DNA of 64,000 nucleotides from Natronorubrum halophilum (GCF_003670115.1 NZ_QQTY01000004.1:248001-312000); one strand, 5' to 3'. Counted from the first letter of the stretch, positions 1 to 64,000 are shown. A program made the numbers and translations. Notes: generated by a model not told the origin, from the letters alone.

Positions 1-1
1 C

Positions 2-430
2 CTCGATGACGCGCGGCGGGAAGTCGATTACGAGGCCATGCCGCACGCGATCTTCACCGCACCGCAAGTCGCCAGCGTGGGACAGACGGAAGCCGAACTC
101 GAGGCGGCCGGCCGAGCGTACGAGACCGCGACGGTCCCCTTCGACGCCGCGCCGCTGGGGATGATTCTCGAGGCCGACAACGGGCTGGTGAAGGTGCTCG
201 CGACGCCGGACGGCGAGATCCTGGGCTGTCACATCGCCGGTCCGCAGGCGTCGGCGCTGATTCAGGAGGTCGTCGTCGCGATGGACAGCGGATCGGGGAC
301 CGTCGACGACGTCGCTGATCCGGTGCACGTCCACCCGGCGCTCTCGGAAGCGGTCTACGCAGCCTTCGACAGGCTGTCGTCGCAGGCGTACTCGACGGCT
401 CCGGACTGGACGGACGTAAGCGGTGCGTAG
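2..430 (+). CDS. Pyridine nucleotide-disulfide oxidoreductase, C-terminal part (truncated by window edge)
   Basis: The reading frame is already open at base 2 and runs to a TAG at 428-430, so only the last 142 codons are seen. The residues match the dimerization domain of the dihydrolipoamide dehydrogenase and mercuric reductase family: an early FTAPQVASVG stretch, then GEILGCHIAGPQASALIQE, then VHVHPALSEAV, which is the conserved HPxxSE active-site base region. The enzyme would use FAD and NAD(P)H to reduce a disulfide substrate. The FAD domain and redox CxxxxC lie outside the window, so dihydrolipoamide dehydrogenase and mercuric-reductase-like enzymes cannot be told apart. It converges with the asparagine synthase gene. 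Confidence 0.85.
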   Translation, partial: LDDARREVDYEAMPHAIFTAPQVASVGQTEAELEAAGRAYETATVPFDAAPLGMILEADNGLVKVLATPDGEILGCHIAGPQASALIQEVVVAMDSGSGTVDDVADPVHVHPALSEAVYAAFDRLSSQAYSTAPDWTDVSGA

Positions 431-502
431 TGGGGTCAGCTACGGACGCCGTCCCGCTCGGAGCGTGCGCGCGGATGGGGTCAGAAGGGCAGCGAACCGC
501 GA

Positions 503-2371
503 TTAGACGATCGCGTTCTGTTCGTCGATGAAAGTGTGGTGCCACGCGACGTACGTGAGAATCATCCAGAGCGTCCGCCCGACGGATTGCTCGCCGCGGC
601 GGTGGGCCTCTCGCAACGCCATGGCTCTGTTCGCGTCGACGTACGGCGTTTGTCGGAGCTTCTCCCGCGTGAACCAGGTTTCGATGGCGTTGTGGTCACC
701 CATAAACCAGTCTTCGACCGGCGGTCGCATCCCCATCTTCTTCCGGTCGATGATCTCGTCCGGCAACAGGTCGCTGACGGCCCGTTTGAGCACCCGCTTG
801 ACGTCTTCGTCCGTCACTTTGTGCCGGACCGGCAGCGAGTGGGCGAACTCCACTAGCTCGGTCGACAGGAACGGAACGCGGAGCTCCAGCGACTGGGCCA
901 TGCTCATGTGGTCGGCCTTGAAGAGGTGGTAGTCCGGGAGCGTGTAGCTCGTTTCGTAGGCCGACATGTGCTGCTCGAGCGCCGGCGTGCCGACGGCCTC
1001 CGTTACGTCGCCGACGTTCGTCCGCAATCCCGACGTCGCTGCGGTTTCCCCCGTTCGGAGGAACTCGTCGGGTTCGGGTCGGAAGGTCGTAAAGCCACAG
1101 ACGTGATTCAACAGCATCTCCTCGTTGTTCTTCAGCCCCGAGTAGTAGCGGAGGTGTTTGTTCCCGACGGGCGACACCTGGGCGACGGCGCCGGCGACGT
1201 CGTGCGTGAACTCCGGCATGAAGTCGACCTTTCGCTTGTGCTGGGGGACGTGTTGATACCACGGATAGCCCGCAAACAGTTCGTCGGAACCCTCGCCCGC
1301 CAGCGCGACCTTGACGTCCTGACTCGCCCGTTCGGAGAGGGCGTACATCGGGAGCATCTGAAGGTGCCCGGTCGGCTCGCCGAGATAGCGGATCATCTCG
1401 CCGAACAGGTCCATAGACGAGAGGTCGATGTTGACCTCGTGATGGTCGGTGCCGAAGTGATCCGCGACAAGGCGCGCCTCCTCGCTCTCGTCGAGCATGT
1501 CGTCGTTGAACGAGACGGAGTAAGTCTTGAGCGGGTCGTCTTTCAGCTCCGACGCGATCCCGACGACGGCCGAGGAGTCGAGTCCGCCCGAGAGAAAGGC
1601 ACCGACGGGGACGTCCGCCATGAGGCGTTTCTCGACCGATCGGTCGAGCAGGGTGCGGAGTCGGTCCGCGGCATCCGCGAACCCCCCCGTCGCGCTCCCG
1701 GTCTCGATGTCGCGGAGGGACCAGTAGGTTCGTTTTTGGCACCCGTCAGAGTCGATTCGAACCGTCTGGCCCGGCTCCACCTTCTGGACGTCTTCCAACA
1801 GGGTCTGCGGCGCCGGCGTGTACTCGAGCGAGAAGTGATTGTAGACGGCCGACGGATCGATCGTTCGGTCGACGCCGCCGATCAGTAGTGCGGGCAGTTC
1901 GCTACCCCAGACGAAGCCGCGGTCCGTCTCCCCGTAGTAGAGCGGTTTGATGCCGAACCGATCGCGAGCGAGGAAGACGCTGTCCGCGTCGCGATCCCAG
2001 ATCGAAAACGCGAACATCCCCTCGAGGTGAGAGACCATCTCCTCGCCGTACTCCTCCCAGAGGTGGACGAGCACTTCGGTATCGCACTCGCTTTCGAACC
2101 GGTGGCCCGCCCGAGACAGCGACTCGCGCAACTCGGTGTGGTTGTAGATTTCTCCGTTGAAGACGACGCCTACCGACTCGTCTTCGTTCCACTTCGGCTG
2201 CGAACCCCCCTCGAGATCGACGATCGAGAGCCGTCGCGCACCCATCATCAGCCCCGCGTCGCGGTCGAGATACGAGCCCTCCTCGTCCGGGCCGCGGTGC
2301 TCGATCCACTCGAGCATCGCGGAGAGCGTTTCGTCATTAGTCCAGCCATATGCACCGACGATACCACACAT
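503..2371 (-). CDS. asnB: Asparagine synthase (glutamine-hydrolyzing)
   Basis: A 622-residue protein that makes asparagine from aspartate, ATP and glutamine in the cytoplasm. It begins MCGIVGAYG, so Cys2 becomes the N-terminal nucleophile of the class II glutaminase domain (about residues 2-200, with RRLSIVDLEGGSQP and FNGEIYN typical of the family). The synthetase domain follows, with the pyrophosphate loop SGGLDSS at 261-267. Length is normal for AsnB. The start is fixed by the need for Met-Cys. It stands alone, with about 360 bases before the divergent regulator gene. Some haloarchaeal homologs act in surface-glycan or lipid modification, but nothing nearby suggests this. Confidence 0.93.
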   Translation of the reverse strand: MCGIVGAYGWTNDETLSAMLEWIEHRGPDEEGSYLDRDAGLMMGARRLSIVDLEGGSQPKWNEDESVGVVFNGEIYNHTELRESLSRAGHRFESECDTEVLVHLWEEYGEEMVSHLEGMFAFSIWDRDADSVFLARDRFGIKPLYYGETDRGFVWGSELPALLIGGVDRTIDPSAVYNHFSLEYTPAPQTLLEDVQKVEPGQTVRIDSDGCQKRTYWSLRDIETGSATGGFADAADRLRTLLDRSVEKRLMADVPVGAFLSGGLDSSAVVGIASELKDDPLKTYSVSFNDDMLDESEEARLVADHFGTDHHEVNIDLSSMDLFGEMIRYLGEPTGHLQMLPMYALSERASQDVKVALAGEGSDELFAGYPWYQHVPQHKRKVDFMPEFTHDVAGAVAQVSPVGNKHLRYYSGLKNNEEMLLNHVCGFTTFRPEPDEFLRTGETAATSGLRTNVGDVTEAVGTPALEQHMSAYETSYTLPDYHLFKADHMSMAQSLELRVPFLSTELVEFAHSLPVRHKVTDEDVKRVLKRAVSDLLPDEIIDRKKMGMRPPVEDWFMGDHNAIETWFTREKLRQTPYVDANRAMALREAHRRGEQSVGRTLWMILTYVAWHHTFIDEQNAIV

Positions 2372-2729
2372 GCGTTATCGACCGGCGGACACCCCCCTTG
2401 TAATGACTGTCGTACTGATTGGTAATCGAAACATGTTGTAAGCTGGTTGATGTGTTCGGTGTCATCGATCGGCGCGTTCCAAACTCCGCGGCTCTGTTGA
2501 AACCCTTGATCGGAAATATATTTCGGGAGTCGTGCCGAATACAAAGCGCGATTGCAGCAAGTGGTGACTGCCACGTCAGCACCACGACTGAGGTACGTCG
2601 CCACTATCGAGGTAGGCTGAGAAGCAGGCGGTGGACACGCACGTGATCCGCCCGAGACCCTCGAGCGTAGGGTCGCCTGCCCCTCTCCACGGTAGAAACG
2701 CTAAGTCCCTCGCACCCCTTACTCCTCGT
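2372..2729. other. Intergenic region between divergent asnB and regulator genes
   Basis: No convincing coding frame. It is AT-richer around 2400-2460 and 2505-2525 (AAATATATTT near 2515), which fits promoters for asnB leftward and the regulator rightward, but neither TATA element is at a clear leaderless spacing. Confidence 0.4.
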
Positions 2730-3542
2730 ATGGCTACGGGAATCGATAACATCCAGCTCCTGGCCACGTCAGCCCACCGCGTTGGTGTCCTCGAGACGCT
2801 GGGGGACGGACCGACAGACCGTCGAGAGCTGTGCGAGGTCACCGGCGCCTCCTCGCCCACCGTCGGACGGGTGCTCGCCGACTTCGAAGAGCGCAGGTGG
2901 GTCGTCAGAGACGGCCCCGCGTACGGGTTGACCCCCCTCGGCGAGTACGTCGCCGACCGGTTCTTGGCACTCCGGGACGCGATGGAGATCGAGGAGAAGC
3001 TTCGCGACGTTTGGCAGTGGTTGCCGGTAGAGATGCCGGGGTTTTCCGTCGACCTCTTTGCCGACGCGGTGGTCTCCTACCCTGGGCCAGGTTACCCCTA
3101 CGAGCCCGTCGAGCGTCTCGGTCAGCTCATCGCATCGACCTCGTCGATGCGCGGATTCGACAACATCGTCTACAAGTCGAGCAACCTCGAGACAGCCTGC
3201 GGTGCAGTCCTCGGAGGAATGGCGTTCGAGTACGTGTTTACGCCTGAGGCCCTGAAGGGAATGTTCGCCTGGAACCCGGACCGGATCACGGAGGTCGCCG
3301 CCTGCGAGAACGCGACCGTCCTCGTCCACGATCACCTTCCCGACGGCGACCGCTGCGGCCTCGGCATCGTGGACGACCGGGCCGGCATCTGTTGCCACGA
3401 CGCCGAAACCGGGGCACTCGTGGCGGTCATCGATACGGACGCCCAGGAGGCCCGCGACTGGGCCATCTCGGTCTTCGAGCAGGTTCGAGCGGAGGCGACC
3501 CCGGTAGACCTCACCACCTTCGAGTCCCGTGCGCCATCGTAA
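2730..3542 (+). CDS. Winged-helix transcriptional regulator with FilR1/DUF1724-type sensor domain
   Basis: A 270-residue predicted DNA-binding protein. Residues 1-75 form a winged helix (an RRELCEVTGASSPTVGRVL recognition-helix region and a LTPLGEYVA wing), as in haloarchaeal MarR/ArsR-like regulators. The rest resembles the C-terminal output domain found in many haloarchaeal and methanogen regulators (FilR1 / DUF1724), thought to bind a small ligand. The start was moved 33 codons into the long open frame, to the ATG at 2730, because homologous proteins begin close to the helix-turn-helix. The FAD oxidoreductase gene follows 157 bases downstream on the same strand, so it is the first candidate target. 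The ligand is unknown. Confidence 0.75.
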   Translation: MATGIDNIQLLATSAHRVGVLETLGDGPTDRRELCEVTGASSPTVGRVLADFEERRWVVRDGPAYGLTPLGEYVADRFLALRDAMEIEEKLRDVWQWLPVEMPGFSVDLFADAVVSYPGPGYPYEPVERLGQLIASTSSMRGFDNIVYKSSNLETACGAVLGGMAFEYVFTPEALKGMFAWNPDRITEVAACENATVLVHDHLPDGDRCGLGIVDDRAGICCHDAETGALVAVIDTDAQEARDWAISVFEQVRAEATPVDLTTFESRAPS

Positions 3543-3699
3543 CGCCAATAGCGACGACCGCCGCCATCGGATGGCAAACCGGTCAGCCGAGAGCAGCTGA
3601 CGGAGCAGGCACCAGCCTATCCGAGATTTCAGGGCGTGAAATCCTGCACGCGGCATCATCACTTCCCCCCGGCGCGTACGCTTACCGAGGAACGAAAAC

Positions 3700-4944
3700 A
3701 TGATCGAACGACACGACACCGTCATTGTCGGCGGCGGCCAGGCCGGACTGGCGACCGGGTACTACCTGCAGCGCCACGACCAGGACTTCGTCATCCTCGA
3801 CGCGAGCGACCGCGTCGGCGACGCGTGGCGGGCCCGCTGGGACTCCCTCCGGGTGTTCACGCCCGCCCGTTACTCGAGCCTGCCGGGAATGGACGTTCCG
3901 GGCTCACCGCACGCCTTCCCAACGAAGGACGAGGTGGCCGATTACCTGGAGGCCTACGCTCGTCGATTCGACCTGCCCGTCGAACTCGGCGTCCGCGTGG
4001 ACGGGCTGGAACGGAGCGGCGATGGCTTCCTCGTCACCGCGGGCGACCGACGGATCGAGGCGGACAACATCGTGGTGGCGATGGCGAGCTACCAGGTCCC
4101 GACGGTCCCGGATTTCGCGGCGGAGCTCTCCGACGACGTCGTCCAGTTGCATACGAGCGACTACCGCAACCCCGATCAGCTCCAAGATGGGGACGTGCTC
4201 GTCGTCGGGGCAGGCAACTCCGGTGCCGAGATTGCCCTCGACGTCGCCGGCGCTTCGCGCCGGCTGCAGGCGGGACGTGGAGCGTCTCGCCCTGTTCACG
4301 GCGCCGAAGGCGCCGTGAGCCAGAGGTCCCGGAGAGATCTCGCTGTCGCCGACGAGCACGAAACGTGGCTGTCGGGCCGGGACGTCGGCCACGTGCCGTT
4401 TCACATCGACTCGTGGATCGGCCGTCACCTTGGGGTCCCATTCGTGATGCGCGTGCTCTTCCACCGGATCTTCACAACGGGGACGCCGATCGGGCGCCGT
4501 ATCCGCCCGAAGGTACTCTCACGGGGCGGCCCGCTGGTACGCACGAAGCCGAGTGACCTGGCCGCGGCCGGCGTCGAGCGGGTGCCTCGCATGACCGGCG
4601 TCCGCGACGGTCGCCCCGTCGTCGAGGGCGACGACGTTCTCGACGCCGAGAACGTCATCTGGTGCACTGGCTTCCGTCCTGACTTTTCGTGGATAGACCT
4701 CCCAATCTTCGACGGGGAGGAACAGCCCAAGGAACCCATCCACGTGCGCGGCGTCGTCCCGGACGAGCCGGGACTATACTTCGTCGGCCTATTCTTCCTG
4801 TACGCGATGACATCGGGGCTGTTCACCGGCGTCGGCAGGGATGCAGAGTACGTCGTCGACCACCTAACGTCGACAGCGCGGCAGCAGCAGCCTCGTTCAA
4901 GCCATACAGGATCGTGGATGGATTCCTCCAGCAGTCGTAGGTGA
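3700..4944 (+). CDS. FAD-dependent flavin monooxygenase-like oxidoreductase with an internal insertion
   Basis: A 414-residue flavoprotein of the group that includes YUCCA/CzcO-type monooxygenases. An N-terminal FAD motif (VGGGQAG, residues 10-16) is followed by an NADPH motif (GAGNSG, 170-175) and a late ATG-like signature (WCTGFRPDFSW). It probably hydroxylates or oxidizes a small organic substrate with NADPH and oxygen; the substrate is unknown. After the NADPH motif, between the expected ALDVA and HETWLSGRDVGH blocks, there are roughly 35 extra Arg/Ala/Gly-rich residues (about 184-218). These coincide with two DNA hairpins, so this part may be an insertion. The gene lies downstream of the FilR1-type regulator and may be controlled by it. 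Confidence 0.8.
   Translation: MIERHDTVIVGGGQAGLATGYYLQRHDQDFVILDASDRVGDAWRARWDSLRVFTPARYSSLPGMDVPGSPHAFPTKDEVADYLEAYARRFDLPVELGVRVDGLERSGDGFLVTAGDRRIEADNIVVAMASYQVPTVPDFAAELSDDVVQLHTSDYRNPDQLQDGDVLVVGAGNSGAEIALDVAGASRRLQAGRGASRPVHGAEGAVSQRSRRDLAVADEHETWLSGRDVGHVPFHIDSWIGRHLGVPFVMRVLFHRIFTTGTPIGRRIRPKVLSRGGPLVRTKPSDLAAAGVERVPRMTGVRDGRPVVEGDDVLDAENVIWCTGFRPDFSWIDLPIFDGEEQPKEPIHVRGVVPDEPGLYFVGLFFLYAMTSGLFTGVGRDAEYVVDHLTSTARQQQPRSSHTGSWMDSSSSRR
4246..4317. repeat. Two short perfect GC hairpins inside the oxidoreductase gene
   Basis: Hairpin 1 (4246-4264) has 8-bp arms gccggcgc/gcgccggc around a TTC loop. Hairpin 2 (4297-4317) has 9-bp arms cacggcgcc/ggcgccgtg around a GAA loop, the complement of the first loop. 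Both lie in the segment that interrupts the conserved protein blocks, and the frame is preserved. Confidence 0.7.
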
Positions 4945-5491
4945 GTTCGGTGTCGGCCCCGAGTCTGAGAACGGCCAGTCTCGCGAACGCCGCCATCTCA
5001 CACGATCTAACTTATCCTAACTTGGAGTTAGATCACCGGCGGAGACCGATACAGCCTCTGTATTCAGCAGCATCTACTAAAGATTTAACAGGGTCAACTC
5101 CGCGTAGACGGTATAAAAGGCATATTTCGGAGAGTAACGAGGTGTGAGAACGACGACGCTCGTCCGGATCTGCGATGGCGGCCACCGAAAGTCACTGCAC
5201 GCTCGGTCGCACGACAGCCGTGCGATCGGTGGGTGAATCGTTTCAGCTGTTACGAGAGGCTACTGGCGAAACGTCCGGAAGAGTCCGTCTGGATCCGGCT
5301 CCGGCGAGTCGCCGGGCGGCAGGAACGCGACGCCGATCCGACCACGAGACGTATCCGGACCGGCCCGCGAGGCGGCCGCCTCTCGGTCGTCGCCTCGCCT
5401 CGAGGTTTCGATCGCGGTTCGATGGGAGTAACGGCGACGTTCGTCACCGGGCGGAGCGAGGCGAAGCGGGAGTTTTGCCCCGCGGCGTCGC
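4945..5491. other. 547-base intergenic stretch with an inverted repeat and a TATA-like element
   Basis: No convincing gene. It holds a perfect 9-bp inverted repeat, GATCTAACT at 5004-5012 and AGTTAGATC at 5026-5034, with a 13-base spacer. This could be a regulator site or the end of the oxidoreductase transcript. A strong TATA-like GTATAAAAGG sits at 5111-5120, but no plausible protein follows it on the plus strand; the open frames from about 5175 are arginine-rich and look non-coding. A non-coding RNA or a decayed gene starting near 5145 is possible. Confidence 0.45.
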
Positions 5492-6298
5492 TCACTCGGC
5501 CTCGCCGCTCTCGACCTCCCCGTCGTTTGCGAGCCACTCCGTGAGGCTCCCCTCGTAGAACGCGACGTCCTCGTAGCCGAGCGCCCGGAGAACGACGTAC
5601 GTGTGGCTGATCCGTCTGGCGGTATTGCAGTAGAGCACGATCTCGCGGTCCGGCGTGATGCCGTACGACTCGAGCAGGGCCTCGAGTTCATCCTTGGGCT
5701 TTAGCCGCCGGGTTTCGTCGTCGACGACCTCGCGCCAGTCGAACCGAACTGCACCGGGAATCCGGGCCTCCTCGAATTCGTCTTCCTCGCGCGTGTCGAC
5801 GAGGACGGCGTCGCGCTCCAGGGCCGCCTCGACGGCCTCGAAACCGACCAGCGGGCTCGCCTCGTGAGAGAGGGGGTTCGCCTCGTACGTCGTCGCCTCG
5901 ATTTCCGTGGTCTCGCTCGTCGTCTCGTAGTCCCGGTTCCAGGCGCTGAAGTCGCCGTCGAGCAGGCGAACGTCGTCGTGGCCGTACTCGAGGGCGGTCA
6001 ACACGAACCGAGCGGCGAAGACGCCGTGGGTGTCGTCGTAGGCGACGATGGTATCCTCGGGGGCGATGCCGGCTTCCGAGAGTAGTTCCGCGAACGCGTC
6101 AGGGCCGGGGAGGGTCCCGCGGTCGACGTCGGTTTCGTCGCGATAGCTGTCGAAGGGGATGCTTACGGCACCGGGAACGTGTCCGATACCGTCGTACTCC
6201 CAGGCGTCTCGGACGTCGACGATGCGTACCTGCGGGTCCTCGAGATGCGCGGCGAGCCAGTCGGGGGCGACGACGACGGATTCGTCCATTGACTGCAT
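5492..6298 (-). CDS. Tandem-rhodanese sulfurtransferase
   Basis: A 268-residue protein with two rhodanese domains. The N-terminal domain (about 8-125) has lost the catalytic Cys (AYDDTHG in its place). The C-terminal domain keeps it as Cys224 in YCNTARR. It would move sulfane sulfur from thiosulfate or a similar donor to an acceptor such as cyanide or a thiol. The start is the ATG at 6298; an ATG three codons later (6289) is equally possible, and the long open frame upstream has no family similarity. It is divergent from a second two-domain rhodanese, with 273 bases between them. Confidence 0.88.
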   Translation of the reverse strand: MQSMDESVVVAPDWLAAHLEDPQVRIVDVRDAWEYDGIGHVPGAVSIPFDSYRDETDVDRGTLPGPDAFAELLSEAGIAPEDTIVAYDDTHGVFAARFVLTALEYGHDDVRLLDGDFSAWNRDYETTSETTEIEATTYEANPLSHEASPLVGFEAVEAALERDAVLVDTREEDEFEEARIPGAVRFDWREVVDDETRRLKPKDELEALLESYGITPDREIVLYCNTARRISHTYVVLRALGYEDVAFYEGSLTEWLANDGEVESGEAE

Positions 6299-6571
6299 GT
6301 TTCTCGGAAGCCTCGAGAACACACTGGTCCCGGCACCACTCCCCTCGGTACCGAGATTGGAGCAATTGTTACCGTCTTTGTCCGAGTTGTCGGCTCGTTG
6401 AGAACCGTCATACGTCGGCGACGAGGTAATTTCGCGAGCAGTGGACCGGTACGCTGGATCGCCTCGGTTTCGGTCGTTCGTAATAGCGGCAACACTGTCC
6501 GACACAATCGATCCTCGTCCGAATTGTCCGGTTTGGGTGCCACTATGACCCTGGAACTCGTCGGATCCCGT

Positions 6572-7438
6572 ATGGCAAACGACTACGCCAACGACGTACT
6601 TGTGACGGCTGATTGGGTCGAGGAGCGTCTCGACGAGTTCCAGAACGACGACTCCGACCTTCGACTGGTCGAAGTCGACGTCGATACGGAAGCGTACGAG
6701 GACGCCCACGCACCCGGTGCAATCGGGTTCAACTGGGAAACCCAACTGCAGGACCAGACCACTCGAGACGTCCTCACCAAGGACGACTTCGAGGACCTGC
6801 TCGGTAGCCACGGCATCAGCGAGGACGACACGGTCGTCCTCTACGGCGACAACTCCAACTGGTTCGCCGCCTACACCTATTGGCAGTTCAAGTACTACGG
6901 CCACGACGAGGCCTACCTGCTCGACGGCGGCCGCGAGTACTGGCTCGAGAACGACTACCCGACGACCGACGAAGAGCCCGACTTTTCCGCCGTCGAGTAC
7001 GACGCCGCCGGTCCGCGCGAGAGCATCCGCGCCTACCGCGAGGACGTCGAGAACGCGATCGAGCGCGGCGTTCCGCTCGTCGACGTTCGCTCCCCTGAGG
7101 AGTTCAGCGGCGAGATTCTCGCTCCGCCCGGCCTCCAGGAGACCGCCCAGCGCGGTGGTCACATCCCCGGCGCGAAGAACATCTCGTGGGCCGCCGTGAC
7201 CAACGACGACGGCACCTTCAAGACTCGCGACGAACTCGAGGACCTCTACGCCGACGAGGACATCGACGGCGGCGAGACGACCGTCGCCTACTGCCGCATC
7301 GGCGAGCGCTCGTCGGTCGCCTGGTTCGCGCTCCACGAACTGCTCGGCTACGAGGACACCGTCAACTACGACGGGTCCTGGACCGAGTGGGGGAACCTGG
7401 TCAACGCGCCGATCGAGAAGGGCGAAGCGGACGACTGA
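6572..7438 (+). CDS. Thiosulfate sulfurtransferase (tandem rhodanese)
   Basis: A 288-residue sulfurtransferase. The first rhodanese-like domain lacks the Cys (LYGDNSNW region). The second carries Cys241 in CRIGERS, the active-site loop typical of archaeal and bacterial thiosulfate sulfurtransferases. GHIPGAKNISW and DGSWTEWGN are family hallmarks. The start is the ATG at 6572 (MANDYAND); the open frame extends 58 codons upstream but that part looks non-coding. It is divergent from, and paralogous to, the other rhodanese, and the two may share a control region. Confidence 0.9.
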   Translation: MANDYANDVLVTADWVEERLDEFQNDDSDLRLVEVDVDTEAYEDAHAPGAIGFNWETQLQDQTTRDVLTKDDFEDLLGSHGISEDDTVVLYGDNSNWFAAYTYWQFKYYGHDEAYLLDGGREYWLENDYPTTDEEPDFSAVEYDAAGPRESIRAYREDVENAIERGVPLVDVRSPEEFSGEILAPPGLQETAQRGGHIPGAKNISWAAVTNDDGTFKTRDELEDLYADEDIDGGETTVAYCRIGERSSVAWFALHELLGYEDTVNYDGSWTEWGNLVNAPIEKGEADD

Positions 7439-7825
7439 ACGAAGTGAAGGAGTCCGCTTCGGGATAGCGAGCGGGGAACGAAGTGACCCGCGAGCAGGGC
7501 GAGGGCGACTGAGCAACGCGAAGGAGACCTCGTAGCGAAACGGCGAGGCGAAGCCGACCCGTGGAGCAGGGCAACTGAGCGACGCGAAAGCGGTCTCGAG
7601 ATCAGAAGCGGTGGTCGCGGCGAGCGACGAACCGCGAACGGGGCGAGGCCGACGACTACCCGAAATACCATTATCGAGCGAGCGAACGATTACTCGCGAA
7701 CGAGGTCCCGTCGAGTGAGCCGTCGGCTTCGTCAACTGCGTTATCGTGACGGGCCGGCGAAAAATCGGTGCGGGTTTTCGACCGAACGGTGGTCGGAAAC
7801 CCGCGAATCGTGACGACGACCCGCC
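7439..7825. repeat. Gene-tail region with imperfect direct repeats
   Basis: No gene seen. About 7440-7640 is made of degenerate repeats built around GAGCAGGGC, AACTGAGC and ACGCGAA. The clearest pair begins at about 7492 and 7563, with about 30 bases similar. Low-complexity tails of this kind are common after haloarchaeal genes. Confidence 0.5.
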
Positions 7826-8230
7826 TCAGTCGTCGCTCGGTGCGGCCGCCTGTTGTTCTTTGACGTGAGTGACGATATCGTCCGTCTCGGACACGAACTC
7901 ATCGTGATCGATTTCCGCGCCGTGGAGAACCGACGAGAAGTACCGAATGTTGCCCGCCACCGCGACCGCTTCGTCCAGTTCTTCGTCGGTCACCTCCTCG
8001 AGTTTCGCTTCCTCCGTGTGGAAGTGGATGCAGTACGGACACTGAACGGCTGCTGCCGCGCCGAGGGCGATCAGCGCCTTTTCCCGCTGTGAAAGCATGG
8101 TCTCTCCGAGTTGAAGGTCGCGAACGACGCCCCAACTGTGATCGACGGCCGGCTCTGGAAGCGCCGAGATCCAGCTCGGAACTCGTCCCAGATGCTCCTC
8201 TATCTCCTGTTGTGTTTCAGTGGATACCAT
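7826..8230 (-). CDS. Carboxymuconolactone decarboxylase / AhpD-family protein
   Basis: A 134-residue all-helical protein with the AhpD-type redox motif CPYC (Cys64, Cys67) followed by IHFHTEEA. The family includes alkylhydroperoxidase partners and gamma-carboxymuconolactone decarboxylase. The intact CxxC with the downstream His favours a peroxide-reducing or thiol-disulfide role. The start is the ATG at 8230 (MVSTETQQ), chosen because homologs start near this helix; another ATG lies 11 codons upstream. Transcribed alone. Confidence 0.85.
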   Translation of the reverse strand: MVSTETQQEIEEHLGRVPSWISALPEPAVDHSWGVVRDLQLGETMLSQREKALIALGAAAAVQCPYCIHFHTEEAKLEEVTDEELDEAVAVAGNIRYFSSVLHGAEIDHDEFVSETDDIVTHVKEQQAAAPSDD

Positions 8231-8483
8231 TGGTCTCTCCCGGAACTCTCGTATCGATACCATCCAACAACGGTGCTGGATCGGATGGCGATTCGAGACC
8301 CACTTCTATTACACCACACTATCGTATGAAACTAACACACAAGAGTCTGATACCACGGGTCAAAGAATTACCACTAGTCGTGATAATGACAGGACCGGTA
8401 CTGACCGGGATCAGTTGTCGGCAGGATATCGTCGGGGAAGTACTCGCGAAAAAACCGACGAGAACGACACTCAACAGCGTCGT

Positions 8484-9674
8484 TCAGTGCAGGTAATCCG
8501 ACATAATATCGTCGGGCGTCACGACGTCGATTTCGCCGGCCGACTCGAGGTCTGCGAGCGTGGAAAGCATCGCCTCGAACGAGACTCCCTCGAGACTGCG
8601 GTAGGACAGCGTCGTGATCATCCGGTACTCGGCGGCCCACTCGAGGAGTTGCGTTGCCTCGTCGGCGTCCGGGGTGGCGGCGCGGGGGGCGAGGTACGGA
8701 TTGGTGACGTTCCCGTGGCCCGCATAGCCGCCGACGAACGCGAGGTCGTGATACTCCTCGACGAGTTCGAGGGCCGACTCGTCGTACCGGTTGAGCCCGT
8801 ACGAGAAGTAGGCGTCGTCGAACCCGTGGTCGCCGAGCCAGGCCGCAGCGTCGCTGATTTCGGCTTCCTGCCGATCCGCATCATGTTGGGTGATGTCGGT
8901 TCCAGTTGCACCGCCGCTGGCGACGGTCCAGCCGTCGCTCTGGAGGGACTCGAGGTCAGTGCTCGAGAGGTAGCCGGAACTGCCGACGTAGTCGGTGTTG
9001 ACGAACACCGTCGCGGGGATGTCGTGCTCGGCGAGTAGCGGCGCGGCCTCGGATCCGACTTCGGTAGTGTTTTCGGGGAACTGCAACAGGACCTTCCCGG
9101 TGTCGGGTCGCTCGACGAAGTGGTAGTCGTCACACCACAGTGACAGCTCGCGGTCGCCGGCCCAGACGGAGATCTTGGTGTGATTGATCGAACTCAGGTC
9201 GGGGGTGCCGGCGGTGTCGACGATCCCCAGATCGTGGCGAGTGAAGGGGTCGTCCGCGTTGACCGCACACTGGAGCAGGAGTCGGTTGCCGTCGGTGTCC
9301 GCGAGCTGGACGACCGGGTTGACGTCGTGATCGCTCGTAAAGGCCAGCGCCGGGAACTCGTCCGAAAGGTCTCGCGGGGAGTCGAACTCCCGTTTGATCA
9401 TGATTCGGTCCTCGGATCCGTCCGACTCCATGCGAGCGGACTGTGAGCCGGCGTACGTGCGTTCTTCGTCGGCGGTAAGCGATCCTTCCATCACCGTCCA
9501 CTTCGACAGATCCTCGAACTCGTCGAACGAGCCGGGATCCTCGTTGACCGGGTCCGACGGTTCGTTATCGTCCTTGTCGTTGTCGTCTTTGTCTGCGTCG
9601 TCCGAACTACTCAGAGCGGAACAGCCAGCAACCGTCACCGCAGCAGCCGTCGCGAGGTATGCTCGTCGTTTCAT
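8484..9674 (-). CDS. Tat lipoprotein with a beta-sandwich domain and a degenerate polysaccharide-deacetylase fold
   Basis: A 396-residue exported lipoprotein. It starts MKRRAYLATAAAVTVAGC, a twin-arginine lipoprotein signal with lipobox Cys18, followed by an acidic linker to about residue 50. Residues about 50-200 look like a laminin-G or carbohydrate-binding sandwich (WTVMEGSLTADEERTYAGSQSA region). The rest resembles NodB-type deacetylases (HDIPATVFVNTDYVG). However, the expected TFDDG metal-binding motif is replaced by LQFPENTTE and the HxxxH motif is not evident. Metal-dependent deacetylation is therefore doubtful, and it may bind rather than cleave glycans. The start was chosen at the signal peptide. 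Confidence 0.75.
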   Translation of the reverse strand: MKRRAYLATAAAVTVAGCSALSSSDDADKDDNDKDDNEPSDPVNEDPGSFDEFEDLSKWTVMEGSLTADEERTYAGSQSARMESDGSEDRIMIKREFDSPRDLSDEFPALAFTSDHDVNPVVQLADTDGNRLLLQCAVNADDPFTRHDLGIVDTAGTPDLSSINHTKISVWAGDRELSLWCDDYHFVERPDTGKVLLQFPENTTEVGSEAAPLLAEHDIPATVFVNTDYVGSSGYLSSTDLESLQSDGWTVASGGATGTDITQHDADRQEAEISDAAAWLGDHGFDDAYFSYGLNRYDESALELVEEYHDLAFVGGYAGHGNVTNPYLAPRAATPDADEATQLLEWAAEYRMITTLSYRSLEGVSFEAMLSTLADLESAGEIDVVTPDDIMSDYLH

Positions 9675-9849
9675 TACGATCGATGAAAGTCGAGATCGGT
9701 TGATTGTTATGACCGCGCTACTCTCTCGTTTCCGAGAGTAACCGGTTCCTTCGGAACCGTAGGGACCGGTTACGACGCCGATATCGGCGAACCCGACCGC
9801 AGAAAGTCGTCGCGACAGACCTAACTCGAACCCGGTCGAACGGTTCGGT

Positions 9850-10485
9850 ATGACCGATTCCGAGACGTTCGTCGAGGCCGTCCGTGACGACAACCAGACC
9901 GCGCTCTCACGACTCGGCTCCTCGAAGTCGTTGTACGCCGACACCGGCGGCGATATCGACACCGAACCCGTGCTCGAGGCGACTGCCGACGCCGAACACG
10001 CGGCCTGGCAGACATTCCTCGAGTGGGCCGACACCGAAGCCGACGACGAGGCCCGCGACGCCTTCGAAGCGATCGCCGCGGACGAGCAGCGCCACTACGA
10101 AACCGTCGTTGACCACCTCGATACGGACGCGTACGAACCGGACGAGATCCCGGCCCTCCACGAGTACCTGCGCGGACTCGAGTCGACCGTCGAACGCGTC
10201 GGTGCGCTCGTCGGTCGGATCCTCGCGAGCAAGCGCTCGAAAGAACAGGTCGTCGGCTACTTCGTCGGCGACGCCGATCCCCAGACCGCCGGCGTCTTCC
10301 GGGAGTTCGGCGGCGATCTGGACGAGCAACTCGAGCGCGCAACGGACCTCCTCGAGGACGTCTGCGAAAGCGACGACGACCTCGAGCGCGCCCGGGAGGC
10401 CGCAACCGGCGCGATAGAGGCCGCCTACGGCGAGTACGTCGAAAACCTCGAGTCGATGGGCGCGAACCCGAAGCCGGTCTGTTGA
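9850..10485 (+). CDS. Ferritin-like / rubrerythrin-family protein
   Basis: A 211-residue acidic helical protein. Glutamates about residue 48 and an EQRH (ExxH) motif around residues 79-82 resemble the two halves of a rubrerythrin-type di-iron four-helix bundle. No rubredoxin CxxC domain is present. A role in peroxide or iron handling is inferred from the fold only. The neighbours (small helical protein, thiamine genes) give no further clue. Confidence 0.65.
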   Translation: MTDSETFVEAVRDDNQTALSRLGSSKSLYADTGGDIDTEPVLEATADAEHAAWQTFLEWADTEADDEARDAFEAIAADEQRHYETVVDHLDTDAYEPDEIPALHEYLRGLESTVERVGALVGRILASKRSKEQVVGYFVGDADPQTAGVFREFGGDLDEQLERATDLLEDVCESDDDLERAREAATGAIEAAYGEYVENLESMGANPKPVC

Positions 10486-10534
10486 GGAGTGGGCGTTCGA
10501 ACCGGCGTCGCGATACGTCTTCGGTCGATTCCGG

Positions 10535-10807
10535 TTATACGCCCTCGAGCGTCGATCGGTACGCTTTGATCGACTCGAGCGCTTCTGCGACGAGGTTGGC
10601 GACAGCGCCGCCTTCCTCGTCGGCGATTTCGGAGAGAATGTGTTCGTGGCGCGCGAGTTTGCCGTGGTCCGGGCCACGGTCGGCCTCGGCCAGCGTTTCG
10701 AACTGCCGGGACTGGGTTTCGAGGCGCTCTCGCGTCTCGTCGTCCGATGCGGTCTCGGCGGCGTCTTGAAGCGTTGCAGCGGCGTTCTCGAGTTCGGGTT
10801 GGGTCAC
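10535..10807 (-). CDS. Small acidic helical haloarchaeal protein, unknown function
   Basis: A 90-residue protein beginning with GTG at 10807 (TQPELENAAATLQDAAETA). It is almost entirely helical and highly charged, with HGKLARHEHILSEIADEEGG near the middle. The longer open frame upstream is arginine/serine-rich and looks non-coding, so the GTG start is preferred. I do not recognise a characterised family. It converges with the ferritin-like gene and lies upstream of thiM-thiE on the same strand. Confidence 0.6.
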   Translation of the reverse strand: MTQPELENAAATLQDAAETASDDETRERLETQSRQFETLAEADRGPDHGKLARHEHILSEIADEEGGAVANLVAEALESIKAYRSTLEGV

Positions 10808-10925
10808 ACGGTCTCGTTCACAGTCGATCGACAAAACAGTTTCACTCCTGTCGAATTCATCCTGAACTGGCGAACGGAGACTTGTCGTGAGCGCCGTGGA
10901 AACGCAGCGACCGCGCTCCGAGACG

Positions 10926-11765
10926 TCAGGAGGCGCGTTCGATCCTGTCCTCGAGATCGAGTTCGCTCGCTTCGTCCGCCGTGAGTCCGGCGACCGCGTC
11001 GTGGAAGTTCGTCCGGTAGCTCGCCGGGCCGTTGTGGGCCATCTCGGCCGCACGTTCGCCGGCGATTCCGAAGGCCAGCGTCCCGTGAAGGGCGGCCGTC
11101 GTCGCGTCCTCGAGCGCCCCGTGGAACGCCGCGACGGTCGCGCCGAGCATACAGCCGGTGCCGACGACCTCGCCGAGCATCTCGTGGCCGACCGAGAGCC
11201 GAACCGCGCCGTCGGCGGTCGCGACGACGTCCTCGACGCCGCTCGCGACGACCGTCGCCCCGGTCGACTCGGCGAGTGACCGAGCTGTCGCCTCGATTGC
11301 CTCGTACTCGCCGACCGATTCGACGCCTTTCACTTCGGCTTCGACGCCCGCGAGCGCGCTGATCTCGCCGTAGTTGCCCTTGATGACCGAGAAGTCGACC
11401 GCCTCGAGGAGGTCTTCGGCGACGGCCTCTCGAGTCGGCGTCGCGCCAACGCCGACGGGGTCGAGGACGACGGGGATGTCCCGTTCGGCCGCGGTACGGG
11501 CGGCCTCGTGCATGGCCGTGACTTTCCCGTCCGGGACCTGTCCGGTGTTGAAGAGGATCGCGGACGCGCCGGCGGCCATCTCGCCGGCGTCGCCCGGCGA
11601 ATCGGCCATCACCGGAAGCGCGTCCCAGTGGAGAGTGAGGTTGGCCACGTCGTTCATCGTCACTTCGTTGGTCAAGTGCTGGACGAGCGGCGACCGCTCG
11701 CCGATCGCGCCGACGGAGTCGGCGAGGTCGGTACCGGTGACGTCGGTGGGTAAGGGGTCGGTCAT
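10926..11765 (-). CDS. thiM: Hydroxyethylthiazole kinase
   Basis: A 279-residue ribokinase-fold enzyme that phosphorylates 4-methyl-5-(2-hydroxyethyl)thiazole with ATP in thiamine salvage. Diagnostic stretches are HLTNEVTMNDVANLTLHWDA near the N terminus, VVLDPVGVGATPTR in the middle, and GTGCMLGATVAAF, which forms the ATP/anion-hole region. thiE lies directly upstream with only 4 bases between, so the two form an operon that salvages and then couples the thiazole half of thiamine. No THI-type riboswitch was recognised before thiE. Confidence 0.93.
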   Translation of the reverse strand: MTDPLPTDVTGTDLADSVGAIGERSPLVQHLTNEVTMNDVANLTLHWDALPVMADSPGDAGEMAAGASAILFNTGQVPDGKVTAMHEAARTAAERDIPVVLDPVGVGATPTREAVAEDLLEAVDFSVIKGNYGEISALAGVEAEVKGVESVGEYEAIEATARSLAESTGATVVASGVEDVVATADGAVRLSVGHEMLGEVVGTGCMLGATVAAFHGALEDATTAALHGTLAFGIAGERAAEMAHNGPASYRTNFHDAVAGLTADEASELDLEDRIERAS

Positions 11766-11769
11766 CGAA

Positions 11770-12426
11770 TTACCGTGCGTCCGCCACCTCCTTCGCAGTT
11801 TCGACCGTCGTCGCGAGCGATTCGGTGGCGGCTTTCGGATCCGCGGCCGCGGCGATCTCGGAGATCACGGCCACGCCGGCCGCGCCGGCCTCGACGACCG
11901 GGGCTGCATTTTCGGCCGTAATGCCGCCGATGCCGACCACCGGGATCGAGACCGCCTCGGCGATTTCGCCGATCCGTTCGGGACCGATACCGTCCTTGGA
12001 CGCGTCGACGTCCTTGGACGTCGTCCCGTAGATCGATCCGACGCCGAGGTAGTCCGCGCCGTCGGCCGCCCCTCGAGCGGCCTCCTCGACCGTCGACGCC
12101 GAACAGCCGACGATCGCCTCGGGACCGAGCAGGTCGCGCGCGACGGCAACCGGGAGATCCGACTGCCCGAGGTGGACGCCGTCGGCGTCGATCGCAAGCG
12201 CGAGATCCACGCGATCGTTAACGATCAGGTCCACGTCGGCCGCCAGCGTCAGTTCGCGGAGTTCGAGGCCGAGTTCGTACCGCGATCGCGCGTCGGTCCC
12301 TTTCTCGCGAAGTTGGACGACGTCGACGCCGCCGTCGATCGCTGCGCGGACGATCTCCGGGGTCGAACGCCCCGCCGAGATCGACGCCTGCGTGACCAGA
12401 TAGGTTCCGTAGTTCGAGGGGTCCAT
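11770..12426 (-). CDS. thiE: Thiamine phosphate synthase
   Basis: A 218-residue TIM-barrel enzyme that joins HMP pyrophosphate to thiazole phosphate, giving thiamine phosphate. Signatures are VVQLREKGTDARSRY (pyrophosphate binding), INDR-type VNDRVDLALAIDADGVHLGQ, and GVGSIYGTTSKDVD with VGIGGITAENA near the C terminus. It is the first gene of a two-gene operon with thiM. The divergent HAD gene starts 96 bases away. Confidence 0.94.
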   Translation of the reverse strand: MDPSNYGTYLVTQASISAGRSTPEIVRAAIDGGVDVVQLREKGTDARSRYELGLELRELTLAADVDLIVNDRVDLALAIDADGVHLGQSDLPVAVARDLLGPEAIVGCSASTVEEAARGAADGADYLGVGSIYGTTSKDVDASKDGIGPERIGEIAEAVSIPVVGIGGITAENAAPVVEAGAAGVAVISEIAAAADPKAATESLATTVETAKEVADAR

Positions 12427-12522
12427 GGCCGAAGTGGCGGCGCTCGAACACTAAACGCTTCGATCGCGTGATTCGTCCCCGTCGAAGCCGAGGTTCTTGC
12501 GCTTCGATACCGTAGCACGAGT

Positions 12523-13212
12523 ATGTCGTTCGATCCCGACCGCGTGACGACCGTGACGTTCGACTCGTACAGTACCCTCGTCGACGTCGACGCAGTCGAA
12601 GCCGCACTCGCGGCCCACCCCGGCGTCGACGCGCCCGAACCGATCTCGAGAACGTGGCGCGAACGGTCGATGCAGTACACCCTCGTCGGAAATCACACGG
12701 GAACCTACGAGCCGTTCTACGAGGTCAATCGGGACGCCCTCGAGTACGCACTCGAGGCCCACGGCGTCGAGGCGACCGAAAACGAACGCGAGGAGATCCT
12801 CTCGGCCTACCACGAACTCGACGTCTTCGACGACGTCCGAGGGAGTATCGAACGCCTCCGACGGGGCGGGTACGACTGTTACGTGCTGTCGAACGGGAAC
12901 CCCGAAATGCTCGCGTCGATGGTCGAACACGCCGAAATCGACGACCTCCTCGCCGACACGATCAGCGCGGACGAACTCGAGACGTTCAAACCTGATCCCG
13001 ATCTGTATCGCCACGCCGCGGGTCGGACGGGCACGCCCATCGAGGAGGTCGCCCACGTCTCCGCGCTCTGGTTCGACGTTCAGGGGGCGAGCCACGCCGG
13101 AATGCAAGGCGTGTGGCTCGACCGAAACGGAACTCCCTGGGAGCCCTTCGGCGACGAGCCGGAGCTCGTCTGTGCGGGACTCGAGGAGGTTGCGGATCGA
13201 CTCGGCTGTTGA
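12523..13212 (+). CDS. HAD-family hydrolase, type II haloacid dehalogenase-like
   Basis: A 229-residue HAD-fold protein. The nucleophile is Asp14 in VTFDSYSTLVDVD; motif II is SNGNPEML; the motif III Lys is in FKPDPDLYRHA; motif IV is in ALWFDVQGASHAGM. The SNGN form and the DSYSTL loop are those of L-2-haloacid dehalogenases. The real substrate could equally be another halo- or phospho-compound. It is a single gene, divergent from thiE and convergent with the acetyltransferase. Confidence 0.85.
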   Translation: MSFDPDRVTTVTFDSYSTLVDVDAVEAALAAHPGVDAPEPISRTWRERSMQYTLVGNHTGTYEPFYEVNRDALEYALEAHGVEATENEREEILSAYHELDVFDDVRGSIERLRRGGYDCYVLSNGNPEMLASMVEHAEIDDLLADTISADELETFKPDPDLYRHAAGRTGTPIEEVAHVSALWFDVQGASHAGMQGVWLDRNGTPWEPFGDEPELVCAGLEEVADRLGC

Positions 13213-13221
13213 GACGGGAAC

Positions 13222-13821
13222 TCAGTCGAGACGGTCCGCGCCCGTTTGCACCAGCGAGTCCCAATCGGGATCGTCCAGCACGTCGGGCAGCGGTGCGATC
13301 GGGTCGGGGGCGGTCGGTTTCTCGGCGAGCGAGCGACGCCACCAGGCGACGTCGTGCCACTCCGTTTCCGTGTACCCCATCGCCGGAAAGTCGACGAGAC
13401 GCTCGAATCCGAGTCGGTCGTGGAACCGTTCCGTCTCGGGGTTCGGCACCGTCGTGACGGCGTAGGCGTCGCAGACGCCCTGGCGCTCGAGGATCGCGAA
13501 GAGCGACTCGTACAGCCCGCGGCCGATTCCGGACTGCCGGGCGTCAGCGGCGACGTAGACCGAGAGTTCGACCGTCCACTGATACGCTCGGCGCTTTCGA
13601 AGTTTGGTCGCGTAGGCGTAGCCGACGACTTCGCCGTCGACCTCACAGACCAGCCACGGATACGTCTCGAGGGTCGACTCGATGCGGTCGACCATCTCAG
13701 CTTCGGCAGGCGCGTCCTCCTCGAAGGTGACGGCCGACGATTCACAGAAGGGCGCGTAAATGTCGCGGACGGCGGCCGCATCCGCCGGTTGTGCGATTCG
13801 GATCCGAGAATCGGACTCCAT
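13222..13821 (-). CDS. GNAT N-acetyltransferase (phosphinothricin/arsinothricin type)
   Basis: A 199-residue acetyltransferase. The pattern IRIAQPADAAAVRDIYAPFCESSAVTFEE, the acetyl-CoA loop RQSGIGRGLY and VPNPETERFHDRLGF match the PAT/Bar/ArsN1 branch of GNAT enzymes, which acetylate the amino group of phosphinothricin, methionine sulfone or arsinothricin. The C terminus has an extra roughly 25-residue tail (PDPIAPLPDVLDDPDW). The substrate is not shown by context. Confidence 0.85.
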   Translation of the reverse strand: MESDSRIRIAQPADAAAVRDIYAPFCESSAVTFEEDAPAEAEMVDRIESTLETYPWLVCEVDGEVVGYAYATKLRKRRAYQWTVELSVYVAADARQSGIGRGLYESLFAILERQGVCDAYAVTTVPNPETERFHDRLGFERLVDFPAMGYTETEWHDVAWWRRSLAEKPTAPDPIAPLPDVLDDPDWDSLVQTGADRLD

Positions 13822-13882
13822 GCGTGAGGGTTCCGGTGATCGGTGATAAAGACGCGGAACTCGAGGTCGCGTCCGGGACGAG

Positions 13883-14935
13883 TCAGCCGGATTGCTGCGT
13901 TCGAAGCCACCGGCGGACTCGGCCGACGCACCGGCGACCGCCGACGTAGCCGCGCCGCCAAGTCGACGGTCGGAGCAGGTAGCGAAGCCCGACGGCGGCC
14001 ATCGTGAGCCAGAAGACCAGCGCCGTCCAGACCTTGCTGGCGCGTTCGGAGTGATTCAACACGGGGACCGTGATGAACGCGCCGAGTGCGAGTCCGACCG
14101 CGCCGCCGGCGACGGGCGGCGAGAGGAGCCGGAAGTACTCGAAGGTAGCGAACAGCGGGGCGAACGCGGCGGTCGCGAGGCCACCCCGAAACAGGAGCGG
14201 ACGGACCGCGCTCGAGGGGCGATCGACCGCGAACACGTCCCCGCCGAGTCGGACGAGTTGCCAGCCGCCGAACGCGCCGAGTGAGGCACCGAGCAACGTC
14301 ACGGTGTCCGGTTCCACGCGACTCACGCCGAGTGCGCTCGCGCTGCAGACGATCGCAAGCGAGAGCGCGATGGTACCGTGCTCGTCCGGGTAGCGAGCGA
14401 GCAGTCGGTCCACGACGAACAGGAACGCGAGCCCGACGGCAACACCGGCGACGACGTCAACGAGGTAGTGGAGGCCGAGTGCGACCCGCGAGAAACAGAC
14501 GACCGCGACGATGGTTGCCGCGGCGAGCGTCCGTCGACGGAACGTGCCGATCGAGAGCCGCCTGGCGAGGGTGACGTAGACGATCGTGGTCATCAGCGCG
14601 TGGCCGCTCGGAAAGCCGTAGCCGCTGGCCATCGCCGTGGCTTCGTACAGCGACTGGAGCAAACCGGGCAGCGTCTCGAGCGCGACGAGCGGTTGGCCGG
14701 GTCGCGGCAGCGCGAAGACGTGTTTCAACACGGTGATCAGGGAGAGGCCGGCCAGCGTCAGCCCCATGACGACGGTCGCATCCTCGCGTTTGCTCGCGGA
14801 AAACCAGTAAACGCAGCCGACGAGAAGGGCGAGAAACCAGACGTCGCCGAGCTGCGTCACGAGGGCGACGAGGAGGGCCGCCCACTCGGGAACGAGTTCC
14901 TGAATTGGTTCGAACTCACCGATCCCTCTGGACAT
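13883..14935 (-). CDS. PAP2-superfamily membrane phosphatase
   Basis: A 350-residue integral membrane protein with about 9-10 hydrophobic segments. The three PAP2 motifs are intact: K71..R78P79 (KHVFALPRP), PSGH at 109-112, and SR149-150..H156..D160 (SRVALGLHYLVD). It should dephosphorylate a lipid phosphate or isoprenoid pyrophosphate at the outer membrane face. The long C-terminal membrane half is not part of the core domain. The start is the ATG at 14935; the upstream 47 codons look non-coding. The basic C terminus is probably cytoplasmic. Confidence 0.87.
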   Translation of the reverse strand: MSRGIGEFEPIQELVPEWAALLVALVTQLGDVWFLALLVGCVYWFSASKREDATVVMGLTLAGLSLITVLKHVFALPRPGQPLVALETLPGLLQSLYEATAMASGYGFPSGHALMTTIVYVTLARRLSIGTFRRRTLAAATIVAVVCFSRVALGLHYLVDVVAGVAVGLAFLFVVDRLLARYPDEHGTIALSLAIVCSASALGVSRVEPDTVTLLGASLGAFGGWQLVRLGGDVFAVDRPSSAVRPLLFRGGLATAAFAPLFATFEYFRLLSPPVAGGAVGLALGAFITVPVLNHSERASKVWTALVFWLTMAAVGLRYLLRPSTWRRGYVGGRRCVGRVRRWLRTQQSG

Positions 14936-15106
14936 ACGGTCCGTACGGTGACGGGTTACTAATTGATACCGGCTCGCCACGGCGTCGAACGAACGGAACG
15001 CGAGACGACGGCCGAAACCCGATTCGAAGCCGGCGACGGGAGATACACACCCGTTACGCGCGAGAACGGCGCACATTCTTTTCCCGCCGATCGGTGTTTG
15101 ACCGGC

Positions 15107-15544
15107 GTGGACGATCGATCACGACACCTGACCGAACTGGACGGCGACGAGGCCGACGCGCTCGCGGAAACTGCACTCGAGACCGAGTACGTCGCCCGAC
15201 TCAAGACGTATCTCGCCGACGAGTACGGCACGGACCTGCCGACCGAAAACAGCCGCGCGTTCGAGCGCGGTGACGGCATTCGGGCCGTCTCCGTTTCGGA
15301 TAGTCCGGACGCCGAAACCTGGCCTGACGTCGCGATTACGGTCCACTTCGACGACGGCGATGTCGTGCAGGCGACCGCCGAACGCCACGACACCGCCGAC
15401 GGAACGGTGGACCTCATCTTCCCGGCCGAGAGTGCACCCAGACCGGAAGCGGCGGTGAACGACATCATCGAGTCCGAGGGGCAGACGGTCACGGTCACCG
15501 TCGACGAGTCGGAGGATATCACGGTGTACTCGATCGAGTTGTGA
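15107..15544 (+). CDS. Hypothetical acidic cytoplasmic protein
   Basis: A 145-residue protein, assuming the GTG at 15107. An ATG 48 codons upstream keeps the frame, but the added part is Arg/Thr-rich and less convincing. The sequence is acidic and mixed alpha/beta, with DVAITVHFDDGDVVQATAERHD and TVTVTVDESEDITVYSIEL strands at the end. No motif or family was recognised and no signal peptide is present. It is divergent from the PAP2 gene. Confidence 0.55.
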   Translation: MDDRSRHLTELDGDEADALAETALETEYVARLKTYLADEYGTDLPTENSRAFERGDGIRAVSVSDSPDAETWPDVAITVHFDDGDVVQATAERHDTADGTVDLIFPAESAPRPEAAVNDIIESEGQTVTVTVDESEDITVYSIEL

Positions 15545-15682
15545 GCGGAACGCCGCGAACCGGCGACCGTACTCGAGCCGGTGACGGCCGAACTATCCCG
15601 CGTCCGAGCGCACGGTCGAACAGTGGACGATTCGCGTGACCTCGAGTGACTATTATGAGTCGCAGAACAGTTCCACCGGTGA

Positions 15683-16129
15683 GTAGCGTCGACGGACGGC
15701 TGTCTCGGAAACCGCTACAAGCCGAGCTCGCCGATCGTCACGACGGGTGACGACCGCGAACTCATCGCCCTCCGTTCGACGAGCACTGACGAACCGGACG
15801 GCAGTGATAGTGACGACGAGAACGGTGATCGCAGCGAAGACGACGCCGGCGAAGGCGACGACTCGGAGGGCGGTGACGGAGCCGGGAGCGAGGACGGATC
15901 TGACGATACCGAACCGGACCAGGAGGACGAGACCGACGAGAACGAATCCGGCGGCGAGGACAGTTCCGGCAGTTCCGACAGTACCGAAACGGACGGCGAG
16001 AACGCGTCTGCGAACACCGAATCCGAGAGCGACGACGGCGCGCCCGGATTCGGGATTGGCGCGGGGGTCGCCGGCGTGGTCGGCGGCGCAGCCGTCGCCT
16101 CCCGACGACTGCGAACGCGCGACGAGTGA
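15683..16129 (+). pseudogene. C-terminal remnant of a PQQ-type beta-propeller surface protein with PGF-CTERM-like tail
   Basis: The frame is open from after a TGA at 15680-15682 to the TGA at 16127-16129, but there is no ATG/GTG start before the recognisable part. It encodes a blade end (SPIVTTGDDRELIALRS), a long Asp/Glu/Ser-rich stalk, then a PGFGIGAGVAGVVGG anchor helix and a basic end. This is the same architecture as the end of the intact gene at 51622-53103 (DTLVAVRSEDDD, acidic stalk, PGFTAGAGIVG). A short ATG frame at 15655 is out of register. The catalytic or propeller part is missing, so this looks like a truncated and frameshifted copy. Confidence 0.6.
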
Positions 16130-16201
16130 AACGCGCTGAAACGGGTTCGATTCCCGACGAAAAAGAGAAAGACGACGATACCGTCGGACCGCAGGATTCG
16201 T

Positions 16202-17893
16202 CTAGTGACCCTGGTCGTGGGGATTCAGCGCCGTGCCGTAGTTCTCGGCGTGATCTTTGTAGTCGATGAACCGGGGTGCGTCGGGGTCGAACGGGCGCTC
16301 GAGGCTCTCGAAGGCTTTCTTCTTGTCCCAACCCTGGAGCTTTCCGACCGCCGACTTGTCCTCCAGATCGTGGTAGTCCAGATCGGGTTCGGTGAGCTCC
16401 CAGGCCTTCATCCCCTGCTCGGTTCGGATGATGACGCTCGAGTACTCGTCGGAGCTTCCGACGGAGCCGACGGTGATGTCCGAACAGAAGCCGGTGAAGT
16501 CGGCGCACTCGTCGCAGCCTTTGAGCGCGGCGTCGTGGAAGTTCCCGATGTCCTCCTCGACGATCATCTCGCCGTCGTGGTCGTAGACCATCATCTTGCC
16601 GTTGAGGACGTCCATCTTCCCGATCTCGTCGGGCGAGATGCCCCGCTGTTCCTCCAACTGCTCGCCCATGAGGCTGTGGTAGTTGAAATTCTTCGTACAC
16701 ATCAACGCGATCGTGTAGTCGACCGCGCGGATGCCCTCGTTCTGCTGCTGGTAGTCCCAGTCGAAGTCCTGCAGGGCGCGGATGCCCTCGATCTCACACG
16801 GCGTGCCCACGATCGCGAGACTCAGTTCGTCGAACGGCTTGTCCGGGAGTTTGTGCTCCCATCGCTCGAGGTCGAGATTACCCAACGCGAGCGTCTGGTT
16901 GTAGATCGTCCCGGCGTTCTCGATCAGGTCCTCGTGGCTGGTCGCGAGGTAGCTCTCGGCCTTCCAGGCCTCCTCGTCGCTCTCGGTCGCGACGAGCGCG
17001 CCGTCGATCTCGCCTTCCTCCAGGAGGTGTGAGAGGACGGTCGTGACGACGCCGCCGTCCTGGGCGTTCTCGGTCCAGTCCTCGTCGACGCGGGCGGAGA
17101 ACTCCGTAATCGGATCGCCGGCACCCTTGACGTTGTCGTCGCCGCCGGTGATCTTCCACTGGCGCTCGTATCGGAGGCCGCCGCGGGGACAGAAGTCCCA
17201 ACAGAGCGAACAGCCGGTACACATCTTGACGAGTTCCGGCAGGTCGTCGTCGCCGACGCCGATCGAGTCGGACGGGCAGGCGGCGACGCAGGTTCCACAC
17301 TGGATACACCGGCCCTCGTCGATGACGGCCTCGTCCAGTTCCATGAACCAGGTCTTCTCGTCCGGCGTCTCGATGTCGTTCATCCGGCTGCGGATCGAGT
17401 ACTCCGGCGTGTCCAGATCGACGCCGTCCGGAATCCCGACGCGGACGTCCGGCGCGCCGTTGTCGACGTCCTGGCTGACGTTCTCGGCGGGTTCGGTGAA
17501 CTCGAGGTCGCCGAGTTCGCCCATCTCGTCGACGTTCGCCACACCCGCACCGTCGGTCGCGACTCGCGGCGTCTCCGATGCAGCGTCGGAAGCCGTCTTC
17601 TCGCCGCAGGTGCAGGTGTTCGGCGAGCAACTCTCGCCGCTGGCGTCGTCGCCGCCGTCAGTCGTGATGGCACCCTCTCGAGCGTGATCCGTTCCCGCTC
17701 GAGACCGCGGCGCAGCGCCGCCGGTCTCGGGGAAGATCACGGTCTCATCGTCGTCGGTACTGGATTCGGGAACGCTCGGGAGCGTGCGCTCGTCGTCACC
17801 CGAGACCTCACTTCGTTCGGTCTCGCGGTTCGCGGCTTCGCCGCTCACTCGACCCGAGGCCTCCCGTCGGTCGGCCTCGCCGTCAATCCCCAT
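16202..17893 (-). CDS. FrhB-type coenzyme F420 oxidoreductase beta subunit with two 4Fe-4S clusters
   Basis: A 563-residue protein. Residues 1-175 are a disordered acidic extension containing a small Cys cluster (Cys89, Cys94, Cys96). A bacterial-ferredoxin module follows (Cys196, 199, 202, 206 and Cys225, 228, 231, 235). The rest is the FrhB/FdhB/FpoF domain that binds FAD and reduced F420 and passes electrons to the iron-sulfur centres. The ATG at 17893 lies inside the end of the upstream reductase gene (11-base overlap), a strong sign of co-translation and complex formation. The likely role is electron input from F420H2 to the siroheme reductase. A non-F420 partner such as ferredoxin cannot be excluded. 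Confidence 0.82.
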   Translation of the reverse strand: MGIDGEADRREASGRVSGEAANRETERSEVSGDDERTLPSVPESSTDDDETVIFPETGGAAPRSRAGTDHAREGAITTDGGDDASGESCSPNTCTCGEKTASDAASETPRVATDGAGVANVDEMGELGDLEFTEPAENVSQDVDNGAPDVRVGIPDGVDLDTPEYSIRSRMNDIETPDEKTWFMELDEAVIDEGRCIQCGTCVAACPSDSIGVGDDDLPELVKMCTGCSLCWDFCPRGGLRYERQWKITGGDDNVKGAGDPITEFSARVDEDWTENAQDGGVVTTVLSHLLEEGEIDGALVATESDEEAWKAESYLATSHEDLIENAGTIYNQTLALGNLDLERWEHKLPDKPFDELSLAIVGTPCEIEGIRALQDFDWDYQQQNEGIRAVDYTIALMCTKNFNYHSLMGEQLEEQRGISPDEIGKMDVLNGKMMVYDHDGEMIVEEDIGNFHDAALKGCDECADFTGFCSDITVGSVGSSDEYSSVIIRTEQGMKAWELTEPDLDYHDLEDKSAVGKLQGWDKKKAFESLERPFDPDAPRFIDYKDHAENYGTALNPHDQGH

Positions 17894-19568
17894 GGGCAAC
17901 ACCTCCGGCGACCGGGGCATCGGCACCTTGCATGATCGTCCGGAGTCGGCCGTTGTCGACACCGCGACACCACTCGTAGAACTTCTCACCCTCCTCGCGA
18001 TCCTCGGCGTAGGCCTCGAACAGTTGCTCGAGCGCCGGAATCACGGAGTCGGCAGGCACGGCGTTCTCGACCCAGTCGAGGAACTCGTTGTCCGCGCCGA
18101 GCGAACCGCCGAGACCGAAGTCCATGCCCTCGACGATATCGGACTCGCCGTCCTCGTCGAGTTTGACGGTCTCGCCGCGGAAGCCGATATCCGCGATCTG
18201 TGGCTGGGCACACGACGCGGAACAGCCGGACATGTGCATCCGGATGGCCTCGATATCGTCTGGAACGTCGATGCGCTCGTCGAGTTCGCGCGCCCAGCGC
18301 TTGGTGCGCTTTTTCGTCTCGATGATGGCGTAGTTACAGAACTCGGTGCCCGTACAGCCGACGGCACCGCGGGAGAACGCGCCGGGATCCGGCTGGTAGT
18401 CCGCAGCGAACGGCTCCGCGAGGAGGTCGTCGACGTTCTCCTCGGGAATGTGCGTGATGAGGAAGTTCTGGTCGGTCGCGAGGCGAACGGAGGCGTCCTC
18501 GGTGCCGTACTTCTCGGCGGCGCGGGCGGCCTCGGCGAACTCGTCGCCGCCCATGCGGCCGGCGATGACGTTGAAGCCGACGTACTGCAGCCCCTCCTGT
18601 TTCTGGTCGTGGACCCCGACGTGGTCGCCCTGGTAGCCGACCGTCAGGTTCTCGCCGCCGGTCGGCAGGTCGACCGTACAGCGGTCGCGGACCGCTTCCT
18701 CGAACTTCTCGGGACCCATCTGCTCGACGAGGTAGCGCATGCGGCAGACGCCGCGGTTGTTGCGGTCGCCGAGTTCCTTGAACGTCTGGGCGACGGCGCG
18801 GCAGAACTCGACGGCGTCCTCCGGCGGGATGAAGACGTCGAGTTCCGACCCCATTCGCGGACCGTCGGAGAGACCGCCGCCGACGCGGGCGTGGAAACCG
18901 TAGTAGTGCTCCCCCTCGAGTTCCTTCTTGGCCGGAACGAGCCCGATGTCGTTGATCTGGGACTGGGCGCAGTCGTGTGCACAGCCCGTGATCGTCATCT
19001 TGAACTTCCGTGGGAGGTTGGCGTACTCGCGGTTCTCGGTGAAGAAGTCCGAGACGGCGTCGATGACCGGCTGTGCGTTGAAGCACTCGTGGTCGTCGAG
19101 TCCCGCAGCGGGGCAGCCGAGGACGTTCCGGGCGGAGTCGCCGCAACCCTGCACCGTCGTCAGGCCGACCTCGTCGTAGCGCTCCCACATCTCGGGAACG
19201 TCCTCGACGCGGATCCAGTGTTTCTGGATGTCCTGTCGGGTCGTGATATCGAGGTAGGCGTCGCCCCAGAGTTCGTTCTGTTCTTCGCCGCCGTACTCCT
19301 CGGGCGCGACGGCGAGGTCGTCCGTAACCTCGCCGATGACCTCGGCCTGCTCGGGCGTGAGTTTCCCGCCCGGCACCTTCGTCCGGATCATGAAGTAGCC
19401 CTCCTGCTTCTGGGCGTACATGCCGGCCCACTTCAGGCGCTCCCACTCCCCGCCGCCCGCGCGCTCTTCGATCTCCTCGAAGGAGAGTTCGTCGGCGGCG
19501 TAGTCGTAGACGTCATCGAGTACGTCGAGCGGGTGTTTGTTCTGTTTGTACTGTTCGGTTGTATTCAT
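17883..19568 (-). CDS. Siroheme nitrite/sulfite reductase (NirA-like)
   Basis: A 561-residue enzyme with two ferredoxin-like/NIR-SIR repeats. The siroheme-4Fe-4S ligands are seen as Cys405, Cys411, Cys449 and Cys453 (CTGTEFC and CSASC, the C-x5-C...C-x3-C pattern). It catalyses six-electron reduction of nitrite to ammonium or sulfite to sulfide in the cytoplasm. A second set of cysteines in the first half (TGCAHDCAQSQ) mirrors the fold. The sequence resembles assimilatory ferredoxin-nitrite reductases, but sulfite cannot be excluded. The start is MNTTEQYKQ; the frame continues upstream without similarity. It is the first gene of an overlapping pair with the FrhB-like protein. Confidence 0.86.
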   Translation of the reverse strand: MNTTEQYKQNKHPLDVLDDVYDYAADELSFEEIEERAGGGEWERLKWAGMYAQKQEGYFMIRTKVPGGKLTPEQAEVIGEVTDDLAVAPEEYGGEEQNELWGDAYLDITTRQDIQKHWIRVEDVPEMWERYDEVGLTTVQGCGDSARNVLGCPAAGLDDHECFNAQPVIDAVSDFFTENREYANLPRKFKMTITGCAHDCAQSQINDIGLVPAKKELEGEHYYGFHARVGGGLSDGPRMGSELDVFIPPEDAVEFCRAVAQTFKELGDRNNRGVCRMRYLVEQMGPEKFEEAVRDRCTVDLPTGGENLTVGYQGDHVGVHDQKQEGLQYVGFNVIAGRMGGDEFAEAARAAEKYGTEDASVRLATDQNFLITHIPEENVDDLLAEPFAADYQPDPGAFSRGAVGCTGTEFCNYAIIETKKRTKRWARELDERIDVPDDIEAIRMHMSGCSASCAQPQIADIGFRGETVKLDEDGESDIVEGMDFGLGGSLGADNEFLDWVENAVPADSVIPALEQLFEAYAEDREEGEKFYEWCRGVDNGRLRTIMQGADAPVAGGVAHGD

Positions 19569-19941
19569 GCAAACCGCCTCGTGATTTGCCCAGCAGGCAG
19601 CAGACCGGTCATTATATCTTGATGGACCATTGTTTGACGGGTAATACAACCCCATCGGTATACCTCTCCGTAAATAGGCGAACCCTGACGGGGCTAGCAC
19701 AATCCGGCAACCGTTGCCACTACCGAACGAACCGCTCCGGTGGAACGCCGCCATATCGAAGGGAAACGTCTCCCCTCGAGACGCACTCGACTCGCTCCCG
19801 GCCGAGTAGCGGTAATTGTTTCCGCCACAGCATACGCGGCGGTCGGGAGACCGGAGGCGCTCGAGGGGGAGTAGCCCGGAAAACGAGCGGCAGACCGACC
19901 GCGCGTTGTGGCGGGCTCCGGGCACGCACGACGATCACGGG
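19569..19941. other. Upstream region of the reductase operon
   Basis: About 370 bases without a convincing gene. On the minus strand, AGATATAATGA (about 19610-19620) is a TATA-like element some 45 bases before the reductase start, followed by a short leader. The rest (19690-19940) shows no structure I can name. Confidence 0.4.
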
Positions 19942-20550
19942 CTACGAGGACGGATCGTTCCTCTGCGTTCGTCGCTCGAAGCAAGCAACCGGCTCGCCCG
20001 CAGTTCGCGGATCGGGCTCGAACGACGGTCCGTCCGCAATCCCGTTGTACCGCGCCCGAAGCACGATGTTTTCATCGAGATAATAGGTGACGCGAGTGTC
20101 CCACTCCTCCGACGTCGCCCCCTGTTGCGTCGACGCGGACATGTTGTATACGATCGAGACCAACGCGCCGTTCCGATCATCCGCTGACTCGAGTTCGGTC
20201 ATCTGGCGGGTCTGAAACTGAAAGTCGAACGCTTGCGTCTCCGAGCCGTACTCCTCGAGAAATGCGTTTTGCCGATACGCCTCTTCGAACGTGATGGCGT
20301 ACTGACCGGCCCCGGCGGGCAACGAGTCCGGCGGTGACGGATACGCTGCCGGCTCGAGCGCGTCGTCGACCGACGGCGGGTCCGGATCGGGGCGTTCGAC
20401 ATCGGTGCAGTCGTATGCGTCTGCGGACAGGATCTCCGGTTCGGACGGCTCATCGTCGCTCGTTTGCTGGCTCTCGGAACAACCCGTAAGAGCCACAGCA
20501 AACGGAATCGCCGAGATGAGGAGACCGCGTCGGGAATGGAGGGCTCGCAT
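19942..20550 (-). CDS. Tat lipoprotein, unknown function
   Basis: A 202-residue protein with an N-terminal signal MRALHSRRGLLISAIPFAVALTGC: twin arginines, a hydrophobic core, and a lipobox with Cys24. An acidic/proline linker (about 25-85) leads to a compact domain with two further Cys and a strand pattern such as TRVTYYLDENIVLRARYNG. It should be attached to the outer face of the membrane. No family was recognised. It is probably expressed alone; ftsY is about 95 bases away on the same strand. Confidence 0.7.
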   Translation of the reverse strand: MRALHSRRGLLISAIPFAVALTGCSESQQTSDDEPSEPEILSADAYDCTDVERPDPDPPSVDDALEPAAYPSPPDSLPAGAGQYAITFEEAYRQNAFLEEYGSETQAFDFQFQTRQMTELESADDRNGALVSIVYNMSASTQQGATSEEWDTRVTYYLDENIVLRARYNGIADGPSFEPDPRTAGEPVACFERRTQRNDPSS

Positions 20551-20646
20551 GTATGAATGTCAAGTTTTGAATTATAAATGAGTTACGTATCTTTCATCAA
20601 TCATCGCAGTCGGCGGGGCTCTGAACGAACGACTCGAGAGGAGCAC

Positions 20647-22083
20647 TCAGTCCTCGTCGGCGAGCAGTCTGTCGACCATCTCGTCCGGGTCGAACCGCTC
20701 GATATCGTCGTACCCCTGACCGACGCCGAGAAAGAGGATCGGCCGCCCGGTGACGTGGGCGACCGAGATCGCCGCGCCGCCGTTCGAGTCAGCGTCGGCT
20801 TTGGTCAAGATCGCGCCGTCGACCGCGGCGGCCTCGTTGAACTCGCGGGCTCGATTGACCGCGTCCTGACCCGCCACCGCCTCGTCGACGAACAGCGTCA
20901 TGTCAGGGTCGACGACTCGATCGATCTTCTCGAGTTGATCCATCAGCCCCTCGTTCGTGTGGAGACGCCCTGCAGTGTCGCCGAGGATGACGTCGATGTC
21001 GTTGGCTTCGGCGTACTCGACGGCGTCGTACAACACCGCGGCGGGGTCGCCGCCCTGCTGGTGGCTGATGAGCTTCGTATCCAGCGCGTTCGCGTGCTCC
21101 TGGATCTGCTCGTTGGCTCCGGCACGGTAGGTGTCGCCGTTGGCCATCACCGTCGAGTAGCCCCGTTCCTCGAAGTAGCGACTCAGCTTGGCGATCGAGG
21201 TCGTCTTTCCGACGCCGTTGACGCCGGTGAAGACGATCGTCACCGGCTTGTCCTCGACGGCGATGCGCTCGTCGAAATCGAACTGTCCGACGCTGATCAC
21301 GTCGTAGATCGCATCGCGCAGCGCCTCTTCGACGACCGCCCCCGTCGAGGTGGTAAACGTCCGCGTCTCCCCGACCAGTTGGTCGCGGATGTTGTCGCGG
21401 ATCTCCTCGGCGACGCCCATCTCCACGTCGCTCGAGAGCAACGCCATCTCGAGTTCGTGCAGCGGTCCCTCGAGGTCTTCTTCCTCGATGACGAACTTCC
21501 CTTTGACGAGGGATCTCGCCTTGGCACCGAAGCCGGTGGCGGCGTCGTCTTCCTGCGTTTCGGTCGACGACTCGTCGCCCTCGGCGTCTTCGTCGTCGGC
21601 ACCGTCAGCGTCGGTGGCCGACTCGTCGGTCTCGGGTGCCGGTTCGTCGGTCTCGGGTGCCGGTTCGTCGGTCTCGGGTGCCGGTTCGTCGGTCTCGGGT
21701 GCCGGTTCGTCGGTCTCGGGTGCCGGTTCGTCGGTCTCGAGACCGCGTCCTGTTTCGTCCGCCTCTGCAGCGAGAGCAGCGTCGGATTCGGCCTCCGGTT
21801 CGGCCGCCGGCGTCGGCTCGGCCGTCGCTGACGGTTCGGACCCCGGCTCGAGCGTCTCGTCCTCGTCGGCCGTTTCGCGGGTGGTATCTGGGGCTTCCGA
21901 TACGGGGGACGCATCTTCGTCGGCTTCGCTACCGGCGGTGTCGACTTCGGCTTCGGCTGCGTCAGCCTCGGCGGGGTCGGCCGCCTCGAGTTCGTCGTCG
22001 TCGAGTTCCTCGACGTTCTCTTCGGCGGCCTCTTCGGCGTCTTTGCGGAAGCTCCCGAGTTTCTCCTTCAGGTTGTCGAACAT
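20647..22083 (-). CDS. ftsY: Signal recognition particle receptor FtsY
   Basis: A 478-residue SRP GTPase that receives ribosome-SRP complexes at the membrane. The C-terminal 300 residues carry the NG domain: GVNGVGKTTSIAKLSRYF (P-loop), GDTYRAGANEQ, LGDTAGRLHTNE, and TKADADSNGGAAISVAHVTGRPILFLGVGQGYDD. The N-terminal acidic A domain is long (about 180 residues) and contains five exact heptads of DEPAPET. pfdA and rplX lie directly upstream on the same strand, the usual haloarchaeal order. Confidence 0.96.
   Translation of the reverse strand: MFDNLKEKLGSFRKDAEEAAEENVEELDDDELEAADPAEADAAEAEVDTAGSEADEDASPVSEAPDTTRETADEDETLEPGSEPSATAEPTPAAEPEAESDAALAAEADETGRGLETDEPAPETDEPAPETDEPAPETDEPAPETDEPAPETDESATDADGADDEDAEGDESSTETQEDDAATGFGAKARSLVKGKFVIEEEDLEGPLHELEMALLSSDVEMGVAEEIRDNIRDQLVGETRTFTTSTGAVVEEALRDAIYDVISVGQFDFDERIAVEDKPVTIVFTGVNGVGKTTSIAKLSRYFEERGYSTVMANGDTYRAGANEQIQEHANALDTKLISHQQGGDPAAVLYDAVEYAEANDIDVILGDTAGRLHTNEGLMDQLEKIDRVVDPDMTLFVDEAVAGQDAVNRAREFNEAAAVDGAILTKADADSNGGAAISVAHVTGRPILFLGVGQGYDDIERFDPDEMVDRLLADED
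21623..21737. repeat. 21-bp tandem repeat coding for DEPAPET heptads in FtsY
   Basis: Five near-identical 21-base units (reading TCGTCGGTCTCGGGTGCCGG plus one T on the plus strand) and a partial sixth. They keep the frame and encode an acidic proline-rich spacer in the A domain. The copy number is likely to vary between strains. Confidence 0.9.
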
Positions 22084-22104
22084 GGTAACGATGGCGACCC
22101 GACG

Positions 22105-22557
22105 TTATTGGCCGGGGCCCTGGCCCTCGCCGCCCATCTGTTGCATCTGCTGTTGCATCGCCTGCTGTTGCATCTGCTGGGCCTGCTGTTCGAGTTCGGC
22201 GCTCTCGGCCTCGAGTTCGGCGATCTCGCTGTTGACCTCGTCGATACGATCGTCGAGGTTCGCTTTCTTGCTCTCGAGTGCGTCGACGGCGCCGTCCTGT
22301 TCGAACTCCGCGGCGTAGTCGGCACCGAGCTCGACGATCACTTCGTCGATATCCTGTACGTTCGCGCGGAGGTACGCGCCGCCGCCGATTGGGACCTGCA
22401 CGGTCGAGTCGGTCTCGAGGGTCTCGAGGGCCTCGATCGCCTCGTCGGTTTCGGTCTTCTGTTGCTGGATGGCCTCGACGTTCTCCTCGAGGGCACCGAT
22501 CTGCTCGTCGATCTCCTGTAGTTCCTGAGACAGCTGCTGGAGTTGCTGTTGACTCAT
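22105..22557 (-). CDS. pfdA: Prefoldin subunit alpha
   Basis: A 150-residue coiled-coil chaperone subunit. Two long helices flank a short beta hairpin (STVQVPIGGGAYLRANVQD), the standard prefoldin alpha layout, and the tail is rich in Gln and Met. With prefoldin beta it forms a hexamer that hands unfolded protein to the thermosome. Its ATG overlaps the stop of rplX (ATGA at 22554-22557), so the two are translationally coupled. ftsY follows 21 bases downstream. Confidence 0.95.
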   Translation of the reverse strand: MSQQQLQQLSQELQEIDEQIGALEENVEAIQQQKTETDEAIEALETLETDSTVQVPIGGGAYLRANVQDIDEVIVELGADYAAEFEQDGAVDALESKKANLDDRIDEVNSEIAELEAESAELEQQAQQMQQQAMQQQMQQMGGEGQGPGQ

Positions 22558-22730
22558 TGTGCAACGACCTCCTCGAGGTCGATCTGGGTTCGTTTGAGTC
22601 CGTGTTGGCTCCCGAGTTGTGAGAAGGCGTGTTCGCGGGCGACGTCCTCGTTTTCGGCGTCGATCGTCGTTTCGAACTCCGCGTGACCGTCGCGGCTCTC
22701 GAACTGACCAGTGACCGTAAATTGACTCAT
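22554..22730 (-). CDS. rplX: 50S ribosomal protein LX (L18a/L20a family)
   Basis: A 58-residue archaeal ribosomal protein. MSQFTVTGQFESRDGHAEFETTIDAENEDVAREH and the final VEEVVAQ-type end match archaeal LX. The start ATG at 22730 gives the normal length; the longer open frame is spurious. First gene of the rplX-pfdA-ftsY group. Confidence 0.93.
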   Translation of the reverse strand: MSQFTVTGQFESRDGHAEFETTIDAENEDVAREHAFSQLGSQHGLKRTQIDLEEVVAQ

Positions 22731-22943
22731 GGTTCCCACTCCGGCGGGCAGTCGGAAGAATCTTCCCTTCCATCGGAGCCAGCGATACGCGTCAGCGAAA
22801 CGCAAATCCACCCGGGCCGTTGACTGGACGGACCGCCCGACGGCGATTTCGAATCGCGTTTCTGCTGTGCAATCGTGTGTACGATGAGATACGTGGACTC
22901 GCCGGTGCCAACCCATTTTGCCGGGGATCACGTGGATACGGCT

Positions 22944-23255
22944 ATGAGCGAACTCGACCCTGACGAGTTGCTGCCCAGCGACCGCATGCAGACCCAGGCG
23001 CTCGAGGGCGACGTCACGCAGATCCATCGCGGCCACCGGTACGCCGAGGAAGGCGATACGTTCACCATCGAGGAGACGACGTTCGAGGTAACCGACGTCA
23101 CCGACCGAACGCTCGGCGACCTGACCGACGAGGACGCGCGGGCCGAAGGAGTGGACGACCTCGAGGGGTATCGACGACTGCTCGAGCGCGCACACGACAA
23201 CTTCGAGTGGGACGACGACAGCGAGATCGTTCGCCACCGGTTCGAACGGCAGTAG
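22944..23255 (+). CDS. ASCH domain protein
   Basis: A 103-residue protein with the small beta-barrel ASCH fold (PUA-related), seen in DVTQIHRGHRYAEEGDTFTIEETTFEVTDVTDRTLGDLTDEDARAEG. ASCH proteins are thought to bind RNA or modified nucleosides; some are N4-acetylcytidine amidohydrolases. The start is the ATG at 22944 (MSELDPDELLPS), which gives the family length; an upstream GTG/ATG would add 23 unsupported residues. Oriented against its neighbours and 3 bases from the end of the broken membrane-protein gene. Confidence 0.82.
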   Translation: MSELDPDELLPSDRMQTQALEGDVTQIHRGHRYAEEGDTFTIEETTFEVTDVTDRTLGDLTDEDARAEGVDDLEGYRRLLERAHDNFEWDDDSEIVRHRFERQ

Positions 23256-23258
23256 CCG

Positions 23259-23486
23259 CTACGCGACGCGTTCCCGGGCGAGGATCCCTTTCAGTACGGC
23301 AGTCGTGGCGACGAACGCTGTCGCGAACACGACGCCCCGACGGAGTCACTCACCGATCGGTTCCGCACCGAGGGCGGCATAGCAGACGCGAGCGACGACC
23401 GGAGCGAGGAACAGCAATCCGTAGGACAGGAGTCGATGCCGTTCCAGATACGCCTCGAACCGCCGGTACCGATTCCAGACCGTCAT
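23259..23486 (-). pseudogene. Small two-helix membrane protein interrupted by an in-frame TGA
   Basis: ATG at 23486 begins MTVWNRYRRFEAYLERHR, then a hydrophobic segment LLSYGLLFLAPVVARVCYAALG, then AEPIGE and a TGA at 23346-23348. The same frame continues LRRGVVFATAFVATTAVLKGILARERVA to TAG at 23259-23261. The two halves together (75 codons besides the TGA) make a sensible two-helix membrane protein with a basic cytoplasmic start, so the TGA looks like a nonsense mutation or a sequence error. Haloarchaea are not known to read TGA as selenocysteine. If the stop is real, the product is a 46-residue one-helix peptide. Confidence 0.55.
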
Positions 23487-23588
23487 TCTGTGCTCGAGAC
23501 GACGACCGCGCGCAGCAAAAGCATTTCTTCGCCAACATATCCGAACGGGAACGAACAGTAGTCCCGAGAACCGTCAGCCGACAGCTGA

Positions 23589-24254
23589 TCAGTCCAGATA
23601 GCCGAGCGCGTCCTCGATCCGGCCCAGTTCCGGTCCGGTCGTGTCCTGACCGATGACGTAGCCCGTCTCGTTCGCGATCAGCCCGGAGCCGACCAGCGGC
23701 GCGCCGTAGTTGACGGTGCCGACGTCGGCTCGGACGTCGAGTACGTCCTCGAGGCGGTCCAGTTCGTCGTCGGTCGCTTTCGGATGACAGAGCACCCCTG
23801 AGTTCGTCGCGACCGCGGCCGTGCCGACGGTTCGAACGTCGGCGAGATCACCGCGCTCGACGGGTACATCGAGCGTGTCTTTGACGATCCGAATCGCGTT
23901 TCGCGGGAGGTCGGGATGGGCGTACGCGCCGTAATCGTTGGCGAGCACGACGTTTCCCGCGGCGTTGATGTTCCCCGGGAGTTCCGCGACGGGTACGTCG
24001 ACCGCGTCCTCGAGTCGCTCGCGTTCGTACTCGAGGGCGCGAGAGCTGACGAGCAGGCCGTTCTCGTTACCCATCGCTAACGCACCGACCGTCGAGGAAC
24101 CGCCGACGGTCGTCCGGATTGCGGGCACCTCGAGTTCGTCGGTCAGGTCAGCGACGACGTCGTCGTCGACGTCCGGGCGAACGAGAACGCACGAGTCGGT
24201 CGCACGGGCGAAGACGCCGACGTAGGCCGACCCGGCGAAGGCGAGACGTTGCAA
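23589..24254 (-). CDS. Translation initiation factor aIF6
   Basis: A 221-residue five-fold pentein protein that binds the large ribosomal subunit and blocks premature joining to the small subunit. The internal repeats are visible ([66 protein letters not shown]). It starts [19 protein letters not shown]. It lies 2 bases after rpl31e in an rpl39e-rpl31e-aif6 operon. Confidence 0.95.
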
Positions 24255-24256
24255 AT

Positions 24257-24535
24257 TTACTCGGCGACCTCGGCTTCGACGACGGCTTCACCCTCTTCGT
24301 CGAAGCGAGCTGCACGGACGCGGAGCTTCCGTGGCGGGTTGGCCCGGCCCTGCGACCAGATCGTCTCGTTGATCGAGGGGTCCAGTCGGATGGCGTCCTC
24401 GTCGACCGCAAAGTGTTTCGCGAGGTGTTCACGGATGAGTCGCATCGCGTAGTCGGCGGCCTCGTGGTTGGGTCCCTTCTTGACGTCGCGCAGTGGAACG
24501 GTTACGACGCGTTCCTCGAAATCACTTGCACTCAT
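24257..24535 (-). CDS. rpl31e: 50S ribosomal protein L31e
   Basis: A 92-residue ribosomal protein. [36 protein letters not shown] and [27 protein letters not shown] match archaeal L31e over the full length. It lies between rpl39e (2 bases upstream) and aif6 (2 bases downstream). Confidence 0.96.
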
Positions 24536-24537
24536 TG

Positions 24538-24690
24538 TTACTCGTCAGTGTCGTTACGGCGCCAGTTGCGTCGCTTCGGGTTCCGCTGGACTTCCATGTC
24601 AGTCTTCATCATGACCCAGGCCGGAACGCGGCTGTTCTGGTTCTCGAGTTTGGCAAGCCGCTTCTTCTTGCCCTTCGTTTTCTTACCCAT
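24538..24690 (-). CDS. rpl39e: 50S ribosomal protein L39e
   Basis: A 50-residue, very basic ribosomal protein beginning [19 protein letters not shown] and ending [15 protein letters not shown], the conserved L39e signature. The start ATG at 24690 gives the universal length. First gene of the rpl39e-rpl31e-aif6 unit. Confidence 0.96.
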
Positions 24691-24767
24691 AGTAGCCCCA
24701 CGTAACCCATGCTGGCTTAAAATCTTGTCCATCTTGGAGACGGCGTAGATCTCGGCCGGAATCGGGT

Positions 24768-25733
24768 CTACCGACCGATACGCCACTCGAGCGTGCGCGT
24801 CACGGCCTCGAGCGTCGCCTCGCTGAGTTCGGTCGTGTACGCCCAGCGATCGACGTCCTCGTAGCCGTCGTGGCGGTGGAACCGGTCGTGATCGTAGCAG
24901 CCTCTGCCGTGAAACCGGGTGCCGCCGCCGACCCCGTCCGGCCCGGCGTAAGCGGTCGCCATCGGCGAGACCTCGAGCGTCGCGTCGTCGATTTGCACCG
25001 CGGTGCCGAGGTCGTGATCGCAGCGAGAACCACCGACTTCCGCGACGACATCGCTATCGAGGAGCGTGTGTACTGTCTCGTGGATCGCCATGTTTCGCGT
25101 CACCGCCCGCGAGTCCCAGAACTCGGTCGCGCCGAGGTTCGCGACGGTCCCCGCGTCGCCGGCGCTATCCTCGGCCTCGTCGCCGACAACCGCGTTCGGC
25201 GAAAGCGTTCCACCGTAGCCGACGCGGTAGTTGAACGGAGCCCAGCAAAACAGCAGATGGCAGGCCGATCCGGTAAGCACGTTCCGATCCCGGAGCCGGT
25301 CGCGAAAGACCGAAAGGACCGTCTCGAGTTCCGGAACGACCGCCTCGGACGACGGCGGCGCTGCCGAGAGCGGAAACCGGACCGGGTCGCCGCGCTCGAC
25401 GCGCGCGTCGACCCCCTCGAGTCGCGAGCGCTCGTGGGCGTACGCGAGAATCCGGATTAGCGCATCCTCGACAGCGGCCAGCGCGTCCCGAAACGGGGGC
25501 GGCCAGTCCCGGCGCATACCGTCGAACCCGTACCGAATCCAGGCTCCCAACGGGACCGGGCCGGGGTAGACGCGAACGTGGAGCGATTCGTCGCCGACGG
25601 CCCGCTCGTCGGCGCTGAGACGCGTCCTCGAGACGGCGGCCGCGCCGCCGAACGACGCTAACAGCTCTCGCCGGGAGACGGAGGAATCGCTCGGAGTCGC
25701 GGACGAGAGCCGGGTGGGGAGCGATAAGACCAC
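24768..25733 (-). CDS. Exported protein with HEXXH zinc-metalloprotease-like motif
   Basis: A 321-residue protein with a Tat-like signal ([15 protein letters not shown], residues 20-34) without a lipobox Cys. The central motif HETVH (His218, Glu219, His222), followed by a conserved-looking region with His240 in CDHDLG, suggests a zincin active site. The Cys pair near 158/163 and Cys238 could form disulfides. The C-terminal domain is His/Asp-rich ([20 protein letters not shown]). The target is unknown and no named peptidase family was recognised, so protease activity is inference. It is upstream of rpl39e but separated by 77 bases. Confidence 0.65.
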
Positions 25734-25853
25734 GAGTTATCGACGGCGTTCGCCGCCGTCATTCCTCCGGCTACACCGAACTCCGCCATCCGTCCTGCCC
25801 CTGCATGCTCCGCCCGATTCGCGTCGAACGGTCGTCCGACTCGAGGGCGGCGG

Positions 25854-26453
25854 CTACGCGAGCGAGAACGATTCGACCGTCGAGTACGTCGGTCCCTCGT
25901 CGGTGAGCGTGCTCTCGGTCAGTCTGATCTCCTCGACGTCCATCTCGCCGACTTCCGGTTCGCTCCCGCGGCTCCGCCGCTCGTCGTCCGCAGACGACGC
26001 CCTCGACTCCCGAACGAGTTGCTGAACGAGGTCCTTCCCGCCCGCGTGTTCCATCCGCGCGAGCGTCACGTGCGGCGTGAAGTCGTGCGATTCCGCTTCG
26101 AACCCCATACCGGTCGTCCGCTTCTCGATCGCCTCGTGAAGCCGTGTGAGTTCCTCGCCGCCCTCGACGACGCCGAGCCAGACGACTCGGATGTAATCGA
26201 GACTCGGAAAGACGCCCAATCCGCCGAACCGCGCGGTGAAAGGGTCGACGTCGGCGTCGTCGACGGCGGCCTCGAGTTCGCGCTCGAGTTCCGGAAGCCC
26301 ATCCACGTCGACGTCGCCGAGAAATTTCAGCGTGACGTGGACCTGCTCGGGGTCGGTGAAGGTGAGCCCGCTGGCGTCCGCGAACTCGTCTTGCAACTCG
26401 GCAACCGGTTGCGCGAGCTCGTCGGACAGGTCGACGCTGACGAACGATCGCAT
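25854..26453 (-). CDS. thpR: RNA 2',3'-cyclic phosphodiesterase (2'-5' RNA ligase family)
   Basis: A 199-residue 2H phosphoesterase. The two HxT motifs are His39-V-Thr41 (HVTLKFLG) and His128-V-Thr130 (HVTLAR). The start MRSFVSVDLSDEL is typical. The enzyme opens 2',3'-cyclic phosphates at RNA ends and can act as a 2'-5' ligase in vitro. An insertion of charged residues (about 150-165, SSADDERRSRGSEPEVG) is haloarchaeal in style. Isolated gene. Confidence 0.92.
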   Translation of the reverse strand: MRSFVSVDLSDELAQPVAELQDEFADASGLTFTDPEQVHVTLKFLGDVDVDGLPELERELEAAVDDADVDPFTARFGGLGVFPSLDYIRVVWLGVVEGGEELTRLHEAIEKRTTGMGFEAESHDFTPHVTLARMEHAGGKDLVQQLVRESRASSADDERRSRGSEPEVGEMDVEEIRLTESTLTDEGPTYSTVESFSLA

Positions 26454-26583
26454 AGTGGGCGTTCAACGGGAACCCCCTTGAATCGTGGTGGCTGGACGCT
26501 ACTGCGCCGTCAAATCGATGGTCGGTCGCGCCACTCATTCGAAAATCGTGGCCGTCGAGACGGGTATCGCGGTCCGGCTGTGA

Positions 26584-27318
26584 TCACTCGAACTCGTCCT
26601 CGAGGTCGCTGAAGTTCTCGATAACGTGAAAACTGATCAGCTCTGCCGACCCCTCCCGGGCGAGTCCGACCGCGAGGTGCTCTTCCTCGGGGTCGTCGAC
26701 CGTCACGATTTCTGTGTCGAATATCGTCACCGTTCCGGTGTCGCTCGAACCGTTCACGGATTCCGTCTCGATTCCCGTTCCGGCGTCGTTCGAGTCGTTC
26801 TCGGACGTCCGGTTGGTTTCTGCTCCGGTGTCAGTCGAATCGTTCTCAGACGTCCGGTTGGTTTCCGTTCCGGTATCGTTCGAGTCGTTCTGGAACGTCT
26901 CCCCGACGTCCAGTTCGGTATCGAACGCATCACCCTCGAGTTCGATACTGACCTCGTAGTCGCCGGCGTCCGTCCAGATGTCCTCGTAGAGCGCGATCGA
27001 ATCGGCGTCCTGGTTTTCCTCGTCCTCGTCGGCCGCTTTCTCGAGGTCGAACGTCTCCTCGAGGACGACGTCGCCGTTCGGGTCGACGATATCGATCGCG
27101 CCGTTGACCGGCGTATCAGCGCCGTTGAAGACGTTCACGTCCTGAAGCGCGAGATCGCCGAAATAATCCATGACTGCGGTACAGCCGCCCATCGAGACCA
27201 GCGCCGCGGTTCCACCGGCGGCGATGAACGTGCGCCGGGAGAGGTTGTGACCGGGTCGGGACCGGTGGGTCGGTGGGGAGGGCGTTACCGTCGAATCGGT
27301 GCGTCGTGGCGGGGACAT
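26584..27318 (-). CDS. Tat lipoprotein with Asn/Ser/Thr-rich repeat, unknown function
   Basis: A 244-residue exported protein. The signal has twin arginines (LSRRTFIAAGG) and a lipobox MGGC with the lipid Cys at 46. A small beta domain (about 50-135, QDVNVFNGADTPVNGAIDIVDPNG) resembles haloarchaeal surface lipoproteins. A glycosylation-prone linker follows, with 15-residue repeats built on ETNRTSENDS.DTG (NRT and NDS sequons; DNA about 26778-26890), then a C-terminal strand region. Many N-glycosylation sites fit an outer-surface location. It is divergent from the TPR gene. Confidence 0.7.
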   Translation of the reverse strand: MSPPRRTDSTVTPSPPTHRSRPGHNLSRRTFIAAGGTAALVSMGGCTAVMDYFGDLALQDVNVFNGADTPVNGAIDIVDPNGDVVLEETFDLEKAADEDEENQDADSIALYEDIWTDAGDYEVSIELEGDAFDTELDVGETFQNDSNDTGTETNRTSENDSTDTGAETNRTSENDSNDAGTGIETESVNGSSDTGTVTIFDTEIVTVDDPEEEHLAVGLAREGSAELISFHVIENFSDLEDEFE

Positions 27319-27554
27319 GCCAACTGCGACTATTCAGCCACTCAACAAAAGTTTTTCTTCTGACACGTATCCGGAGCATCAGTGACAGTCACCGCCGATC
27401 GTCCTCGAGAATCGAGCGACGCGGTGGCGATCGAATCGGGAGCGCGACATCGACGGTTCCGGAACGGATCGCGCTCGAGTCGAGGTTCCTCGACCCGCGA
27501 ACGGCGACTCGCAAGGTCGCAGCCCTTAACAGTCGTCGCCGCCACATTCCAGTA

Positions 27555-28424
27555 ATGACTGATCGAGAGGGCGATAGCGACCACCCCTTCTCCGAAGGCG
27601 AGGGCTTCGGTGACGCCTACGACGAGTTCGATCTTGATCCGCCGGAACTGGGCGTCGACCCGTCGAAGGTCGATCCCGTCGACTCCCGCGTCGTCACCGA
27701 CACGCTCGACAAACACAACATCGGCAGCGACGACGTCGATGCGAGCGAGTTGCTCGACGTCGGGCTGAACTACATGCAGATCAACCGCTACGAGCAGGCC
27801 ACCGAGGCCTTCGACCGGGCCGCCCAGTTCGCCGAAGACGACCGCCTCGAGCAGGAGGCGTGGGTGAACAAGGGCGTCGCCCACGCCGAACTCGAGGAGT
27901 GGGACGCGGCGATCGGAGCCCACCGCGAGGCCCTGCGGATCGACGATTCGAGCGAGCACGCGGCGACAGCCGAGACGAACCTCGCCTACGCGCTCTGGGA
28001 GTTCGGCGAGACGTCCGAAGCCTTAGAGCACGCCGAACGCGCCGTCGAGATCGACGAGCGCTTCGCCGAGGGCTGGTTCAACCGCGCCTTCTTCCTCTCG
28101 GAGCGCGGGCTGTCCGAGGAAGCGCTGCACTGTATCGACAACGCGATTCGGCTGGGACTGCGCAACGCCAAGGTGCTCGAGGAAAAGGCCGAGATCCTCG
28201 AGGAACTCGGCGAGTACGACGAGGCCGAGGAGATCGCCGAGGAAGCAAACGAGATGCTCGAGCGGGCCGAACAGCGTCTCGTGGAGGAACGAACGGAGAT
28301 GCAGGGACACGCGGACGGTCCGGACGGACAGGCACAGCACCACGACCAGAGTCGACAGGGGAACACCGACATCACGGATCCCGGCCGCGCGTCCGACCGC
28401 GACGGCGAGTGGGAGCTCGAGTAA
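27555..28424 (+). CDS. Tetratricopeptide-repeat protein
   Basis: A 289-residue soluble scaffold protein. At least four TPR units are visible between residues about 65 and 240 (LLDVGLNYMQINRYEQATEAFDRA, AWVNKGVAHAELEEWDAAIGAHREAL, NLAYALWEFGETSEALEHAERAV, GWFNRAFFLSERGLSEEALHCIDNAI), then a charged coiled region and a Gln/His/Asp-rich tail. TPRs mediate protein-protein contacts; the partner is unknown. The start is the ATG at 27555 (MTDREGDSDHPFSEGEGFGD). The DUF424 gene follows 6 bases later and is co-transcribed. Confidence 0.85.
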   Translation: MTDREGDSDHPFSEGEGFGDAYDEFDLDPPELGVDPSKVDPVDSRVVTDTLDKHNIGSDDVDASELLDVGLNYMQINRYEQATEAFDRAAQFAEDDRLEQEAWVNKGVAHAELEEWDAAIGAHREALRIDDSSEHAATAETNLAYALWEFGETSEALEHAERAVEIDERFAEGWFNRAFFLSERGLSEEALHCIDNAIRLGLRNAKVLEEKAEILEELGEYDEAEEIAEEANEMLERAEQRLVEERTEMQGHADGPDGQAQHHDQSRQGNTDITDPGRASDRDGEWELE

Positions 28425-28430
28425 CGACGA

Positions 28431-28724
28431 ATGATCGTCAACGAACGGCGGACGCCGGAAGGGTTGCTAGTCGCCGTCTGCGACGAGGAGGTTCTCGGCG
28501 AGACCTTCGAGAGCGACGACCTCTCGCTGACCGTCACCGAGGAGTTCTACGGCGGCGACGAGGCGGACGAGAGCGCCGTCATCGACAGCCTCGCGCGGGC
28601 GACCGTCGCCAATATCGTCGGCACGCGCGCCGTCGAACTCGCCATCGAGGAGGGGGTTATCGACGAGGCGAACGTTCTCGAGGTCGGGTCGACGCTGCAC
28701 GCGCAGTTGCTGCGGATGTCGTAG
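28431..28724 (+). CDS. DUF424 family protein
   Basis: A 97-residue conserved archaeal protein (MIVNERRTPEGLLVAVCDEEVLGETFESDDLSLTV, then VANIVGTRAVELAIEEGVIDEANVLEVGSTLHAQ). DUF424 proteins are widespread in Euryarchaeota and often sit next to translation genes; their function is not established. The small beta-rich fold suggests RNA or protein binding. The 6-base gap from the TPR gene implies an operon. Confidence 0.88.
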   Translation: MIVNERRTPEGLLVAVCDEEVLGETFESDDLSLTVTEEFYGGDEADESAVIDSLARATVANIVGTRAVELAIEEGVIDEANVLEVGSTLHAQLLRMS

Positions 28725-28765
28725 GACGAATCGCGTACGGGTGACCCGTCGACGGCGAAGGCCGA

Positions 28766-29641
28766 CTACAGGTCCGTTCTACTGAACCGATAGTAGCCGA
28801 TCGCGACGGGAACGACGAGCCAGAACAGCAAGACGACGACGCCGAACCAGTCCTCGAGGTAGAACGGCGCGTCACCCGCGTACCGCTCGGCCGGGCTCAG
28901 CTGGGCCGCTTCGAAATCCTCGAGTCCGTACTGGAACGTGAAGGGATAGACCGTCCCCTCGATGGTATTGCTCGCCAGCGTCGTGTAGGCGGACATCGGG
29001 TTGAACTGCTGGAGCACGAGGTACCACGTTTCGGCCTCGATGGGCGGCCCCTCGTCGTAGAGGAGGTAGTACGGGCCGGCCGTGACAAGCTCCCACAGGG
29101 CGACGAAGATCATGTAGATGCCGACGACAAGCGCCATCGACTTGCCTCGCGTGGAAGTGCCGGCGGAGACGCCGACCGCGAGGCCGGCGAAGGCGGTGCC
29201 GAACAACAGCGTGATCGCGGCGAACCCGAGCCAGTCGACGAGCGGTACCGAGCCGAAAAACACGGCCCCCAGCACGAGCGAAACGACGAAGGCGAGGCCG
29301 ACGGCCGTTCCGACGACGGCCATCCGTCCGAACAGTTTTCCGAAGACCACATCGGTCCGGTTCGGCGGCAGGCCGAGCAGGAGTTTGATGCTGCCCGAGC
29401 GGCGCTCTCCGACGACGGCCATGTAGCCCGCGATGAGCGCGGCGATCGGAACGATCGTCTGGAGCGGGAACCCGAGAAAGCCGAGCACCTCGGCCGCGGT
29501 CGCGTCGCCGTCGACGTACCAAATCGCCGTGTACCCGATGATGACGATTCCGACGAGCAGGCCGATCAGCGCCCAGAGCAGTTTCGAACGGCCGGCATCC
29601 TCGAACTCCTTGCGGGCGACGGTGGGAATGTGCGACGTCAT
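28766..29641 (-). CDS. ABC-2 type transporter permease
   Basis: A 291-residue membrane protein with six hydrophobic segments. A cytoplasmic N terminus (MTSHIPTVARKEFEDAGRSKLLWAL) and the VVGERRSGSIKLLLGLPPNRTDVVFGKLFGR coupling region are typical of ABC-2 exporters of the NosY/GldF type. Its ATG overlaps the stop codon of the ATPase gene (ATGA at 29638-29641), so the pair is translated together. The exported substrate is unknown. Confidence 0.9.
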   Translation of the reverse strand: MTSHIPTVARKEFEDAGRSKLLWALIGLLVGIVIIGYTAIWYVDGDATAAEVLGFLGFPLQTIVPIAALIAGYMAVVGERRSGSIKLLLGLPPNRTDVVFGKLFGRMAVVGTAVGLAFVVSLVLGAVFFGSVPLVDWLGFAAITLLFGTAFAGLAVGVSAGTSTRGKSMALVVGIYMIFVALWELVTAGPYYLLYDEGPPIEAETWYLVLQQFNPMSAYTTLASNTIEGTVYPFTFQYGLEDFEAAQLSPAERYAGDAPFYLEDWFGVVVLLFWLVVPVAIGYYRFSRTDL

Positions 29642-30618
29642 TCGACCACCTCCGTTCCTGTGGCCTCAGCGGCCGCACTCGCACCAGCGGCTTCCGTTTC
29701 GCGCTCGCCCCCGCCGTTCGTCAGCGTCGTGAACAGCGACTCGAGGGAGACGTCTTCGATCCGCATATCCTGAATCGTCGCTCCGGCGTCGTCGAGCGCG
29801 GTCACGACGCTCGCCTTCGCCGCCGAATCGGTGACCGTGCACTCGAGGGTGCGTCCGGACGCGGTGACGTCGGCGATCCCGGCGATCGAGGCGACGGTGG
29901 AACGGCGTTCGGCGGCGGACTCGGCGAGCGTGAGTTCCATCGTCCCGCCGCCGCCGATCGACTCCCGGAGCCCCTCGATCGTGTCGACGGCGACGAGTTC
30001 GCCCTCGTTCAACACGCCGACGCGGTCACAGACGGCCTCGACGTGCTCGAGGATGTGACTCGAGAAGAAGACGGTCGTTCCCCGTTCGGCCTCCGCGCGA
30101 ACGATCTCCTGCATCTCGCGGATACCGTGGGGGTCGAGCCCGGAGGAGGGCTCGTCCATGATGAGGAGGTCCGGATCGCCGACCAGCGCCATGCCGGTCG
30201 CGAGTCGCTGGCGCATCCCCTTCGAGTAATCGCCGGCCGGCCGGCTGGCGTCGTCGGCCGAGAGTCCGACGCGCTCGAGGATCCTGTCGGGGTCGTCGGC
30301 GGCGGCTTTGGTCTCGATCGCGAACTCGACGTGGCGACGGCCCGAGAGGCGCGGGTAGATGTCGAACCCCTCCGGTAGCATGCCGACGCGGGGACTGATC
30401 TCGTCGATCTCGTCCTGAGCGTCGTAGCCGAGAACCGTCGCCGATCCCGCGGTCGGCCGGGTGAAATCGAGCAACATGTTGATCGTCGTCGACTTGCCGG
30501 CACCGTTCGGGCCTAAAAACCCGAACACCTCCCCCTCCTCGATCGTGAGGTCGAGGGTATCGACGGCGGTAAGCTCACCGTACCGCTTCGTCAATCCCGC
30601 TGTGGTAATCGCAGCCAT
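29638..30618 (-). CDS. ABC transporter ATP-binding protein
   Basis: A 326-residue ATPase. Walker A is GPNGAGKST, the signature is YSKGMRQRL, Walker B is LLIMDEP followed by SSGLDPHG, and the H-loop is SSHILEHVE. The C-terminal 100 residues form the extra domain seen in NosF/CcmA-like exporters, with a low-complexity Ala/Glu end. The start is the ATG at 30618 (MAAITTAGLTKRYGE); upstream open frame is rejected. It pairs with the overlapping permease gene. Confidence 0.92.
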   Translation of the reverse strand: MAAITTAGLTKRYGELTAVDTLDLTIEEGEVFGFLGPNGAGKSTTINMLLDFTRPTAGSATVLGYDAQDEIDEISPRVGMLPEGFDIYPRLSGRRHVEFAIETKAAADDPDRILERVGLSADDASRPAGDYSKGMRQRLATGMALVGDPDLLIMDEPSSGLDPHGIREMQEIVRAEAERGTTVFFSSHILEHVEAVCDRVGVLNEGELVAVDTIEGLRESIGGGGTMELTLAESAAERRSTVASIAGIADVTASGRTLECTVTDSAAKASVVTALDDAGATIQDMRIEDVSLESLFTTLTNGGGERETEAAGASAAAEATGTEVVE

Positions 30619-31006
30619 CACCTTGGCAATCACACAGGAAGACCATATAACCAAGTGACGTCCTCCCGGCGTGAGCGCGAGGCGGACGATTCCGGGGATC
30701 GATGGGTGCCGCCAAGTCACCGACTCTGGGTTCGGTTCTGACTCCGATCCGTGCCTCCCAAAGATGTTTGGACATATCGATATATCGAGCGGCGAAAAAC
30801 ACGGCGATGGCAGGGTCGCGATAGTGGACACCGCCATGCCCCTGCTGAGGCACTCACCCACCATCCGCCGTCCCCCGCTCCTGCTCGAGAACCGAGCACC
30901 GTCGTTGATCGAGACAGCCCCCGGATCGGCGTCCGAGCGCTGGTGAAGCGGCAGAATTGCCGTCGGACCGAAGGAGTGTTTTGTCTGGGACGCCTCCTAG
31001 CCGCCA
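30619..31006. other. Intergenic region between the ABC exporter and sufS
   Basis: 388 bases without a gene I trust. A short ATG frame at 30764-30946 lacks coding character. A palindrome ATATCGATAT lies at 30774-30783. Promoters for both divergent units must be here, but no TATA element is clear enough to call. Confidence 0.35.
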
Positions 31007-32251
31007 ATGAGTCAACAGAACCTCGAGCCGCTCGATGTGGGGGCGATCCGCGACGAGTTCCCGATTCTCGAGCGCGAGTTCGACGGCCAGCAGGTCGTCT
31101 ACCTCGACAACGCGGCGACGACCCAGACCCCGGATCCGGTCGTCGACGCGATGAGCGACTACTACCGCGAGTCCAACGCGAACATCCACCGCGGAATTCA
31201 CCACCTCAGCCAGGAGGCGTCGATCGCCTACGAGGAGGCTCACGACCGCGTCGCCGACTTTATCGGTGCCGACGGCCGCGAGGAGGTCGTTTTCACCAAG
31301 AACACGACCGAGAGCGAGAATCTGGTCGCCTACTCGTGGGGCCTCCACGAACTCGAACCCGGCGACGAGATCGTCCTCACGGAGATGGAACACCACGCCT
31401 CGCTGGTCACGTGGCAACAGATCGGCAAGCGAACGGGTGCCGACGTGAAGTACATCCGTATCGACGAGGACGGTCGCCTCGACATGGACCACGCCCGCGA
31501 ACTCATCACCGACGACACCGAGATGGTCTCGGCGGTGCACGTCTCGAACACGCTGGGGACGGTCAACCCCGTTTCCGAACTGACCGACCTCGCGCACGAA
31601 CACGATGCGCACTCCTTCATCGACGGCGCCCAGGCCGTTCCCAACCGGCCCGTCGACGTCGAAGCCATCGACGCCGACTTCTACGCATTTTCGGGGCACA
31701 AGATGGCCGGCCCCACCGGCATCGGCGTTCTGTACGGCAAGCGAGAGCTACTCGAGGAGATGCAGCCCTACCTCTACGGCGGCGGCATGATCCGGAAGGT
31801 CACCTTCGAGGAGTCGACGTGGGGCGACCTTCCCTGGAAGTTCGAACCGGGGACGCCGCCCATCGCCGAAGCCGTCGGCCTCGAGGCCGCCATCGACTGG
31901 CTCGAGGAGATCGGTATGGAGCGCATCCGGGCCCACGAGGAGGAGATCGCACGCTACGCCTACGAGCAACTCGCGGCCGAAGGCGACGTGGAGATCTACG
32001 GCCCCGAACCGGGACCCGACCGCGCCGGCCTCGTCAGCTTCAACATCGACGGCGTCCACGCCCACGATCTGGCCTCGATCATGAACGATCACACGGTCGC
32101 CGTTCGCGCCGGCGATCACTGTACCCAGCCGCTCCACGATAAGCTGGGCGTGGCGGCGTCGGCTCGAGCGTCCTTCTACGTGTACAACACGCGAGAGGAA
32201 GTCGACAAGCTGATCGCCGCCCTCGACGACGCGCGTCAGCTATTTAGCTGA
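31007..32251 (+). CDS. sufS: Cysteine desulfurase SufS
   Basis: A 414-residue PLP enzyme that takes sulfur from cysteine for Fe-S cluster assembly. The PLP Lys is Lys232 (SGHKMAGP) and the sulfur-accepting Cys is Cys372 (RAGDHCTQPLH). HRGIHHLSQEAS and NAATTQTPDPV are class II (SufS) marks. The scaffold/transfer gene sufU is about 3.5 kb downstream in the same orientation rather than adjacent, so the pair is functionally but not physically linked. Confidence 0.95.
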   Translation: MSQQNLEPLDVGAIRDEFPILEREFDGQQVVYLDNAATTQTPDPVVDAMSDYYRESNANIHRGIHHLSQEASIAYEEAHDRVADFIGADGREEVVFTKNTTESENLVAYSWGLHELEPGDEIVLTEMEHHASLVTWQQIGKRTGADVKYIRIDEDGRLDMDHARELITDDTEMVSAVHVSNTLGTVNPVSELTDLAHEHDAHSFIDGAQAVPNRPVDVEAIDADFYAFSGHKMAGPTGIGVLYGKRELLEEMQPYLYGGGMIRKVTFEESTWGDLPWKFEPGTPPIAEAVGLEAAIDWLEEIGMERIRAHEEEIARYAYEQLAAEGDVEIYGPEPGPDRAGLVSFNIDGVHAHDLASIMNDHTVAVRAGDHCTQPLHDKLGVAASARASFYVYNTREEVDKLIAALDDARQLFS

Positions 32252-32315
32252 CGCGCGAGGGTCGTCTCGCCGAACGAACTATACCGTTATATCGCAGCGA
32301 GGGTGAGAGTTCACC

Positions 32316-32459
32316 GTGGACAAATCGGCTCTCGCTGACATCTATCACGGCACGAACGAGCGGGCGATCGCCATCCGGGGGCTGTTGTTCGCCATCGTAC
32401 TGACACCCGTCTTACTACTACGAGAGGAGGTCTCGAACCGAATGAAACTGAGATTGTAA
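32316..32459 (+). CDS. Possible 47-residue membrane protein
   Basis: A GTG at 32316, preceded by GGGTGAG, opens a 47-codon frame: MDKSALADIYHGTNERAIAIR, a hydrophobic stretch GLLFAIVLTPVLLL, and a basic end REEVSNRMKLRL. A TATA-like GTTATATCGC lies about 25 bases upstream of the start region. It could be a small membrane protein. It ends 39 bases before the corrinoid-binding-protein gene. No family was recognised. Confidence 0.4.
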   Translation: MDKSALADIYHGTNERAIAIRGLLFAIVLTPVLLLREEVSNRMKLRL

Positions 32460-32466
32460 TAGCCAC

Positions 32467-32475
32467 ATATATATT
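32467..32475 (+). promoter_or_regulatory. TATA box for the PGF-CTERM binding-protein gene
   Basis: ATATATATT centred 27-28 bases before the ATG at 32499, the spacing expected for a leaderless haloarchaeal transcript. It decides the start at 32499 over the in-frame GTG at 32487. Confidence 0.6.
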
Positions 32476-32498
32476 GAGCTGCTGGAGTGGATACGTGC

Positions 32499-33620
32499 AT
32501 GCACCGCGCGTGGAGTATGCTGGTCGTGTCGATCGTGATCGTCGGAGCGTTCGCTCCGATCACCGCCGTCGGAGCCACGGCGGGGAACGGCGTCGTCTCC
32601 GCCGAACCGTCGAGTGAGGGTGACTGTCAGTACCCGGTAACCGAAACCGACGGCACCGGAACGGAGGTAACGCTCGAGGAAGCGCCCGAAACGGTCGTGA
32701 CGCTCAATCCGAGCCTCGCCCAGACGATGTGGGAGATCGGTGCCGAGGAGCGGGTGACCGGTCTCACGAGCCACGCCGAGAACCTCGAGGGAGCGGAGAA
32801 CCGGACGAGCGTCTCGACCGACGACGCGACGATCGATCCCGAGATCGTCGTCGATCTCGATGCCGATCTCGTCCTCGCGACGAGTTCGCAGTACGTCACC
32901 GAGGAGATGATCGAGACGCTGCGAGAGTCCGGACAGACCGTCTACTACTTCCCGGCGGCGGAGTCGATCGACGACGTTCGCGAGCGGACCCGTCTCCTCG
33001 GCTCGCTGGTCGACGAATGTGCGGGCGCTACCGAGACCGTCGACTGGATGGACGAGGAACTCGAGGTCGTCAGCGAGGCGATCGACGGCGAGGACCGGCC
33101 CGACGTCCTCTACACGTTCTTCGGGTTCACCGCCGGGGAGGGGACGTTTATCGACGAACTGATCGAGGCCGGCGGCGGCACGAACGTCGCGGCCGAGGCC
33201 GGAATCGACGGCTACCAGGAGCCCGACGCCGAAACCGTCGTCGACGCGAATCCCGAGTGGCTCGTCCTCAACACCAACTCGCCCGACGTGCCGGAGACGC
33301 CGGCCTACGAGGCGACGGCTGCGGTGCAGAACGATCGGACGCTGATCGTCGACATCAATCACCTGAACCGACCGGGGCCGCGGATCGTTCACGCGATCAC
33401 GGCGTTCGCGGAAGCGTTCCACCCCGACGCCTACGCCGAGGCCACCGCCGAGGCCGGCGTCTCCGACGACTCCTCGCAGTCAGCGGACGGGTCGGAGAGG
33501 TCGGAGACGACGGACGAAGTGCCGGGGTTCGGGTTCGGCCTGACGACGGTCGCCGTTTCGCTCGTCGTCCTCTCGCTCGCGACGCTGAGCAGGATCCGGC
33601 ACGGTCATGATCGTTCCTAA
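32499..33620 (+). CDS. PGF-CTERM-anchored substrate-binding protein, corrinoid/iron-chelate type
   Basis: A 373-residue exported binding protein of the BtuF/FhuD fold. There is a signal peptide at residues 1-26, then a PF01497-type domain: ETVVTLNPSLAQTMWEIGAEERVTGLTSHAENLEG, DLVLATSSQYVTEEMIETLRESGQTVYYF, and AYEATAAVQNDRTLIVDINHLNRPGPRIVHAI. After an acidic Ser-rich stalk it ends with VPGFGFGLTTVAVSLVVLSL and basic residues, a PGF-CTERM signal for archaeosortase processing and lipid anchoring. It should capture a corrinoid or siderophore outside the cell. No permease or ATPase is present here. The next gene is a related protein without a signal. Confidence 0.85.
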   Translation: MHRAWSMLVVSIVIVGAFAPITAVGATAGNGVVSAEPSSEGDCQYPVTETDGTGTEVTLEEAPETVVTLNPSLAQTMWEIGAEERVTGLTSHAENLEGAENRTSVSTDDATIDPEIVVDLDADLVLATSSQYVTEEMIETLRESGQTVYYFPAAESIDDVRERTRLLGSLVDECAGATETVDWMDEELEVVSEAIDGEDRPDVLYTFFGFTAGEGTFIDELIEAGGGTNVAAEAGIDGYQEPDAETVVDANPEWLVLNTNSPDVPETPAYEATAAVQNDRTLIVDINHLNRPGPRIVHAITAFAEAFHPDAYAEATAEAGVSDDSSQSADGSERSETTDEVPGFGFGLTTVAVSLVVLSLATLSRIRHGHDRS

Positions 33621-33632
33621 ACGAGTATCCGT

Positions 33633-34520
33633 ATGAACGTCATTTCCACCTCGCCGTCGTCAACGGAGATCCTGTACGCACTCGGCGTCGAACCGGTCGC
33701 AGTCTCTCACGCCTGTGATTACCCGCCCGAAGCCGCCGAGTTGCCCGCGATCGACGTTTCGAAGGTCGACGCCCGCGCCAGCGCCGACCGTCACGAACAG
33801 GTCCGCGCCGCGACCGCGAACGGCCACCTCTATCGGATGGACGCCGACCGGATCGGCGATCTCGAACCCGATCTCATCGTCACGCAGGGCGTCTGCGGCG
33901 TCTGTGCGGTCGACGACGTGCTCGTCGACGAGACGCTCGCCGACCTCGAGGTCGACCCGGACGTCCTCGCGCTCCGGGCGAATCGGCTCGAGGACGTCCT
34001 CAAGTGCGTCCGCGAGGTCGGCGAGGCGGTCGGGAAGGAAGACCGAGCGGCGACCCTGGTCGCGGCGCTCCGCGACCGGATCGCCGCCGTCGAGGAACGG
34101 GTTCCGGACGGCGACCGGCCGCGGACGGCCGTCCTCGAGTGGATGGACCCCGTTCGACCCGCCGGAAGCTGGGTCGCCGACGTCGTCACCGCCGCGGGTG
34201 GCGAGTACGGGCTCGGCGATCCGGGCGAGCGCTCCGAACCGATCGAGTGGGACGCGTTTCTCGAGTACGATCCCGAGGTGATCGTCGTCGCCCCCTGCGG
34301 GTTCGACGCCGAGCGAACCTGCGAGCAGTTCGACGAACTCGCCGGTCGTGCGGGATGGGACGACATCACCGCCGTCCGCGAGGACCGCGTGTTCGTTCTC
34401 GACGGCGGCGCGTACCTGACCCGGTGGACGCCGCGACTCGTCGACGCCGTCGAGCGACTCGCGACGCTGTGTCACCCGGAGACCGTCGGCACACCGGCGG
34501 ACGATATCGTTCGCCCGTGA
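33633..34520 (+). CDS. Cobalamin-binding protein without signal peptide
   Basis: A 295-residue PF01497-fold protein. MNVISTSPSSTEILYALGVEPVAVSHACDYPPEA and DLIVTQGVCGVCAVDD match the group annotated as cobalamin-binding proteins in haloarchaea. It has no signal peptide or anchor, so it should be cytoplasmic, unlike classical BtuF. A role in corrinoid salvage or trafficking is inferred. It begins 12 bases after the anchored binding-protein gene and is probably co-transcribed with it. Confidence 0.82.
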   Translation: MNVISTSPSSTEILYALGVEPVAVSHACDYPPEAAELPAIDVSKVDARASADRHEQVRAATANGHLYRMDADRIGDLEPDLIVTQGVCGVCAVDDVLVDETLADLEVDPDVLALRANRLEDVLKCVREVGEAVGKEDRAATLVAALRDRIAAVEERVPDGDRPRTAVLEWMDPVRPAGSWVADVVTAAGGEYGLGDPGERSEPIEWDAFLEYDPEVIVVAPCGFDAERTCEQFDELAGRAGWDDITAVREDRVFVLDGGAYLTRWTPRLVDAVERLATLCHPETVGTPADDIVRP

Positions 34521-34633
34521 GGTGTTGCTTCGCCGGTCGCGGATCGCGCCGCGATCGATCCGATGCGACGACGGGCAGCCGCCGCTCAGCCGCTGACCGT
34601 GGATTTATTACTCGTTCCGGATCAGCAACGGAC

Positions 34634-35272
34634 ATGCTCGAGGCAGTTCGGACCCGCGCCCGCCCGTACTTCGAGGCAGCGTCGCCGGCCCACGACTGGC
34701 ACCACGTCGAGCGGGTGGAAACGCTCGCGGAGACGCTGGTCGACCGCCACCCGAAATCGGCGTCGGTCGACGACCGCGTCGTGATCCTCGCCGTCCTCCT
34801 CCACGATATCGGCCGCCAGCGAGAAGATCGAGGCGAGATCGACGACCACGCGACCTGGGGAGCGGCGGAAGCGGGTCGAATTCTCGACGATGTCGGCGCG
34901 AATGCGGAGACGATCGAGCGCGTCCGGCACTGCGTTCGCGCCCACCGGTACTCGAACGCGATCGAACCCGAGACGCTCGAGGCGAAACTCGTCAGCGACG
35001 CGGACAACCTCGACGCCCTCGGCGCGGTCGGCATCGGTCGCGTCTTCGCCTACGGCGGCGAACTCGGCCAGCCGATTTACGATCCCGACGTTCCCGTCGT
35101 CGACGACGAGTCCGCGGCCGGGCAAGCCCAGTACAACCACCTCCACAAGAAGATCCTCGACCTCCCCGAGCGCATGTACACCGACGCCGGGAGGGTGCTG
35201 GCTGACGATCGAGTGGGGTTCGTTCGCGAGTACATAGAGCGGTTCGAGAGGGAGATTACGGGCGAGCAGTAG
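34634..35272 (+). CDS. HD-domain phosphohydrolase
   Basis: A 212-residue HD-superfamily protein similar to YedJ-type hydrolases. The metal ligands appear as His24 (HDWHHVERV), His57-Asp58 (LLHDIGRQ), His72 (DDHATWGA) and Asp in VSDADNLDALGAVGIGRVF. It probably hydrolyses a nucleotide or phosphoester. The start is the ATG at 34634; a TATA-like GGATTTATTAC is about 30 bases upstream, supporting a near-leaderless transcript. Confidence 0.87.
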   Translation: MLEAVRTRARPYFEAASPAHDWHHVERVETLAETLVDRHPKSASVDDRVVILAVLLHDIGRQREDRGEIDDHATWGAAEAGRILDDVGANAETIERVRHCVRAHRYSNAIEPETLEAKLVSDADNLDALGAVGIGRVFAYGGELGQPIYDPDVPVVDDESAAGQAQYNHLHKKILDLPERMYTDAGRVLADDRVGFVREYIERFEREITGEQ

Positions 35273-35338
35273 CGGCCGTGGAAATTCCGGACGCCCGCGC
35301 TCTCGAGCCCTCCGAGGATCGACGGGAAACACGGAGGA

Positions 35339-35344
35339 TTTTTT
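35339..35344 (+). terminator. T6 tract after the HD gene
   Basis: A run of six T residues 67 bases after the stop codon, preceded by GGA; oligo-T tracts are sufficient archaeal terminators. Confidence 0.4.
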
Positions 35345-35374
35345 GTCGATCGCGCGTACTAGCCTAGTACCGAG

Positions 35375-35632
35375 GTGAGAACGATATATGAGCGATCGCT
35401 CGACCGACCCAGACGAGATCCGTTTGACGCCCTGGTTGACGTTCTCGCCGCGGTGACCCGGTACGATCTCCTCCTCGGGATCGTTCCGATTGCGTTCGCG
35501 GTCGCGCTGGTCGCGGCGAGCGTCCCGAGCGTTTCGACGGGACAGGCGATGTTCGGTGCAGCGCTCGTCGGCGTGTTCGTCGTCGTCGATGCCTGCTACC
35601 GGAACCCGCCCGTCGATCGGGAGTCGCGATAG
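35375..35632 (+). CDS. Small two-helix membrane protein
   Basis: An 85-residue protein beginning with GTG at 35375 (MRTIYERSLDRPRRDPFDALVDVLAAVTRYD), with two hydrophobic segments (LLLGIVPIAFAVALVAASV and AMFGAALVGVFVVVDACY) and a short basic C terminus. Resembles small haloarchaeal membrane proteins of unknown role. No operon partner; sufU starts 121 bases later. Confidence 0.65.
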   Translation: MRTIYERSLDRPRRDPFDALVDVLAAVTRYDLLLGIVPIAFAVALVAASVPSVSTGQAMFGAALVGVFVVVDACYRNPPVDRESR

Positions 35633-35753
35633 CGGTTCCGGCCAGCATCCGTTCGATGGACGCCGGTGATTCGCGAGCAGGTCCGCTCGCGATACCGGCG
35701 GACAATCACCCCCGGAACCCTTTTACAATTCTCCGGCCTATTCGATGGTACCA

Positions 35754-36173
35754 ATGGGACTGGGTTCGGATATGTACAGACAGCAGATCCTCGACCACTA
35801 CAAGAACCCCCGTAACTACGGGCAACTCGAGGATCCGACGTTCACACACGTCGGCGAGAACCCGATGTGTGGCGACGAGATTCGCATGGACGTCAGACTC
35901 GATGACGACGAAGAGACGATCGAACGGGTGGCCTTCTCCGGCGACGGCTGTGCGATCAGTCAGGCCTCCGCGAGCATGCTCTCGAAAGAACTTCAGGGAA
36001 AGACGGTCCCGGAACTGCTCGAGATGGACCGCGACGACGTCGTCGACATGCTGGGCGTCGACATTTCGCCGATGCGGATCAAGTGCGCGGTGCTGGCCGA
36101 GAAGGTCGCCCAGGACGGCGCGGAGATCTACCAGGGCGAACTCGATAAGGAGAAGACGACGACCGAGGACTGA
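35754..36173 (+). CDS. sufU: Fe-S cluster scaffold / sulfur transfer protein SufU
   Basis: A 139-residue IscU-fold protein. The metal-ligand cysteines are Cys39 (NPMCGDE, with Asp41), Cys66 (DGCAISQASAS) and Cys111 (RIKCAVL). The insertion between the second and third Cys is the SufU type. It accepts sulfur from SufS for cluster assembly. Start chosen at 35754 (MGLGSDMYRQQ), the usual family start; an ATG 9 bases earlier is possible. A TTTTACAAT element lies about 30 bases upstream. Confidence 0.93.
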   Translation: MGLGSDMYRQQILDHYKNPRNYGQLEDPTFTHVGENPMCGDEIRMDVRLDDDEETIERVAFSGDGCAISQASASMLSKELQGKTVPELLEMDRDDVVDMLGVDISPMRIKCAVLAEKVAQDGAEIYQGELDKEKTTTED

Positions 36174-36192
36174 GCTGATTTTCGACGGCCAC

Positions 36193-36387
36193 CTACACGA
36201 GCGGACCGACGATTCCGAGTGCGATTCCCGCTGAGACGACGAACAGCACGTCGAACCGCCGGACACCCGAATCGCCGAACCGGAGTTCGCGGCTGCGATC
36301 GTCGTGCAGCGAGCGGGAGAACCCGCACGTCGCTGCCGGTGCTGTCGCGTCGCGATTCCGCCGCCTAACCGGCAGCCCGCGCGGGAT
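36193..36387 (-). other. In-frame extension after the last siderophore gene, possible remnant of a small membrane protein
   Basis: Directly after the stop of the last siderophore gene, in the same frame, the sequence stays open for about 65 codons and ends with DDRSRELRFGDSGVRRFDVLFVVSAGIALGIVGPLV and TAG at 36193-36195. The hydrophobic end looks coding, but no ATG, GTG or TTG start lies between the stop and this part. It may be the relic of a small membrane gene. Confidence 0.3.
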
Positions 36388-38280
36388 TCACCGGGAGGTC
36401 GTCATCTCGGACTCGACCTCGTACAGCGGGTTCCGAACGATGCCGTGATCGACGGCGTGGGGCCGCTCGGGGCGGTCACCGTAGCCGATATCGACCATCC
36501 GGTTGCGGTTCAGGGTCAGCTTCGGGAACGTGGGATCGAGGAGGTCGAACAGTTCGAATCGCTCCTCGAGGTCGGGGAACCGCGCCTGATAGTCGTCGAT
36601 CGCGGCCCGCACCTGCGTCCAGAACCGGTCCTCCGAGTAGCCGTGATGGCGAGCCAGCAGATCCGCGAGGTAGCGGTAGACGCCGACGAACAGGCCGTAG
36701 ACGACGAACAGCCGCAGCTCGCTCGGCGGCACGGACAGGAGGACGTCCTCGAGGTCGTCGGGAAGGTCCTGCAGTTCCTCGATCGGGTACTCACAGACGT
36801 TGACGTCGTCGACGAAGTCCTTGACGGCGAGTCGGGACGGTCGGTTGTCCTCGAGGACGAGGATGGTGTTCTCCCCGTGGGGCGAGAAAGCCGTCCCGTA
36901 CCGGTAGAGGTAGTGTAGCAGCGGCGGGAGCATCGTAGCGAACAGCTCGTCGAGCCACGCCGACAGCGTGAGCCCGGAGCGCTCGGCGAGCTTCGAGACC
37001 ACCGGCTCGCCGTCTTCAACGTGCAGCAGCGACGAGAGCGTCATCGCGCGCTCGTCGTCGTCGATCAGCCCCGTCACGCTCTCGCGCCAGACGCAGCCGA
37101 ACAGCTCGTTGAACTGGTACGGCGGGGCCTCGAGAGCGTCGAACGTCGGATGGTCGACGTTCACGCCGGCGATTTCGCCGGGGAGGACGACTCGGCACTC
37201 GTCGCGCAGGAACGGGTCCGAGTCCCGGACGTCCTTGACGTACTCCGTAACGAGCGGCGCGGCCTCGGTGCGCTCGCCGGGGAGCCCGCGCCAGACGAGC
37301 GTGTTGCTGATCATCATCGGGAGCTTCACGTTGTGTTTCCCGGGTTCGTCGGCGTTGACGAACGTCCGGATCGACTGCATGGGCAGGTACTCGTCCGGTC
37401 CCTGACCCAGCGGAACGATGTCGTCGCTCGCGAGTTGCTGTCCGAACAGCGGGACGATCGCGTGTTCCCACTGCCAGTCGTGGATCGGTACGAAGACGTA
37501 GTCGTCCGGCTCGAGCCCGCGGCCCGCGAGTTCGTCGCGGAACCGGTCGTAGTGCTCGCCGAGTTCCGAGCGCAGCAGCGGCTCGTACTCGAGACCGTCG
37601 ACGCTCACGAAGGCGGCCGCCTCGCGCGAGACGGCACACCACGAGAGTCGAATCGACTCGGCGCGCTCGGGCGCGTACCGCCGGTAGTCGTCGTACCCCC
37701 AGCCGACGCGGCCCTTGTTGAACGTGAGCCACGGGTGGCCGGTCATCTCGCCCTCGATCTCGCCGTAGGACATGTCGAGCACCGATCGTTCGGCCCCGTC
37801 GGCGTCGATGTGGGCGTCCGCGAGCAGCGAGTTGGTGTACTCGCGCACGAGGTGGCCGGCCGTGAGCGAGTCCATCTCGATCGTCGGCTCGAGGTCGACG
37901 ACGAACTGCAGCGGGTCGTCCGCCGGCTCGAAGCCGTCGCCGTCGCCCGCGTCGCGTTCGATCGAGTCGGCGCGAACGCCGACGCTGTCCCAGTAGCGCT
38001 CGACGGCGTCGAAGCGGTAGCGCGTTCCCTCGAGGTCGATCTCGTAGCGGCTCCAGTCGGTCGAGTCCGACGCCGGTTCCGCCTCGAGCGCCGACGATCG
38101 GTCCGATCCCTCGTCGACCGGATCGGGATCGATCAGCCCCTCGTAGGTGAACTCGCGCAGCATCTTCGCGAGCAGTTCCCGCCCGGCGTCGTTCCAGCGG
38201 GCTTCGGTCAGCGCGTCGTCCAGCGTCTCGATTCCGTCGAGTCCGTACTCCTGATCGTGATTCTGTCGTGTATTTTGCAT
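36388..38280 (-). CDS. NIS siderophore synthetase, IucC/RhbF-like
   Basis: A 630-residue IucA/IucC-family ATP-dependent ligase, last gene of the siderophore operon. GHPWLTFNKGRVGWGYDDYRRYAPE, PVHDWQWEH-type VFVPIHDWQWEH and KLPMMISNTLVWRGLPGE are the core motifs, followed by the FhuF-like C-terminal region. It should join a citrate-containing intermediate to the second N-hydroxy-N-acyl diamine, completing the hydroxamate siderophore. Order and position correspond to RhbF of the rhizobactin operon. It starts 3 bases after the hydroxylase gene ends. The C terminus is followed by an in-frame open stretch noted separately. Confidence 0.9.
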   Translation of the reverse strand: MQNTRQNHDQEYGLDGIETLDDALTEARWNDAGRELLAKMLREFTYEGLIDPDPVDEGSDRSSALEAEPASDSTDWSRYEIDLEGTRYRFDAVERYWDSVGVRADSIERDAGDGDGFEPADDPLQFVVDLEPTIEMDSLTAGHLVREYTNSLLADAHIDADGAERSVLDMSYGEIEGEMTGHPWLTFNKGRVGWGYDDYRRYAPERAESIRLSWCAVSREAAAFVSVDGLEYEPLLRSELGEHYDRFRDELAGRGLEPDDYVFVPIHDWQWEHAIVPLFGQQLASDDIVPLGQGPDEYLPMQSIRTFVNADEPGKHNVKLPMMISNTLVWRGLPGERTEAAPLVTEYVKDVRDSDPFLRDECRVVLPGEIAGVNVDHPTFDALEAPPYQFNELFGCVWRESVTGLIDDDERAMTLSSLLHVEDGEPVVSKLAERSGLTLSAWLDELFATMLPPLLHYLYRYGTAFSPHGENTILVLEDNRPSRLAVKDFVDDVNVCEYPIEELQDLPDDLEDVLLSVPPSELRLFVVYGLFVGVYRYLADLLARHHGYSEDRFWTQVRAAIDDYQARFPDLEERFELFDLLDPTFPKLTLNRNRMVDIGYGDRPERPHAVDHGIVRNPLYEVESEMTTSR

Positions 38281-38283
38281 GAA

Positions 38284-39840
38284 TTACTCCGTTTCGAGTG
38301 GGTTCGATCGCACACCGTCGGTGCAAACCGGCGCGTGATCGGCGAACTGGTCGACGTCGAAATCCTGAAAGACGGTGTTCCGGTCGATTGGGTATACCTC
38401 GCCGCCGGCGAGCCGTGCGATGATCACCGAATTTCGGTAACAGCCCAGGCCGAGGTCCGGCGCGCCAACGCCGTGCGTGTGGACCTCGGCGTTCTGGACG
38501 AAGATTCGGCCCCCGGCAGCGCTGGTGCCGTCGGCGGCGTCGGGGTGATCCGCCCCGCTGTCGTCGCTCCCGAACTCGCCCTCGAGACGGTACGCCTCGC
38601 CGATACGGAACCGTCCCCGCTCGTCGAAGGCGATTCGGTCGGCGATCGGCTCGAGGAACGTCGGCGTCGGGCGATGGTAGCCCGTTCCGAAGATCACGGC
38701 GTCCGTCTCGAGGGCGAACGCCCGCTCCTGGTGGCGCTGCTCGCACTCGAGCCAGTAGCTGCCGTCGGCGCGCTCGACGTTCGCGACCTCGGTCGTCGCG
38801 AGCATGCCGAAGTCGGGCTCGCCATCGCCGATCGAGCGCTCGTAGAGGGTGTCGTAGATCCGCTCGCTGGTCTCGACGTCGATCCCCTTGTAGAGCAGAT
38901 CCTGGTCGGTCAGCAGGTCGTCCTTTCGCGACTGGGGCAGGTCGTAAAAGTACCGCGCGTACTCGGGCGTGAAGTGCTGGAGTCCGAGCTTCGAGTACTC
39001 CATCGGGAAGAAGCCCTCCGAGCGGGTGAGCCAGTCGAGCCGGAAGTCGTGTGCGGACTGGCGCTCGAGCAGGTCGAGGACGACCTCGGCGGCGCTCTGG
39101 CCCGAACCGACGACGGTGATCGAGTCCGCCTCGAGCGCGGCGTCGCGACGCTCGAGGTAGCTCGCGGTGTGGAACACCCGCTCGTCCGCATCCTCGCCGC
39201 CGTCTCCGCCCACGGTGGGATCGGCGTACTCGCGGGCGAACTCCGGCACGGCGGGACGCGAACCGACGCCCATCACGAGGTCGTCGGCGCGGTAGCGGTA
39301 CCGCCGACCCGTCTCGGGGTCGACGGCCTCGACGACGAACGCGCCGGTGTCCGCCGCGTCCGCGGTATTCGAATCGGCAACCGCCTCGACGTAGTCGACG
39401 CTCGTCACCTCCCGACCGAACTGTGTCGCGGAGACGCGCTCGGCGACCCAGCGCAGGTAGTCGTCGTACTCCTGACGAGGGATCTGGAACGTCTCGTAGA
39501 AGTAAAACTCGTAGATTCGGTCGCGCTCGCGGAGGTAGTTGAGGAAGCTGTAGCGACTGGTGGGATCGGCCATCGTCACCAGGTCCGCGAGGAAGGGAAC
39601 CTCGAGCGTTGCCCCCTCGATCAACATCCCCTCGTGCCAGGCGAACTCGGGTTCGCGCTCCAAGAAGACCGCGTCGAGGTCGAGACCGTCGCCGTCGAGC
39701 AGCGCTGCCAGTCCGAGGTTGAACGGGCCGAGGCCGACGCCGAGGACGTCGTAGTGACCCCGGTCGACGACGTCCTCGGCGTCGTCGCCGTCGATGACGG
39801 CGGCCGCGGCGGCTGTAGCGTCGCTACCGTCCTCAGTCAT
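38284..39840 (-). CDS. Diamine/lysine N-hydroxylase (IucD/RhbE-like)
   Basis: A 518-residue flavin N-monooxygenase of the SidA/IucD/PvdA family. The FAD motif is VLGVGLGPFNLGLAALLD; the NADPH motif is VVGSGQSAAEVVLDLL; the late FGTGYHRPTP segment is also typical. It hydroxylates the terminal amine of 1,3-diaminopropane (or a similar amine) to prepare the hydroxamate. The first 29 residues are a low-complexity extension. Its start overlaps the acetyltransferase gene by 8 bases. Confidence 0.92.
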   Translation of the reverse strand: MTEDGSDATAAAAAVIDGDDAEDVVDRGHYDVLGVGLGPFNLGLAALLDGDGLDLDAVFLEREPEFAWHEGMLIEGATLEVPFLADLVTMADPTSRYSFLNYLRERDRIYEFYFYETFQIPRQEYDDYLRWVAERVSATQFGREVTSVDYVEAVADSNTADAADTGAFVVEAVDPETGRRYRYRADDLVMGVGSRPAVPEFAREYADPTVGGDGGEDADERVFHTASYLERRDAALEADSITVVGSGQSAAEVVLDLLERQSAHDFRLDWLTRSEGFFPMEYSKLGLQHFTPEYARYFYDLPQSRKDDLLTDQDLLYKGIDVETSERIYDTLYERSIGDGEPDFGMLATTEVANVERADGSYWLECEQRHQERAFALETDAVIFGTGYHRPTPTFLEPIADRIAFDERGRFRIGEAYRLEGEFGSDDSGADHPDAADGTSAAGGRIFVQNAEVHTHGVGAPDLGLGCYRNSVIIARLAGGEVYPIDRNTVFQDFDVDQFADHAPVCTDGVRSNPLETE

Positions 39841-40519
39841 CGTCGCTCACCTCGGCCGGCCGTGCGTCGGTCTGCTCATCGGCGTCGCCGCCTCCGCTCG
39901 CGGTCGGCGACCAGATCTCGGCTTCGAATCGCTCGCGCGGGCAGACGACGAGTCGAGCCGTCTTCTCCGCTTCCTCGAACTCGAACTCGTGGCGGAGGTC
40001 GCACCCGCACCGCTCGGCAACGGCGAACACCGCGTCGTTGCGGGCGTCGGGTTCCAGGACGACCCTGTCGGTCTCGGCGTGGCGGAACTGGAAGGCGACC
40101 ATCGCTCGAAACAGCGCGGTCCCGTATCCCCGTCCGACGTACTCCTCGGGGCCGATCAGGAGGTGGACTCCCCTGTCGGCCGGCTCGACGTCGTAGTACG
40201 ACGCCAGGTCGTCGTCCGCGGGCCGGTAGGCCTCCCAGTAGCTCATCGGCACGTGATCCAGGCAACCGACGTACGGTGTCAGGTGATCGTCGGCGAGCTT
40301 CTCCCGCATCGCCTCGCGGAACTCGGGCAGCGGCCGGTCGAGGTCCCAGTAGGGCTTGACGTGATCCGAGCCCAGCCACGCGTGCAGCCGGCCGAGGTCC
40401 CGCTCGAGCGAGACCGGCCGAAACCCGATGTGCCGGTCGATCGTCTCGTCGTAGTGCTCGAAGTCGTACTCGGAGCTGACCGTCGCGTGCGGACCGCGAG
40501 CGGGTTCCGGTGCCGTCAT
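39833..40519 (-). CDS. Siderophore N-acyltransferase (IucB/RhbD-like)
   Basis: A 228-residue GNAT protein of the AlcB/IucB group: IGFRPVSLERDLGRLHAWLGSDHVKPYWDLDRPLPEF, then PMSYWEAYRPADDDLASYYD and the CoA loop VGRGYGTALFRAM. It acylates the N-hydroxylated diamine to give the hydroxamate. Its ATG overlaps the upstream synthetase stop (ATGA, 40516-40519) and its end overlaps the hydroxylase start. Confidence 0.9.
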   Translation of the reverse strand: MTAPEPARGPHATVSSEYDFEHYDETIDRHIGFRPVSLERDLGRLHAWLGSDHVKPYWDLDRPLPEFREAMREKLADDHLTPYVGCLDHVPMSYWEAYRPADDDLASYYDVEPADRGVHLLIGPEEYVGRGYGTALFRAMVAFQFRHAETDRVVLEPDARNDAVFAVAERCGCDLRHEFEFEEAEKTARLVVCPRERFEAEIWSPTASGGGDADEQTDARPAEVSDDD

Positions 40520-42426
40520 CGACTCACCTCCGACTGCGTCGCGTTTGGTGAATCGGACGAGTCGAGCGGATTGCCCGCGCCGACCGTCTCGACGAGCGGA
40601 TTCGGGACGTCGGCGTAGACCGACTGCTCGTCGAGCGAGGGTGCCTCGAGTTCGTCCAGTCCGCGGAACCGGGTCAGGAGGTTCGCCTTGCACGGCACGG
40701 TCGCGGACTCGAGCAAGGGGTCCAGAATCGACGTCGTAGGTCGGTCGAACGCCCGGAGCGACTCGAGTTGCTCGCGGAGCGCGTCGAGCAGTCGGTTCTC
40801 GTCGACGAGCCCCGCGGTACCGAAGGCGTTGATCACGCCGAAGGCGTTGTTGAGGATGACATAGTAGCGGATCCGCTCGTCGGCGACAGCATCGGGACAG
40901 ATCGTGCCCGCCCGCTCGCCGACGCCGGGGAGGAGCGGCTCGATCCGGTCGTAGGCACCTTCAGGGAGGTAGTAGCCCTGGTTATCGCGATAGCGGAACT
41001 CGGCGGGGTAGCCCGCCTCGTCCAGCGTCAGGACGCTGTTTTGCTGGTGGGCCTCGAGGCCGAGCCCTCGCTCGAGGTAGAGCCACAGCAGCGGTCGGAC
41101 GGAGATCTCGAGGTAGCGGCGGAACCACTCCTCGCTGACGGCGGCGGTGTCGCGGTCCTCGCGCTCGGCGATCGACTCGACGACGCGTCCGAGGCGGGAC
41201 TGCCCGTCGCCGATCGCGTCCTGACAGAGCCCGACGACGGGTGTCGCCTGCCGGGCGTCGTCGCCCCGGAACGGGTTCTCTCGAAGAACGACCTCGAAGC
41301 CCGACTCCGATCCGTCGAGACCCAGCGCGTTCGGATCGATCGTCAGGTACGCCGGATCCCGGATCACGTCGAACGCGGGGAATCGCTCGGCGAGTTCGTC
41401 GCCGAGGTCCGTCGCCAGCAGGTCCGAGATCGCGACGCCGCGCTCGAGTTCCGGGCGCTTGTTCGTGCGCAGCGAGTTGGTGATCTCGACCGCGAGCGAC
41501 CCCTTGACCATGAATGGCGATTCGGGCGCGTACAGCGTTCGAACGGACGTCGTCGGGTGGAACTCCCGGCCCAGCGGGCCCAGCGACTCGAGTTTCCCCG
41601 CCGAGACGAGTTCCCGGACGGCGGATCGATCGAACAGTCGCTCGGCCTGCCACGGGTGGACCGGCAGGAGGACGTCGTCGTCAGCGAGACGATCCTCGAG
41701 GAACGAGTCGGCGACGGTCGGATCGTCGCGTAGCGCCTCGCGGACCCACTCCGCGGCGGATTCGTCACGAGCGGACCCGCTCGCGACGATGTCGGGATCG
41801 GCGCGGACGTAGTGCAGCGGGAACGAGCCCTCGAGTTCGGGCGCGTACGTCCCCGCGTCGCGTTCCATCCCCCGCCGGCTCTTCGGCGTCGGGTGCCGGA
41901 GGTGACCGAAGACGAGCGACTGCTCGGCCTCGCGGAAGGTGAACTCCGTCCCGTACAGGGCGGCCTCGTCATCCGCGCGAGCGCCGACGTATCGCTCGAT
42001 ATTTCGACACGAGCGGATGACGCGCTCGAGGAGGTCGTCCCGGGTCCCGTCGCCACCGCGCTCGAGTTCGAGTTCCTTCGTCGCGAGCGTCGCGAGCGTG
42101 GCGTAGTCCAGTTCGACCGGTTCGCCGTCGGCGCCGGTCCGGTAGTACGCCGGCAGATCGAACAGGTGACGGCCGGTGGGGGACCGATAGCGCACGGGGG
42201 CCAAGAGATCGACGTCCTGGTTCGGCAACGAACACCGCAGGACGAGTCCGCTCGCCGGCGCGCGCTCGAGGGGGACGTCCGCAGCCGCGACGAACTCGCC
42301 GGCTCCGGTCTCGTGGCAGTAGCAGTTCAGGAAGCTGTGCACCGTCGCGTCGCGTGCGAGTCGGCTCGCAGTCGCGCGACGCTCGTCCGTCGCCGTCGTC
42401 GGTGTGGGTGATTGTGGTGGAGTCAT
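40516..42426 (-). CDS. NIS siderophore synthetase, IucA/RhbC-like
   Basis: A 636-residue IucA/IucC-family ligase. GHLRHPTPKSRRG near residue 160, LLPVHPWQAERL, FHPTTSVRTLYAPESPFMVKGSLAVEITNSLRTNKRPE and the late GLEAHQQNSVLTLDEAG are diagnostic. It should activate one carboxyl of citrate and attach the first hydroxamate arm. The ATG overlaps the decarboxylase stop (ATGA, 42423-42426). Equivalent to RhbC by operon order. Confidence 0.92.
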   Translation of the reverse strand: MTPPQSPTPTTATDERRATASRLARDATVHSFLNCYCHETGAGEFVAAADVPLERAPASGLVLRCSLPNQDVDLLAPVRYRSPTGRHLFDLPAYYRTGADGEPVELDYATLATLATKELELERGGDGTRDDLLERVIRSCRNIERYVGARADDEAALYGTEFTFREAEQSLVFGHLRHPTPKSRRGMERDAGTYAPELEGSFPLHYVRADPDIVASGSARDESAAEWVREALRDDPTVADSFLEDRLADDDVLLPVHPWQAERLFDRSAVRELVSAGKLESLGPLGREFHPTTSVRTLYAPESPFMVKGSLAVEITNSLRTNKRPELERGVAISDLLATDLGDELAERFPAFDVIRDPAYLTIDPNALGLDGSESGFEVVLRENPFRGDDARQATPVVGLCQDAIGDGQSRLGRVVESIAEREDRDTAAVSEEWFRRYLEISVRPLLWLYLERGLGLEAHQQNSVLTLDEAGYPAEFRYRDNQGYYLPEGAYDRIEPLLPGVGERAGTICPDAVADERIRYYVILNNAFGVINAFGTAGLVDENRLLDALREQLESLRAFDRPTTSILDPLLESATVPCKANLLTRFRGLDELEAPSLDEQSVYADVPNPLVETVGAGNPLDSSDSPNATQSEVSR

Positions 42427-43955
42427 GCGGAAGTACTCAGTTCGCGTTCGAGCGTCTCGCCCCGGTCGACGACCGCCTCGAGGATTCCTCGAAGGTCCGC
42501 GATCGTCGTCCGCGGGTTCAACAGGGTGAACTTCAGGGCGGGAGTGCCGTCGACCGAAGTGCGCGCTAGCAGGGCCTCGCCGTCGGCCAACAGCTCGTCG
42601 CGGATCGCGCGGTTGATTCGGCCGGTGGCGTCGGCCGATCGATACCGAAAGACGACCGCGCTCAGTTCGGGGTCACAACACAGCTCGAGAGCGGGGTCGG
42701 CGCGTATCTCGTCGGCGGCCGCGTCAGCGAGGGCGCAGACGTACTCGACGCAGTCGGCCATCCCGGTCCGACCCAACGCGTTGAACGTCACGAACGGCTT
42801 CAGCGCGTCGAACCGGCGCGTCGTCCGGAGGGACTTCGAGACGAGGTTCGGGACCCCCGCCGCGTCGTCGCGTTCTGGATTGAGATAGGCCGCGTTGCGC
42901 TCGAGCAGCCGGTAGTGGTCGGCGTCGCGGAGCAAGAACGCCCCGCAGCTGATCGGCTGGTAGAACAGCTTGTGGAAGTCGACGGCGATCGAGTCGGCGC
43001 GGTCGATCCCCGCCAGCTTCGGGCGGAGGCGATCGCTGATCGCACACGCCCCGCCGTAGGCGGCGTCGACGTGAAGCCACAGGTCGCGGTCGGCGGCGCG
43101 ATCCGCGAGCGGGGAAAGCGGGTCGATGCTACCGAAATCCGTCGTGCCGGCGGTAGCGACGATCGCGAACGGATGTCGGCCCTCGGCTTCGAGTCGGTCG
43201 AGGGTGTCGTCCAGCGCCCGGAGATTGATCCGGCGATCGCCGTCGGTCGCGACCGTGACGACCGCGTCTTCTCCGAGACCGAGATGGTGCGCGGCCTGCT
43301 CGGCCGTGAAGTGGGCGGCGTCCGAACAGATCAGCCGGAGATCCGCTCCTTGGGGTGGCAGTCCACCGGTCTGGACGGTCCGATCGAACCGCGTTTTGCA
43401 GTACCAATCGCGAGCGAGCAACAGTCCGAGGAGGTTCGACTCGGTGCCGCCACCGGTGAAGACGCCGTCCGCGCCCGTCGGATACCCGAACAGGTCGCAA
43501 CAGGCGTCGACAACGCGCTCTTCCAGCACGGACGCCGCGGGAGCCTGATCGAACGAGTCCAGCGACTGGTTCGTCGCCGAGAGCAACACCTCCGCGGCCA
43601 GCGCCGGGATCGCCGGCGGACAGTGGAGGTGGGCGACGCAGCTGGGATCGTGAACCCGAACGGAATCCGCGAGCACCTCCTCGGCGACCGTCTCGAGGGT
43701 CTCCTCGAGGGAGGTTCCCTCGTCGGGGAAGACCGAGCAGGTATCGAGTCGCTCGCGAAGCGTTTCGTGGTCGGTTCCCGCGTACGGTTCTTCGGCCGTC
43801 GCAAACGACTCGACGAGGTGCTGGCGCGCCCGGTCGATCGCGTCCTCGTAGGCGGCGATCCCGTCGGCGTCGCCGAGGAAGGCGCTCGCCGCTGCGGGTG
43901 GCGTTAGCTCGTCGTCGCTCGAGCGGAACCGCCCCGTCAGTTCGTTGCCCGTCAC
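42423..43955 (-). CDS. L-2,4-diaminobutyrate decarboxylase
   Basis: A 510-residue PLP-dependent group II decarboxylase. PLP Lys329 lies in VDFHKLFYQPISCGAF; HVDAAYGG at about 295 carries the conserved Asp. It converts 2,4-diaminobutyrate to 1,3-diaminopropane, the diamine of schizokinen-type siderophores. The GTG start at 43955 is fixed by its overlap with the aminotransferase stop (GTGA). The long open frame running further upstream is a shadow. Equivalent to RhbB. Confidence 0.92.
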   Translation of the reverse strand: MTGNELTGRFRSSDDELTPPAAASAFLGDADGIAAYEDAIDRARQHLVESFATAEEPYAGTDHETLRERLDTCSVFPDEGTSLEETLETVAEEVLADSVRVHDPSCVAHLHCPPAIPALAAEVLLSATNQSLDSFDQAPAASVLEERVVDACCDLFGYPTGADGVFTGGGTESNLLGLLLARDWYCKTRFDRTVQTGGLPPQGADLRLICSDAAHFTAEQAAHHLGLGEDAVVTVATDGDRRINLRALDDTLDRLEAEGRHPFAIVATAGTTDFGSIDPLSPLADRAADRDLWLHVDAAYGGACAISDRLRPKLAGIDRADSIAVDFHKLFYQPISCGAFLLRDADHYRLLERNAAYLNPERDDAAGVPNLVSKSLRTTRRFDALKPFVTFNALGRTGMADCVEYVCALADAAADEIRADPALELCCDPELSAVVFRYRSADATGRINRAIRDELLADGEALLARTSVDGTPALKFTLLNPRTTIADLRGILEAVVDRGETLERELSTSA

Positions 43956-45325
43956 GCCGGTGCCTCCGTGCGGCCGCGGGTGCGGTCGACGACCGCGCGC
44001 ACGCTCTCGTGGACGATCTCGCCGATCTCGTCGATCCGCGACGCCGAAATCGACAGCGGCGGGAGGAATCGGACGACGCTCCCGTGTCGACCGCCGGTCT
44101 CGACGACGAGTCCGCGGTCGAACGCCGCCGACTGGACGGCCGACGCGAGGTCGCCGTCCGCGGGGGCGTGTCCGAGCGAGTCGGGTTCCCCGTCGGTATC
44201 GACGAGTTCCATCCCGAGTAGTAGCCCGCGGCCGCGGACGTCGCCGGCCGCCTCGAACGTCGCGGCCGTCTCCTCGAGGTGGCCTCGCAGGCGGTCGCCC
44301 ATCTCGGCGGCGTGGTCCTCCAGGTGGTTCTCGAGGACGTACTCGATGGTCGCGGTGCCGGCGGCCATTCCGAGCTGATTGCCGCGGAACGTACCCGCGT
44401 GCGCGCCGGGTTCCCAGACGTCGAGAGAGTCGTCGTAAACGACGACCGATAACGGAAGACCGCCGCCGACGGCCTTCGAGAGCGTCATCACGTCCGGGAC
44501 GACGTCGGCGTGCTCGACGGCGTACAGTTCGCCGGTGCGGCCGAGCCCGGTCTGAATCTCGTCGACGATCAACGGGATGTCGTGCTCGCGGGTCACGCGA
44601 CGCATCTCCCGAAGCCACTCGGCGGGTGCTGGCACCGCGCCGCCCTCTCCCTGTACGGGCTCGACGATCATCCCTGCAGGATCGACGATACCACTATCGG
44701 GATTCGAGAGCGTCCGGTCGACGTACTCGGCGCTCGTCCTCCAGCAGTCCTCGCCGCCGAGTCCGAACGGGCAGCGGTAGGCGTGGGGGTACGGAAGGTG
44801 GTGGACGTCCGGCATGAGACCCGGAATCGGCTCTTTCGGCTCCGTATCGCCCATCAGGCCGAGCGCGCCGTGGGTCATCCCGTGGTAGCCGCCCTGGAAC
44901 GCCAGCATCGATCGGTTGCCCGTGGCCGTCTTGACGAGTTTCAACGCGGCCTCGACGGCGTCCGTGCCGGCGGGACTGCAAAACTGCACCCGCGCGTTGT
45001 CGGCGAACTCGTCGGGAAGGCTCTCGAGCAACCGATCGACGAACCGCTCTTTGACCGGCGTCGTGAGATCGAGCGTGTGAACGGCCCGACCGCGCTCGAG
45101 TAGTTCCTCCATCCGTTCGACGACCGCGGGGTGGTTGTGCCCGAGCGCGAGCGTTCCCGCGCCCGCCAGACAGTCGACGTACTCGTTCCCGTCGACGTCC
45201 TCGAGGATCGCACCGTCGGCGCGTTCGATCGCGAGCGGCAGCGACCGCGGATAGGTCCGCGCGTTCGACTCTCGACGCCTCTGCTGGGCGAGAAGTTCGC
45301 CGGCCGACGAATCGTCGTCGGTCAC
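43952..45325 (-). CDS. dat: Diaminobutyrate--2-oxoglutarate aminotransferase
   Basis: A 457-residue class III PLP aminotransferase (PLP Lys284 in TLSKAVGGGLP; GAGTLALGHNHP; LIVDEIQTGLGRTG). It makes 2,4-diaminobutyrate from aspartate semialdehyde and glutamate, the first step towards 1,3-diaminopropane. The annotated start is GTG at 45325, which overlaps the stop of a 21-codon leader ORF. An alternative is that the leader is the true N terminus separated by a frameshift. It is the first large gene of the operon, equivalent to RhbA. Confidence 0.92.
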   Translation of the reverse strand: MTDDDSSAGELLAQQRRRESNARTYPRSLPLAIERADGAILEDVDGNEYVDCLAGAGTLALGHNHPAVVERMEELLERGRAVHTLDLTTPVKERFVDRLLESLPDEFADNARVQFCSPAGTDAVEAALKLVKTATGNRSMLAFQGGYHGMTHGALGLMGDTEPKEPIPGLMPDVHHLPYPHAYRCPFGLGGEDCWRTSAEYVDRTLSNPDSGIVDPAGMIVEPVQGEGGAVPAPAEWLREMRRVTREHDIPLIVDEIQTGLGRTGELYAVEHADVVPDVMTLSKAVGGGLPLSVVVYDDSLDVWEPGAHAGTFRGNQLGMAAGTATIEYVLENHLEDHAAEMGDRLRGHLEETAATFEAAGDVRGRGLLLGMELVDTDGEPDSLGHAPADGDLASAVQSAAFDRGLVVETGGRHGSVVRFLPPLSISASRIDEIGEIVHESVRAVVDRTRGRTEAPA

Positions 45326-45387
45326 GGCTTCTCACCGCCCCTCGAGAATTGATTAGTGAACTGATTTGTTAGTGTTTGTTCGTCCAT
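45322..45387 (-). CDS. 21-codon leader ORF coupled to the siderophore operon
   Basis: ATG at 45387 opens a frame reading MDEQTLTNQFTNQFSRGGEK and one more residue, whose TGA (45322-45324) overlaps the GTG of the aminotransferase gene as GTGA. The ATG lies about 29 bases from the centre of a TATA element, so it would be at or very near the 5' end of the transcript. It is either a leader peptide that couples translation of the operon, or the real N terminus of the aminotransferase thrown out of frame. Confidence 0.55.
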   Translation of the reverse strand: MDEQTLTNQFTNQFSRGGEKP

Positions 45388-45394
45388 CGTCGAG

Positions 45395-45411
45395 TTTTAG
45401 GCCAACCTAAA
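45395..45411. promoter_or_regulatory. Iron box 1 (DtxR/IdeR-type palindrome)
   Basis: TTTAGGCCAACCTAAA (arms TTTAGG/CCTAAA) at 45396-45411, with one more T on the left. It matches the TTAGG..CCTAA pattern bound by DtxR/IdeR/SirR iron repressors. It lies between the TATA element and the presumed transcription start of the siderophore operon, an ideal repressor position. Confidence 0.8.
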
Positions 45412-45421
45412 CTAATAAAAG
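45412..45421 (-). promoter_or_regulatory. TATA box of the siderophore operon
   Basis: CTTTTATTAG on the minus strand, flanked on both sides by iron boxes and 25-34 bases from the leader ATG at 45387. Confidence 0.65.
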
Positions 45422-45430
45422 TGTGTCGGT

Positions 45431-45448
45431 TTTTAGGCTAACCTAAAA
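45431..45448. promoter_or_regulatory. Iron box 2 (DtxR/IdeR-type palindrome)
   Basis: TTTTAGGCTAACCTAAAA, an 18-base palindrome with 7-bp arms, centred 36 bases from iron box 1. It overlaps the left edge of a rightward TATA-like ACATATAT (45447-45454), so it could also control a divergent transcript. Confidence 0.8.
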
Positions 45449-45760
45449 CATATATCGGAGGACGTGAGATGGTAGAGATACGGAAGTAGACGGGCTAAGA
45501 AGCGGCGTACATCGCGAAGGCGGTGCATCCGGACGTCCTCGTAGATTCGCTCGTTCGGAACGACGTCGCGATCGATCGAAACGAGTTCGCGTCGACACTG
45601 GACGGATACTCACGCTCCGATCGCTTCCGTCACGAGGCGAGAGACGAAGGCAGCATCGGCGAGTCGAGCGAGAGACGAAGGCAGCATCGGCGAGTCGAGC
45701 GAGAGGGCGGTCGTTATCTCGCTCGAGAGAGCGCCACGAAAAGAGAGCGCTAACTGGGAG
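45449..45760. other. Region right of the iron boxes with a 31-bp tandem repeat
   Basis: A GTG frame at 45523-45753 starts plausibly (MHPDVLVDSLVRNDVAIDRNE) but turns into low complexity. Its right part is a perfect 31-bp tandem repeat at 45637-45667 and 45668-45698, plus 7 bases of a third unit; a 31-base period breaks codon phase, which argues against coding. A six-codon frame at 45470 is the only ATG just after the rightward TATA. This may be the remains of an iron-regulated gene. Confidence 0.4.
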
Positions 45761-46792
45761 TTATTCCGGCTTCAGGCCCGCACCCTGGACGCGCATGACG
45801 CCCTCGCCGTCGGCGAGGTTCGGTGCGTCGACCAGCCGAACGATCCGCTTGTCGCCTTTGGACTTGCGGAGGTAGATACGGAACGTGGACTTGTGGCCAA
45901 GAATGTTCCCGCCGATGGGCTGAGTCGGGTCGCCGAAGTACGAGTCGGGGTTCGAAGCGACCTGATTCGTCACGATGACGGCGGCGTTGTAGAGATTGCC
46001 GACCTTGTCGAGATCGTGCAGGTGCTTGTTGAGCTTCTGCTGTCGATCCGCGAGCTGGCCACGGCCGACGTACTCCGCGCGGAAGTGAGCGGTCAGGGAG
46101 TCGACCGCCAGCAGGCGAACGGGGTACTCCGAATCCTCGTGTTCGCCGGCCAGTTCCTTCGCCTTCTCGGCCAGCAGCATCTGGTGGTTCGAGTTGAACG
46201 CCTTTGCGACGTGGATCTTATCGAGGATGTCGTCGACGAGTTCGGTGACCGCGTCCTCGTCGGCCGCCGAGCCCTCGATCTCGCGGTCCTCGAGCGTCGC
46301 GTCGATGACGTCGTCCGGCAGTCCGCGGACCATGTCGTCGATCCGCTCGGGCCGGAACGTATCCTCGCTGTCCACGAAGATGGCACAGCCGTGGAGGCCG
46401 CCGACCTCCTTTGGAAGCTGGACGTTAACGGCCATCTGGTGGGTGACCTGGGACTTCCCGGAGCCGAACTCGCCGTAGACTTCCGTGATCGACTGGGTTT
46501 CGATGCCGCCACCGAGCAGGTCGTCGACTTCGTCGATCTGCCAGCTCAGTTTGCCGATCTCGTTCCGGCGCTCGAGCACGGTCGAGCCGGTCTCGAAGCC
46601 GCCGATGTCGGCGGCGCTTCGGGCGGCGCGAACGATGTCCGCAGCCGTGGAATCGCCGACGTCGGCCGTGTTCGAGAGCTCCGAGGGAGCGGCGACGGCG
46701 AGGCTCTGGAAGGAGTCAAAGCCCGCGTCGTGAAGCTTGTCTGCGGTTGCCGGTCCAACACCAGGGAGGGTCTCGAGGTCTGCGTCTGCCAT
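45761..46792 (-). CDS. radA: DNA repair and recombination protein RadA
   Basis: A 343-residue archaeal recombinase. N-terminal helix-hairpin-helix domain ([17 protein letters not shown]), polymerization motif FETG at 66-69, Walker A GEFGSGKS at 107-114, Walker B LLAVDSL, and C-terminal DNA-binding loops ([32 protein letters not shown]). It forms filaments on single-stranded DNA for strand exchange. The start is the ATG at 46792; eight upstream codons to 46816 are unlikely. No intein is present. Confidence 0.97.
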
Positions 46793-47055
46793 AGCTGTTG
46801 ATGAAGCCCGCACCATAATAAACCCCCGTTAACAGGGAAGTGAAAGTGAAAGTGCAAGGCTGCGGAGGGGTGATCGAGATGATACCGGGAGGGTTATCCG
46901 TGATGCATCGCGCGGCGGAGCTTACACCGAATCGGACGAACCACCGGTCCGCAGAACGGGACGAATCAACAGTCCGCAGTTTCGAGAACGCAGCAGGTTA
47001 CGAAACCCGGCGATTGAGAAGTCGAGACTGCGCCATCGCTCGAGCGAACACCGGC

Positions 47056-48288
47056 TTACGGCTTCGGGACGCCGTGTTCCCACTCGAGGCAGGTGAGTTG
47101 TTCGGCGTCGCTACCGACGTACAGGCTGGCTTCGCCGAGCGCGGGCGTGCCCGTGACCGCGCCCTCGAGTCCGAAGTACCAGCAGAGATCGCAGTCGTCC
47201 GTAACGTCGATGCCGTACAGCGAGCCGGTGGAGTCGCCGACGCAGACGATGTCGCCGGCGACGACGGGACTCGAGCAGACGTCGCCGTCGAGCGCGACGC
47301 CCTTCTTCGCGAACAGCCAGCCGCGGAGTTTGCGCCGGCCGAAGGTCGTGTCGGTGACGTGGAGGTAGCCGTCCGAAGCGCCGACGAACGTCGAGTCCAG
47401 GTCCGGACGGATGGTCGCGGACGACGTAAACGAGCCCTGGATCTGGTAGGTGAACCACGACTGCCCGCTGTCGGCGTGCAACGCGACGAGCGTGCCGCTG
47501 TCGTCGGCGACGTACACCCGCTCGCCGGCGACCGTCGGTCCGTCGACGACCGCGCCCTTCGTCGGCGCGTCCCAGAGTTCGTCGCCGGTTCCGGCCTCGA
47601 GCGCGAGCACCGTTCCGTCGGCCGTCCCGACATAGACGCGGTCCCCGTCGTACGCGCCGTCGCCGTCGTCGCGCTCCATCCGCGCGTCGCCGAGTGACAG
47701 CAGGTCCACCGCCTCGTCGTCCAGCTCTTGCCCCCAGTCGTGGCGCGCCCGGTCGCGTGCGCGGTCGACCGCCGGCGAGCCGGCGACCGGCGCGTCGGTT
47801 TCGTGGGTCCAGACGACCTCGCCGCTATCGGGCTCGAGCGCCGAGAGGCCCTCGGCGTGGCCGGCGTAGAGCAGCGCCGGAGCCGCGTCGTCGCTCGGCA
47901 TCGACCCGTCGGCCGCGGCCAGTGCGAGCGCGGCCTCGAGCGAGCCCGGTAACTCGGCCGACCAGCGCTGCTCTCCGGTCGACGGGTCGAGCGCGTAGAC
48001 GGTCCCGTCCTCCGTGCCGAGATACAGGGAGTCGCGGGTGACGACCGGCGCTATGTCGGTCGCCGCCGTCGTCTCGAACGTCCAGCGCCGGCGTCCGCTC
48101 TCGCGGTCGAACGCGTCACAGTTCCCGCGGCTCGTCCCGACGAAGACGGTATCGCGGTCGAGCACCGGCGAACCGCCAGGGCCGACGAGATCGACCGTCC
48201 AGGCCTCCTCGATCCGGGAGGGTCCCTCGAGGTCGCGTCGGACCCCCGTATGTCGGGGATCGCCTTTGAACTGATTCCAGTCGGTCAC
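47056..48288 (-). CDS. PQQ-like beta-propeller repeat protein
   Basis: A 410-residue protein made of about seven propeller blades of the VYVGTADGTVLALEAGTGDELW type. It starts MTDWNQFKGDPRHTGVRRD, a common opening of these haloarchaeal propellers, and has no signal peptide or anchor, unlike the related protein at 51622. An unusual charged insertion (ARDRARHDWGQELDDEAVDLLSLGDARMERDDGDGAYDGD, given here only by position about 175-215) splits two blades. Function unknown; such folds bind partners or ligands. Confidence 0.82.
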   Translation of the reverse strand: MTDWNQFKGDPRHTGVRRDLEGPSRIEEAWTVDLVGPGGSPVLDRDTVFVGTSRGNCDAFDRESGRRRWTFETTAATDIAPVVTRDSLYLGTEDGTVYALDPSTGEQRWSAELPGSLEAALALAAADGSMPSDDAAPALLYAGHAEGLSALEPDSGEVVWTHETDAPVAGSPAVDRARDRARHDWGQELDDEAVDLLSLGDARMERDDGDGAYDGDRVYVGTADGTVLALEAGTGDELWDAPTKGAVVDGPTVAGERVYVADDSGTLVALHADSGQSWFTYQIQGSFTSSATIRPDLDSTFVGASDGYLHVTDTTFGRRKLRGWLFAKKGVALDGDVCSSPVVAGDIVCVGDSTGSLYGIDVTDDCDLCWYFGLEGAVTGTPALGEASLYVGSDAEQLTCLEWEHGVPKP

Positions 48289-48878
48289 TACGTGGGGCTA
48301 CCGAGCGAATCGGTATAACGAATGGGGAACGGAGCAGGTTTCGAGTCGATCGATGGAGGGGCGGCGAACCGGAGCGAAAAGCGACCGATCGCGGATCTCG
48401 GCGGCCTATAGTAGCCACCGAACGTCAATGAACATCCCATCGCACGATGGTAGCGCAGTTCAGAGCGGGCGAGGTGAACGAGAACCGCGGACTACGCGAT
48501 GGGTGTGTAGATCGTTTCAGTTGTTCCGAGATCTCGACTTGGCGAGGACTCAGATCGGAAGCGGCGAGCCGACGGCTCGTTGGCGAAGAGAGGGGATCGG
48601 CAGGAAAAGGGGGGACAACTGGTGTATGGCGCAGTTGTAATGATGTGGCGGTGATTCCTGCCGTATGTCAAACTGTCGCGTTGGGGGCAGATATCTGTGA
48701 CCCCAACATAGTTTGGTACCGGTCCGGCGGCGGAGTCAGCCGGTCGCTTCCGGCGGCTACTCCCAAGGATGGGTACCACGCTCGAGTCGCGCTCACGATC
48801 GGACCGGGGCAAAGGGGAAAATCAGCCACGACGGGTTTGGAGGACGTTTGGCGAGCCGGAGCGACTGGATCAGCCGGG
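48289..48878. other. 590-base intergenic region without a supported gene
   Basis: Frames here are short and lack coding bias. ATCGTTTCAGTTGTTCCGAG at 48511-48530 nearly repeats a sequence at 5237-5256 (2 differences in 21). I see no tRNA, transposase or clear RNA structure. Confidence 0.4.
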
Positions 48879-49322
48879 CTACGTTGACCGCACTACTGCA
48901 GTCGAGACTATTGAGCCGACGACGGCACCAGCACCGGTCCCGAGACCGAGTTCGATCAGGAGTACTTCCGGAGAGGTCCACAGATCGGTCCAGATGATTG
49001 CGAACAAAAAGAATAGTGATAGGAACAAGTACACGCCGAATACTCGGTCCATCGCGCGTCGAATCGGAGCAACGATCTCACCGACCCCGAGAACGGGGCC
49101 GAAGAGGCCGCCGAGTCCGAGAATCAACGGAGAGAGCGACTCCGGACGGGTATCGGTTTCGAACGCGGCTACGCTCATTATTCCGGTGAGAGCTATTCCG
49201 GTGAGTAGTATCAGATACAGTTCTGATCGCTTGGGACGGGTTGTGTCTTCTGTCTCCATTTCCATCTCATGAAGACACGGTGGCATTTCTGTGAGGGACG
49301 ATACTGTGAGATGACCATACAC
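48879..49322 (-). CDS. Integral membrane protein, unknown function
   Basis: A protein of up to 147 residues with four hydrophobic segments (LYLILLTGIALTGIMSVAA, LILGLGGLFGPVLGVGEIV, VYLFLSLFFLFAIIW, ELGLGTGAGAVVGSIVSTAVV). An AT-rich TATA element (TATAAATTATATAG, about 49333-49346) precedes the ATG at 49322 closely, which favours a leaderless start there; starts at 49265 or 49259 (MEMETEDTTRPK) are also credible. Family not recognised. Confidence 0.65.
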   Translation of the reverse strand: MYGHLTVSSLTEMPPCLHEMEMETEDTTRPKRSELYLILLTGIALTGIMSVAAFETDTRPESLSPLILGLGGLFGPVLGVGEIVAPIRRAMDRVFGVYLFLSLFFLFAIIWTDLWTSPEVLLIELGLGTGAGAVVGSIVSTAVVRST

Positions 49323-49409
49323 TCATTATGTACTATATAATTTATATCCCGACATATTCGTTTCTATATCCGACCTCTGTCCTCGATAAAAATATGGGCT
49401 GGTCGCGGA

Positions 49410-50063
49410 TCACTCCCAGGGGTGCGTGCCGCCCTCGCTCGGCCACAGCGGGTACCAGTAGTCCTTCTCGCGCTCGATCTCGAGTTCGCCGTCCAGGCTC
49501 GCCTCGAGTTTAAACTCCGCGCTCGAGTCGCGCTCGCGACCGGGTCGAGGGACGAAGGGGTAGAACCGTCCGCGACGGAACGAGTAGATCCAGTAGGCGG
49601 GCTCCGTCACTTCGGCGGCTCCGCCGCCTCCGTCTCGATGCCGCTTCGCGGCATCGTCCCCCTCGTAAGCGAAGACGGCCGCCAGGAGTCGGGAGCCGTA
49701 GTCGTGCTCGATGAAGGTGTCCGCGGCGAAGTGCATGCTCGTGATGAGGTCCTCGGGGTCGTCGTCCTCGAGGACGACCCAGTGGTAGCCGTGGTCGTCG
49801 CTGGTGACCGAGAACTCGGTGCCGGTCTCCTCGCGACCGGCCTCGAGGATCGACTCGACCTCGTCGACGGCGTCGCGAAAGCTGCTCGAGTCCACGCCGG
49901 AGAAACAGAGCGCGCCGACGTCGAGCGAGTCGTAGCCGAGTTCGGTCTCCATCGTGATGTAGGCGGTACTCATGCCGAAGAGGTCGTCGGGGTCGGCGTC
50001 GCGTCTGGCGTCGGCCTCGGCGCGTAATCCGAGAACCGACCGGAGTCCGTCGAGCAGTCCCAT
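49410..50063 (-). CDS. pspAB: PspA-associated protein PspAB
   Basis: A 217-residue soluble protein. MGLLDGLRSVLGLRAEADARRDADPDDLFGMSTAYITME and the final YWYPLWP region match the haloarchaeal and actinobacterial PspAB group linked to the PspA membrane-stress system. The htpX protease gene lies 143 bases upstream on the same strand, a conserved neighbourhood, which points to membrane-protein quality control. A PspA gene is not in the window. Confidence 0.85.
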   Translation of the reverse strand: MGLLDGLRSVLGLRAEADARRDADPDDLFGMSTAYITMETELGYDSLDVGALCFSGVDSSSFRDAVDEVESILEAGREETGTEFSVTSDDHGYHWVVLEDDDPEDLITSMHFAADTFIEHDYGSRLLAAVFAYEGDDAAKRHRDGGGGAAEVTEPAYWIYSFRRGRFYPFVPRPGRERDSSAEFKLEASLDGELEIEREKDYWYPLWPSEGGTHPWE

Positions 50064-50205
50064 GTCTCGTCTAACACGGACAATCCCTTAGAAGGATTCT
50101 GGTTGGTCGGCTGCGGAATTCGATCATACTGGATGACCCCTCTCGGCTTACACGAGTAATAGCCCGGTTCCGTCGGTCGGGAGCCCGCTCAGAAGCGGGT
50201 AGCGT

Positions 50206-51093
50206 CTATAACGCGGTCATCTCTCGCTCGAGGTCGCGAAGCTGTTCGACGCGACGCTCGGTCGGCGGGTGGGTGCTGAACAGTCGACCGACGATGCCGG
50301 ACTTGATGGGGATGATGAAGAACGCGTTCATCTCGGCCTCCTCGCGCATGTCGTCTTTGGGAACCTTGTCCATCTCGCCCGAGATCTTCAGGAGCGCCGA
50401 GGCCAGCGCCGAGGGGTTCCCGGTGATCGCCGCCGCGCCGCGGTCGGCGGAGTACTCGCGATATCGGGAGAGCGCGCGGATGAGCAGGTAGCTGATGATC
50501 CAGACGAGCAGCGAGACGAGGATGGCGGCGATGATGCCGCCGCCACCACGACCGCCGCCGCGCCCGCGGCCGCCGCCGAAGAACGCGCCCCAGCGGACGA
50601 TCATGAACGCGATCGTCGAGAGGAACGAGGCGATGGTCATGACCATCATATCCCGGTTCTTGACGTGGGCGAGTTCGTGTGCGAGGACGCCGTCGAGTTC
50701 GTCCTGATCGAGGGTTCGCATCAGTCCCGTCGTCACCGCGACGGCGGCGTTTTTCTGGTTGCGCCCGGTCGCGAACGCGTTCGGCACGTTCGAGTCGACG
50801 ACAGCCACTTTCGGCTTCGGGAGGTCGGCCTGCTGGGAGAGCCGTTCGATCGAGCCGTGCAGTTGCGGGTACTCGTCGGCCGAGACTTGCTTCGCACCCA
50901 TGCTCCGGAGCGTGAGCGTATCGCTGAAGTAGTACTGGACCAGCGAGAAGCCGCCGAACACGAGCACGAAGACGATCATGCTACCGCCCATGTAGAGGGA
51001 AATAGCTCCGGCGAAGACGATGTACAGCGCAAACAGCAGGAACATCGTCAGGAACATCCGAAACCGTAGACCCCAGTCCGCCTGCCAGTTCAT
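50206..51093 (-). CDS. htpX: Membrane zinc metalloprotease HtpX
   Basis: A 295-residue M48 protease. Two N-terminal and two central membrane segments surround the HELAH zinc motif (139-143), with the third ligand in the YREYSADRGAA segment. A Gly/Arg-rich loop (FFGGGRGRGGGRGGGG) separates the last two membrane helices. It degrades misfolded membrane proteins from the cytoplasmic side. It precedes pspAB. Confidence 0.94.
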   Translation of the reverse strand: MNWQADWGLRFRMFLTMFLLFALYIVFAGAISLYMGGSMIVFVLVFGGFSLVQYYFSDTLTLRSMGAKQVSADEYPQLHGSIERLSQQADLPKPKVAVVDSNVPNAFATGRNQKNAAVAVTTGLMRTLDQDELDGVLAHELAHVKNRDMMVMTIASFLSTIAFMIVRWGAFFGGGRGRGGGRGGGGIIAAILVSLLVWIISYLLIRALSRYREYSADRGAAAITGNPSALASALLKISGEMDKVPKDDMREEAEMNAFFIIPIKSGIVGRLFSTHPPTERRVEQLRDLEREMTAL

Positions 51094-51621
51094 ATCCCGT
51101 GTCTAGGGGCTCCGACGAAATAAGTATCCTGACGAGTGTGTCTCCGTGCAACATTCGATCGCACCGAACACGTGCGGTATCTGACCGATCACCGAACCGG
51201 ATCGTCGAACCCCTTCATTTCGCATGGAGACCCTGGTACATGACGACGTCTGACAGGTCGGAATTGACGAGGGTCTGACGCTTGTCTGACGGTTTCGTCG
51301 GCCGAGTCGAACCGATGGAGACGTCGATTCCGACGACCGGTCGTTGGCGATCAAGCGCCGTCTCGAGTCGGAGACGGCGGCGCGGTCGGCGCTCGAGCCG
51401 ATCCGACGTCCGCCGAGACGACGACGGTGCGGGAACCCCTTCATTTCGTGTAGAGTTATCAGATAGTGAAAGCCGCCGAAACGAGGCGACCACGGATCGT
51501 CAGCACGACCAGTCAGGGAGATTGTTGTTGTTGATAGAACAGTTCAGACTACTGATGCGGCGGCGGAAACCGTCCTAACGAGTCGATAGTTAACGGAGTG
51601 AAAGACCCTCGTCTCGTCGTC
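51094..51621. repeat. Intergenic region with a 16-bp direct repeat resembling an origin recognition box edge
   Basis: No gene supported in 528 bases. GAACCCCTTCATTTCG occurs exactly twice, at 51207-51222 and 51433-51448 (226 bases apart). Its complement CGAAATGAAGGGGTTC resembles the G-rich end of haloarchaeal Orc1/Cdc6 boxes (TGGAAATGAAGGGG-like), and copy 1 is preceded, on that strand, by CCATG. TCTGAC is also repeated at about 51250-51295. No orc1/cdc6 gene is nearby. Confidence 0.4.
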
Positions 51622-53103
51622 ATGGTCGAACACGACAGACGGCGCGTCCTGACGTACAGCGGTCTCGCACTGGTCGGCGGAGTGCTTCCGTCCGGAGTCG
51701 CAACTGCCGATACCGACGAGGCGTCCTCGTCGCTCGAGGAAGCGAGCGGGTGGTCGTCACTCGGTGGCGGGCCGGGAAACAACGCGGTCGTTCCGGCGGG
51801 CGGGCCGGCATCGCCGGTGACGGTCGCCTGGGAGTACGATCACGGCGGTCCGGTCGCCGTCGTCGACGACACCGTCTACCTGACCGGCGACGGCGCGGTC
51901 CACGCTCTCGACGCAGCGGACGGCACCCTCGAGTGGAAAACGGAACCCATCGGTGCAACCGGGACGCCCGCGGTGACGGCCGACCACGTTTACGTCGGCG
52001 GTGAGCGCCTGTCGCGGATCGATCGCACCGACGGAACGATCTGCTGTCAGGCCGACCTCGGCTACGACGAGGCGATTCCGTCGCCCGCCATCGCGAACGG
52101 CCTGGTGTTCGTCGTCGCCGACGGCGTTCTGTACGCCGTAGACGCCCAAGACAACGAGGAACGATGGCACTTCGAGCCCGAGGATCCGCTGTACGAGCAG
52201 CCGGTCGCCGTTGCCGACGGTGCCGTGTTCGCCGTCAGCGAGTCGCAGGCGTTCGCGCTCGAACTCGAGGACGGCACCGTACGCTGGAGCGACGACGAGC
52301 CGGTCGGCGACGATGAGTACAGTCATTTCACCCCGCCGAACTTTAGACAGGTAAGCTACCCCGTCGCGACCGAGAACGTCGTCGCCGTCGGGAACGTCGA
52401 TTCGGAACCGGCAGCGGTGTGGCCGTCCGGATACGCGACGCTCTACGATACGGAAACCGGCGAGAAGGGCGTGAGCAGTGACCAAGGCCCGTACACGCCG
52501 GGACCGATCGCCGACGATCGATTCTACGCTCGAGATTCGCACGATCTCGAAGGGTACGGTCGAGACGGGGGAGAGCGCGAGTGGGAGACGGAGGTCAGCA
52601 CGTATCACGTATCGTCGGCTGCCGTCGGTGACGGGACCGTGTACGCGGGCCTCACAATTTTGGGCACCGCTCCCGCGGGAGAGGCCCCCGAACCCGAAGT
52701 CGGCGTCTACGCGTTCGACGACGAAACCGGAGAGAGGGAGTGGGCCGTCGACACCGAGGGCGAGCCGGAACTCGCACTCGCAGACGGAACCCTCTACGCC
52801 AGCGCCGACACGCTGGTCGCCGTTCGATCTGAAGACGACGACGGCGGCGAGGAGCCCGAAGACGACGAATCGGGTGAAGACGACGATGGCGATGACACGA
52901 CCGGCGAGGGAGACGAGCGCGACGACGATGCCGGAAACGAATCCGACGGGTCCGGCGATGACGACGCAGGACTCAACAGCAACGTCGAGTCGAACGACGA
53001 CGAGAGCGAAGGGATGCCCGGATTTACCGCGGGCGCGGGTATCGTCGGGAGCGCAGCGACACTCGAGTGGCTTCGTCGACGAAACGACGACGAGGCGGAA
53101 TAG
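51622..53103 (+). CDS. Tat-exported PQQ-like beta-propeller surface protein with PGF-CTERM-like anchor
   Basis: A 493-residue protein. A Tat-type signal (HDRRRVLTYSGLALVGGVLPSGVATA) is followed by a short linker and about seven propeller blades (residues 60-405; for example DTVYLTGDGAVHALDAADGTLEW, GVLYAVDAQDNEERWHFEP). An acidic stalk of about 65 residues leads to GMPGFTAGAGIVGSAATLEW and a basic end, the architecture of a PGF-CTERM anchor. The protein would stand on the cell surface; its ligand is unknown. The ATG at 51622 is preferred over the GTG at 51598. It is the intact relative of the remnant at 15683-16129. Confidence 0.82.
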   Translation: MVEHDRRRVLTYSGLALVGGVLPSGVATADTDEASSSLEEASGWSSLGGGPGNNAVVPAGGPASPVTVAWEYDHGGPVAVVDDTVYLTGDGAVHALDAADGTLEWKTEPIGATGTPAVTADHVYVGGERLSRIDRTDGTICCQADLGYDEAIPSPAIANGLVFVVADGVLYAVDAQDNEERWHFEPEDPLYEQPVAVADGAVFAVSESQAFALELEDGTVRWSDDEPVGDDEYSHFTPPNFRQVSYPVATENVVAVGNVDSEPAAVWPSGYATLYDTETGEKGVSSDQGPYTPGPIADDRFYARDSHDLEGYGRDGGEREWETEVSTYHVSSAAVGDGTVYAGLTILGTAPAGEAPEPEVGVYAFDDETGEREWAVDTEGEPELALADGTLYASADTLVAVRSEDDDGGEEPEDDESGEDDDGDDTTGEGDERDDDAGNESDGSGDDDAGLNSNVESNDDESEGMPGFTAGAGIVGSAATLEWLRRRNDDEAE

Positions 53104-53229
53104 TCGGCGTTTCGAGCCGGCACAACTCACGCCTACCCAGTTCCTTCTGGAGGCGATCCATAACGTGCGCGGCGGGGAGCGGGTCGGCGGAGCGCGTCGT
53201 TTAACACGATCAACACCCAAACGGGGCCA

Positions 53230-54369
53230 ATGAGTGAATCGCGTGCGTTCTGTCCTCGCTGCGGGGATCCGGTTCCCGATCGGTCAGCGAGCGACGCGGA
53301 CGAGGAGTCTGCCGTGGATCCGCTCCGCCCCGGTGCCGAGGTCGAACTCTGTGATTCGTGTTACTTCGAGAACTTCGACTTCGTGGACGCGCCGGATCGG
53401 ATCGACGTTCGGGTCTGCGCCCAGTGTGGAGCCGTGTATCGTGGAAACCGGTGGGTCGACGTGGGCGCGGAAGATTACACCGATATCGCCATCGAGGAAG
53501 TGAGCGAAGCCCTCGCCGTCCACGTCGACGTCGAGGACGTCGCCTGGCAGATCGAACCCGAGCAGATCGATCCGAACTCGATCCGAATGCACAGCTACTT
53601 TACGGGTATCGTCCGCGGGACGCCGGTCGAAGAACAGGTGATGGTTCCGGTCAAGATGGCCCGCCAGACCTGTACCCGCTGCGGTCGGATCGCCGGCGAC
53701 TACTACGCGAGCATCGTCCAGATCCGCGCCAAAGGGCGAACGCCGACGAGCGAGGAGATCGAGCGAGCGAAGGAGATCGCGAATACGATCGTCGCGGACA
53801 TGGAGGCGACGGGCGACCGAAACGCGTTCGTCACGGAAACCTCCGAGACCGACGACGGCCTCAACATCAAGGTCTCGACCAACAAGATCGGCAAGAAGAT
53901 CTCGAACAAGATGGTCGAGGAGTTCGGCGGCACCGTCAACGACGCCGAAACGCTCGTCACCGAGGACTCCGACGGCAACGAGGTCTACCGGGTGACATTC
54001 GCCGTTCGACTGCCGCCGTACACGCCCGGACACATCATCGACCTCGCGGACGACGACGGCGGGCCGGTCCTCGTCCGCAGCGCCCGCGGCAACCTGAAGG
54101 GGACTCGAGTGACGACCGGCGAGCACTACGAGGCGAGCTACGAGGAGGGGAATTCGCCCGACGCGCGCAAACTCGGCGACAGCGACGATGCCGTCGAAAC
54201 CACGGTCGTCACCGTCGAGGACGAAAACGCCGTACAGGTGCTCGATCCCGAGACCTATCAGGCGACGACCGTTTCCCGGCCGGATTACTTCGATCCCGGG
54301 GCCGAGACGGTTCCCGTGCTAAAGAGCCGCGCCGGGTTGCACATCCTTCCCAACGAGAACGATGAGTGA
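53230..54369 (+). CDS. NMD3-family ribosome assembly protein
   Basis: A 379-residue archaeal NMD3 homolog. The N terminus carries paired CxxC zinc sites (CPRCGDP, CDSCY, CAQCG, CTRCGR), followed by KGRTPTSEEIERAKEIANTI and a C-terminal SH3/OB-like region (RLPPYTPGHIIDLADDDGGPVLVRSARGN). In eukaryotes NMD3 is the 60S export adaptor; in archaea it probably acts in large-subunit maturation. The next gene overlaps by 8 bases. Confidence 0.92.
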   Translation: MSESRAFCPRCGDPVPDRSASDADEESAVDPLRPGAEVELCDSCYFENFDFVDAPDRIDVRVCAQCGAVYRGNRWVDVGAEDYTDIAIEEVSEALAVHVDVEDVAWQIEPEQIDPNSIRMHSYFTGIVRGTPVEEQVMVPVKMARQTCTRCGRIAGDYYASIVQIRAKGRTPTSEEIERAKEIANTIVADMEATGDRNAFVTETSETDDGLNIKVSTNKIGKKISNKMVEEFGGTVNDAETLVTEDSDGNEVYRVTFAVRLPPYTPGHIIDLADDDGGPVLVRSARGNLKGTRVTTGEHYEASYEEGNSPDARKLGDSDDAVETTVVTVEDENAVQVLDPETYQATTVSRPDYFDPGAETVPVLKSRAGLHILPNENDE

Positions 54370-55534
54370 CGACGGAGACGCGGGCGAAACGCCGCCGGTC
54401 GACGAGATCCTCGAGCGGGCGGGAGCGAAGCCGAACGCGCCGCTCGCCGCCGTCGTCGAAAAGCCCCGCGCGGAGACTGCCATCGAATCGTTGCGCACCG
54501 AGGGCGTCTACGACGACTCGAGGCGCGTGCGCGAGGACGGGCCGAACAGGGTCGCGCTTCCCGTCACCGAGCCGCCGACGGACACGGGCGTTCTCGAGGT
54601 CGTCCGCCAGCTCGAGCCCGAACCGCGAAGTCCGGGTCTCGAGGACCTGCTGGCCGCCCGCGGGTGGAGCGACGCGGACCTCGAGTCCGTACCGGGTTCG
54701 TGGGCCGTGATCGGCTCCGTAATTTTGGTACCGGTTCCCGATGGTTGTCCCGACGAGACGGTACTGGGCGAGGCCTTGCTCGAGTTACACGGCGAGGCGG
54801 ACAGCGTGCTCGCAGACGACGGAATCGCGAACGACGGCGATGCGGGAACCTACCGCGAGCCCCGAACTCGCCTGCTGGCGGGCGAGCGCGACACCGAGAC
54901 GATTCACACCGAACACGGGACGCGGTACGGACTCGATCCGGCGAGAGTGATGTTCTCGCCGGGGAATCAGGCCGAGCGTGCGCGAATGGGGGACGTCGTT
55001 GCCGCCGACGAGCACGTCTTCGATATGTTCGCCGGAATCGGCTACTTCACCCTCCCGATGGCTCGCGCCGGCGCACGGGTGAGCGCAACCGAGATCAATC
55101 CCGCCGCCTTTCGGTACCTGCTCGAGAACGCCGTGTTGAACGACGTGGCAGACCGGGTCGACGCCTACATGACCGACTGCCGGGAACTTGCGAGCGAAAC
55201 CGACGCCGATCGGGTCGTAATGGGGTACTACGGCAGTTCGGACGGGGGAGATGAGCCGGGAAGTTCGGCCGAATCGACCGGCGAAAGCGAATGCGGAACG
55301 CGAACGAACGAGGCACGCGCGTTTCTTCCGGACGCCCTCGAGGCGCTGGTCCCCGGCGGCGTCATCCACTATCACGAGGCGACGCCGGAGACGCGGCTCT
55401 GGGAGCGCCCGCTCGAGCGCCTCGAGACGGCGGTCGCCGACGCCGGACGGACGCACGAAGTACTCAAGCGACACCGCGTGAAGAGCCACAGTGCGGGCGT
55501 CGAACACGTCGTACTCGACGTCCGAGTCGCGTAG
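54362..55534 (+). CDS. Trm5/Taw2-family tRNA modification enzyme, probably Taw2
   Basis: A 390-residue SAM-binding Rossmann enzyme. HTEHGTRYGLDPARVMFSPGNQAERARM and VFDMFAGIGYFTLPMARAGARVSATEINPAAFRYLLENAVLN are family motifs. Where Trm5 methyltransferases have NPPY, this protein has MGYYGSS, the change expected in Taw2 (TYW2), which transfers the aminocarboxypropyl group of SAM to the wyosine base at position 37 of tRNA-Phe. An acidic insertion follows MGYYGSS. Its ATG overlaps the nmd3 stop, so the two are coupled. Confidence 0.85.
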   Translation: MSDDGDAGETPPVDEILERAGAKPNAPLAAVVEKPRAETAIESLRTEGVYDDSRRVREDGPNRVALPVTEPPTDTGVLEVVRQLEPEPRSPGLEDLLAARGWSDADLESVPGSWAVIGSVILVPVPDGCPDETVLGEALLELHGEADSVLADDGIANDGDAGTYREPRTRLLAGERDTETIHTEHGTRYGLDPARVMFSPGNQAERARMGDVVAADEHVFDMFAGIGYFTLPMARAGARVSATEINPAAFRYLLENAVLNDVADRVDAYMTDCRELASETDADRVVMGYYGSSDGGDEPGSSAESTGESECGTRTNEARAFLPDALEALVPGGVIHYHEATPETRLWERPLERLETAVADAGRTHEVLKRHRVKSHSAGVEHVVLDVRVA

Positions 55535-55804
55535 GAACGCCGTCGTACCGGTCGATTCGGTGGGGCGTCGAACATTTTGACCCCCCGAGAGCGATCGGCT
55601 GGCGACCGCCTCGTCGTACTCGAGTACGGTTTCGAACGGGAACGGATGGTATCAGAACCCGTGAAAGTAATTCTAAGATATGAATGCGTAATTAATCTTG
55701 TGGCTGGATTCTTCTTCGGACAACGGTAGTTTTTACTTATCTATTTTCTGCTCGGATTAACTCCGTGGCGCGGCACAGACAACCGCGGCGTCACCAACTA
55801 ATAC
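55535..55804. other. AT-rich promoter region of the protease gene
   Basis: 270 bases without a gene. 55660-55765 is far richer in A and T than its surroundings (for example TAATTCTAAGATATGAATGCGTAATTAA near 55672), and TTTTTACTTATC (55731-55742) is the best TATA-like element, about 60 bases before the ATG. This implies a long control region for the protease gene. Confidence 0.45.
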
Positions 55805-58800
55805 ATGAGCAGACAACGATCGAAATCGACGCTCCTTCGGAGCATGGCGGTAGTATTCGCCCTTCTGATGGTTACATCACTCCCGGCGATGGCGGGAGTC
55901 GGTAATCTCGACGAGGCGACGACAGACGACGACCAACTCGACAGCGTTCAACTCGAGGATGGCCGAATCGACGAGGCGATCGAAGAGGCGGACGGAACCA
56001 CGGAGATGGTGGTTCGATTCGAGAGCGCCGACGTCGCCGACTCCGCGAGTACGACGGACTCCGTCGGCGAGTTACAACAGCACGCACAGGCGACACAGAC
56101 CGACGCGGTCCGGTGGGCCGTAGACACCGACGGCGTCGAGTTCGTCAACCAGTTCTGGATCGCGAACGCGGTCCTTCTCGAGGTCGATACCACGCAGGTG
56201 TCGCCCGAGGAAGTCCTCCGATACACCGGTGCCGAGTCGATCCACGCGAACTTCGACGTGGAAACGACGGACGAACGGAACGGCACCGACGCCGGTACGG
56301 ACGAGAAGTCGGCGACCGAACCGTCGGTAGAGCCGACGAACGAAACCGTCACGTACGGGCTCGACATGATCAACGCGACCGAAGTCTGGGACCAACACGG
56401 AACCCAGGGTGAGGGCGCTGGTGTCGCGGTTCTCGATACGGGCGTCGATACCGATCACCCCGACCTGGAACTCGACGACGGAAACTGGCAGGAGTTCGAC
56501 GACAGCGGCGAGCCGATCGACAGCGAGCCGAACGACGGGGACGGTCACGGGACGCACGTGAGCGGAACCGTCGTCGGACCGGACGAACCCAACGGCGACG
56601 TTCCCGCCTACGGCGTCGCTCCCGGTGCCGAACTCTATCACGGGAAGGTTCTCAGCGACGACGGCGGCGGATCGTTCGCGCAGGTCGTAGCCGGGATGGA
56701 GTGGGCCATCGCCGACACCGACGCCGACGTCGTCACGATGAGTCTCAGCGCTGGCGGCTACGAAAACGCGCTGATCGAGCCCTCCGAAAACGCTCGAGAG
56801 ACCGGCGTCGTCCTGATCGCATCGATCGGAAACAGCGGTCAGGGAGTCAGCGGAGCGCCCGGAAACATCTACCCGAACTTCGCGAGCGGCGCCGTCGACG
56901 AAGACGCGCAGGTCGCGTCGTTCTCCAGTGGCGAACTGATCGAGACGGACAGCGCGTATCCGGACGCGCCGGAGTACTGGCCCGACGAGTACGTCGTGCC
57001 GAACGCGGCAGCGCCCGGCGTTGACGTGTTGAGTTCGGTCCCCGGCGGCGGCTACGACGGGACCTTTTCCGGGACCTCGATGTCCGCGCCGCACAAAGCC
57101 GGTGCCTTCGCGCTGATGGTCGCCGCCTCCGGCGGTGATGCCGACCGCGAACTGCTGTACGACGCGATGGAAGAAACCGCCTGGCAACCCGCTCACGCAC
57201 CCAATGAGAGTCCGAACACCGAGTATGGACACGGGATCATCGACGTCGCCGCTGCGACCGATCTGGTCGCACTCGACAGCGGCGTCAACGGTACCGTCAC
57301 CGACGACGACGGCGCCCCGATCGAGGGTGCAACCGTCGACCTCGACGACGGCAGGAGCGCCACGACCGACGCGGACGGGCAGTACAACCTGATCGCCGCC
57401 GAAGGCGAGTACACCGTGACCGCCGACGCGTTCGGCTACGAGAGTACGAGCGCCGACGTAACGATCGAAGCGGAGGAAGTTACCACCCAGGACTTCGAAC
57501 TCGCCGACGGACTCGACGTCGAACTGATCGACGGACAGCCCGACGGCGTCGAAGGCGGTGACACGATCGACGTGACCGTCGACGCCGCGAACGTCGAGAC
57601 GGTAACCGTCGACCTCGACGGTGAGTACGAAACCGACAACGCGACCCTGTTCGTCGACGGTGTGGAAGCCGAATTCGGCGAGCCCGTCGACCTCGACGGT
57701 CCGGTCTCCGACGAACTGACGATCACCGTCGAAACGACCGCCGACACCGACGGCGAGCTCTCGCTCGAGCACACCTTCACGGGACTTGACGACGAGGCCG
57801 TCCTCACCACCGGTCCGACGATGGTGTTCGAAGAGTACGTCCCCGTCGCCGTCGTCGACGACGACGCTACGCACGGTGACGACGTCGCTGCGACCCTCGA
57901 GGAGTCGCTGCCGACGATGTATGCACCGACCGTCGTCTCCGCCGAGGAGGCCGCGAGCGGCTACGACGCGATCGTCGTCCAGCACCTAAACGAGTCGAAC
58001 GCCGAGACGTTCATCGACGCTACCGACGACGCGGCTACCGGCGTCGTCTACCTCGACCAGTGGGGAGCCGAGAGTAACGCCATCCCGGTTCACGCTAACG
58101 TGACCGGCGAGCCGAACGACACGTTCCAGGACGACTTCGTCACGCCGCCGCTCGGCTACGAACTGACGGCGACACACGAAATCTTCGACGGCGTCGGCGA
58201 CGATGGCGACACCGTCGACCTCCACGAGGGGGCGTTCGGCGACCACACCTGGTTCGACGACACCGAGTTCGACGTGCTGGCCGAGACCGCCATAACCGGA
58301 ACCGGAACGACGGTTGGCGACGGGTTCGCCGTCGACGAGCAGAGCGCCACGGTTCTGGCATCGAACCTGGGGTACACCACGTTCGTCGGCGACGGCGAAT
58401 ACACGGACGATGCCGATACGGTTCTGGCGAACTCCGTCGAATACCTCGTGACGGATCTCGGAACCGGTTTTCAGGTCGACATCGCGGAGACCAACGAACC
58501 GGTGATCGAAGGCGACGACCTGGTCGTCAACGCCACCGTGACCAACGTCGACGCCGAAAACGACACGCAAACCGTCTCCCTCACCGACTTCGAGGGCAAC
58601 GAGGTCGACAGTACGGAATTCTCGCTCAACGGGAGCGAAACGGCGGAGGTCACGCTGACGTGGGAAACCGCCGTCGGGGACGCCGGAACGGCCCCCGTTA
58701 CGGTCTCGAGCGACGACAGCGCCGCGTCCAGCAACGTGACGATCATCGAAGAGCCGGACGGCCTGCTGACGTTCGGATCCGGAGATCACATCGGAACTAT

Positions 58801-59347
58801 CGGCGAAACGACGACCGTCGACATCAACACGTCCGCCGACGCCGTCGCGGGATACGGAATACAGGTTCACTTCGATCCCGACGTCGTGCAGGTCACCGAA
58901 ATCGAGGGCGTCGACTTCGATGATCCCGTGACGAACGTCGATAACGACGAGGGGACGTTCACGATCGCACAGGCACAGGCCGGCGACGAACCGACCCCGA
59001 CGTTCGCCGAGGTCGAGTTCGAATTCATCAACGAGAGCGACGGTGCGTCCGAACTGGTGTTCGACGAGGAGAACACCTCTCTCAACGACCAGGACGGCGA
59101 ACTCGACATCCTGCCGGTCAACGGCACGATCTCGACGGCCTGGCCCGGTGACGTCAACGCCGACGGAGAGATCAACGCCTACGACGCGACGCTCACCCAG
59201 CAGTACCTCGCCAGCACCGAACCGACCGACACGTTCCACGAGTCGGTCGCCAACATGAACGGAAACGGACAGGTCGACGCCGGCGACGTCACGCTCATCC
59301 TGAGCGAGATCGTCGACACGCACGGCCCAACCGCACTCGAGGCGTAG
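55805..59347 (+). CDS. Secreted S8 (subtilisin-family) protease with cohesin and dockerin modules
   Basis: A 1180-residue exported protease. In order: signal peptide (1-30); an inhibitor-like propeptide (to about 155); the S8 catalytic domain with Asp211 (VLDTGVDTDHPDL), His248 (GHGTHVSG), oxyanion Asn343 and Ser425 (GTSMSAPH); a carboxypeptidase-regulatory-like domain (about 494-565); an uncharacterised beta region; a Rossmann-like module (about 676-885, perhaps ThuA/GATase-like); a CARDB-like domain (about 886-982); a cohesin-like domain (about 987-1111); and a C-terminal type I dockerin (1112-1173). The dockerin has two calcium loops, D1116-x-N-x-D1120...D1127 and N1150-x-N-x-N1154...D1161. 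There is no membrane anchor, so it is presumably held by the dockerin. The next gene encodes a wall-anchored cohesin-like protein. Confidence 0.9.
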   Translation: MSRQRSKSTLLRSMAVVFALLMVTSLPAMAGVGNLDEATTDDDQLDSVQLEDGRIDEAIEEADGTTEMVVRFESADVADSASTTDSVGELQQHAQATQTDAVRWAVDTDGVEFVNQFWIANAVLLEVDTTQVSPEEVLRYTGAESIHANFDVETTDERNGTDAGTDEKSATEPSVEPTNETVTYGLDMINATEVWDQHGTQGEGAGVAVLDTGVDTDHPDLELDDGNWQEFDDSGEPIDSEPNDGDGHGTHVSGTVVGPDEPNGDVPAYGVAPGAELYHGKVLSDDGGGSFAQVVAGMEWAIADTDADVVTMSLSAGGYENALIEPSENARETGVVLIASIGNSGQGVSGAPGNIYPNFASGAVDEDAQVASFSSGELIETDSAYPDAPEYWPDEYVVPNAAAPGVDVLSSVPGGGYDGTFSGTSMSAPHKAGAFALMVAASGGDADRELLYDAMEETAWQPAHAPNESPNTEYGHGIIDVAAATDLVALDSGVNGTVTDDDGAPIEGATVDLDDGRSATTDADGQYNLIAAEGEYTVTADAFGYESTSADVTIEAEEVTTQDFELADGLDVELIDGQPDGVEGGDTIDVTVDAANVETVTVDLDGEYETDNATLFVDGVEAEFGEPVDLDGPVSDELTITVETTADTDGELSLEHTFTGLDDEAVLTTGPTMVFEEYVPVAVVDDDATHGDDVAATLEESLPTMYAPTVVSAEEAASGYDAIVVQHLNESNAETFIDATDDAATGVVYLDQWGAESNAIPVHANVTGEPNDTFQDDFVTPPLGYELTATHEIFDGVGDDGDTVDLHEGAFGDHTWFDDTEFDVLAETAITGTGTTVGDGFAVDEQSATVLASNLGYTTFVGDGEYTDDADTVLANSVEYLVTDLGTGFQVDIAETNEPVIEGDDLVVNATVTNVDAENDTQTVSLTDFEGNEVDSTEFSLNGSETAEVTLTWETAVGDAGTAPVTVSSDDSAASSNVTIIEEPDGLLTFGSGDHIGTIGETTTVDINTSADAVAGYGIQVHFDPDVVQVTEIEGVDFDDPVTNVDNDEGTFTIAQAQAGDEPTPTFAEVEFEFINESDGASELVFDEENTSLNDQDGELDILPVNGTISTAWPGDVNADGEINAYDATLTQQYLASTEPTDTFHESVANMNGNGQVDAGDVTLILSEIVDTHGPTALEA

Positions 59348-59366
59348 GCAGCGAAGACACCACACC

Positions 59367-59386
59367 ATCGCCGCGAGGCGATTTTT
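59367..59386 (+). terminator. Stem-loop plus T5 between protease and cohesin genes
   Basis: ATCGCC-GCGA-GGCGAT (59367-59382) forms a 6-bp stem with a 4-base loop and runs directly into TTTTT (59382-59386), 20 bases after the protease stop codon. It may end or attenuate the protease transcript before the cohesin gene. Confidence 0.5.
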
Positions 59387-59436
59387 GTTCTGAACGGGTA
59401 TCGAACTGGAACGAACTCACGCACCAAACCAACACG

Positions 59437-60312
59437 ATGATAGATACGAACGCGACGAAGCGACTACTCGTCTGTACCATGGTGGTCGTCCTCGCGGCGA
59501 CGACGATGGTAGCCGGCGCACACGCAACGACCGCCGATGAACGCTCACACGGCGAACTGACGACGACCGCCGCGGACGACAGGCTGACGCTCGAGATGAC
59601 CGACTCGGGCGACGACACCGTGACGGTGACGGTGTCGTCGACCGTCGCTGACACCGCGGGCTTTCAGGCGAATCTGAGCTACGCACCGTCCGACGCGGAC
59701 GTCGAGAGCGTCGAATTCGAAGAGCTGGGTGGCGTCAATCAGTACGCCCACGACTCCGACACCGGGCACGTGTTCTTGACCCAGTCGACCGTCGGATCGG
59801 AGAGCGTCGACGAACCGACGCTCGCGACGGTGACGTTTACCGTCGACGAGGAACTGACGGGACTCGAGTTCGTCGACGACGATTCGCTGGTGACCGACGG
59901 TGACGGCGACGTCATCGGCGAGACCGACGAGTCGTCGGAAAGCGGGTCATCGGAGAGCGGGTCGTCCCCGGGCGGTAGCGGAAGCGGTGGTCTCGACGAC
60001 GAATCCGCCGGCGAAGCGAACGCGGCCGGCGCTGACGAGAACGATGGAGACGAAGCCGACGACGAGAACGATACCGACGGAAACGGTGACGACGAGACCG
60101 ACACCGACGACGAAACCGGCAGTAGCGACGATAGTAACGGCGATGAAACCGGAACCGATGACGAAACCAACAGTAGTGACGACAGTAGCGACGACAACGA
60201 AGTCAACAGTAGTGACGACGACAGCGACGGGCTGCCGGGCTTCGGTGCAGCCATCACGGCCGTGGCGCTGCTCGCTGTACTGGGTACCTGCCTGAGAAGC
60301 CGTCGGGACTGA
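59437..60312 (+). CDS. PGF-CTERM-anchored cohesin-like surface protein
   Basis: A 291-residue exported protein. A signal peptide (1-30) is followed by one beta-sandwich domain (about 47-165; DRLTLEMTDSGDDTVTVTVSSTVADTAGFQANLSYAPSDADVESVEF and LATVTFTVDEEL) with the strand pattern of cohesins. Next comes a roughly 95-residue Asp/Glu/Ser/Gly stalk, then LPGFGAAITAVALLAVLGTCL with basic residues, a PGF-CTERM signal. The architecture is that of a one-module scaffoldin fixed to the envelope. The neighbouring protease ends with a dockerin, the natural partner of a cohesin. Binding itself is inference. Confidence 0.82.
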   Translation: MIDTNATKRLLVCTMVVVLAATTMVAGAHATTADERSHGELTTTAADDRLTLEMTDSGDDTVTVTVSSTVADTAGFQANLSYAPSDADVESVEFEELGGVNQYAHDSDTGHVFLTQSTVGSESVDEPTLATVTFTVDEELTGLEFVDDDSLVTDGDGDVIGETDESSESGSSESGSSPGGSGSGGLDDESAGEANAAGADENDGDEADDENDTDGNGDDETDTDDETGSSDDSNGDETGTDDETNSSDDSSDDNEVNSSDDDSDGLPGFGAAITAVALLAVLGTCLRSRRD

Positions 60313-60410
60313 CGGCGAATCGGTCGACGGTTCCCGTCTCGGTTCGATAGCGCACGCCGGCCGACGGGGTGGGCGTGACATTCATAACGTTAGGGAGAAT
60401 CGAACCACGT

Positions 60411-60497
60411 ATGGACAGGAATCAGTTCATCGCGCTCGGATTCGCGTTTCTCATGGTGACCTCGATGATCGCCTGGGGCGCACTCGCCGCGTTCTGA
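60411..60497 (+). CDS. 28-residue membrane microprotein
   Basis: ATG at 60411 begins MDRNQFIALGFAFLMVTSMI and the frame ends AWGAALAAF-like (AWGALAAF) with TGA at 60495-60497. One charged N terminus and a single hydrophobic helix fill the whole protein. Tiny proteins of this form are seen in haloarchaea, but I cannot name a family. It lies between the cohesin gene and the convergent helicase gene. Confidence 0.6.
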   Translation: MDRNQFIALGFAFLMVTSMIAWGALAAF

Positions 60498-60519
60498 GAG
60501 CGTCGTTTCCTCGCTTCCG

Positions 60520-62364
60520 TCACTCGCCCGTATCCCAGACGTCGGCCAGCGGACTCGACGACGAAGACGACCGGTTCGAGCGTCGAGTGCGTGATCGAGT
60601 TCGTTCGTTTCCTCCCGACGATCCGTCCTCGTTCGAGCGTTCGGTATCGTCTCGAGACGCCGTCTCGCTCCCCGAAAGCGCTGCGCGCGGCTCGAAGGGG
60701 GGCAGGTCGGGCTGTTCCATCCGATCGACCTGCACCTCGAACCAGTCGGGCATGTCCGTCCGCGCGCGCTCGAAGAGATCCAGCAGGCTCGAGTCCGCGA
60801 GGTAGGTCGCCCCGTAGTCGTCGGGCGCTCGGACGACGCGGCCACAGCCCTGGATGATGGTGCGCAACGCGGTGCGGTAGTACCACGCCCACTGGCCCTC
60901 CTCGAGTCGGTGGGCGACGCGCGAGTCGCCCGTGTTGAGAAACGGCGCCTTACAGAGCACCTGCCAGCGACAGAGGTCGCCCTTGAGATCGAGCGCCTCC
61001 TCCATCTTGACCGAGAGGAAGACGTCGGCACCGGGGCTGGCCTTCCAGTCCTCGAGGGCGGCGTCGCGCCCGTCGCGGTCGTGCGTCCGGATCCGGTCGC
61101 CGACGCCGAAGTCGGCGAGCAGGTCGGCGAGTCGCTCCTGAATGTCGTAGGAGTGAGCGTGGACCAGCCCCTTCTCGTCGGGGTGGCGTTGCATGAGCCG
61201 AACGATCGTGCGGGCGATCTTCGGCGTCGTCTCGTCGCGCTCCTCGTAGGTCATCTTCCCCTGCGTGACGTCGTACAGCGGCCGGTTTTCGACCGGGAAG
61301 GTGTGTTCGACGTCGACCAGCGCGACGTCCGTCGGATCGAGGCCGACCTGTCGGCAAAAGGCCTCCTTGTTGAGGATCGTCGCCGACAGCAGCGCGAACT
61401 TGTTCCCGCGGTCCCAGACGGTGTGTTTGAGGTACTTCTCCGGGCTCATCGGCTTGATCGTCAGCGGCCCGCCTGCTGGATCGTCGTCATCGTCGCGGCG
61501 CTCTCGACGAGCGTTCGAGGGGGCGGACTGGTCGACCAGCCACGTCGTCGGACTCTGTGGATCGCGGTAGTCCGAGACGAACCAGTCGAGTTCGCCGATG
61601 AGCTCCTGCAGTCGGTCGCGCTCGCGCACCTCGCCGGGCGAGAGCGAGTCCTGGGCGAGCAGGTCGTCCTTCCGTCGCTCGCAGATCTGGGAGACGTTCT
61701 CCGCGTAGCGGACGGTGCGGTCGAGGCCGTCGATCTCGGGAACGCGAAGGTCGTCCCAGAACGGCACCGTCCGCGGCCCCAGTTGAATCGTCGCGTACAT
61801 TTCCGCCCATTCCGCGAGGCCGTGGGCTTCGTCGACGACGACGACGTCGCGCGTGCGAAACACCTCGCTGCCCGCGGTCTGCATGAAGTAGGCGAGCGTC
61901 ATCGCCGCGATTTCCCGGTTCGAGGCGATCGCTCGATCGGAGAAGTACGGACAGCGATGTTTCACGGAGCAGTCGTAGCCACGTTCGCGAACGCAGGGGG
62001 CCTGATTGACCGGCGTGTCGCGCTCGTTCGGCAGAATACAGGAGTAGTTCGACTTCCCGCGGATGACGTTCAGATCGGCCAGCAGGTCGTCGGCCGCGAC
62101 GTCGTCTAGCTGGGAGACCTGCGGGGTCGTGTAGTACGCGCCGGTCGCGTCGCTGGGATCGGCCCCGTCAATTTCGCGAGCGCAGCCGGCAACGGCCCGG
62201 GCGAGCAGGGACTTGCCGCTGCCCGTCGGCGCGCGCACCAACACGACGTCGTTGCCGGCCGCGAACGCGTCTCGAATGTCGCGGAGGGCCTGCTCCTGGG
62301 TCCCGCGGTAGCTCGGCGCGGGAAACTCCTCGAAGATCCGCTCGGGATTCACCGTTCGACTCAC
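60520..62364 (-). CDS. XPD/DinG-family ATP-dependent DNA helicase with Fe-S cluster
   Basis: A 614-residue superfamily 2 helicase. Walker A is APTGSGKS (45-52); the Fe-S cysteines are Cys109, Cys124, Cys132 and Cys138; the DEAH box is at 178-181; the late motif VI is QGCGRVVRAPDDYG. These are marks of 5'-3' XPD/Rad3/DinG helicases, which act in DNA repair. The length is a little below classical archaeal XPD, and the C terminus is a disordered Arg/Ser tail. The start MSRTVNPERIFEEFPAPSYRGTQEQAL is typical. Confidence 0.92.
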   Translation of the reverse strand: MSRTVNPERIFEEFPAPSYRGTQEQALRDIRDAFAAGNDVVLVRAPTGSGKSLLARAVAGCAREIDGADPSDATGAYYTTPQVSQLDDVAADDLLADLNVIRGKSNYSCILPNERDTPVNQAPCVRERGYDCSVKHRCPYFSDRAIASNREIAAMTLAYFMQTAGSEVFRTRDVVVVDEAHGLAEWAEMYATIQLGPRTVPFWDDLRVPEIDGLDRTVRYAENVSQICERRKDDLLAQDSLSPGEVRERDRLQELIGELDWFVSDYRDPQSPTTWLVDQSAPSNARRERRDDDDDPAGGPLTIKPMSPEKYLKHTVWDRGNKFALLSATILNKEAFCRQVGLDPTDVALVDVEHTFPVENRPLYDVTQGKMTYEERDETTPKIARTIVRLMQRHPDEKGLVHAHSYDIQERLADLLADFGVGDRIRTHDRDGRDAALEDWKASPGADVFLSVKMEEALDLKGDLCRWQVLCKAPFLNTGDSRVAHRLEEGQWAWYYRTALRTIIQGCGRVVRAPDDYGATYLADSSLLDLFERARTDMPDWFEVQVDRMEQPDLPPFEPRAALSGSETASRDDTERSNEDGSSGGNERTRSRTRRSNRSSSSSSPLADVWDTGE

Positions 62365-62465
62365 GGACCGGACGCGTCCTAAAGGCTGCGAACCGTTGCT
62401 CGAGATGAGAGCTCGAGCACGAACCCGTCTGCCGAACGGAAAAGCGGAATTTGACCTACCCCAAC

Positions 62466-62474
62466 AAATATAAA
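62466..62474 (+). promoter_or_regulatory. TATA box for the lipoprotein gene
   Basis: AAATATAAA centred about 26 bases before the ATG at 62496, indicating a leaderless transcript and deciding the start against the in-frame codon at 62451. Confidence 0.65.
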
Positions 62475-62495
62475 CAGATCAACATATTTCTAGCA

Positions 62496-63194
62496 ATGAA
62501 ACGACGCACGCTCCTCGCCACGGTCGGTTCGGGGACGGTCGTGTCGGCCGGCTGTCTCGGCAACGATATCGAAACCGACGCCGACGATTCGGACACCCCG
62601 AGTCCGAGTTCAGCCTGTGACGCCGACGAGACGTACGAGACGTGTCATCACCTGATCATCCCGTACGCGTCGTTCCCCGACCCGCTCCAGTGTGAGGTCG
62701 ATGCGGCGCTCGAGGCGAACGGCTACACCGCGACCGGTCGATTCCTGCTCGAGGACGCGATGGACGTCGAGCACGCCTACGTTCGCCGGGACGACGCGAC
62801 GTACGAACCGAGCGTCTCCGAATCCGACGAGACCGACGAACGGACGCTCTCCCTGGTCGAACGAGGGCGACTCACTCGGCGACGCGTCCACGAACTGCGA
62901 GTCGAGAACGCGACCGACGAACGCCGGACCGTGGCGATCACCATCGTCCGCGAGGGCGACGACGAGACCGTGGTCGACGAAACGCTCGCGCTCGAGGCCG
63001 GCGACCGCGAGAAAATCGCCGTTTCCGACGTGTTGGGACGCTACGAGTGTTCGGTATCGGACGATCGCGTGCTCGAGGAGACCGTCGACTCGCGGCTGGG
63101 CGAGTACGTCCAGTTCGACGCGCTCGTCGTGGACGAGGAGTTCTCGCTGGTCGAATCGACGGCCGACGTGGCTCCCTGCCCGTGGGAGCGCTAA
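62496..63194 (+). CDS. Tat lipoprotein, unknown function
   Basis: A 232-residue exported protein: MKRRTLLATVGSGTVVSAGC gives twin arginines and the lipid Cys at 20. After an acidic linker there is a compact alpha/beta domain with four further Cys (CDADETYETCHH, PLQC, and the last PCPW), probably disulfide-paired, and a beta-rich middle (HELRVENATDERRTVAITIVREGDDETVVDETLALEAGDREKIAVSDV), like an Ig-type fold. No family was recognised. The leaderless promoter supports the start. Confidence 0.75.
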   Translation: MKRRTLLATVGSGTVVSAGCLGNDIETDADDSDTPSPSSACDADETYETCHHLIIPYASFPDPLQCEVDAALEANGYTATGRFLLEDAMDVEHAYVRRDDATYEPSVSESDETDERTLSLVERGRLTRRRVHELRVENATDERRTVAITIVREGDDETVVDETLALEAGDREKIAVSDVLGRYECSVSDDRVLEETVDSRLGEYVQFDALVVDEEFSLVESTADVAPCPWER

Positions 63195-63289
63195 CGCCGC
63201 TGTAGCCTCCGTCTACCGAGCGATTGGTCCCACTTCGGAACGGTAACCGCCCGATTACAAATACGAATCCGGACCTGGAATACGGATAC

Positions 63290-63377
63290 GGAAGGGTCGC
63301 TCAGCGGTAGAGCACCGCGGTGCCATCTGGCCCGCGGCGGCATCGAGCCTCGTGGCGTTCAAATCCCACCCCTTCCG
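63290..63377 (+). tRNA. tRNA-like gene with irregular anticodon and T arms
   Basis: An 88-base segment. The acceptor stem is GGAAGGG/CCCTTCC (63290-63296 with 63370-63376), the D arm is GCTC-AGCGGTA-GAGC, and the T loop is TTCAAAT with a CCCAC 3' stem strand. A TATA-like TTACAAATAC lies about 26-35 bases upstream. Two parts are abnormal: the anticodon stem CCGCG/CGCGG encloses 13 bases (GTGCCATCTGGCC) instead of 7, and the 5' T strand reads GTGGCG, one base too many. The variable region can form GGC-ATCGA-GCC, like a class II tRNA. The anticodon cannot be assigned; GCC (Gly) and CTG (Gln) are both visible in the loop. It may be a tRNA pseudogene or a spliced or specialised tRNA. Confidence 0.5.
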
Positions 63378-63542
63378 CTCGCGGCTGTTATGCCACAGCG
63401 GTTCGTGACTCACGCGGTATAGGTGTGGCTTCCGTGGGGACTGCGGTCGGACCGCGGTCGGTTTCTGATTCGGACCATCGCACCGCGCCCGCGAACGCCA
63501 GTTCTCAACCGATCGGAGGACTCCGGTCGTCTCTGTTGCAAG

Positions 63543-63782
63543 TTACGCCGCTCGAAGCTGTGAGGTCTCCTCGTCGACTCGCTCGAGCCGTGCGACGTCC
63601 TCGGCGGTCGGCTCGTCGGGGATCGCCTCGAGACAGGGATAACAGAGCAGGTGTTCGGTCCCGTCGGCGAGTTCCAGCGTCATCGCGGTCCCCTCGCCGC
63701 CGTCCCCGAACGTCCAGAGGTTCGCGATGCTGCCGGCGATCCTGACCGATCGGCCACAGCCGTCACAGGAGTCCCGTGCCAT
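63543..63782 (-). CDS. Small CxxC zinc-finger protein
   Basis: A 79-residue protein with two CxxC pairs (CDGCG near residue 6 and CYPC near residue 47) expected to hold one zinc ion. MARDSCDGCGRSVRIAGSIANLWTF and LELADGTEHLLCYPCLEAIPDEPTAEDV resemble the abundant haloarchaeal small zinc-finger proteins, which often have regulatory or stress-related roles. The exact role is unknown. Confidence 0.78.
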   Translation of the reverse strand: MARDSCDGCGRSVRIAGSIANLWTFGDGGEGTAMTLELADGTEHLLCYPCLEAIPDEPTAEDVARLERVDEETSQLRAA

Positions 63783-63863
63783 GGTGAAGGATGGGTACCG
63801 AGCGCTGAAAGTCGTTCCCCCGCGCCCGATCAGTTATCAGTCAGAGCATGGTAACGGTCGCGT

Positions 63864-64000
63864 ATGGAGGTGAACTGTCGCGGCTGTGCGGGCTGTTGTC
63901 TGGACTGGCGACCGCTGCTCGAGAACGACGCGGACCGATCGACACACCGGCAACGGCGCGCCCCGTTCAACGACGAGTCCGAGACCGAGCGAACGCCGCT
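63864..64000 (+). CDS. YkgJ-family cysteine cluster protein (truncated by window edge)
   Basis: The ATG at 63864 starts MEVNCRGCAGCCLDWRPLLEND and the frame is open to the window end. The CRGCAGCC motif right at the N terminus is typical of the YkgJ/Fe-S or zinc cysteine-cluster family (CxxCxxCC). Only 45 codons are present. The function of the family is not established; metal binding is expected. Confidence 0.75.
   Translation, partial: MEVNCRGCAGCCLDWRPLLENDADRSTHRQRRAPFNDESETERTP

Follow-up and report, generated by a model that had tools for sequence, protein, structure and literature searches.

A candidate archaeal cohesin-dockerin module for docking a subtilisin-family protease on the haloarchaeal cell surface

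Results

A dockerin-bearing protease gene precedes a gene for a putatively anchored cohesin

We analysed a window of Natronorubrum halophilum DNA, by which we mean the whole stretch of 64,000 nucleotides, and focused on two neighbouring genes on its plus strand. A sequence-only reading of this DNA had called both open reading frames, and we recovered them at the same positions. The features of the locus are as follows.

55805..59347, + strand: gene for a secreted S8 (subtilisin-family) protease of 1180 aa with a cohesin and a dockerin at its end (open reading frame and Pfam)
55805..55897, + strand: predicted signal peptide of the protease, residues 1-31 (basic n-region, then a hydrophobic stretch)
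56408..57235, + strand: Peptidase S8 catalytic domain, residues 202-477 (PF00082, E = 4.3e-35)
57284..57502, + strand: CarboxypepD_reg-like beta domain of the protease, residues 494-566 (Pfam PF13620, E = 1.1e-17)
58802..59131, + strand: cis cohesin of the protease, about residues 1000-1109, directly before the dockerin
59144..59299, + strand: type I dockerin of the protease, residues 1114-1165 (PF00404, E = 4.5e-9)
59348..59436, + strand: intergenic region, 89 bp between the protease and anchored-cohesin genes
59437..60312, + strand: gene for a secreted, putatively C-terminally anchored single-cohesin protein of 291 aa (open reading frame, signal-like N-terminus)
59560..59916, + strand: anchored cohesin domain, residues 42-160 (relatives, hold-out profiles, AF2 fold and Foldseek)
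59926..60222, + strand: acidic stalk rich in Ser, Thr and Gly, residues 164-262 (D, E, S, T, G and N make up 91%)
60223..60309, + strand: PGF-CTERM-like tripartite tail, residues 263-291 (PGF, hydrophobic segment, basic end)

The upstream protein belongs to the S8 family by its catalytic domain (PF00082, 121.8 bits) and by an intact Asp/His/Ser triad, placed by motif at D211, H248 and S425. Its dockerin scored above the curated cut-off (PF00404, 36.8 bits) and aligned to positions 1-52 of the 57 in the model, spanning both repeats. Of the two complete calcium loops proposed earlier, the first (residues 1116-1127, DVNADGEINAYD) is canonical, but the second (residues 1150-1161, NMNGNGQVDAGD) carries Asn at ligand positions 1 and 5 and Asp at position 12; orthologues from the same genus have Asp at position 1 of this loop. 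The proposal that the protease has no membrane anchor agrees with its C-terminus, where a hydrophobic segment is absent. Among eight dockerin-less relatives of the protease, three end in a PGF-CTERM tail of their own, which is consistent with anchoring in cis and in trans as alternatives; the same count led us to reject the stricter rule that dockerin-less relatives are always self-anchored.

The proposed architecture of the protease was right about the dockerin but overlooked a second module, the cohesin directly before it, which emerged from profiles and modelling. In a whole-genome search with PF00963, which also picked up several unrelated small PGF-CTERM cohesin proteins, this stretch scored 22.5 bits, just below the cut-off, which its counterparts in protease orthologues exceed. 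A hold-out profile built from relatives' scaffold cohesins found it at E = 9e-29, and an AlphaFold model of the cohesin-dockerin tail matched PDB cohesins at 2e-9. The cis cohesin is conserved before the dockerin in nearly all S8 members. It probably accompanies the dockerin as a structural neighbour, in which respect it resembles the X-module of some cellulosomal dockerins, or else provides a further docking site. Since the protease carries a cohesin of its own, head-to-tail oligomers are conceivable, and the complex that had been pictured as holding a single enzyme may also exist in other stoichiometries.

Protease orthologues in the same genus and family are 63-84% identical over almost their whole length. 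Purifying selection acts on the two genes alike (dN/dS about 0.2-0.5), with values of 0.28-0.31 for the protease relative to two same-genus orthologues and 0.33-0.46 for the anchored cohesin domain.

The downstream protein has a predicted cohesin fold

Direct searches of the 59437 protein against Pfam, NCBIfam and PDB sequences gave no cohesin; the PF00963 model in particular had no direct match to the domain, and pairwise BLAST of the two window proteins against each other returned no match. Its relatives were more informative. Of 52 aligned relatives, 42 match Pfam Cohesin (PF00963) and no other family, among them a 47% identical orthologue in G016. Hold-out profiles found the domain at E values from 3e-21 to 3e-15, with 1e-18 to 5.5e-16 for those built without the window's close relatives, and when the anchored-cohesin profile was run against the PDB, all eight matches were cohesins. 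An AF2 model of the domain (pLDDT 85.1) has nine strands, and cohesins make up all 50 PDB matches listed by Foldseek (E < 1e-3; best E = 3.1e-5, TM up to 0.70), so structure prediction bore out the fold suggested earlier. By its relatives, by profiles and by its predicted fold, then, the 59437 domain is a cohesin.

The rest of the protein had been described as an acidic stalk with a PGF-CTERM anchor. The stalk and the tripartite motif are both there, along with the domain, and the motif is visible in the C-terminus (LPGFGAAITAVALLAVLGTCLRSRRD), but the profile matches to the tail fall below threshold (TIGR04126, 20.3 bits against a cut-off of 24.5; Pfam, 15.3 against 18.8). The genome encodes archaeosortase A (TIGR04125, 335 bits; cut-off 75).

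The gene pair is conserved while the dockerin-bearing protein varies

We asked how widely this arrangement occurs. Relatives of the 59437 domain are present in 22 of 125 genomes of the family, and in a class-level sample the anchored-cohesin profile matches 56 of 391 genomes. These 56 were picked by the cohesin alone, with neighbouring genes disregarded, and in 55 the gene directly upstream, on the same strand, encodes a dockerin; the one genome that departs from this is fragmented, and its cohesin falls within a large open reading frame. The same gene pair, whose presence in other haloarchaea had been put forward as a check, is thus found well beyond the window's genome, and the earlier description of archaeal cohesins and dockerins as isolated modules undersells a widespread unit whose relatives reach scaffolds of 14 cohesins. 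Carriers include Natrialba asiatica, N. aegyptia, N. taiwanensis, Halobiforma nitratireducens, Haloarchaeobius iranensis, Halomicrococcus gelatinilyticus and Halorubrum tebenquichense.

Dockerin counts are low, a few in most genomes. The window's genome has only two above the cut-off, and each lies directly upstream of an anchored cohesin-like gene; because both do so, the adjacency of dockerin and cohesin in this genome exceeds chance.

The docking pair is constant across these loci and the rest of the dockerin protein varies, with S8 proteases, Metallophos phosphoesterases, a beta-helix protein and a CBM-type protein among the partners. The S8 type occurs in Natrialbaceae, Haloarchaeobius, Halorubrum and others. 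At 22 loci the dockerin protein is of the phosphoesterase type (five were tested by Pfam, and all were Metallophos) and has no cohesin of its own, so that the anchored neighbour is the available partner; these dockerin genes often overlap the adjacent cohesin gene by 4 bp.

Several variants of the arrangement were also seen. One Haloarchaeobius genome (L134, L135, L136) has an S8-cohesin-dockerin gene that lacks a neighbouring cohesin gene, together with two extra anchored cohesin genes that lack a neighbouring dockerin; these are perhaps separated partners. In S8 proteases of 1500-1750 aa at other loci (L142, L143) and in the genomes G100 and G012, the dockerin directly follows the catalytic domain, and a neighbouring cohesin was not found. 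Pfam Cohesin matches, mostly to small PGF-CTERM-type proteins, occur in the window's genome (L004, L005, L006) and in most Natrialbaceae.

A probable module for docking the protease in trans

We considered what the two products would do together. The 59437 product would be exported, and archaeosortase A would presumably process its PGF-CTERM tail, leaving a putatively lipid-anchored protein that displays one cohesin at the cell surface on an acidic stalk. The protease, which has no anchor, would also be exported, and the calcium-binding dockerin at its C-terminus would bind the anchored cohesin in trans, so that a subtilisin-family protease is held on the cell. The role of such an arrangement may be to keep extracellular proteolysis, and the peptides that result from it, near the cell. 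We regard it as probable that the two genes form a docking module of this kind, in which the anchored cohesin captures the secreted protease through the dockerin; the binding, its dependence on calcium and the location of the complex are what we infer.

Docking in trans is suggested by the phosphoesterase-dockerin proteins, which lack a cohesin and still adjoin an anchored cohesin gene. These loci argue most strongly for the adjacent anchored cohesin as the dockerin's likely partner. The exchange of the dockerin-bearing protein around a constant pair, the PhoX pair described below, the self-anchored relatives of the protease, the multi-cohesin scaffolds beside S8-dockerin genes and the archaeal cohesin-dockerin binding reported elsewhere (PMC9012536) point the same way. 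On the other side of the balance are loop 2 of the window's dockerin, with no Asp at ligand position 1, the failure of Pfam to find the window's cohesin, the sub-threshold PGF-CTERM match and the unpaired Haloarchaeobius genes.

The cis cohesin raises another reading, in which the dockerin's partner is a cis cohesin, either in a different protease molecule or in the same chain, giving head-to-tail oligomers or an internal latch, and the 59437 protein serves some other partner. The position of the cis cohesin, immediately before the dockerin and kept there in nearly all S8 members, fits this reading, as does its strong distance correlation with the dockerin: in mirror-tree comparisons, the partial r given the S8 domain was 0.55 between dockerin and cis cohesin and 0.39 between dockerin and anchored cohesin. 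The partial correlation was significant for the anchored cohesin and dockerin and likewise for every other pair tested, so mirror-tree analysis does not separate docking in trans from docking in cis. What weighs against oligomers or a latch is that dockerin proteins without a cis cohesin, namely those at the 22 loci (Metallophos and others) and two S8-dockerin genes in G032, still adjoin anchored cohesins. Moreover, the tree largely separates anchored from cis cohesins (7 changes across 138 rows), which makes the anchored cohesins a conserved lineage of their own. We consider oligomers or a latch in place of trans docking unlikely.

Cohesins are not in themselves evidence of docking. Pfam Cohesin matches occur in 112 of the 125 genomes of the family, many of which have no dockerin at all, and we rejected such a match as a proxy for docking on this basis. 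PGF-CTERM cohesin proteins are near-universal in Natrialbaceae and present also in dockerin-free genomes, so the cohesin fold alone is no proof of dockerin binding. This observation favours the notion that the two modules do not interact at all, the dockerin being a calcium-stabilised C-terminal cap or a substrate-binding aid and the cohesin fold binding carbohydrate or the S-layer; so do genomes in which no cohesin is recognised and yet S8 proteases carry an internal dockerin, and a haloarchaeal mannanase dockerin described as participating in substrate binding (PMC10963439). Against it stand the 55 of 56 adjacencies, which span families and unrelated dockerin proteins, and the PhoX system described below, where such an adjacency is found again independently, and we think it very improbable that the pair does not interact. 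Equally hard to credit is an anchored cohesin that acts as chaperone, inhibitor or protector of the protease instead of as its docking site: tight gene linkage by itself fits a maturation factor just as well, but this cohesin lineage is also paired with phosphoesterases and further proteins that are not proteases, leaving the dockerin as the common element, and 7-14 repeats on one anchored chain (G030, G032) fit docking and not one-to-one inhibition.

Multi-cohesin scaffolds in one related genus

The pair has larger relatives in three genomes (G030, G031 and G032) of one genus of the same family. At 76-113 kb on a 3.9-Mb contig of G032 (C1), an orthologous pair lies beside a gene for a 2087-aa PGF-CTERM protein with 14 cohesins. 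The same cluster (L086, L087) encodes a PGF-CTERM protein with three cohesins, at least one with a single cohesin, and about ten proteins with a dockerin, the majority of which are S8 proteases. G030 (L088/L089, 468-493 kb) has a PGF-CTERM scaffold bearing seven or more cohesins, together with a comparable group of proteases, and G031 (L090) a smaller version of the cluster. Across the three genomes, most multi-cohesin scaffolds carry PGF-CTERM and many S8-dockerin genes lie alongside. Several cohesins on one chain, as expected of a cellulosomal scaffoldin, are thus found in G030, G031 and G032, whereas the window's genome has just a single anchored cohesin of this type.

In the cohesin tree, the pair cohesins of G030 and G032 group with pair cohesins of other genera (99/95), apart from the scaffold cohesins of their own genomes. 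The dockerins differ likewise, with the motif ..IL.DIV.THG in the pair and ITPADVTAIHQTIVG in the expanded set. Because tree and motifs both separate them, the pair is a conserved unit in its own right and the scaffold an expansion separate from it, and the window's pair is orthologous to the pair kept beside the G030 and G032 scaffolds.

Outside the G032 cluster, giant proteins of 2046-2573 aa with beta-propeller, CARDB and PKD domains (L137, L138, L140) have at their C-terminus the dockerin type found in the protease cluster and so could join the scaffold.

A second pair and divergent cohesins

The second above-cut-off dockerin of the window's genome ends a 950-aa PhoX-family protein, in which a cohesin-like domain again stands in the tail with the dockerin.

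L009:14634-18218 (G000:C2:118634-122218), window's own genome: PhoX-family phosphatase with cohesin-like domain and dockerin, together with the anchored cohesin-like gene behind it

Only 3 bp downstream lies a 242-aa gene that encodes a cohesin-like domain and a PGF-CTERM tail. This anchored domain is 42% identical to the domain preceding the PhoX dockerin, and the pair recurs in all 16 PhoX-dockerin loci examined, the window's genome included. PhoX-type cohesins lie mostly beyond the reach of Pfam (5 of 46 members match, the best at 3.7e-5); compared with the 59437 type by hhalign, they gave a probability of 91% (E = 1e-6).

This second cohesin type is also present in G008, which has 18 dockerins and zero Pfam cohesins. 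A 2096-aa protein there (L173:5179-11469) combines a GH5 cellulase domain with ten such divergent cohesin-like repeats, adjoins an anchored single-repeat protein (L173:11729-12514) and has GH5-dockerin genes nearby. This locus may encode a haloarchaeal cellulosome that is invisible to Pfam Cohesin.

Considering these loci together, we find it reasonably likely, with less assurance than for the docking module itself, that haloarchaea form cellulosome-like complexes, some of them proteolytic. PGF-CTERM scaffolds with up to 14 cohesins would gather secreted subtilases through their dockerins, the window's pair would be the simple one-cohesin form, and divergent cohesins would do likewise for PhoX and for the G008 GH5 enzymes.

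Relation to known cohesin-dockerin systems

As in the bacterial cellulosome with its CipA/ScaA-type scaffoldins, the enzymes here are secreted and end in type I dockerins, cohesins are carried by surface-anchored proteins, and relatives (G030-G032) have multi-cohesin scaffolds. In contrast to the cellulosome, the enzyme is a protease and not one that degrades plant cell walls, the anchor is of the PGF-CTERM/archaeosortase type and not an SLH domain or sortase, and the window's genome is archaeal and halophilic, with its single anchored cohesin of this type.

The non-cellulosomal cohesin and dockerin of Archaeoglobus fulgidus are likewise an archaeal pair with the cohesin fold (PDB 2xdh is among our fold matches), but in the haloarchaeal case two genes make up a conserved module in which both enzyme and anchor are defined; the title of a work cited by PMC9012536 calls the A. 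fulgidus modules an 'enigmatic vestige'. As summarised in PMC9012536 and references therein, archaeal cohesin and dockerin modules have been catalogued and pairs reported to bind, and, citing Peer 2009, that article says that archaea besides ANME lack large multi-cohesin scaffoldins. The ANME proteins it describes resemble the haloarchaeal ones as archaeal multi-cohesin proteins. However, ANME scaffolds carry a dockerin and up to five cohesins, whereas haloarchaeal scaffolds are PGF-CTERM-anchored with up to 14, and the usual ANME dockerin partners are ABC-transporter binding proteins, whereas haloarchaeal scaffolds adjoin subtilases. Haloarchaeal halolysins (S8) are also secreted subtilisin-family proteases, but the window's protease has in addition a C-terminal CarboxypepD_reg domain, cohesin and dockerin, and a probable anchor in trans.

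Dockerins of haloarchaeal glycoside hydrolases are mentioned as substrate-binding (PMC10963439, PMC13260240). Neither cohesins nor dockerins come up in a study that compares how haloarchaea use cellulose (PMC10267330). Our literature search, whose coverage excluded most subscription journals, found no description of the protease pair, the two-gene module or a protease scaffold.

Outside cellulosomes the roles of cohesins and dockerins are largely unknown, and the module bears on that question, which is testable in culturable haloarchaea because the carriers include the three Natrialba species named above and Halorubrum tebenquichense. It suggests a general means of holding secreted enzymes on archaeal cells and would extend the cellulosome principle to proteolysis. 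A conserved module with exchangeable enzymes also offers many natural matched cohesin-dockerin pairs from hypersaline habitats, which are likely functional at molar salt and of biotechnological use.

Other features of the locus

Between the two genes lies a terminator-like hairpin (59367-59382) followed by a T-run (whole motif 59367-59390), which could lower expression of the cohesin gene relative to the protease gene, although such motifs are no commoner here than in shuffled sequence. A few genes upstream of the pair, at 51598-53103 of the window, a secreted PQQ-type beta-propeller protein has an acidic stalk and a PGF-like tail of its own.
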